Below are positions 1 to 34,197 of a DNA stretch of 34,197 nucleotides, piece after piece. A program made the translations under genes and the position numbers. Each line of letters opens with the position of its first letter. The first letter of the stretch is position 1. Below the pieces are notes generated by a model. The model had not been told where the DNA came from. It was given only the letters and a program-made list of their open reading frames with translations, and searched no databases. Source of the DNA: Chitinophagaceae bacterium (GTDB lineage Bacteria; Bacteroidota; Bacteroidia; Chitinophagales; Chitinophagaceae); the NCBI GenBank assembly GCA_025359725.1, contig JANYEX010000213.1, positions 1 to 34,197 of the forward strand. Reading direction: 5' to 3'.

Positions 1-970
1 TATTTACGATAAGAAAAACAGAAAAAGCGATGTAAGGCATCAAGAATTTTAGAATATCCTTAAAGCCATTACTAATATTGAATGCCCCAATACTACCTGT
101 CCATCTACCAATCATTAAACTAGCCCAATATAAAGAAATAAAAGGGGCAACCTGATCTGTTCTGATGCCTTGTTTTTGCTTTAAAAACTCTGGCAAATTA
201 CTAGCCGTAGCCACCTCCACACCTACATAAACAAAAATACCAATCATGCCCAACCATAATTGTGGATATTGTAAAGCACTCTTTTTATGGATGATTTTAC
301 TATCATTATCGGCTTCCTCGGCAGCAATATGTTCCAAATCAATCTTATTAGGAACAGAAGAAAATTTTAGGCAAAGAGCCACCAACAAAAAAGCCACGCC
401 CAAAATAAGATAAGGCGTTTTAACGCTGGTAATACTTGCCTCTGTATTGGCAGAATTTACACTGCCAAAAATGGCAAAACTTACCAAAAGTGGCCCGATG
501 GTAGTACCAAAATTGTTTATACCGCCCGCCATACTTAGTCTTTGCGAACCAGTTTTAGGATCGCCCATAACTACAGCCAAAGGATTAGCCGCAATTTGTT
601 GCAACGAAAACCCTAGCGCAACAATAAATAACCCCGTAATCATTAAGGTAAACGAGCCTAAGTTAGCCGCTGGGTAAAATAATAAAGTTCCGATGGCAGA
701 GATAATAAGCCCGATAGCAATACCGTTTTTATACCCAATTTTATTTAATAAATCGGAACCAATAGTTCTAGAAATTACCAAATAAATAATTGAACCTACT
801 GTGTAGGCAATATAAAAAGCAAAAGAAACAAGCTGGCTTTGCACTTGCGAGAGTGTAAACGCTTTTTTAAATACTGGAATTAAAATATCGTTGCTGGCGG
901 CAACGAAACCCCAAAAGAAAAACACGGTAACTAGTGTTGCAAATTGCCCCCACTTTGTTTGTTGACTCAT
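1..970 (-). CDS. Sugar MFS transporter (FHS-like), 3' end truncated by the window edge
   Basis: Reverse-strand translation from ATG at 970: MSQQTKWGQFATLVTVFFFWGFVAASNDILIPVFKKAFTLSQVQSQLVSFAFYIAYTVG...; multi-TM, typical of FHS/sugar MFS permeases. Missing from the ORF track because it runs off the window. Confidence 0.85.
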   Translation of the reverse strand, partial: MSQQTKWGQFATLVTVFFFWGFVAASNDILIPVFKKAFTLSQVQSQLVSFAFYIAYTVGSIIYLVISRTIGSDLLNKIGYKNGIAIGLIISAIGTLLFYPAANLGSFTLMITGLFIVALGFSLQQIAANPLAVVMGDPKTGSQRLSMAGGINNFGTTIGPLLVSFAIFGSVNSANTEASITSVKTPYLILGVAFLLVALCLKFSSVPNKIDLEHIAAEEADNDSKIIHKKSALQYPQLWLGMIGIFVYVGVEVATASNLPEFLKQKQGIRTDQVAPFISLYWASLMIGRWTGSIGAFNISNGFKDILKFLMPYIAFSVFLIVN

Positions 971-1193
971 GATAAAAGCTATTTTTTATAAGCGTTAAGA
1001 AATAAAAAACTATACCTATTTTGAAAAAAAGTAAATATATATTAATTAGATACTTATGCTATTTTAAATAAACCGTTTAGACCCGTATTGGTATTTTTAT
1101 GTATTGAAAACCTAAAGCTAGGATAGTTTTTGTGCAGTTAAGAATTAGTATTTCCATTTTTTATTATTTGACAAGCATTAGAAGTATTTATTT

Positions 1194-1229
1194 AAAAGGC
1201 GAGGCTGAACTATTTCAACTTCGCCTTTT
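1194..1229 (-). terminator. Rho-independent terminator-like hairpin downstream of the glycosidase gene
   Basis: AAAAGGCGAggcTGAA-ctatt-TTCAacTTCGCCTTTT; stem with U-rich flanks. Confidence 0.6.
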
Positions 1230-1303
1230 ATTATTTTTTTAGAATATATTTTATACTACAAATATTTCGTTGCAGCCTTATTAGAATCCAACGATAGTCT
1301 CCA

Positions 1304-3721
1304 CTATTTTTTATACTGAATCTTCCATGCAACTTCCTTTGTGTCCTTGCTTTCCAATACCAATACATTAAGGGCATCTCCCGCAGGATGTTTCTCCCAT
1401 TTTGCAGTAGCACCTTCTGCTTTTACACCCGTAAGTTTCCAATTATTAGAAGCAACAACAATGCGCATCGCCTCCCACCCTATTACCGAAGCTTTACCAG
1501 ACAAAATCTTTTCAGCTTCATTCCAGTTTACATCTTTTAACTCCATCCAACCCTGCAAAATATGCCTGTTAGTAGAAACTAATTGCGGTACATCTTGTAC
1601 TTTATGAACAGAAAACATCGCACAAGAAAGACTATCTAGGTTAGCACTTATTGTTTCAGTTCCTTTTAGTTTACCTATAAAAGTATCTTTCCAAAAGTCA
1701 TATACATAATAGGAAGCCGCAGCATCTAAAGCCAACCCACCCTGTACCATCTCTTTATTTAGACTAACAGATACTTCATTTGTGGTTTTTTCTCCATTAA
1801 ACAATGCCACCTGATGCCAATTTTTGGTCAATTCTAAATCATACACTTTAGGATTTTTATTGCCAAGAAATGCATCAATGGGGCGTGGACTTTTCAATCC
1901 AAAATACATGGGATAAATACGAGAAATCTCATGAACCATAGTAGGTGTAAGCATTTCGAAAGGTGTTGCCAACTCTATTCGACCACTTGTAAGAGCTAGC
2001 ATTGTAAACAACGCCTGACGAACACTTTCGGTATGATTATGTACTGATTTACTATCGGGGTAATACGAGAAAACAGAACGAGCCTTATACCAACGAAGCC
2101 CGCTAGTAGTTACATACTGCGCTTCGAACTTATTATTGTCGCCTGCATTCCTTTGAATATCTACAATTCCAGCGCAGACATCAAGGGTGGGTGTATTATT
2201 TTCACCTAAACATCTTTCGTGGATATGCCCTTCAGGACCTAGACCTTGTCTGCATAAACTAAATAATTGGCGATAAGCAGAAGTAGTAGTCGCTGTAGAA
2301 TCTTCGAAGCCGCCAGCAGGATTCCAAGCAGTTTCGGCATAGTCGAACTTAATTCCTATCATACCATCTCTATGCAAACGCTGCCATACAGCCAACATAT
2401 ATTGTTTAAATTCGGGGTTGGTATAATCATAATGAACATAAGGTAAATGATGACGATGGAATAAATTAAGCTGGCTAATATCGTTGTTCAACATCCAATT
2501 AGGATGGGCTTTTGCAAAGTCATCAGAAGGCATACTCGATTGAAAATAAGTAAAAGGAACACCATTACGCTCCTTCACTGCGGCGCACCATTTGGCAAAA
2601 GTTTCGTAGGGCTTCACCAAATGCCCGTATTTACTCCAATGTTCATCATCCCACCAACCTTGTTCTGTATTTCCGTCCTTGTAACAATAAGTATCAGGCT
2701 CCAATCTTACAGCAACCTTTGTGTACTTTGTTAATCCACACTTATTTGCTTCATCCATTTCGCCAATTAAAGCTGCCGAATTATTAATATCTCGTCCCTT
2801 ACTCAGATTACCCACTGCCCAACCGCAAAGTGTAGGAAAATCATACACATTTGGTTTGGCATTATTGGCTTCCCTAAGTGCCAATCCATATTTTTCTAAT
2901 GCAAGAAAAGGATTACTTCCCCCTATTCCTAAATAATAAGTATCTGGCGACCACCAATCCTGATTAACGGAAACTCTTCTACCAACAGGATCATTCATGA
3001 ACAAAGAAACAGTACGGGTATTTGTTTTTTTGTCTGATTTATACAAAGTAGTGGCATAGAAATATTCGTAATGAAGCCCACCCCAAACAATAGAATGTCT
3101 CTTCCCGTTTACCTCTGCCGTAAACAACATACTGTTGTCGGACTGTCTTAGGTTTGTGGTATCAATCCAAACTTCAGGCATTGTAATTCCTGCCGCACCA
3201 TTTAAGGTAGTAGCTGAAGCAATGTCTGCATTGGGAAACAAAGTAGCTTCCGAAAACAATTCAGCTTTGGTAAACCTGCTAGCAATTGGCAATTTATTAT
3301 TGATACCTGCTTGAAGAATTATATAAGATTCCCCATCTAATAAAGTAAATGCATAACGATATTCGGGCAGTTGTCTTGTGGTACATTCAATGCTAATCTC
3401 TATCCTTTGTCCATTTTTATTGGATTGATTTACAGCTTTTTGAATCCAAGTAATCTTTGGTGATTTGAATTTAGTAGAGAACCTTGTTTGAGGAGAGTTC
3501 CAACCATCAGATGATAGTCTAGCATTGTCTAGCACTATGGTATTATCTTTTTTATCTGTTACACTATAGACAGCATCGGACAAACTAATTTTTAAAGAAA
3601 GCAAAGAATTGGATAAATAGAGATACCCATCTTTATTTTCCACATGGGTATCGGCATTTTGACACCAAGATAAAAAAGGCAGCATTAATGATAGGGCAAT
3701 TAAGCATTTAGGAAAGTTCAT
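1304..3721 (-). CDS. Secreted GH36/GH27-like (clan D, alpha-galactosidase-like) glycoside hydrolase
   Basis: 805 aa with signal peptide; motif GIKFDYAETAWNP resembling the clan-D nucleophile KFD, followed by a conserved-looking barrel end; adjacent co-oriented sugar MFS gene. Confidence 0.65.
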   Translation of the reverse strand: MNFPKCLIALSLMLPFLSWCQNADTHVENKDGYLYLSNSLLSLKISLSDAVYSVTDKKDNTIVLDNARLSSDGWNSPQTRFSTKFKSPKITWIQKAVNQSNKNGQRIEISIECTTRQLPEYRYAFTLLDGESYIILQAGINNKLPIASRFTKAELFSEATLFPNADIASATTLNGAAGITMPEVWIDTTNLRQSDNSMLFTAEVNGKRHSIVWGGLHYEYFYATTLYKSDKKTNTRTVSLFMNDPVGRRVSVNQDWWSPDTYYLGIGGSNPFLALEKYGLALREANNAKPNVYDFPTLCGWAVGNLSKGRDINNSAALIGEMDEANKCGLTKYTKVAVRLEPDTYCYKDGNTEQGWWDDEHWSKYGHLVKPYETFAKWCAAVKERNGVPFTYFQSSMPSDDFAKAHPNWMLNNDISQLNLFHRHHLPYVHYDYTNPEFKQYMLAVWQRLHRDGMIGIKFDYAETAWNPAGGFEDSTATTTSAYRQLFSLCRQGLGPEGHIHERCLGENNTPTLDVCAGIVDIQRNAGDNNKFEAQYVTTSGLRWYKARSVFSYYPDSKSVHNHTESVRQALFTMLALTSGRIELATPFEMLTPTMVHEISRIYPMYFGLKSPRPIDAFLGNKNPKVYDLELTKNWHQVALFNGEKTTNEVSVSLNKEMVQGGLALDAAASYYVYDFWKDTFIGKLKGTETISANLDSLSCAMFSVHKVQDVPQLVSTNRHILQGWMELKDVNWNEAEKILSGKASVIGWEAMRIVVASNNWKLTGVKAEGATAKWEKHPAGDALNVLVLESKDTKEVAWKIQYKK

Positions 3722-4059
3722 CGTTTGTTTTTTGTTATTGATAAGTAAATAAAGATAGATATGACACTATCCTCAAATTATGATAATGACGCATCCAAAA
3801 CAGATAAGTTTATTCAATTCTATGTTAGTAGGCCTAAAATACTAGGGTTGTCAGCTGTTATGCTAGTTCGACGTTGCTATTTGTTGGCAGCTTTTAAAAA
3901 CTCTATTGTTACTTACAAAGCAAATTTAATTTACAAATGATTCTGTCAAGGAAAAAAGGGCAATCCGAAATGTTCAATATCCAACGTCGACCAAAAGAAC
4001 TGCAATCACACGGATTAGCAGAGAACACTTTGATTATATGGCAATTTGCAATAAGTCTT

Positions 4060-4330
4060 GTTTCATGAGATTAAGTTTCTATTGACAAATGCTTTTTAGA
4101 TTTGTTACAGACTTTCTACCAAAAAAGGCATGAGTAGTTGTGAAATAGCCAGAGAAGTAGGCATTACACAGAAAACGGCTTGAATATTTTATGTAAAAGT
4201 TAGGTCTTTTATGAACAGCAGTGGATTGTACCCATTATAAGGCGAAGTGCATGTGGATGAATATGTTATTGGTGGTAAAGAAAAGGATACTCTATTACAA
4301 GGATGTAAAGGCTATGCATAGGTATATTAT
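4060..4330 (+). pseudogene. IS1595-family transposase remnant
   Basis: One frame reads KKGMSSCEIAREVGITQKTA*IFYVKVRSFMNSSGLYPL*GEVHVDEYVIGGKEK..., matching the IS1595 KKGISS..QKTAW...GEVEVDE.YIGGKEK pattern with in-frame stops (TGA at the expected Trp, TAA at the expected Glu). Confidence 0.75.
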
Positions 4331-4527
4331 TCTATAAATTTTTAATCAAAAAATTGCCAATGAAGTGTATTATATCAAAACTAAGGGCGTACATAAACAA
4401 GTTAAATATGTCCCCTGAATCATCTTTCATGGCTCCTGAATCATAAAATAGATTATCTATTTTTCTTAAACCTCTTTGCTTGTTGGGAAGAATGGATAAT
4501 ACAGATGGGTTATAATAGAATAATTAC

Positions 4528-4800
4528 TTATTCTACGATTACAGTTTTTGTAAGTTCTGTTTTATCGTTTCTCAAATTAACAACATAGATACCAGCAGTT
4601 ACGCTTGGCAAAACTAACACTATAAGAAGCAGTACCACCATTGGGTCAAACAGTCTTAGCCAACACTGTTTGACCCAAAATGTTTGTAACTATCAAAGTA
4701 TAAAGAGCAGCATCTGTATTTAAAACAAAGTTCAATTGTTTGTTTTTAACTAGGTTCGTACACATATAGATATTGCTGCTTATTAAATCAGGTTGTTTAC
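4528..4800 (-). pseudogene. Remnant of a T9SS-secreted protein: type A C-terminal sorting domain
   Basis: Reverse strand: NPVKNKQLNFVLNTDAALYTLIVTNILGQTVLAKTV*PNGGTASYSVSFAK(frameshift)VTAGIYVVNLRNDKTELTKTVIVE*; typical Por/T9SS CTD with a stop and a frameshift. Confidence 0.7.
4641..4678. repeat. Perfect 14-bp inverted repeat, 10-nt loop
   Basis: TTGGGTCAAACAGT-cttagccaac-ACTGTTTGACCCAA, inside the T9SS CTD remnant. Confidence 0.9.
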
Positions 4801-4839
4801 TAGAAAATACCTTCCAATTGAGATGTGCAACAACCTAAT

Positions 4840-5060
4840 TTATTTTGGAATGAGGTCTAGTGAATAAAAAAGTTTGTCAGCATCGTCATCCACACCCGTT
4901 ACTTTCCCATTTACAGGCTTGTCTTTATCAGTATCTACAAAATATCCTTGGTCATAATATTCAATGTAATAGTCCTTGGGATAAGGTGGATGGTTTAAAT
5001 TATGATTTTGCGCTTGAGCAGTAATTGCAAAAAAGACAAATAGTGCAATGGTATATGTAT
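4840..5060 (-). pseudogene. Small secreted protein remnant without a clear start
   Basis: Reverse strand: ..YTYTIALFVFFAITAQAQNHNLNHPPYPKDYYIEYYDQGYFVDTDKDKPVNGKVTGVDDDADKLFYSLDLIPK*; signal-peptide-like start (ends AQAQ) with no obvious ATG in frame. Confidence 0.4.
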
Positions 5061-5395
5061 ATACGCCATAGAGCGCGAGATACAGCGTCCATCTGGCTTT
5101 GAAATGCAGCAGGATGCGTAATAGTGGAAAAAAAGATGCATAGTGCCAAGAACGCCATTATTGGTACTGAAAAGAATGGAGTTGTTTAATAGTTAAATAA
5201 CCGATCAACCTATATTAGGCAGGAACAAAATATTAGATTACAGTATTGACTTGTTAACCACTAACAATTAATCACTAAGAACTATTAAAAGTTATAGTAT
5301 TGCAAAAGATTAAGTAAAGATTCTAATCAACCAAAAAGAAGTTGTCTTATTCTAATTGTGGAACGCCATTTGCCTTATTACATTAAAATTAGTTT

Positions 5396-7822
5396 ATGAA
5401 AAACATTACACGATTCGTTTTACTATTGTCAATCGCAATTGGGTTTGCCAACCTAGTAAAAGCAGAAAGCGAATGGCCTAAAGAAATACCTTTGGATAAT
5501 GGCGGAAAGATTATTATCTACCAGCCACAACCAGAAAGTTTAAACGGGAATATGTTGTCGGCAAGGGCGGCTGTTTCTATCTCTCCATCTGCTGGTGCGG
5601 AGGAAACTTTTGGTTCTATATGGTTTGATGCTTTTTTGCAAACAGATAAAGACAATAGGGTTGGCACATTGGAAAGTTTGAACATAAAGGAAGCTAAATT
5701 CCCAGGCATTAAGGACGACCAACAACTGCAACAATATACTAGTACTGTTCAGAACGTAGTGCCACAATGGAACATGCAGTTTTCTCTTGATCAGTTACTT
5801 ACTTCTATTCAGCAAACAAAACAATTAAGTGAGCCTAACTTAAAAAATGATGCCCCTAATATCATTTACAGAGACAGAGCTACTACTTTGATTGTTTTGG
5901 ATGGTCTTCCTAGGTTACAATTGGATAAAGAATCGGGTATGCAGCGTGTTGTTAATACACCTTCTACTATTGTGTTAAACCCTGATGATAATCTATATTA
6001 TTTTTATGGGGGGGGATTATGGTATAGCTCTAGTAACATATTAAACGGTTGGAGTTATGTATCGAACGTACCATATAGGATACAACAATTTGATTTGAAG
6101 ATACAACAAAAGCAAAGCAAGGATGCTGATAGTAATAATCAGGATAAGCCAACAACACCAACAGACATTATAGTTAGTACCCAGCCTGCCGAGTTGATTC
6201 AAACGGATGGCACACCCTCTTATCAAACAATAGAAGGAACAAGTTTATTGTTTGTAGATAATACTTTGAATGATATATTCAAGGATATTAATTCTCAACA
6301 GAACTATATCCTTATCTCAGGGCGTTGGTACACTTCTACATCGCTAACAGGCGGATGGTCTTATGTTTCTGCTAGTCAATTACCTGCCGACTTTGCTAAA
6401 ATTCCCGAAGGTTCTGAAAAGGATGGAATATTATCTAGCGTAGCAGGAACCAATGCAGCAAACGAAGCATTGATGGATGCACAGATACCTCAAACAGCGA
6501 AGGTTGACAGGCAAACTGCCACAACAACAGTAACTTATGATGGCGAACCTATCTTTAAACCTATCCGTGGCACAAACCTTATGGTTGCCGAAAACAGTAG
6601 TGTAACAGTATTAAAGTCTAATACAAACGAAGAATATTATGCTGTAGATAATGGTGTTTGGTTTAAAAGTGATTACCCAAATGGCCCTTGGCAGGTATCT
6701 ACAGAAAGACCATCAGATGTAGATAACATACCTGCCGATAATATTGCTTACAACACTAAGTACGTTTATGTATATGACTACACCCCAGATTATGTTTATA
6801 CTGGCTACACCCCTGGCTACCTAGGTTGCTACGTATATGGCCCAACGGTTGTTTGGGGTACAGGTTGGTATTATCATCCTTGGTACAGACACAATTACTA
6901 TCCTCGACCTTATACTTGGGGATTTGGCATGGCATACAATCCATGGACAGGATGGAGTATAGGTTACCAATCTGGTTATAGTCTTGGCTGGCATTACTAC
7001 GATCATAATTCTTATTCTCATGGTTGGTTTGGTCCTCGTGTTTATCATCCTGCTTACAGACCTTGGGGATATAACGGTGGGTTTTATGGTAGGGACAATG
7101 TAATACTTCGCCAGCCACGTGTGGTTGTGAACAGACCCGTATATGTTACTGTAAACAATAATAGAAATAACTATTATAGTACTAGGAATGTGATGGTTGA
7201 TAGGAATCACAACATCAATTTATACAACCATGTTAAGGGTGCATCTACTATTGATGTTAACCGCACGCAAGGTGTTATAACAGTTGGCAATAGAGGGCTT
7301 CACACGGTTGGTAACAATCAATATCAACCAATAAATCGTCCACAAAATAACAATGGTATAAACAATGGCTTTGGCAATCGACCTGCGATTATACCTAATC
7401 CACAATCAAATGGTACAATTAACCGTCCTGCTGTAGGTAATCTAAACAATAATGGATTTAATCAACCAATAGTTACTCCTCGTCAAGGAAATGAAAGGCT
7501 AAATAATTCCAGTAGACCTTTTGCTACCCCTAGCACACAGCCTAACAATGTAGCAACAGATCGTCAAGGGAATATTTATAAGTTTGAGAACAACGGTGCT
7601 ATACAACAAAGACAAAACAATACTTGGAAACCTGCGCCCCAAACACAAGCACCTCAGGAAGTAAACAATGTTCAACAACAGCGAGAAAGAAGCAATACAA
7701 GAGATATGAACTTTCAACGTTCTGCACCTCAAGTTCAACAAAGATATCAACCTGCATCACAGCAACCTTCTGTTCCAAGAGGAAATTCGAATGGTAATGA
7801 GAACAGACGTTACAAGAATTAA
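5396..7822 (+). CDS. Secreted repeat protein with Tyr/Trp/Gly-rich and Asn/Gln-rich C-terminal regions (resembles proteins annotated carbohydrate-binding family V/XII)
   Basis: 808 aa, signal peptide, three internal LYY..GxWY.S..L.G.WxYVS-type repeats, then VYVYDYTPDYVYTGYTPGYLG.. and an N/Q/P/R-rich tail. Confidence 0.7.
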   Translation: MKNITRFVLLLSIAIGFANLVKAESEWPKEIPLDNGGKIIIYQPQPESLNGNMLSARAAVSISPSAGAEETFGSIWFDAFLQTDKDNRVGTLESLNIKEAKFPGIKDDQQLQQYTSTVQNVVPQWNMQFSLDQLLTSIQQTKQLSEPNLKNDAPNIIYRDRATTLIVLDGLPRLQLDKESGMQRVVNTPSTIVLNPDDNLYYFYGGGLWYSSSNILNGWSYVSNVPYRIQQFDLKIQQKQSKDADSNNQDKPTTPTDIIVSTQPAELIQTDGTPSYQTIEGTSLLFVDNTLNDIFKDINSQQNYILISGRWYTSTSLTGGWSYVSASQLPADFAKIPEGSEKDGILSSVAGTNAANEALMDAQIPQTAKVDRQTATTTVTYDGEPIFKPIRGTNLMVAENSSVTVLKSNTNEEYYAVDNGVWFKSDYPNGPWQVSTERPSDVDNIPADNIAYNTKYVYVYDYTPDYVYTGYTPGYLGCYVYGPTVVWGTGWYYHPWYRHNYYPRPYTWGFGMAYNPWTGWSIGYQSGYSLGWHYYDHNSYSHGWFGPRVYHPAYRPWGYNGGFYGRDNVILRQPRVVVNRPVYVTVNNNRNNYYSTRNVMVDRNHNINLYNHVKGASTIDVNRTQGVITVGNRGLHTVGNNQYQPINRPQNNNGINNGFGNRPAIIPNPQSNGTINRPAVGNLNNNGFNQPIVTPRQGNERLNNSSRPFATPSTQPNNVATDRQGNIYKFENNGAIQQRQNNTWKPAPQTQAPQEVNNVQQQRERSNTRDMNFQRSAPQVQQRYQPASQQPSVPRGNSNGNENRRYKN

Positions 7823-7846
7823 GTCTATTTAATAAATTATATTGAT

Positions 7847-7876
7847 AAAGACCGTTGGTAAATACCAACGGTCTTT
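7847..7876. terminator. Terminator hairpin (potentially bidirectional)
   Basis: AAAGACCGTTGGTA-aa-TACCAACGGTCTTTtttta; 14-bp perfect stem and T tract. Confidence 0.9.
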
Positions 7877-7960
7877 TTTATTTCTACTTATATAAAAGCG
7901 TTTTTGAACTCATTCCTTTATATTGCACCTGTTGATTAACTTTTCGAAACAGTACTGCGC

Positions 7961-8728
7961 ATGAATTTCACGGATAAGCTCAAGCATCTCAGAATAGTCA
8001 GGTCTATTATTTACATTGTGGTTGGCTTTATTACCTATCCCGGATTAGCGATTATAAACAAGATAAAGATTACAGGAACGGAACATATTAAAGACCTGCC
8101 CAAGCGTAATGTTCTTTTTGTAAGTAATCACCAAACCTATTTTGCAGATGTAATGGCATTCATACACATCTTTTGTGCAGTAAGATGGAGAAAAGAAAAT
8201 AAATTGGGGTTACCATATTATCTTTTATTTCCCATTACACACTTGTACTTTGTTGCAGCAGAAGAAACGATGAAGGGAAGTTGGATTAGTCGTTTATTTA
8301 TTTTGGCAGGGGCATTAACAGTAAAGAGAACATGGCGTGCTGAAGGAAAAGAAGTTAGGCGTGGACTAGACCCATCAGATACAAGACAAATACATGACGC
8401 CTTGGATACAAGTTGGGTGATTACTTTCCCGCAGGGAACAACTAAGCCTTTTGCCCCTGGAAGAAAAGGAACTGCTTACATAATTAAAAATAATAAGCCC
8501 ATAGTTGTACCTGTAGTTATCAATGGTTTTTGGCGAGCTTTTACAAAGAAAGGATTGACATTTAAAAAGAAAGGCTCTATCCTTACTGTGAGGTTTAAAC
8601 CACCATTAGTTATTAACTACGATGATACCACCGAAGAAATACTAGAGCAAGTAATGGATGCCATTGAGCAAAGTAAAAAGTTTATGTTACTAGGAAAGCA
8701 TCATCGCATAGAAGAACCAATTGCTTAA
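7961..8728 (+). CDS. 1-acyl-sn-glycerol-3-phosphate acyltransferase-like (PlsC family)
   Basis: 255 aa; VSNHQTYFADVMAF (NHxxxxD) and FPQGTTKPFAPGRKGTAYII motifs. Confidence 0.85.
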   Translation: MNFTDKLKHLRIVRSIIYIVVGFITYPGLAIINKIKITGTEHIKDLPKRNVLFVSNHQTYFADVMAFIHIFCAVRWRKENKLGLPYYLLFPITHLYFVAAEETMKGSWISRLFILAGALTVKRTWRAEGKEVRRGLDPSDTRQIHDALDTSWVITFPQGTTKPFAPGRKGTAYIIKNNKPIVVPVVINGFWRAFTKKGLTFKKKGSILTVRFKPPLVINYDDTTEEILEQVMDAIEQSKKFMLLGKHHRIEEPIA

Positions 8729-8741
8729 AATATACCACAAC

Positions 8742-8775
8742 AAAAAGCCCCAGCAAATCTGCTGAGGCTTTTTTA
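8742..8775. terminator. Terminator between convergent plsC-like gene and dnaK
   Basis: AAAAAGCCcCAGCA-aatc-TGCTGaGGCTTTTTTA. Confidence 0.85.
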
Positions 8776-8799
8776 TTCACCTTTAAAACCCCCTAAAAC

Positions 8800-10698
8800 T
8801 TATTTTACTTCTTCAAATTCTGCGTCAGTAACAGTTTCAGAATCTTGGTGTGCTTCACCATGATGACCAGCATCTTGCGGTTGTGCACCACCAGCAGCTT
8901 GTGCTTTGTACAAATCTTCACTTGCAGCAGTCCAAGCAGCGTTCAATTCTTCCATTGCCTTATCTATTGTAGCAATATCTTGAACCTTATGAGCTTCTTT
9001 TAATTTAGCCAAAGCTGTTTCAATTGCTCCTTTTTTATCAGCAGGAACTTTATCACCGAACTCTTTAAATTGTTTTTCAGTTTGGAAAATTAAGCTATCA
9101 GCAGCATTAATTTTTTCTACTCTTTCACGAGCTTCTTTGTCTGATGCTTCGTTGGCTTTAGCTTCAGCTTTCATTTTTTCAACTTCTTCCTTGCTCAAAC
9201 CACTACCAGCTTCAATACGGATTTTTTGTTCTTTACCAGTACCCTTATCCTTCGCACTTACATGAAGCATACCGTTTGCATCAATATCGAAGGTAACTTC
9301 AATTTGAGGAACCCCTCTTGGTGCTGGTGGAATACCATCCAAGTTGAACATACCCAAACTCTTGTTTTGAGTAGCCATTGGCCTTTCACCTTGAAGAACA
9401 TGTATTTGTACACCTGATTGGTTATCGCTTGCAGTAGAATAAACTTCTGTCTTTTTAGTAGGGATGGTTGTGTTGCTGTTAATCATGGTTGTCATGATAC
9501 CACCCATTGTTTCGATACCCAAGCTGAGTGGGGTAACGTCCAATAACAATACATCCTTTACTTCTCCAGTCAATACACCACCTTGAATGGCAGCACCAAT
9601 AGCAACAACCTCATCAGGGTTAACGCCCTTGTGTGGTTTCTTGTTAAAGAATTTTTCTACCAATTCTTGTACCTTGGGGATACGTGTACTACCACCCACC
9701 AAGATAACTTCGTCTATTTGAGAAACATTGTAACCAGCATCTTTCAATGCAGCTTCGCAAGGTTTCAAGCAACGTGCGAATAAATTATCAGCCAATGATT
9801 CGAACTTAGCACGAGTCAATTTCTTAACTAAGTGCTTAGGAACGCCATCAACAGCAGTGATATATGGAAGGTTAATTTCAGTTTCTGTAGAAGAACTCAA
9901 TTCAACCTTAGCTTTTTCAGACGCTTCTTTCAAACGTTGCAAAGCCATAGGATCCTTACGTAAATCGATGTTTTCTTCTGTTTTAAAATCATTAGCCAAC
10001 CAATCCATGATTACTTTATCAAAGTCATCACCACCTAAGTGTGTATCACCATTGGTAGATTTTACTTCAAATACACCATCACCCAATTCAAGAACAGATA
10101 TATCAAAAGTACCACCACCAAGGTCAAATACCGCAATCTTTTGGTCAACGTGTTTCTTATCCAAACCGTAAGCCAATGCAGCAGCAGTAGGTTCGTTTAC
10201 AATACGCCTAACTACCAAACCAGCTATTTCACCAGCTTCTTTTGTAGCCTGACGTTGTGCATCGTTAAAGTAAGCAGGCACGGTAATAACCGCTTCTGTT
10301 ACTTCAACACCCAAATAATCTTCTGCAGTTTTCTTCATCTTCTGCAAAACCATTGCAGATATTTCTTGTGGTGTATATAAACGTCCGTCTATATCTACAC
10401 GCACTGTGTTGTTGTCACCTTTAACTACTTTATAACCCCAATGAGAGATTTCCTCAGTTACTTCATCAAAACGACGACCCATAAAACGCTTTACAGAAGC
10501 AATAGTGTTTTGAGGGTTAGTGATTGCCTGACGTTTTGCGGCATCACCCACTTTACGTTCGCCATTCTTTAAAAAACCAACTATCGAAGGGGTGGTTCTC
10601 CTACCCTCTTCATTAGCTATCACAACAGGTTCGTTGCCTTCCATTACAGATACGCAACTGTTTGTTGTACCTAAGTCTATACCAATAATTTTGCCCAT
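8800..10698 (-). CDS. dnaK: Molecular chaperone DnaK
   Basis: [38 protein letters not shown]...; full-length Hsp70. Start taken at 10698 rather than the ORF-track start at 10782. Confidence 0.98.
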
Positions 10699-10835
10699 AA
10701 TATTATATTTTGAATAGTATTGGTCAATCATTATGCCATCACCTTTTTGGGTGCAAAAATGGCAGTCATTCGGCGAAAGCATAATTTTATGACAACTATA
10801 TGTCTGCTTTTGCTTCTAGAGAGTGACAGAATGGG

Positions 10836-10962
10836 AGAAGCATCGTGAATCGGTAGAAACGAGAATCGCAAGTTTTGGAGGCTGATTATATTGATGACAT
10901 ATTTTCTTCGAAAATCAACCTAGCGATTAACTTTCCTTCCGTTTACCGATTCGTAATTCCTC
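10836..10962. repeat. Dispersed palindromic element, family A copy 1
   Basis: gaagcatcgtgAATCGGTAGAAACGAGAATCGCAAG ... CTAGCGATTaactttCCTTCCGTTTACCGATTCG; shares blocks with 12634-12725 and, inverted, with 22237-22315. Confidence 0.8.
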
Positions 10963-10969
10963 TCTTTCA

Positions 10970-11935
10970 TTAACCAAATTTGGCTGAAAAAGATGCGTCA
11001 TCACCATTTATGTTGCGGATAATAAATACCGTTATGCCCGCTGCTGCATTGTAGCCTAATTCAGCGGCTGTTTTTTTAACAAAAATATTAGGGTTATAAT
11101 CTACAATAGCAGATAATACTCCTGGCAGACTATTTTTTGTCATGCCAAAATAAAATTGCAGACTAGTGCCTGATTTCACTTTCATTCTTACCCTTTTTGT
11201 AGCCGTCATGCCCGCTGTTTTGCGTACCAAAGAGAGCGTTGCCTTCACTATTCCGCTTCTTGTTACCACTTTGCGTACTGCATCATAAATTACATAATTC
11301 TTGGCTTTTACTTTGTCCTTTGCAGTGGTGTAAAAGGCTTTTCCTGTGCTGCAAAGACCTTTGGCTGTTGTAAAAAGTGCATTGCCTGCCGAGCGTCTTT
11401 CTACAGTAAATGTTTCTGCATCGCCCACCAATACTGGCATTGCAGCTATTAATGGTAACAATGCGGCAGCCTCTGTGGTTATGTTGGTAAGCATGGCGGC
11501 GTCAAGTCCTTTAGGACCTAGTTGGCTCATATATTTACCACCTTTTATCACTACATTGCTAGATATATTATACAATAGGCTGGCATCAAATTTTCCTAGT
11601 CCTTTAAATTGAAACCCTTTGTATTCAGCCGATTTTGTTTCGAAAGTATCGCCCACTATGGTTTGCACGGTTTGTATGTTTGTTAGCAATATGGCGGCTT
11701 GCTTGTCCCTAGCCTCGTAGCCAAGCGTATTTGTTTCCAAGCCAGTAACGTTGGATGGTATGGCGGCAAAAGCTATCCTTTCGGCATCGAAGGCATTAAT
11801 TTTTGCGATAGTAATTCCTCGCGCAGCTAAATCTGCCTGATCTCTTTTCAAAAAAGCAAGTTTAGCAAGGCAAGTGTCAATTAGTTTTTCATAACTCATT
11901 GAAAAAAGTAGCTTAAGCAATTTAGGTGAAGCCAT
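10970..11935 (-). CDS. Hypothetical protein
   Basis: 321 aa ORF with normal codon texture; Ala/Lys/Thr rich; no family recognised. Confidence 0.75.
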   Translation of the reverse strand: MASPKLLKLLFSMSYEKLIDTCLAKLAFLKRDQADLAARGITIAKINAFDAERIAFAAIPSNVTGLETNTLGYEARDKQAAILLTNIQTVQTIVGDTFETKSAEYKGFQFKGLGKFDASLLYNISSNVVIKGGKYMSQLGPKGLDAAMLTNITTEAAALLPLIAAMPVLVGDAETFTVERRSAGNALFTTAKGLCSTGKAFYTTAKDKVKAKNYVIYDAVRKVVTRSGIVKATLSLVRKTAGMTATKRVRMKVKSGTSLQFYFGMTKNSLPGVLSAIVDYNPNIFVKKTAAELGYNAAAGITVFIIRNINGDDASFSAKFG

Positions 11936-12150
11936 AATAAGTATAATTAAAAAAGTAAGTATTAATTATTTGTACGCAACATAGGTATTTGTTTGAGATA
12001 TAAAATCACAAAATAAAAATAAACAAAAAATATATTTTAAAATTTATTTTTAAATGTAATTTATTGTTTTTTAAATTCTTTTATTTCAATAATTAATACC
12101 CTTAAATATTTAGTTTTATAGTAAGGTTCACCGAAAATTATGTCAAGTTA

Positions 12151-12442
12151 TCCAATATCTATGTTCTTACATCCAAATACTACTTTCTTTTGCCCAAAAG
12201 CTGTGTTCTTTTGTCCATATCTATGCTTTTTTTCGTAATATTTATCATCTTATGCTCAATTGCTTGCCATTTTTGTTCAAAAACGACTAGAAAATGCACG
12301 TAAGAACACAAATTCTAAACGTAAGCGTAAAACTTATGGACGAACGACTAAAATTATGAGTACAAGAACACAGATTTTGGATGTAGAACAACAATTTTCA
12401 TACATCTAACAATAGCTTTTACACATCTTGCAATAGATATTG
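12151..12442. repeat. 21-bp-period degenerate tandem repeat array with an orientation switch in the middle
   Basis: TTCTT cores at 12164, 12185 and 12206 (exact 21-bp spacing) in the left half; complementary AAGAA/AAGCG/AACGA cores at 12302, 12323, 12343, 12364 and about 12384 in the right half. Confidence 0.8.
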
Positions 12443-12519
12443 AATAACTTACAATAAAGAAGAAATAAATGAGAAATGATAATTAATAAGGGATAATTAA
12501 AAATAGAAATTATCAATTG

Positions 12520-12634
12520 AAAGTCCCGTTTGAGGACGATATATTGCTAGAAAAACGGCAAACAAACAGCTATAAGTGCCGTAGGTACGGGATATTTATT
12601 ATTAGTTCATTTATCAATTTATATATCGTCCCCA
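12520..12634. repeat. Dispersed short repeat, family B, bounded by inverted GGACGATATAT/ATATATCGTCC
   Basis: gtcccgtttgagGACGATATATTgctagaaaaacg ... gtgccgtaggtacgggatatttatta ... aatttATATATCGTCcccaaa; related block at 22095-22135 (gtcctattggGGACGGAATATTcgtggtaaaagacg). Confidence 0.7.
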
Positions 12635-12725
12635 AAGAAGCATCGTTAACTGGGAGGAACGAGAATCGCTAGTATTAAACACCTATAATATTGTGACATT
12701 CTTCTTAAAATCATAATTATTGACG
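12634..12725. repeat. Dispersed element, family A copy 2 (lacks the distal arm)
   Basis: AGAAGCATCGTtaactGGgAGgAACGAGAATCGCtAGTaTT...ataatattgTGACATtcttcttAAAATCa aligns with copy 1, including its loop. Confidence 0.75.
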
Positions 12726-12727
12726 AG

Positions 12728-12886
12728 GTGAAAAGTAATGCAAGCGAATATAAAAGTCTCATTAAAGAAGATTTACTTCAATTGAAGATAAAGCTTAAGG
12801 ATAAAATATCTGATCAATTTAAATGGGTAATCGGTGTATTTTCAACCCTAGCTTTACTGATAATTGGTCTTTATTTAAAGAAATAA
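12728..12886 (+). CDS. Small single-TM ORF, possibly the 3' fragment of a membrane protein
   Basis: GTG-initiated 52 codons: VKSNASEYKSLIKEDLLQLKIKLKDKISDQFKWVIGVFSTLALLIIGLYLKK*; amphipathic helix plus C-terminal TM; no in-frame ATG upstream before a stop. Confidence 0.45.
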   Translation: MKSNASEYKSLIKEDLLQLKIKLKDKISDQFKWVIGVFSTLALLIIGLYLKK

Positions 12887-12970
12887 CCAACATATCCCCC
12901 CATAAAACCAAAGCAATAAATAGAAAGATTTGCCTATTGTTTTAATCTAAATTATTATTGCAATAAAAGG

Positions 12971-13681
12971 ATGCAAATGGCTAACTTGAGGATACATTAC
13001 CTGCAACATGTGGCTTTTGAAGGATTGGGAAGCATTGAAGAATGGGCGTTGAATAACGGACATTTATTGAGTGTTACAAAATTGTATGAAGCCGCTGTTT
13101 ATCTGGATATAAATGAAATAGATTGGCTGATAGTGATGGGTGGGCCGATGGGTGTGTATGATGAGGACAAATATGGGTGGTTAATTGAGGAAAAAAAGTA
13201 TATACAGCAAGCCATCGCAGCAGGGAAAACAGTTTTGGGGATATGCCTTGGTTCGCAATTAATAGCCGAAGTTTTAGGGGCAAAAGTTTATCCTAATAAT
13301 GAAAAAGAGATTGGTTGGTTTGATATACACTTAACACCAACTGCCGTTAATAATGAGTTATTTTTTGATGCACCACCAACAATAAAGGTTTTCCATTGGC
13401 ATGGCGATACTTTCGATTTGCCTAAAGATGCCCTACACTTAGCCTATTCGGAGGCGTGCAAACACCAAGCATTTATATATAACAAAAAAGTATTGGGACT
13501 ACAATTTCATATTGAAACAACCGAGGAATCATTAGAAGATATGTCCACCTACGGCACAGAAGAGTTGGAAGAAGGCAAGAAATACATACAATCCGCAGAG
13601 AAAATATACCATCAGCGCAGCCTGGCGCAATCCAACAAAACACTATTATTTACCCTACTTGATAGATTGGCAGCAATGTGA
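12971..13681 (+). CDS. Class I glutamine amidotransferase (GMP synthase-like)
   Basis: 236 aa; MGGPMGVYD, GKTVLGICLGSQLIA (nucleophile Cys), LGLQFHIETTEE motifs. Confidence 0.9.
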   Translation: MQMANLRIHYLQHVAFEGLGSIEEWALNNGHLLSVTKLYEAAVYLDINEIDWLIVMGGPMGVYDEDKYGWLIEEKKYIQQAIAAGKTVLGICLGSQLIAEVLGAKVYPNNEKEIGWFDIHLTPTAVNNELFFDAPPTIKVFHWHGDTFDLPKDALHLAYSEACKHQAFIYNKKVLGLQFHIETTEESLEDMSTYGTEELEEGKKYIQSAEKIYHQRSLAQSNKTLLFTLLDRLAAM

Positions 13682-13683
13682 TA

Positions 13684-14412
13684 TTAGGTTTCATTCTGAA
13701 TGATTTGGTCAAAACTTTTGAGGCCAATTATTTTCTCGCTTATAAATCCTTCGGCATATTGCACTCCTATTCGCTTTCCTAACATCAAAGCCCTCGCCTT
13801 TACGGATTCTATAAATTGTGGCGAAGAGATATACGTTTGAGGATCGTTGGTTGTTGCAGCATTAAACTGGGTAGTGTAGCACATAACCGCTTCCATTTTC
13901 TTCTCAAAACTATCGGTAATGTCAATCAAAAAGGACGGAAGAATGTATCTATCCTGGATATAATGAAATACATAAGTAGGTCGCCAAGAAGCTTGCAGTA
14001 CTCCATTATCTTTGGTTTCAATCTTTCTTAATCCAGATAAAAAAGCAGCCTCAGCAACCATCTTAGAACTTCTGCCGTGGTCTGGATGCCTATCTTCTAG
14101 CGCATTACAAATAATAATCTCAGGACAGTATTTTCGTATAACATGAATTATCTGTCTAATATTCTTTTTGTCATGTTTAAAGAAACCATCTGCCATCTTT
14201 AGGTTTTCTCTTATCTCTACCCCTATTATCTTGGCTGCATTGGCGGCTTCTTCATATCTTGTTTTAACAGTACCTCTTGTACCTAATTCCCCTTGGGTTA
14301 GGTCTATTATTCCTACTTTTTTCCCTTCGGTAATGGCAGAAATAAGGGTACCACCACAGCCCAATTCAACATCATCAGGGTGAACACCAAATGCCAGTAT
14401 ATCTAGTTTCAT
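13684..14412 (-). CDS. bshB1: Bacillithiol biosynthesis deacetylase BshB1 (PIG-L family)
   Basis: MKLDILAFGVHPDDVELGCGGTL...LTQGELGTRGT...EDRHPDHGR. Confidence 0.92.
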   Translation of the reverse strand: MKLDILAFGVHPDDVELGCGGTLISAITEGKKVGIIDLTQGELGTRGTVKTRYEEAANAAKIIGVEIRENLKMADGFFKHDKKNIRQIIHVIRKYCPEIIICNALEDRHPDHGRSSKMVAEAAFLSGLRKIETKDNGVLQASWRPTYVFHYIQDRYILPSFLIDITDSFEKKMEAVMCYTTQFNAATTNDPQTYISSPQFIESVKARALMLGKRIGVQYAEGFISEKIIGLKSFDQIIQNET

Positions 14413-14442
14413 ATTTATTATTTAAATCAAATTTAGGGCATA

Positions 14443-14476
14443 AAAAAATCCCGTTTATAATTAAACGGGACTTTTA
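14443..14476 (-). terminator. Terminator downstream of rpmE2
   Basis: AAAAATCCCGTTTA-taa-TTAAACGGGACTTTT. Confidence 0.85.
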
Positions 14477-14502
14477 AAGTTATTTTAAATAAGAAAAGAG
14501 GA

Positions 14503-14754
14503 TTAGTCTTTCTTAGCATAACGTTTCTTGAACTTGTCGATACGACCTGCCGTATCAACCAATACATTCTTACCAGTGTAAAAAGGGTGAGAAGTATTTG
14601 AAATTTCCAGTTTAACTACTGGATACTCTTTACCATCTTCCCAAACAATAGTTTCCTTAGTGTTTGCGGTAGATTTACTTAAAAACGACGTGCCATTACT
14701 CATGTCCTTGAAGACAATGAAGCGATAGTTTGAGGGATGGATACCTTGTTTCAT
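14503..14754 (-). CDS. rpmE2: 50S ribosomal protein L31 type B
   Basis: [29 protein letters not shown]...[28 protein letters not shown]. Confidence 0.96.
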
Positions 14755-14772
14755 AATTGAAAAAATTAAGGT

Positions 14773-14792
14773 TATACGGATTTTGCCGTATA
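14773..14792 (-). promoter_or_regulatory. Hairpin in the rpmE2 5' leader
   Basis: TATACGG-attttg-CCGTATA, 7-bp perfect arms, ending 18 nt before the rpmE2 ATG. Confidence 0.55.
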
Positions 14793-14813
14793 GTTATAAA
14801 AAAATTTGGAATG

Positions 14814-14845
14814 CAAATGTATGGGTAGAGTCTGAAGTAGCCAAA
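14814..14845 (-). promoter_or_regulatory. Bacteroidota-type promoter of rpmE2
   Basis: Reverse strand TTTG (14845-14842) - 20 nt - TACATTTG (14821-14814), matching the -33 TTTG / -7 TAnnTTTG pattern. Confidence 0.55.
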
Positions 14846-14851
14846 GAAATA

Positions 14852-14914
14852 AATATGAGTTATAAAATATGAGTTATGAGTTCAAGAATGTAGGCTACTC
14901 AAAACTCATATTTC
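14852..14914. repeat. Dispersed palindromic repeat, family C (AAATATGAGTT...)
   Basis: aAATATGAGTTataaaatatgagttatgag...ctcAAAACTCATATTTc; similar blocks at 22187-22212 and 24508-24593. Confidence 0.65.
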
Positions 14915-14917
14915 CTC

Positions 14918-15409
14918 TTAGCTTTTCATATTATCAAACTGTAGGGGGAAGCCTAATACTGCTGTTCTGCATTTTTCCATTACGGCTTGCAGGTCATCAA
15001 TTTTCTTTCCTGTCACGCGTACTATGTTATCCATTATAGCTGCCTGAACTTTTATTTCGCTTTCTTTTATCAACTTAACTATCTTCTTGGCATCGTCCTG
15101 TTTTAAGCCATTACGTACTGCAACTTCTTTCTTTACCACCTTTCCGCTAGGATAGGCTTCTTTTGAAAAATCGAAGGCTGTAGCATCAATACCTTGCTTC
15201 ATGCTACGGCTGATGAGTACATCTGTTATCTGCTCAAGCTTCATATCGCTATCGGCTTCTAGTTTCAGCAAATAATCTTTCTTATTTAAATCAATGACTA
15301 CATGGCAATTCTTAAAATCGAATCGACCACTAATTTCTTTCTTTACAGTGTTAACAGCATTATCCAATGTTTGGATGTCAACCTTGCTTGCTATATCAAA
15401 TGAGGGCAT
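14918..15409 (-). CDS. yajQ: YajQ family nucleotide-binding protein (UPF0234)
   Basis: MPSFDIASKVDIQTLDNAVNTVKKEISGRFDFKN...SRSMKQGIDATAFDFS. Confidence 0.94.
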   Translation of the reverse strand: MPSFDIASKVDIQTLDNAVNTVKKEISGRFDFKNCHVVIDLNKKDYLLKLEADSDMKLEQITDVLISRSMKQGIDATAFDFSKEAYPSGKVVKKEVAVRNGLKQDDAKKIVKLIKESEIKVQAAIMDNIVRVTGKKIDDLQAVMEKCRTAVLGFPLQFDNMKS

Positions 15410-15455
15410 AGTAAAATATTTAGTGCAAATGTATTGAATAGAATAGAGAGTTGCG

Positions 15456-16388
15456 TTACTCTTCTGTTTCCGGTATTTCTATCTCTTCTTCAGGTTCAGA
15501 AATTGGTTTAGCAACTTTGGCAGCTTTAATAATTCTTTTACCGTATTTCTTTTCATAAACCATTGCAAGTGCAATAATTGCTATTACTTGAAGTATGGCA
15601 GCAAAAGCAGAACCTTCAAAGCCAAATGCACCACCAGTAATCTCATCGGGGCCCTTGGTAGTTACTTCTAATAAGCCAGTATCAACTGTCATCCCACTCA
15701 CGTGGTAACCAATGATGCTTCCTTGGAAGAAGTTCCAGGCAAAGTGAAAGAAGATAGCAAACCACAAATTCTTGGTATATATATAGTTTACACCCAATAA
15801 TATTCCTGCTATGAATATGTTCAATCCAGCCATAAGGGTAATGTCTTCGTTGCCTAGGTGCATTAATGTAAACAAGAATGCAGAAACATACAAGGCAAGC
15901 CACCTATTCATGCTTTCCATCAAGTTACTTAGTACGTAACCCCTTACCACAACTTCCTCTACAAAGGCAACAAGGATGAAGTATAAAATAGATATGCCTA
16001 TGTTCAGAACATTAAACTGCATCCCATAGATAACTAGGTTTTCCCCACTTACAAGCAAAATAGTTCCTACGCCAATTATTAAAACAGCTACCACTGCTCC
16101 AATGAGTGCATCCATACCAAAGCCTTTCCATTGAAACCCTAGCGAGAAGAAGGAAAGACCATCTATTACACACCTAAAATACCAAAGACAGCTTAAGATA
16201 CCTATACAATTAAACATATAAAGCAATATGTTCATCAAGGATTTATAGGACACATCTGTATTGCCAATAAATCCTTTATATATAAGCCATTGTAGCGGAG
16301 AGGCTATCAATCCGCTGACTAATACCCCAACAAAGAAAAATATCAATGCCCTTATCCAACCCTGTTTTATATGCAATTGATTGCTCAT
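15456..16388 (-). CDS. CPBP family intramembrane metalloprotease
   Basis: 310 aa multi-TM; FVEEVVVRGYVLSNL (EExxxR), FTLMHLGNE, FFHFAWNFFQG motifs. Confidence 0.9.
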   Translation of the reverse strand: MSNQLHIKQGWIRALIFFFVGVLVSGLIASPLQWLIYKGFIGNTDVSYKSLMNILLYMFNCIGILSCLWYFRCVIDGLSFFSLGFQWKGFGMDALIGAVVAVLIIGVGTILLVSGENLVIYGMQFNVLNIGISILYFILVAFVEEVVVRGYVLSNLMESMNRWLALYVSAFLFTLMHLGNEDITLMAGLNIFIAGILLGVNYIYTKNLWFAIFFHFAWNFFQGSIIGYHVSGMTVDTGLLEVTTKGPDEITGGAFGFEGSAFAAILQVIAIIALAMVYEKKYGKRIIKAAKVAKPISEPEEEIEIPETEE

Positions 16389-16426
16389 CAGTTTGTATGT
16401 TATAATATTGTGGCAAAATAGTACTA

Positions 16427-17674
16427 ATGTTTCATACTTACAAGTTTACCGTTGCAGAAAAGTTCTTACGCTACGTAAAAATAGATACACAAAGTAACCC
16501 AGAAAGTCTAACGCACCCTTCTACCGAAAAACAAAAAGACCTTTCTACGCTGTTGGCTGCCGAACTCTTAGCCATGGGAATCAAAGATGCCCATAGCGAC
16601 AAGTTTAGCTACGTTTATGCAACTATCCCCCCTACTTCTGCCAAACTTGTTCCTGCAATCTGTTTTTGTAGCCATGTGGATACTGCACCAGACTGTAGCG
16701 GAACAAACGTTAAACCTATTTTACATAACGGTTATGATGGTAGTGATATTGTGTTACCCGACGATACAAGTCAAATAATTACTACAAATAAATATCCTTA
16801 CCTACAAGAACATATTGGTTTTGATGTTATCACCGCTAGTGGAAATACGCTTTTGGGGGCAGATGATAAGGCAGGTGTTGCCGAAATAATGGACATGGCT
16901 AACTACCTAGTTACTCACCCAGAGATAAAGCATGGAACTATAAAAATATTATTTACACCAGATGAAGAAATAGGTGAAGGCACTGCAAAGCTTGATTTAG
17001 AGAAACTTGGTGCTACCGTTGCTTACACCTTAGATGGTGGTGAGGTTGGAACGCTAGAAGACGAAACTTTTAGTGCAAATGGCGTTACCATTACCATTCA
17101 TGGGGTTATTGCCCATCCAGGTTATGGAAAAGATAAATTGGTGAATGCTGTAAAGATTGTTGGCGAGATTGCCGCCGCCCTTCCTACCAACGAATGGAGT
17201 CCTGAAACAACAGATAAGAGAGAGGGTTTTGTGCATCCTGTTCAGATAGAAGGAATTGCAGAGAAGGCCAGTATCTCATTTATCATTAGGGATTTTGAAA
17301 CGGCAAAACTGGTTGAGCATGAAGCGAGGTTAAAGTCTATTGCAGAAAAAGTATTGACAAATCATCCAAAAGCTACGATGACTTTTGAGGTGAAGGAGCA
17401 ATATCGCAACATGAAAGAAGTGTTGCATCACCATCCGCATATTACCGCTTATGCCGAGGAAGCGTATAAAAGAGCAGGACTAACGGTAGTAAAAGAACCA
17501 ATCCGCGGTGGTACTGATGGTAGCCGACTAAGTTTTATGGGTTTACCTTGCCCTAATTTGTTTACAGGAATGCAGGCTATACACAGCAAACACGAATGGA
17601 TTGGCGTGAAAGATATGCAGAAAGCAGTAGAAACATTGGTGCATTTGGTACAAGTGTGGGAAGAGAAAAGTTAG
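16427..17674 (+). CDS. pepT: Peptidase T (M20 tripeptidase)
   Basis: FLRYVKIDTQSNP, HVDTAPDCSG, LLGADDKAGVAEIM, TPDEEIGEGT, RGGTDGSRLSFMGLPCPNLFTG. Confidence 0.97.
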   Translation: MFHTYKFTVAEKFLRYVKIDTQSNPESLTHPSTEKQKDLSTLLAAELLAMGIKDAHSDKFSYVYATIPPTSAKLVPAICFCSHVDTAPDCSGTNVKPILHNGYDGSDIVLPDDTSQIITTNKYPYLQEHIGFDVITASGNTLLGADDKAGVAEIMDMANYLVTHPEIKHGTIKILFTPDEEIGEGTAKLDLEKLGATVAYTLDGGEVGTLEDETFSANGVTITIHGVIAHPGYGKDKLVNAVKIVGEIAAALPTNEWSPETTDKREGFVHPVQIEGIAEKASISFIIRDFETAKLVEHEARLKSIAEKVLTNHPKATMTFEVKEQYRNMKEVLHHHPHITAYAEEAYKRAGLTVVKEPIRGGTDGSRLSFMGLPCPNLFTGMQAIHSKHEWIGVKDMQKAVETLVHLVQVWEEKS

Positions 17675-17689
17675 AGATTAAAGTTTAAT

Positions 17690-17724
17690 GTTTAGTGATT
17701 AATAGTTTGCATTAATCACTAAAC
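17690..17724. repeat. Palindrome, family D member (TTTAGTGATTAAT)
   Basis: GTTTAGTGATTAAT-agtttgc-ATTAATCACTAAAC; 14-bp perfect arms in the pepT/yggS spacer. Confidence 0.85.
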
Positions 17725-17750
17725 GTTAATCATTAAACATTTAAAAAACG

Positions 17751-18410
17751 ATGATAAGCACAGAAGCATATAAGTTACTGATTGAAGAATTAAAACCGAC
17801 CAATACAACCCTTGTTGCGGTTAGTAAAACCAAGCCAGTAGAGGATATTTCTGCCTTGTATGAACTTGGGCAGCGGTATTTTGGAGAGAACTATGTACAG
17901 GAATTAGTAGATAAAGAAGCCATTTTGCCAAAGGATATTCGTTGGCATTTTATTGGGCATTTGCAAAGCAATAAGGTAAAGTACATAGCCCCTTTTGTTC
18001 ACCTGATTCATGGGGTAGATAGCTATAAATTGTTGCAGGAAATAAATAAACAAGCCGCCAAATACAATAGAACCATCAACTGTTTGTTGCAGGTGCATAT
18101 AGCACAAGAGGAAACCAAGTTTGGCTTTGACGAAGCAGAATTGGAGCAACTATTCTCTTCAGATTTCTCTTCATTAACCCATATTAATATAGTGGGCATG
18201 ATGGGCATGGCTAGTTTTTCGGAAGATAAAGAGAAGGTAGGAAGTGAATTCCAACACTTAAAATCGTTGTTTAATCAATACAAAACCATAAATACCGCCA
18301 ATTGTCAGTTATCCATTATAAGCATGGGAATGAGTGGCGATTACGCCTTGGCAATACACGAAGGCAGCACGATGGTGAGGATTGGTAGTTTGTTATTTGG
18401 CAATAGGTAA
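17751..18410 (+). CDS. YggS family pyridoxal phosphate-dependent protein (PLPBP)
   Basis: LVAVSKTKPVEDI, RYFGENYVQEL, WHFIGHLQSNKVKYI, LSMGMSGDY. Confidence 0.95.
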   Translation: MISTEAYKLLIEELKPTNTTLVAVSKTKPVEDISALYELGQRYFGENYVQELVDKEAILPKDIRWHFIGHLQSNKVKYIAPFVHLIHGVDSYKLLQEINKQAAKYNRTINCLLQVHIAQEETKFGFDEAELEQLFSSDFSSLTHINIVGMMGMASFSEDKEKVGSEFQHLKSLFNQYKTINTANCQLSIISMGMSGDYALAIHEGSTMVRIGSLLFGNR

Positions 18411-18455
18411 TATTTGTATTTTTTTTTAAAGTTAGATACCTAGAAGGGTTTATTC

Positions 18456-18635
18456 GGATAACCAAATACACCACTCGGTTATCCAAACAACTTAGAACAA
18501 TAAATTAGAAGGTTAAAAAGTATACCTAGACCCTTATTAAGTATACTAAATCATGGGCTATTTAACCCATTAATATTATTGAATAGCAGCTATTAGGAGC
18601 CTTGCAGAGAAGAACTAGTTAGAGTGTAAACTAGT
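18456..18635. repeat. Run of successive short palindromes in the intergenic region
   Basis: GGATAACC/GGTTATCC (18456-18484), AGTATAC/GTATACT (18519-18547), ATGGG/CCCAT (18553-18570), ACTAGTT/AACTAGT (18614-18635). Confidence 0.6.
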
Positions 18636-18768
18636 CATAATCGTTGTCGGCTTGGTGTATTATATTCACAGATTAGGTTAAATTATAAAGAAACCCTATG
18701 CTGTCAAAACATCGATTCTATATATTTATGCATTAATTAATTTATTCTTTTATTATACCTTATCATTT

Positions 18769-19647
18769 ATGAAAACTACCCTATTCATTTTTGCTTTTTT
18801 GCAAGTAGCATTTACCACATCGCTTTCTTCTCAGGAGATAGAAAATCTTCCCAACTCACCTTACGGCAGTGCCGGTGATTGCAAAGGAAAAAGTCTAGTG
18901 GTTAATTGTTTTATTTCTGAAATCAAGCACCCTTGGGCAGAAGAAGAAAAAGAAGGAATAATCACCAAAGGGGAAAGTGGCTTTGTATGGCTTAAAAAAA
19001 AAGCGCAAAATTGGAAACAATTGCCGATTTCATTTCAGCAAATTAGCATTGGATTGGGGCAGAATGTTGTTGTTTCAGAAATAGTTAATGCACATACAAT
19101 TAAACAAATCGGACGCCTAAAAGTACATTGGGCAACTTACGCGCTGCATGCAGCTGGTTATCCAAACATTTATCATTTCTGTGATTCACTTAAAAAGTTA
19201 TACGAGGTAGATAATATTGTAGTTTTAGTTTTTGCAAACAAAGAAGGTCGTAGCTATGCTCAACCCACTTATACAAACGGTGTAATCTTTAATAAGGAGT
19301 GGTTTGTTGAGGGGGCTGTTATTTATAAAAACTATTTCGACAGTAATGCACCACTTTCTGCTGCCACAATCATACATGAGATGCTACACTTACACGGTTC
19401 TTGGGATATGTACCAGTCTGACGAACGCAGTGAAGACTTACAACGCAGGGTAAATGCGGCATTTAATGACAGTATCATGATAGATACCCACAAACCAGAA
19501 ATCGGCACTTTTAATGTAGATCAACTAACGGCATGGAGAATAGGTTGGACAAAAACTTATTGGCCTTGGTATGAAATGTTCCGACAAACGGGTTCAGATA
19601 AAAAATGGACGACAATACCAGGAACTGGCACGAATGAAAAAGAATAA
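18769..19647 (+). CDS. Secreted putative metallopeptidase, metzincin-like
   Basis: 292 aa with signal peptide; HEMLHLHGSWD = HExxHxxGxxD, followed by NDSIMIDT (Met-turn-like). Confidence 0.55.
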   Translation: MKTTLFIFAFLQVAFTTSLSSQEIENLPNSPYGSAGDCKGKSLVVNCFISEIKHPWAEEEKEGIITKGESGFVWLKKKAQNWKQLPISFQQISIGLGQNVVVSEIVNAHTIKQIGRLKVHWATYALHAAGYPNIYHFCDSLKKLYEVDNIVVLVFANKEGRSYAQPTYTNGVIFNKEWFVEGAVIYKNYFDSNAPLSAATIIHEMLHLHGSWDMYQSDERSEDLQRRVNAAFNDSIMIDTHKPEIGTFNVDQLTAWRIGWTKTYWPWYEMFRQTGSDKKWTTIPGTGTNEKE

Positions 19648-19850
19648 AACTTGTTGTACTCATCTTTCTGAACCATTACTATTTTAACAAACTGAAGTTT
19701 CGCTTATAAATTTCAATTTCCTACTTACCGTATTTATCTCTAATTCAATAAACAAACCTTTGGGCATCTTTTAACTATCAAATCTCCTAAATCTAGGCGA
19801 AAAATAAAGTTTTAATCCCTGCTATTATCCTTTTCTTTTAATTTTATCGC

Positions 19851-20462
19851 ATGAAAAAAATACTCTTAGCATCGATTCTTCTAAGCTTTAACTTTTTAAC
19901 CTTTTGTCAGAATAAAAACCCCTCTGCCATAACCACGCCCGCCAAGGATTCTTTGCCTAAATATGCAAAAGACAAAGTGTTGCCCAACTTTAAGATAGTG
20001 GTGGATGTAAAATTGAAAGATGCATCGGGAAAATTGGATACTACCTTGTTCACTAATGCTAATCTACCAGCAAACCGCCCGATAGTGATTGTTTATTTTA
20101 GTCCAGAATGTGGTCACTGCCACTTCGAGATGAAGGAAATAATAAAAAATATTGATAGCCTAAAGAATGCTTTCTTTGTTTTTGCAAGCCGCTACCCTAT
20201 CGACTCTATAAAGGGTTTTGCTAGTAAATATAAAGTTAGCAGTTACCCAAACATGGTTATGGGCAAGGACCCTACCTATTTTTTTCCTGTATATTACAAT
20301 ATAAGTTTTACTCCTTTTATTGCCATTTATGATGCTAACAAAAACTTTGTAAAAGCATATACCGAAGGTGCTAAAATGCATGAATTGATAGAGTTAGTAA
20401 ATACCCCACTAGTCGAAAACGTAATAGAGAAAAAAAGCAAAAAAAAGCATATCGGCAGCTAA
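19851..20462 (+). CDS. TlpA-like thioredoxin-fold protein (CGHC)
   Basis: 203 aa with signal peptide; VIVYFSPECGHCHFEMKEI. Confidence 0.85.
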   Translation: MKKILLASILLSFNFLTFCQNKNPSAITTPAKDSLPKYAKDKVLPNFKIVVDVKLKDASGKLDTTLFTNANLPANRPIVIVYFSPECGHCHFEMKEIIKNIDSLKNAFFVFASRYPIDSIKGFASKYKVSSYPNMVMGKDPTYFFPVYYNISFTPFIAIYDANKNFVKAYTEGAKMHELIELVNTPLVENVIEKKSKKKHIGS

Positions 20463-20517
20463 ATGAGGGTTACATTCGCGGCGAAAATTTTAAATTTTAA
20501 TCAATAAAAATTGCGTT

Positions 20518-21447
20518 ATGAAAGTTACAGTAGTAGGCGCGGGTGCAGTGGGTGCAACATGCGCCGATAATATCGCCCGCAAAGAGTTAGCGACAGAATT
20601 AGTATTGCTTGATATCCGTGAGGGTTTTGCTGAAGGCAAGGCTTTGGATATGACCCAAACAGCTGCCCTTTTAGGTTTCGACACCAAAATAACAGGTTCA
20701 ACAAACGATTATTCAAAAACTGCCGGCAGCGATGTGGTAGTTATTACTTCGGGTTTACCTCGTAAACCAGGTATGACTCGTGAAGAGTTGATTGGTGTAA
20801 ATGCAGGCATCGTGAAGAGCGTTGCAGAAAACATTTTAAAATATTCTCCAGATGCTATCATCGTAGTTATTTCTAACCCAATGGATACTATGACTTACCT
20901 TGCTTTGCAAAGCACAGGTTTGCCAAAGAATAAAATAATTGGTATGGGTGGAATCTTGGATAGCGCACGTTTCAAATGCTATTTGAGTGCTACTTTGGGT
21001 GCTAATCCTTCCGATTTAAATGCTATCGTAGTTGGTGGTCACGGTGATACCACAATGATTCCTCTAATCCGTTATGCAACTTGGAACAGCGCTCCTGTTA
21101 CTGATTTCTTAACTGAAGAAGAACAACAAAAGATTGTTGCCGATACAATGGTTGGTGGTGCTACTTTAACTAAATTGATTGGTACTTCTGCTTGGTATGC
21201 TCCTGGTGCTGCTGGTGCTGCATTGGTAGAAGCAATTGTTCGTGACGAGAAGAAATTGTTCTCTTGTTGCGTTGCCCTTGATGGTGAATATGGACAAAGC
21301 GATATTTGCTTAGGTGTTCCTGTAATCATTGGTAAGAACGGCGTAGAAAAAATCATCGATTACAAATTGAACGAAACAGAACAAGCTGCTTTTGATAAGA
21401 GTGCTGCTGCTGTAAGAAATATGAACGACGTTTTGAAAACTTTATAG
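20518..21447 (+). CDS. mdh: Malate dehydrogenase
   Basis: MKVTVVGAGAVGATCADNIARKELATELVLLDI...SGLPRKPGMTREELI...GGHGDTTMIPLIRYA. Confidence 0.97.
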   Translation: MKVTVVGAGAVGATCADNIARKELATELVLLDIREGFAEGKALDMTQTAALLGFDTKITGSTNDYSKTAGSDVVVITSGLPRKPGMTREELIGVNAGIVKSVAENILKYSPDAIIVVISNPMDTMTYLALQSTGLPKNKIIGMGGILDSARFKCYLSATLGANPSDLNAIVVGGHGDTTMIPLIRYATWNSAPVTDFLTEEEQQKIVADTMVGGATLTKLIGTSAWYAPGAAGAALVEAIVRDEKKLFSCCVALDGEYGQSDICLGVPVIIGKNGVEKIIDYKLNETEQAAFDKSAAAVRNMNDVLKTL

Positions 21448-21470
21448 TATTTTGAATAGTTGATTTAACG

Positions 21471-21508
21471 AAAAAGCCCTTGAACTATTTTTTGTTCAGG
21501 GGTTTTTT
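21471..21508 (+). terminator. Terminator downstream of mdh
   Basis: AAAAAGCCCTTGAAC-tatttttt-GTTCAGGGGTTTTTT. Confidence 0.85.
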
Positions 21509-21528
21509 GTTTGATGTAATATTGCTGA

Positions 21529-21672
21529 CTAAGCTGCTTTAAACCATATAATCAACCCTAATAAGATTGGAATTAGTAAGAGAAAACCAATAGGAAAAAA
21601 TTTAAAAAGTCTTTGTCTGTGAGAATATAGCTTCAAATAACTTTCTGATAGAGTAATACCATTTAGATTTTT
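21529..21672 (-). other. ATG-less ORF fragment with C-terminal TM segment
   Basis: Reverse strand: ..NLNGITLSESYLKLYSHRQRLFKFFPIGFLLLIPILLGLIIWFKAA*; hydrophobic tail, adjoining the bioA remnant. Confidence 0.3.
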
Positions 21673-21685
21673 ATTTTATACTAAA

Positions 21686-21960
21686 AATGCTTACTCTAGT
21701 TACGTGGGTAAAGCCAGCAAAAATTACTTGTTCCAATGTGAGTGCCTGCTGGTATAAACGCTCGGCTATGTATCTGTTCGCATGTCCATGTATCGTCGTA
21801 ACCCACCAACTACTTATAGCATCAATATATTCATTTCCTTGCTCATCAAAAGTAACGTTGCCAAGCCTTTTACAATCGGCATAGGCATAGGTGGCTTCCT
21901 ATTCTTCTGATGTGTAAACGGATGCCATATTACTTCATGATCCCTCTCTTGTAATGTCAT
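21686..21960 (-). pseudogene. bioA: 5' fragment of bioA (adenosylmethionine-8-amino-7-oxononanoate aminotransferase), frameshifted and truncated
   Basis: Reverse strand: MTLQERDHEVIWHPFTHQKNRKPPMPMPIVKG (frameshift) GNVTFDEQGNEYIDAISSWWVTTIHGHANRYIAERLYQQALTLEQVIFAGFTHVTRV then lost. Confidence 0.85.
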
Positions 21961-22075
21961 TTGACAAATGTATTTCTTTAGAGATGATTCCTTTTTTAAA
22001 ATGATTTGGTAATAAAAGTCTTTACCCCTTGCTTTTATAAAACATTTATGATACGAAGACTAATATTTAAGACAA

Positions 22076-22135
22076 ATCAATAGGATCGTAAGTCCTATTG
22101 GGGACGGAATATTCGTGGTAAAAGACGTAGAAACG
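22076..22135. repeat. Hairpin plus family B-like block
   Basis: CAATAGGA-tcgtaag-TCCTATTG followed by GGGGACGGAATATTcgtggtaaaagacg. Confidence 0.6.
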
Positions 22136-22236
22136 GGAAGTTTTAGCCCAGAAGTGAGTATTAATGTGGTGGGGCGATAGGCAGATAGTTATGAGTTATG
22201 AAATATGAGTGCTTAGTTAGGATAGTGAACGGAAGT

Positions 22237-22315
22237 AAATCGGTAGGAACGGAAGGAACGTTAGTCGCAAGTTAGGAACCAAAACTTGCGATTTTCGTTT
22301 CTACCGATTTACGAT
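22237..22315. repeat. Dispersed palindromic element, family A copy 3 (inverted relative to copy 1)
   Basis: AAATCGGTAGGAACGGAAGGAACGTTAGTCGCAAGTT-aggaacc-AAAACTTGCGATTTTCGTTTCTACCGATTTacgat. Confidence 0.85.
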
Positions 22316-22371
22316 TGCCGAAACAAATTCATCACTCTTGCTGAAACTGTTAAAATCCTTATTATTGCGGC

Positions 22372-23454
22372 ATGACAAAACTGACAATTATAATCCTAGT
22401 AGCACTTTTTGTATTCCCTTTGAAAAATTATTCGCAACAGAGGTATGATAAACTTGATTTTACTGAGGTAGATAAGTTTGCCAGTGAAGTAAAGCCTGAT
22501 GATGATATAGAAAAGCTAACTAAAACATTGACTAATCCTTACACCGAGGATATATATAAGCTACGCGCCATCTTTGTTTGGGTGGCAAGTAATAGAGATT
22601 ATGATATAGAATCTTTCAATTCGGAAGAGTATAAACAAGTAAATTTTAAATGTAAAAATCCTGCCGACTGTGCCGAGAAACGGAAACAAATAGCTGATGA
22701 ACGATTGGAAACGGCATTTAAAAAACATAAGGCTGTTTGTAGTGGCTATGCCAATATAATGAAAAAGATGTGTACCCTGGCAGGAATAAAATGTGAGGTG
22801 GTATCGGGCTATTCCAAAACAAAACCTTACGAAGTTGGCATTCCTTTGAATGTAACTCATGCCTGAAATATGGTATTATTGGATAGTAACTACTATAATC
22901 TGGATGCTACTTGGGCTGCGGGCGGTTGTTTTTCGGATGAGGAAACGGACAAACTGACAAAGTTTAAAAGAGAATTCGATAACTATTATTGGCTTACCCC
23001 AACAGATAATTTTTTGCGTAACCATTACCCAGCAAACAAAAAATGGTTGTACAAAGAAGGCTACACCAAAGAAATGTTTTTTGATGCGCCGTTCTACTCG
23101 CCACAAATTATTGGGAACATAAATCTGCTGTCGCCTAGTTCGGGCGTACTGAAAGTAAAAGCGGGCGATACGGTTCATTTTAAGTTTACGGATGAGGAGA
23201 AATTTAATTATTTCCAAGCAAATTATACTGGACATGTAAGTACGATGGTTCCGCATAGGCGATTGGAAAATCATGAAACAGTACTATACACTAAAGACAG
23301 TGGAGCGATACAGCGGGCGCGGTTTATACCGTTTACGCACAAAGGGAATGTATATGAATTTGATTTTATTGTACCCAACCAAACGATATACTTTGTAGAA
23401 CTTTTGTTTGATTTTAGATCGGCACTAAAGTTTCGAGTAAAATACGACGATTAA
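22372..23454 (+). pseudogene. Transglutaminase-like secreted protein interrupted by one in-frame TGA
   Basis: ORFs 22372-22866 and 22870-23454 are in the same frame; together ..KAVCSGYANIMKKMCTLAGIKCEVVSGYSK..LNVTHA*NMVLLDSNYYNLDATWAAG.., transglutaminase core with TGA at the expected Trp of HAWN. Confidence 0.85.
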
Positions 23455-23464
23455 CAACAGTACT

Positions 23465-24373
23465 TTACATCTCAAAAGCCTCTTGCAGTTTGTTTGATAA
23501 AGCAGTATCATTTTCTTGACTGTCACCATACCACCTGCCAATTATTATTCCTTCTTTGTTGATTAATACCCTGACAGGAATGGGTTGTACAAAATATTTA
23601 CTGAACACATCATCAGCGTTATCCTTTTGAAATACTTGTTTCCAAATACTGGTGCCATCCTGACTTATTGCATTCCTAACCGAGTTAATATCATCATTCT
23701 TATTTGAAATGGCAATTACTTCAAGTCCGCTTTTGTGATAAATGCCATAAAGTTTTTTTAGATAGGGCATACCACGACGGCAAGGTCCGCAGTGGCTTCC
23801 CCAAAAGTCTAGGATAACGTAGTTTTTGTTGCGATAATCTTTCAAAGATATTTTTTTATTGTCAAGATCCCTCACTTTAAAGTCTGGCGCAGTACAGCCT
23901 ACACTACTATTCTTCCAAAAAACTAGTTCTTGTCCAATTATTTTTCCTGAAGGACTGTTTTTAATAGCATCCGACAAAATATTAAAGTGGTAATAAAAGG
24001 AATCGTATCCATTTATACATTGCTTATTATTAACTCTGCCGTACAAGAGGTTGAGTGCCTTTGGTGATGCTGGATTCTTTCTGATGAAATCAAAATCTAC
24101 CGTTTCTAATTCTAAAGGTCTATTAATGTTGATGAAATTTGTAACAGCATTTACTTTTTCAAACACACGGGTTCTAGTTACATTACTCGTTGGCATTTTG
24201 AGACTGTCGGCATATTTTGATAATACTTTTTCAAGAGAATCGTAGTGTGCAAAAATTTCTTTATGCTGTTGTTCTAGGATAGTCTCGGGGGATGATTGGT
24301 TTTGAGCATTTAAATTATCAGCTATACTGGTGGCCACAAGGAAAGGCAACGCTATTAGTAAAAAGTATTTCAT
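23465..24373 (-). CDS. TlpA family thiol-disulfide oxidoreductase
   Basis: 302 aa; VGCTAPDFKVRDLDNKKISLKDYRNKNYVILDFWGSHCGPCRRGMPYLKKLY. Confidence 0.92.
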   Translation of the reverse strand: MKYFLLIALPFLVATSIADNLNAQNQSSPETILEQQHKEIFAHYDSLEKVLSKYADSLKMPTSNVTRTRVFEKVNAVTNFININRPLELETVDFDFIRKNPASPKALNLLYGRVNNKQCINGYDSFYYHFNILSDAIKNSPSGKIIGQELVFWKNSSVGCTAPDFKVRDLDNKKISLKDYRNKNYVILDFWGSHCGPCRRGMPYLKKLYGIYHKSGLEVIAISNKNDDINSVRNAISQDGTSIWKQVFQKDNADDVFSKYFVQPIPVRVLINKEGIIIGRWYGDSQENDTALSNKLQEAFEM

Positions 24374-24443
24374 ATTGTTTTTATTGATGGCAATAAGAAG
24401 AATCTATTTGTAAATATAGCGTTTGTAGGTATAGGTACTGTAT

Positions 24444-24487
24444 AAAAGAAGGCTGCCAAGAAGATAAAACTTCTAGCAGCCTCTTTT
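24444..24487. terminator. Terminator-like hairpin
   Basis: AAAAGAaGGCTGCcAAGAAG-ataaaa-CTTCTaGCAGCCTCTTTT. Confidence 0.75.
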
Positions 24488-24507
24488 GGAGTTTAGGGCG
24501 GAAAGGA

Positions 24508-24593
24508 AATATAAATTATGAAATATGAAATGTTTATTATGGGATTATGGATTACCTCAATCTCATATTTCATACTTCATAGTTCATATTTCT
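24508..24593. repeat. Dispersed palindromic repeat, family C member
   Basis: GAAATATaaattatGAAATATGAaat...cTCATATTTCatacttcatagttcATATTTC. Confidence 0.65.
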
Positions 24594-24595
24594 CT

Positions 24596-24838
24596 CTAAA
24601 TGCTTACCGTTGCTTTAACATCTACTACCCCACCCTTAGCAACGATGCTCTCTCTCAAGGATTGTAAATCATTCTGCAGTTCTTTTATTCTTTTCTCCTG
24701 CATCTTGATGTCTTCTTCGTTGCTAGTATTGGTAATCTTACCTTCGTGAAACTTAATTTTCACTTGTACCATCTGCGTAATAATGTCTATTGCTTCATTT
24801 GCACTAAACTGACCTTGTATTAATGATAATGTACTCAT
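24596..24838 (-). CDS. Small hypothetical protein, coiled-coil-like
   Basis: 80 aa: MSTLSLIQGQFSANEAIDIITQMVQVKIKFHEGKI...EEDIKMQEKRIKELQNDLQSLRESI. Confidence 0.75.
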   Translation of the reverse strand: MSTLSLIQGQFSANEAIDIITQMVQVKIKFHEGKITNTSNEEDIKMQEKRIKELQNDLQSLRESIVAKGGVVDVKATVSI

Positions 24839-24865
24839 AACTTTTTAATTGATAATTGATAAAAT

Positions 24866-24921
24866 TTAGTGGTTAGTGATTAGTGAAAACTTATAATTTA
24901 TAACCAACAACTAACCACTAA
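24866..24921. repeat. Palindrome, family D member (TTAGTGGTTAGT)
   Basis: TTAGTGGTTAGT (24866-24877) and ACTAACCACTAA (24910-24921), 12-bp perfect arms. Confidence 0.8.
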
Positions 24922-24927
24922 CAACTG

Positions 24928-26364
24928 CTATTGTCCTTGCCCCAATGAGTATCCCGGTTTGCCGTCGAACTCGTATAGGTTTTCTGTTTTGATAACATCT
25001 ATTCCTACCCAAACAGATTTGGAAAGTAGCTTTATGATGTCTTCCTTATCTATAGTTTTCTTGTCGGCAGGTTTAAATCTGCAACGCCAGTGGTCTGTGC
25101 AGAATGTTTCCTCAAAACCTTCGGGCCAAACCTTTATACCTCTATTAGTAATCATGGATAGCTTTACTGCATCAGAACCTACTAGGCTAACTTTGTTTGC
25201 TAACTCGTCTGCATTCGTACCACGCCAGTGTACAAACAAATCTACCCCTACCAATTCCTTCTTAGCTGTTGGCTTGCGCTCGTACTTTGGCAATACTAAA
25301 GCACTACCCTTAGCGTAAGACACTGGTGTTAATAGCAAAGGCTTGTTACCTAGGTTAGCAATCACCGCCTTGGCAAAGTCGCTAGTACTTACCTTTTGCT
25401 TGCTTACGTTTTCTTTATAAATATCATACGTATGTAAGCCGTCTTCGATAGTTTTTAGCCATGCGTTCTGTACATTTTCTGCTACATCAGTTTGTCCAAT
25501 GTGGTTAAGCATCATGATAGCACCCTGCAACAAACCAGAAGGATTTGCCATATTTTGCCCAGCCCTACGTGGAGCCGAACCGTGGATAGCCTCGAACATA
25601 GCGCATTCCTCACCAATGTTTGCCGAACCTGCCAAGCCAACAGAGCCAGCAATCTGCGCAGCTACATCGGACAACACGTCACCATACAAATTGAGGGTTA
25701 CTATCACATCAAAGACCTCAGGTGTATCTGCCAACTTAGCCGCACCTATATCTATTATCCAATGTTCGTTTTCTATCTCTGGGTATTCTTTTGCGATCTC
25801 ATCAAACACCTGATGGAAAAGGCCATCGGTTTGTTTCATAATGTTATCCTTTGTAAAACAAGTCACCTTTTTTCTGCCATATTGCTTTGCATACTCAAAA
25901 GCATACCTAACAATCTTTTCGCAACCTGGACGGCTTATCAATTTAAGACATTGAACCACTTCATCCGTTTGTTGGTGTTCAATACCTGCATACAAATCTT
26001 CTTCGTTTTCCCTAACCATCACGATATCCATCTTAGGATGCTTGGTACTTACAAAAGGATGCAAACTGCTACAAGGGCGAACGTTTGAATAAAGTCCCAA
26101 GAACTTTCTGGTAGTCACGTTTAGGCTTTTGTATCCTCCACCTTGCGGTGTAGTGATAGGTGCTTTCAAAAAGATTTTGTTACGTCTGATAACATCCCAG
26201 GACTCTTTTGCAATACCCGAAGTGTTACCAGCCAAATAAACCTTTTCGCCTACTTCAATCTCGTCAATCTCAATTTTGGCACCTGCTGCTAAGATAATTT
26301 CTAGGGTGGCGTCCATAATCTCTGGCCCTATCCCATCTCCTTTTGCTACTGTAATTCGTTGCAT
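24928..26364 (-). CDS. icd: Isocitrate dehydrogenase (NADP-type, long C-terminal form)
   Basis: MQRITVAKGDGIGPEIMDATLEIILAAGAKIEIDEI...GGGYKSLNVTTRKFLGLYSNVRPC...NLYGDVLSDVAAQIAGSVGLAGSANIG. Start set at 26364 rather than the 26448 ORF start. Confidence 0.93.
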   Translation of the reverse strand: MQRITVAKGDGIGPEIMDATLEIILAAGAKIEIDEIEVGEKVYLAGNTSGIAKESWDVIRRNKIFLKAPITTPQGGGYKSLNVTTRKFLGLYSNVRPCSSLHPFVSTKHPKMDIVMVRENEEDLYAGIEHQQTDEVVQCLKLISRPGCEKIVRYAFEYAKQYGRKKVTCFTKDNIMKQTDGLFHQVFDEIAKEYPEIENEHWIIDIGAAKLADTPEVFDVIVTLNLYGDVLSDVAAQIAGSVGLAGSANIGEECAMFEAIHGSAPRRAGQNMANPSGLLQGAIMMLNHIGQTDVAENVQNAWLKTIEDGLHTYDIYKENVSKQKVSTSDFAKAVIANLGNKPLLLTPVSYAKGSALVLPKYERKPTAKKELVGVDLFVHWRGTNADELANKVSLVGSDAVKLSMITNRGIKVWPEGFEETFCTDHWRCRFKPADKKTIDKEDIIKLLSKSVWVGIDVIKTENLYEFDGKPGYSLGQGQ

Positions 26365-26435
26365 AGTTTTATATTTATTTTGTTTTACTGATGCAAAAAT
26401 GTAGAGTAAAAATGATATACTTTTATTTATAATAA

Positions 26436-26450
26436 TTATGTTTGCCATAA
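26436..26450. promoter_or_regulatory. LysR-type (T-N11-A) binding box candidate
   Basis: TTATG-tttgc-CATAA, perfect 5-bp dyad, in the icd/lysR divergent intergenic region. Confidence 0.55.
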
Positions 26451-26459
26451 ATAATTTTT

Positions 26460-27383
26460 ATGAATTATACTTTACACCAGTTACAAGTATTCTTAAAAGT
26501 GTGTCAGACAGAGAGTATCACCAAGGCGGCGGAAGAGCTTTACCTAACACAACCAGCAGTGTCGATACAACTAAGAAACTTACAAGATCAGTTCGAAATA
26601 CCGCTTACAGAAGTGGTAGGAAGGAAGCTTTATGTTACTGACTTTGGAAAAGAAATAGCTATTGCTGCTGAGAATATATTGAATGAAATTCATGCAATAA
26701 ACTATAAAACACAAGCATTTAAAGGTAAAGTATCGGGTAAGTTGAAGTTATCTATCGTTTCTACTGGGAAGTATATCATTCCTTATTTCCTATCTGATTT
26801 TTTAAAAAGAAATGAGGGAATAGAGCTACTAATGGATGTTACCAACAAAGCAAAAGTGATAGAGAGCTTGGGTAATAACGAAGTAGATTTTTCGATGGTA
26901 TCTGTATTGCCCAATGATATGAAAATAGAAAAGATAGAGCTGATGCAGAACAAATTGTACTTAGTGGGTAATAAAGAACACAAGCAAAAGAAGAAGATGA
27001 ATGATAAAAATATCTTTGAGAGCTTACCGCTTATCTATAGAGAACTAGGTTCTGGAACGAGGCACGTAATGGAAAGATATATTGACCAGAATAGTTTACC
27101 TGTACGAAAAAAGATGGAGCTTACATCTAACGAGGCAGTAAAACAAGCGGTTGTCGCAGGGTTAGGATATTCCATTATGCCATTGATAGGATTAAAAAAT
27201 GAATTACTTAATGGCGATTTGCATATAATACCTGTTAAAGGTTTTCCTATTATAAGTACGTGGAATCTTATCTGGCTAAAGGGGAAGAACTTCTCACCTG
27301 CTGCGGCTGCCTTTTTGAATTATATAAAAGATGAAAAAGATAAAATCATTAAAGAAAGGTTCGATTGGTTCGAGAAATATTAA
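26460..27383 (+). CDS. LysR family transcriptional regulator
   Basis: MNYTLHQLQVFLKVCQTESITKAAEELYLTQPAVSIQLRNLQDQFEIPL; classic LTTR wHTH. Confidence 0.96.
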   Translation: MNYTLHQLQVFLKVCQTESITKAAEELYLTQPAVSIQLRNLQDQFEIPLTEVVGRKLYVTDFGKEIAIAAENILNEIHAINYKTQAFKGKVSGKLKLSIVSTGKYIIPYFLSDFLKRNEGIELLMDVTNKAKVIESLGNNEVDFSMVSVLPNDMKIEKIELMQNKLYLVGNKEHKQKKKMNDKNIFESLPLIYRELGSGTRHVMERYIDQNSLPVRKKMELTSNEAVKQAVVAGLGYSIMPLIGLKNELLNGDLHIIPVKGFPIISTWNLIWLKGKNFSPAAAAFLNYIKDEKDKIIKERFDWFEKY

Positions 27384-27550
27384 TATGAGTATAACAATTG
27401 ATATTGGGTAGAACCTTTTTATAACTAGGTACGTTAATTATACTACAACAACATATCAGTTAACTGATTTATGTCCTTTATACCTATCTTTTATAAGTTT
27501 TAATTATTTACGAAAGTGAAGAGTTGCAACGATAACCCTATTTTTGAATT

Positions 27551-30043
27551 ATGTTGAGAGTTCTATTTAAAATATTTATATTAATCTTACTATTTATATC
27601 GTTCGTTCCCTCTTCTTTCTCACAAAGAAAAGTAATTATGGGAAGGATATTAGACAAACAAAGTGATGAACCCTTACCCTTCGCATCAGCCAAATTTAAA
27701 TTGACTAATAAAGGTGTACTAACAGATTCTGCGGGTAAATTTATACTTGAAGTTGATAATCTTTACCCAAAAGATTCATTGATAATTAGTAGCGTCGGTT
27801 ATTCATCAACTGCAATTAGTGTAGCAACGTTTGCAGATAGCGTACAGCTAACCTGTAAGCTAGAAGTACAGCGATCTGCAACAGAAGCGATTGTAAAAAC
27901 AAAATACAATAGGGCTTTGTGGTTTTGGAAAAGGATAATGAAATATAAACCTCTTAACGATAAAACACGCTGGGATAATTACAGCTACGAGATTTATAAT
28001 AAACTTGAGGTTGACTTAGAGAATATTAATACAAAAAAACTAAGCAAGAATATATTGCTTAAACCCTTGAATTTTGTATTTGATTACATTGATTCTACCT
28101 CGGAAGAAAAACCATTTCTGCCTGCTTATATAACCGAGACACTTTCGGATTATTACTATCAGAAGAATCCACACAAGGCTAGAGAACTGATAAAAGCAAC
28201 ACGCACAAACGGAATAGACAACGAAAGCATTATCAAACAGCTTGGCGGATTGTATCAGAATATTAATGTGTTTAACAACTCGATACCTGTTTTTAACAGA
28301 GAGTTTGTAAGCCCTTTCAGTACCAATGCTCCCAACTTTTATAGCTATAAATTACTAGACACGCAGTACCTAAATAAACGGAGACTTGTCCATCTACGCA
28401 TTACCCCAAAAAGAAGAGGCGATGATGTGTTTGAGGGTGATTGTTGGGTGCATGATACAAGCTTTGCCATACAAAAGATTACACTTCGACCCGCATTTGA
28501 TGCCAATATCAACTTTCTTAGTGGGCTATCTATCATTCAGGAATTTAGGATGATTAATGATAGTACATGGTTCCTTTATAAAGATAAATTTGTAGCAGAC
28601 ATAGCCCCTATTGGCAAGAAAAGTCTTGCGCTAAAGGGAAGGAAAACAGCTACCTATAAAAATGTATTGGTTAATTCAGATTCAGTAACGCACGAGTTGG
28701 ACAAATCGAAGTTAACAGAAGTAGTAAATCTAGGAAAGGACTATGTGAATGAATCGGATAGTTTCTGGACTGCAAACAGGCATGAAGAACTAAGTAAAAG
28801 TGAGAAATCGGTTTATAAACTGCTAGATACCCTGGAAAGGAACAAAAGTTATATACATTATAGAAATACCCTAGACTTTCTTACGAGAGGAACAAGAGAT
28901 ATTGGAAACATAAGGATTGGTCCGTGGTTTTATTGGCTTAGTGGCAACCCTTGGGAAGGCACTAGAGCGCGCTTCGACCTAGCCACAAATAGAGGATTCA
29001 ATAAACATCTATACTTGCATGGATATGCGGCTTATGGAACTAAAGACGAAACATTAAAGGGGAAAGGTGAGGTCAAATATGTTTTTGGAAGAGAACCATG
29101 GGGGTATATTTCTGGTAGTTACAGGAACGACTTGGATAATGGGCAGGTATATTATGATCAGTTTGGTACAGATAACGTGTTTGCTACTCTATTTAGAAGA
29201 CCGGGGATACCTTACAAATTTCAACAATCGGAAGAAAAGAGGCTAGAGTATTATCAGGAAACAAACAGAAACTTTGGTATTGGATTATCTGCATCCAGTA
29301 AGCAATATACTGCTTTGGAAAACTTGCCAACAAAGGATATGTTTCCTACTAAATCTGGACTACCTTTTAATTCGTTTGAAGCTACCTTAAAGTTTAGATA
29401 TGCTTATGCAGAAAGAACCTTGGAAGATAATTTCAACAGGATTTCTCTAGGTAGTGATAAACCAATATTCCAATTGCAATACACCCATGCTTTTAAGAAT
29501 GTGCTGCAAAGTAGTTACACTTACGATAAAGTAGATTTCTCTGTTTCTGATTATGTAAATCTTAGTCCTTATGGTAGTTTATACTATAATTTCTTTGGTG
29601 GTAAGATATATGGTGCTGTACCCTATAATTTCCTACAGATAATGCCGGGCAATGAATTACTTTACTATAATAAGTATGCCTTTAACCTTATGAATAGGTT
29701 TGAGTTTATTGCCGATTCTTACGCTGGCTTTAACTTTGAACATAAGATTGGCAGTGGAATCTTTAAGTACATTCCGCTTACTAGAGCACTTAAATGGAGA
29801 CAATTCTGGAGTGCTAAGGGAGTTGTAGGAAGCCTTTCAAATCAGAATCAACAATTAAACTTTGTAGGAAACTATCCTTACAGAAGCCTTAATGGTAAGA
29901 TGTATATGGAACTAGGAACAGGCGTAGATAATATCCTTAAAGTGTTTAGACTCGATTTGGTTTGGCGTGTATTACCAACAGGTGCATCTACACAAGCAAT
30001 TAACAGGTTTGGTGTTTTTGGAAGTGTACGGTTTACATTCTAA
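27551..30043 (+). CDS. DUF5686 / carboxypeptidase-regulatory-like domain outer membrane protein
   Basis: 830 aa; signal peptide, GRILDKQSDEPLPFASAKFKLTNKGVLTDSAGKFILEV.. SVGY, then long beta-barrel-like region ending FGVFGSVRFTF. Confidence 0.88.
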   Translation: MLRVLFKIFILILLFISFVPSSFSQRKVIMGRILDKQSDEPLPFASAKFKLTNKGVLTDSAGKFILEVDNLYPKDSLIISSVGYSSTAISVATFADSVQLTCKLEVQRSATEAIVKTKYNRALWFWKRIMKYKPLNDKTRWDNYSYEIYNKLEVDLENINTKKLSKNILLKPLNFVFDYIDSTSEEKPFLPAYITETLSDYYYQKNPHKARELIKATRTNGIDNESIIKQLGGLYQNINVFNNSIPVFNREFVSPFSTNAPNFYSYKLLDTQYLNKRRLVHLRITPKRRGDDVFEGDCWVHDTSFAIQKITLRPAFDANINFLSGLSIIQEFRMINDSTWFLYKDKFVADIAPIGKKSLALKGRKTATYKNVLVNSDSVTHELDKSKLTEVVNLGKDYVNESDSFWTANRHEELSKSEKSVYKLLDTLERNKSYIHYRNTLDFLTRGTRDIGNIRIGPWFYWLSGNPWEGTRARFDLATNRGFNKHLYLHGYAAYGTKDETLKGKGEVKYVFGREPWGYISGSYRNDLDNGQVYYDQFGTDNVFATLFRRPGIPYKFQQSEEKRLEYYQETNRNFGIGLSASSKQYTALENLPTKDMFPTKSGLPFNSFEATLKFRYAYAERTLEDNFNRISLGSDKPIFQLQYTHAFKNVLQSSYTYDKVDFSVSDYVNLSPYGSLYYNFFGGKIYGAVPYNFLQIMPGNELLYYNKYAFNLMNRFEFIADSYAGFNFEHKIGSGIFKYIPLTRALKWRQFWSAKGVVGSLSNQNQQLNFVGNYPYRSLNGKMYMELGTGVDNILKVFRLDLVWRVLPTGASTQAINRFGVFGSVRFTF

Positions 30044-30053
30044 AATAAATCTC

Positions 30054-30516
30054 TTATAAAGGAGCGTCTCTTTTATTAATTGTAGGTAGTTGTACTGCTG
30101 ACCAGTAATCAATGATTTTTCCTATCTCATTTATAAATTGATCTACCTCAACAGACTTCGTCATAAAAGCACTTGCATAATTCTGATAGGCCAAGTTAAT
30201 ATCATTTTCATAAGATGAGGTTGTCAATATAATTACAGGTATATGCTTTAAACTTTCGGTGGTTTTAATGTTCGGTGGTTTTAATGTATTGAAGTACCTC
30301 ATGTCCATTTCTTTTTGGTAAGTTTATATCTAGAAATATAAAATCGGGGTAATCTACATTAGCATCTTCATTCAGATTATTAAGAAAACTAATAGCCTCA
30401 TCACCATCAGTAACAACACTAACTTTTCTTATTTTCTTTGTTTCATCTAAGGCTTCTCTTGTAAGGAATATATCGCCTTCGTTATCTTCAACCAATAGGA
30501 TATGCAACTGTTTCAT
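30054..30516 (-). pseudogene. CheY/Rcp1-like response regulator, frameshifted by a 16-bp tandem duplication
   Basis: MKQLHILLVEDNEGDIFLTREAL..FIFLDINLPKRNGHEVLQYIKTTE (stop) then continues in another frame as IKTTESLKHIPVIILTTSSYENDI...FMTKSVEVDQF. Confidence 0.9.
30255..30287. repeat. Perfect 16-bp tandem duplication
   Basis: TTCGGTGGTTTTAATG TTCGGTGGTTTTAATG (30255-30270, 30271-30286). Confidence 0.97.
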
Positions 30517-33500
30517 TACTTGCTCTTTTGAATTGTAAAATAAAATTCACTACCCTTCCCTTCCTCAGACTCAACCCAAATCTTTCCGCCCCAACCTTCA
30601 ATTATCTTTTTAGTAACTGCCAATCCTACACCAGTACCAGAAAATTCGTTCTTATTATGCAACCTTTGGAAAATTACAAAGATTTTATCATAGAACTGCT
30701 TATTAATTCCTATTCCATTATCTTTAACAGCAAACTTCCAATAATTTCTAGATTCTTCCACCGATATATCAATCGCTGTTGGCACATCAGGTTTGGAATA
30801 CTTTAAGGCATTGCCAATTAGATTCTGGAATATCTGTCGAAAAGGAACCTTACAAGCATAGACATCAGGAAGTTTGCTAACCGTTATTGTTGCTTTGTTT
30901 TCCTTTATCTTTTCACCCAATAGCAGCTCTATCTCGGAGATCAACTCGTTCAAATTTACATTTTCTTCCTTATCGCCCGTACGCCCTACTCTAGAAAACT
31001 CGAGCAAATCTAATATTATCTGCCGCATCCGCATGGCACCATCAACTGCAAAATGAATGTATTTCTTACCATTTTCGTCAATAATATCAGCATACTTTCT
31101 TTCTATCAGTGATAGAAAGGAAGTAACCATCCTTAGTGGCTCTTGCAAGTCATGGGATGCTATGTAAGCAAACTGCTCCAACTCTATATTAGACTTAGTT
31201 AGTTCTTCGGCCTTACTTAAAAGCTGTGTATTTAATTCTTCTAATTCAGTAGTAGATTTTTTCAAATCTGTAATATCTTTAGTTGCCCCAATCATCCTAA
31301 CTGCCTTCCCTTCCTCGTTACGAATTACATAACCCTTGTCATACACATAAGCATAGTTTCCATCGGCTCTCAAGAACCGATATTCAACCTCTAGGTAATA
31401 CTCATTCGGATTATTTAATACTTCCTTATGTAACGCTTTCAATCCTGGTAAGTCATTCGGATGCACCAGCTTTATCCATGACAAACCATAATCTTTACCT
31501 TGGCTGTTATCATACCCAAACAAACTTTTAAAACCCTCACCAGTTCTTGTTACCACACCCGTAGTAATATCCCAATCCCAAATAGAGTCATGCGTTGCCT
31601 TGGCCACTAAATCATATCGCTCATTACTTTCCCTAATTGCAGTCTCCGCTTTCTTTCGTTCAGTTATATCTCTAGTAACATTGGATGCACCTATTATATT
31701 CCCCTCAATATTATGTAATGGTGACACCGTAAGCGATACGCTTATCACACTTCCATCCTTTTTTAATCTTTCTGTTTCATAATGTTCAAATGCCTCGCCT
31801 CTTTTTATCTTTTCTATTATACCTTTCTCTTCATCCAATAAGTATTCTGGAATAATTAATGAAATATTCTTACCAATAACTTCCTCGGGTGTGTAGCTAA
31901 ATATTTTCTCTGCCCCCTTATTCCAGCTTGTTATAATGCTATCCAAAGTTTTACTGATGATGGCGTCGTCGGATGAATCTACAATGGAAACAAACAATGC
32001 CTTACGTTCTTCCTCCTGCCTTTGTGCAGTTACATCTCTTTGAATGGCAACCCAATGCGTGTACCATCCTTTTTCATCTGCCACTGGTGTAACAGAAATA
32101 TTCATCCACATCTCTTCCCCATTCTTCTTATAGTTAAGAACAGTAATTTCTGCTGGCTTCCATTGGCGTATTGCTTCGCCAAACTTTTTCACTTTTGCTT
32201 TATCGGTTTTTGCTCCTTGCAATAACCTAGGCGAGTTTCCTATCACTTCCTCAAAAGTATATCCCGTAACTTTGGTATAAGCTTCGTTTATAAATACAAT
32301 CCTTGGCCCCGGCTCATCAAATGGTTCTGCCTCGGTTACTACTATAATATCATTTGTGTGGGTAACAACAGATTTAAACAATTTCAATCTAAGCTCTTCT
32401 TGCTTTTGTTGGGTAACATCTAGCACTGTAGAAATCATTAAATCTTGCGAGAACAAAGGAATATTCTTTGCATTGATAATCCTTTGTTCGCCCTTATTAG
32501 TCGTCACCTTTACATGATTCCATTGCATCCTTTCGGGGTCTCCACTGGCTATATCTTCAAGTATTTGTTTGGTAATCTCATTGCGATAGTTTTCTTCGGG
32601 ATAAACTTTAGCAAAAAAGGAAGGAATATCATCAAAGTCCTCATTATCCCACCCATATATTTCGGAAAACTTATCATTTATCAAGGTTGCCTTGCCATCA
32701 CTAATCTTATTTACCGCAATACCAATAGGAATATTCTGCAAGATAGTTTCTATAAAGTTATTTCTATCTCTGAGTGTTTCTATCGTTTCCCTAAGCATCA
32801 TTTCCATCTGCCTAGCACCAGTTATATTCTGGCTTAACCCAGTAATTTTTTCTATCTCGCCCTCTGCATTCCTTACTGAAACACCCGTTGTTAATACATT
32901 TATCACTTCGCCATCACGCCTTATAATCCTGCGTTCTATTCGGTAAAGACTTCCTGTTTTTAGAATTTGTATGAAAGAATTATAAGAAAGTTCCCTATCG
33001 TCTGGATGAATAATTTCTATTGCTTTTTCTATGGTTGGTGCAAATGATTGCGGCTCGTAACCACACATCCTAAAGTATTCGTCAGACCAATGCAGTTCGT
33101 CAGTATCAATATTGTATTCCCAAGTACTTGTTTTTGTGGGCATAAACATGTTATCCAACAATTCTTTTGTGCTGATTGCCGCTTGTTCAAATAGGTTTTT
33201 CTTTTGTTGCAGTAATATCTTTTCTGTAACATCTTTTACCGTATGAATGATAGATTCTACCTCTCCATCATCATCCAACACAGGTACATTTTCAGAATCC
33301 CAATACCGGAGTTCAAACTTGTCCGAGCCCCTTACTGGTATATCATATTTTTGGGTAGCCATTTCGTGTGGCTTCTTGGTAGCAACAACTGTATGTAAAG
33401 AATTGCTCAGATTAGAAACACCATCGGCAGTTATATCTGCTTTATTATCTGGGAATGCCTCAAAAATTCCTTTACCAATAAGGTCTTCCTCATTGGTGCG

Positions 33501-33605
33501 AGTAGCAGTAAGGTAAGCGATGTTGACATCGGTAATAGTAAAATGCGGTGCGTTGGGTAGCAACAACAAACAAGGCAGTGGGGTAACCTTAAATAATTTG
33601 TTCAT
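30516..33605 (-). CDS. Multi-PAS sensor histidine kinase (phytochrome-like HisKA, DLQEPLR H-box)
   Basis: 1029 aa; repeated PAS/PAC signatures (GAEKIFSYTPEEVIGKN, DVTAQRQEEE, DITERKKAE), HDLQEPLRMVTSFLSLIERKY, HATPase_c DNGIGINKQFYDKIF..GTGVGLAVTKKIIEGWGG. Its stop overlaps the downstream regulator start (TAATG). Confidence 0.95.
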   Translation of the reverse strand: MNKLFKVTPLPCLLLLPNAPHFTITDVNIAYLTATRTNEEDLIGKGIFEAFPDNKADITADGVSNLSNSLHTVVATKKPHEMATQKYDIPVRGSDKFELRYWDSENVPVLDDDGEVESIIHTVKDVTEKILLQQKKNLFEQAAISTKELLDNMFMPTKTSTWEYNIDTDELHWSDEYFRMCGYEPQSFAPTIEKAIEIIHPDDRELSYNSFIQILKTGSLYRIERRIIRRDGEVINVLTTGVSVRNAEGEIEKITGLSQNITGARQMEMMLRETIETLRDRNNFIETILQNIPIGIAVNKISDGKATLINDKFSEIYGWDNEDFDDIPSFFAKVYPEENYRNEITKQILEDIASGDPERMQWNHVKVTTNKGEQRIINAKNIPLFSQDLMISTVLDVTQQKQEELRLKLFKSVVTHTNDIIVVTEAEPFDEPGPRIVFINEAYTKVTGYTFEEVIGNSPRLLQGAKTDKAKVKKFGEAIRQWKPAEITVLNYKKNGEEMWMNISVTPVADEKGWYTHWVAIQRDVTAQRQEEERKALFVSIVDSSDDAIISKTLDSIITSWNKGAEKIFSYTPEEVIGKNISLIIPEYLLDEEKGIIEKIKRGEAFEHYETERLKKDGSVISVSLTVSPLHNIEGNIIGASNVTRDITERKKAETAIRESNERYDLVAKATHDSIWDWDITTGVVTRTGEGFKSLFGYDNSQGKDYGLSWIKLVHPNDLPGLKALHKEVLNNPNEYYLEVEYRFLRADGNYAYVYDKGYVIRNEEGKAVRMIGATKDITDLKKSTTELEELNTQLLSKAEELTKSNIELEQFAYIASHDLQEPLRMVTSFLSLIERKYADIIDENGKKYIHFAVDGAMRMRQIILDLLEFSRVGRTGDKEENVNLNELISEIELLLGEKIKENKATITVSKLPDVYACKVPFRQIFQNLIGNALKYSKPDVPTAIDISVEESRNYWKFAVKDNGIGINKQFYDKIFVIFQRLHNKNEFSGTGVGLAVTKKIIEGWGGKIWVESEEGKGSEFYFTIQKSK

Positions 33606-33894
33606 AACAGAAATTTAGCAAATACATCAGTCCTAAGGGCAAGCTCTTATGATTCGGACTTTCAAACCACCGTACTTTTATTAAGTAGAGTACTTTTAAG
33701 GAAACATTTATTGTTGCAAGCTTATCTATCAACACGCAATGATACTCGTTCTATAACAGTGAGGCGAAGTTATCCCAAAAAGCTAATCTTTTAGTATAAT
33801 CATTCATTTAAGGGGGCAAAAAGAAAACCTCAAGTAGGGGGATTTACTTATTAAATCATTAAAATTTTGGTTCAAACAATCTTCGCAAAACTAC

Positions 33895-34000
33895 ATGCGA
33901 AACGGCGTGCGCCAGCCCTAGTAGAGGTAGCGGTGCTAGCTGGAAGGTAACGTGGACCAGTGGGGATTTCACCACAGCAGGCATTCTAATCCACTACTGA
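33895..34000. repeat. Locally GC-rich structured (REP-like?) segment
   Basis: tgcgaaacggcgtgcgCCAGCcCTAGtagaggtagcggtgCTAGCTGGaaggtaacgtggaccaGTGGGgatttCACCAC; nested dyads, no sustained ORF. Confidence 0.4.
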
Positions 34001-34026
34001 TGATTGAAAAGAATATTACTAATTTT

Positions 34027-34197
34027 CTATTGTGTTGGTGGTGTATGTAAGAAGTTCTCGGTTTCTTTCTGTTTTGAAATTTTCAAAGCACCGAATTTAT
34101 AACCGAATACAATTACAAAAGACGGACAGGGTTGGTTTCTATAACCATTTGTAATAGTACTTTGGGCATCAATCTCATAAGTTTGTCTGACATATTT
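34027..34197 (-). CDS. C-terminal end of an ORF running off the window (outer membrane beta-barrel-like)
   Basis: Reverse strand: KYVRQTYEIDAQSTITNGYRNQPCPSFVIVFGYKFGALKISKQKETENFLHTPPTQ*. Confidence 0.4.
   Translation of the reverse strand, partial: KYVRQTYEIDAQSTITNGYRNQPCPSFVIVFGYKFGALKISKQKETENFLHTPPTQ

Follow-up and report, generated by a model that had tools for sequence, protein, structure and literature searches.

Intergenic DNA arrays spaced by pairs of helical turns lie upstream of orphan gene families in a Chitinophagaceae genus

The window analysed here, a 34,197 nt stretch of DNA from a Chitinophagaceae bacterium, contains an intergenic segment made of degenerate short repeats that change orientation halfway, which raises the question of what kind of element this is and what it might do. 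A sequence-only reading had placed a 21 bp-period array with a TTCTT core at positions 12151–12442, and proposed either a decayed heptapeptide-repeat reading frame or a structural or protein-binding array. Autocorrelation confirmed the periodicity, with a 21 bp peak of z 6.3 in 12151–12260 and z 7.2 in 12295–12442; none of 1000 dinucleotide shuffles was as strong. The limits proved slightly wider (12142–12454): a unit model built over eight related loci showed ∼7 forward 21 bp units followed by ∼8 inverted ones (P < 0.001), spaced by 21 and occasionally 20 bp (mean ∼20.8). The left arm (12142..12287, + strand; unit model and autocorrelation) is formed by ∼7 units of 20–21 bp that share a repeat core, although the degenerate motif TGTCCAAAAGCT is better conserved over the eight genomic copies than TTCTT. 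The ∼8 inverted units of the right arm (12287..12454, − strand) are complementary to the left arm, as indicated by the unit model, inverted repeats, arm covariation and folding. Direct comparison of copies placed a CACTAGAAAATGCAC-like centre at 12286..12301. Tandem Repeats Finder, proposed earlier as a check, missed the array, its units being too diverged.

The change in orientation is real, since the strand folds back on itself better than shuffled sequences do (DNA z −3.1, RNA z −4.0) and its two arms match each other; for related copies, RNA folding z values reached −10.2 and −16.6. Arms of one copy matched each other at 53.8, against 31.8 for arms taken from different copies (permutation P 0.0002). 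This covariation can result from selection or from quasi-palindrome correction, and decides in favour of neither. Searches with the Rfam 15 covariance models matched nothing in the window, the surroundings of the array included. Other repeats lie nearby. A palindromic, REP-like element, AGTGCCGTAGGTACGGGATATTT, flanked by GTCC.. and ..GGAC, is present at 12526–12640 of the window and beside the array of contig C74; it thus adjoins two of the eight related arrays, and similar motifs were seen in genome G006. Intergenic tandem repeats of 7 and 14 bp, of differing sequences, occur at window positions 14851–14882, 17678–17741, 22187–22210, 24506–24592 and 24846–24926; 7 bp repeats are common in genome G016 too.

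The genome-wide repeat search that had been suggested identified eight related copies in the same genome, on contigs C9, C231, C74, C207, C321, C43, C94 and, with a low score, C218. They have the plan of the window array, most with a similar CACTAGAAAATGCAC-like centre, which was also found in genome G009, and several are accompanied by a leader resembling TTTATAGTA.AGTTCACCGAAA. Two of the eight are associated with the gene that adjoins the window array, which codes for a 321-aa protein. The C74 copy lies beside a remnant coding for the C-terminal 47 residues of this protein (L022:3689–3829; genome G000), with the promoter and the bulk of the gene lost. This copy shows that lone arrays can arise through gene loss, but further families linked to arrays may exist. 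Some arrays of the genome are present at two or more places, and for 22 of its 38 arrays nothing similar occurred anywhere else in the DNA compared. Outside the source genome, DNA and strict unit-pattern searches with the window repeat found almost no matches because the array sequence turns over; a looser three-unit pattern retrieved arrays with other sequences in the same genus.

The array is therefore one of many. An intergenic scan for any period of 5–63 bp in 449 kb of the source genome found lags of 20–22, 41–42 or 61–63 in 44 of 52 periodic windows, with mostly unrelated sequences. Six other genomes of the genus contained 2.2–4.0 such windows per 10 kb of intergenic DNA; in all, the intergenic DNA of seven genomes of the genus is rich in 21 and 41–42 bp arrays of unrelated sequence. 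No such arrays were found in two other genera of Chitinophagaceae scanned, while a third had two windows; 80 named Bacteroidota loci yielded 0.41 periodic windows per 10 kb. Arrays chosen on a lag of 20–22 alone showed, when pooled, peaks at 21, 42, 63, 84, 105 and 126, inverted symmetry exceeded a period-preserving null in about half of the sampled arrays, and open frames across arrays were at the level of chance (1.19 observed vs 1.24 expected), a few G012 windows in these three tests containing N and several small contigs being read as N. The head-to-head switch, regarded initially as unusual, is thus a frequent trait. The class is made up of DNA arrays whose spacing is based on two helical turns, present in a Chitinophagaceae genus and some wider relatives. 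The named relatives closest to the source genome by DnaK are Chitinophagaceae. Outside the genus, intergenic arrays of 42 and 21 bp were also observed beside other genes at L225:717–1343 (a Prevotellaceae MAG) and L170:17652–17905 (Chitinophagaceae IBVUCB2), respectively.

The link to a neighbouring gene was absent from the sequence-only reading. The orphan 321-aa gene (10970..11935, − strand) reads away from the array; it belongs to a multicopy family confined to this genus among the genomes searched, and an upstream array of this class accompanies most of its copies. Inspection of genes flanking sampled arrays led to a second multicopy family, of 217 aa. Further families grew from single flanking genes: DUF6261 (PF19775), a family of 313 aa whose C-terminus resembles CarboxypepD_reg, and the L250-type family, the second of 321 aa, which is weakly matched by the profile of the first (E 6e-5). 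With genes called as mechanical ORFs, an array was present in 85 of the 97 upstream regions of the five families, compared with 41 of 119 (34.5%) for other genes whose upstream intergenic DNA is 400 bp or longer (Fisher 5e-16); four of the families were found via array-adjacent seeds (1–5 each), and the counts include these seeds. The figure for all other genes was 13% (64/491), and no array appeared in 485 block-shuffled upstream regions. Among the family members in a contig sample, some of them seeds, 11 of 15 had an array. Downstream arrays were less common in the five families (15/95). Outside the genus, two of three genomes had clear 41–42 bp arrays directly upstream of DUF6261 genes, at five of the seven such genes. 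Most sampled arrays do not adjoin the five families; many lone arrays have ordinary genes as neighbours, and many arrays are located at contig ends. Lone arrays showed no upstream bias. A role as terminators was considered and discarded, the arrays not being enriched between convergent genes.

The distance from the array to the start codon is typical of each family (medians of 63–224 bp in the genus), with conserved leader blocks in between. Between the window array and the start codon of its 321-aa gene (11936..12095, − strand), an alignment of 18 upstream regions revealed the family-wide conserved blocks AAAAACAA..AATTA and TA.T.TTGca, which are putatively promoter-like. Arrays of the 321-aa and 313-aa families stop ∼200 bp short of the start codon, on the far side of such blocks; at some DUF6261 loci it ends 12–66 bp from the start codon. 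The 313-aa genes (L347–L375) carry a strongly conserved leader of ∼65 nt, ∼50–130 bp upstream, with the form TTATTAGGTTA..ACTCCACT..AGTGTAGCCGCAACAGGGGATATCGCGATGGTTGG. Its stem seems to be changed on both sides in divergent members and has no Rfam match; this leader is possibly a new structured RNA. A similar block, TTTAATGG..TTA....TTGCAGGATTA, was noted ∼30–80 bp before the start codon in the 321-aa and DUF6261 genes of the genus, which are unrelated families, and is perhaps a shared promoter.

No relatives of the 321-aa protein were recognised in family libraries, with no Pfam or NCBIfam transposase match and no viral or phage relatives found. Searches of PDB, NCBIfam, PHROGs and PADLOC with the orphan proteins gave no usable match, family searches recognised no DNA-binding domain in them, and none matched Pfam Nop. 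By eye, their N-terminus looks helical and their C-terminus rich in beta structure; a single-sequence AlphaFold model was unreliable (pLDDT 32).

When lags of 10–63 bp were left open, the fundamental periods of 88 family arrays were 21 (22 arrays), 41 (26), 42 (37), 43 (1) and 62 bp (2), and no other. By a z-ratio rule, 27 of the 29 arrays of the 321-aa and 217-aa families fell in the 21 bp class, although under a stricter rule five 217-aa arrays count as 42; the DUF6261, 313-aa and L250-type families, including DUF6261 outside the genus, showed 41–42 bp in 59 of 59 cases. Period class thus goes with gene family (P 1e-20). These periods amount to ∼2, 4 or 6 helical turns, with a quantum of ∼20.7 bp, the helical repeat of DNA being ∼10.4 bp per turn, so that spacing in the 88 arrays is confined to nearly whole turns. 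Periods of 41 and 42 are mixed inside families, with 39–40 and at least 44 absent: length can slip by a base, yet it stays near whole turns. Such a mixture is what a helical constraint of close to 10.4 bp per turn would produce, and what codons or a frozen ancestral length would not. Many of the 41–42 bp units contain two palindromic cores ∼21 bp apart and can therefore be read as paired 21 bp units; many 21 bp arrays lack palindromes. Sequence is less stable than period. Between species, the arrays of DUF6261 genes and of the first 321-aa family had mostly lost their similarity at protein identities of at least 60%, and in the 217-aa family it was kept for longer, upstream neighbours being left unmasked in these comparisons.

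Several explanations were weighed. That the array is a gene for a heptapeptide repeat, decayed or living, as 21 being a multiple of three and the open frame found in some arrays might indicate, is very improbable: open frames at chance level mean that the arrays are not genes, 41 and 62 cannot be divided by three, and the arms are inverted; for the class as a whole the coding reading is refuted. A different proposal is that the arrays are by-products of mutation, slippage and hairpin template switching yielding functionless minisatellites with complementary arms. Tandem duplication with sequence turnover, the many lone arrays near ordinary genes, and the arm covariation also predicted by quasi-palindrome correction all suit it, but it leaves unexplained the upstream placement at five families, the family-specific period and the reappearance of arrays at DUF6261 genes from elsewhere in the class, in other families, and we consider it unlikely. 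It is similarly doubtful that the arrays are transcribed into an RNA with hairpins at fixed spacing, bound by the adjacent protein in a guide-like or decoy manner. Some copies do fold strongly as RNA, many units are palindromic, and the DUF6261 arrays closest to the start codon may sit in a leader. A-form RNA has ∼11 bp per turn, and neither this nor an unconstrained spacing would predict periods of 21, 41–42 and 62 only, which correspond to turns of B-DNA; moreover, palindromes are missing from many 21 bp arrays, variable spacers are absent, and the arrays of the 321-aa and 313-aa genes end upstream of the promoter-like blocks.

The array and gene might disperse together as a foldback or MITE-like element, with the orphan protein as mobility factor, in the manner of REP/RAYT, and lone arrays as remnants or non-autonomous copies. 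The eight dispersed arrays, two with the gene and one with its remnant, the long inverted arms, the arrays found at two or more places and those at contig ends fit this idea. Against it, the protein has no transposase motif or family match, no target-site duplication or empty site was found among the arrays compared (the closest named relative has no empty site at its dnaK locus, where synteny ends at the gene), array sequences at separate loci mostly bear no relation to one another, in contrast to REP or MITE families, and the role would be needed separately in five unrelated families. Overall, mobility is an improbable explanation.

The arrays are characterized by where they lie, a period specific to the gene family, units free to take either orientation, arms that are complementary and a lack of coding. 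The reading preferred, with a probability of roughly 50%, is that they are helically phased double-stranded DNA acting for the adjacent gene, from which we infer a protein lattice or cruciforms; periods of 21, 41–42 and 62 bp, which fit helical turns, support the DNA structural or protein-binding option proposed at the outset. The window repeat and the orphan gene would then make up one unit, with the array upstream. A protein lattice might read the array as double-stranded DNA, making contact with a single face of the helix at every other turn, since the lengths present are all close to whole pairs of turns and sequence conservation is low; units could be tolerated on it in either orientation. 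The product of the adjacent gene and an architectural protein are candidates for the lattice protein. Such a lattice, or cruciforms extruded from palindromes at two-turn spacing, might set the expression of the adjacent gene, and the number of units may tune it. A weak 7 bp sub-periodicity present in the pooled arrays is left unexplained by helical turns. More tentatively, with the odds somewhat against it, the arrays could belong to a two-part system of Bacteroidia in which small orphan-protein families are paired with arrays of family-fixed two- or four-turn period and free sequence, forming a locus-specific protein–DNA complex. A spacing kept by each gene family, with array sequence changing from locus to locus, points to a control element, or a system of gene plus array, that has yet to be described.

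No paper on such arrays was found in the open-access literature searched, where the sole mention of DUF6261 was incidental. The foldback (FB) elements of eukaryotes have long inverted arms of short tandem subrepeats, as the window copy does; the arrays described here differ in lying upstream of particular genes with a two-turn quantum, and no terminal duplications were found. They are not CRISPRs, as had been stated from the start: their units abut, vary gradually and have no spacers. REP/BIME sequences and RAYTs form REPtrons with one repeat sequence per family and a gene for an HUH tyrosine transposase (PMC3733652). Both cases involve many-copy intergenic palindromic repeats, some beside a dedicated gene and others alone, but REPs share sequence and lack a helical lattice, while the present arrays are locus-specific, with no repeat sequence shared genome-wide, have a period fixed by gene family and adjoin proteins without a transposase match. 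TIGR-Tas systems combine 9 nt variable spacers between two repeats of 8–12 nt, 36 nt RNAs and Nop-domain proteins (PMC12045711). They resemble our arrays in the tandem array beside a gene for a small, partly helical protein, the locus-specific array sequence and the stem-loop forms; in unit alignments of 13 arrays, however, no variable spacer columns were seen by eye, and the periods of 21, 41–42 and 62 bp set them further apart; a Pfam Nop match was not found for the orphan proteins. Intergenic direct repeats of heptamers such as TAACTGA, with a fixed 7 bp sequence, are known partly from Bacteroidetes, and a regulatory role has been proposed for them (PMC4679880). They and other short tandem repeats too are abundant intergenic tandem repeats often found upstream of genes, but lack inverted arms, a two-turn lattice or a tie to given gene families; a derivation of the 21-mers from heptamers was rejected, given that, despite the weak 7 bp signal, family arrays show no period of 14, 28 or 35. 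The arrays described here, bacterial DNA that keeps its length in helical turns rather than its sequence, matched to the family of the adjacent gene, fall outside the kinds of array tested and offer a first functional handle on several orphan families, Pfam DUF6261 included.
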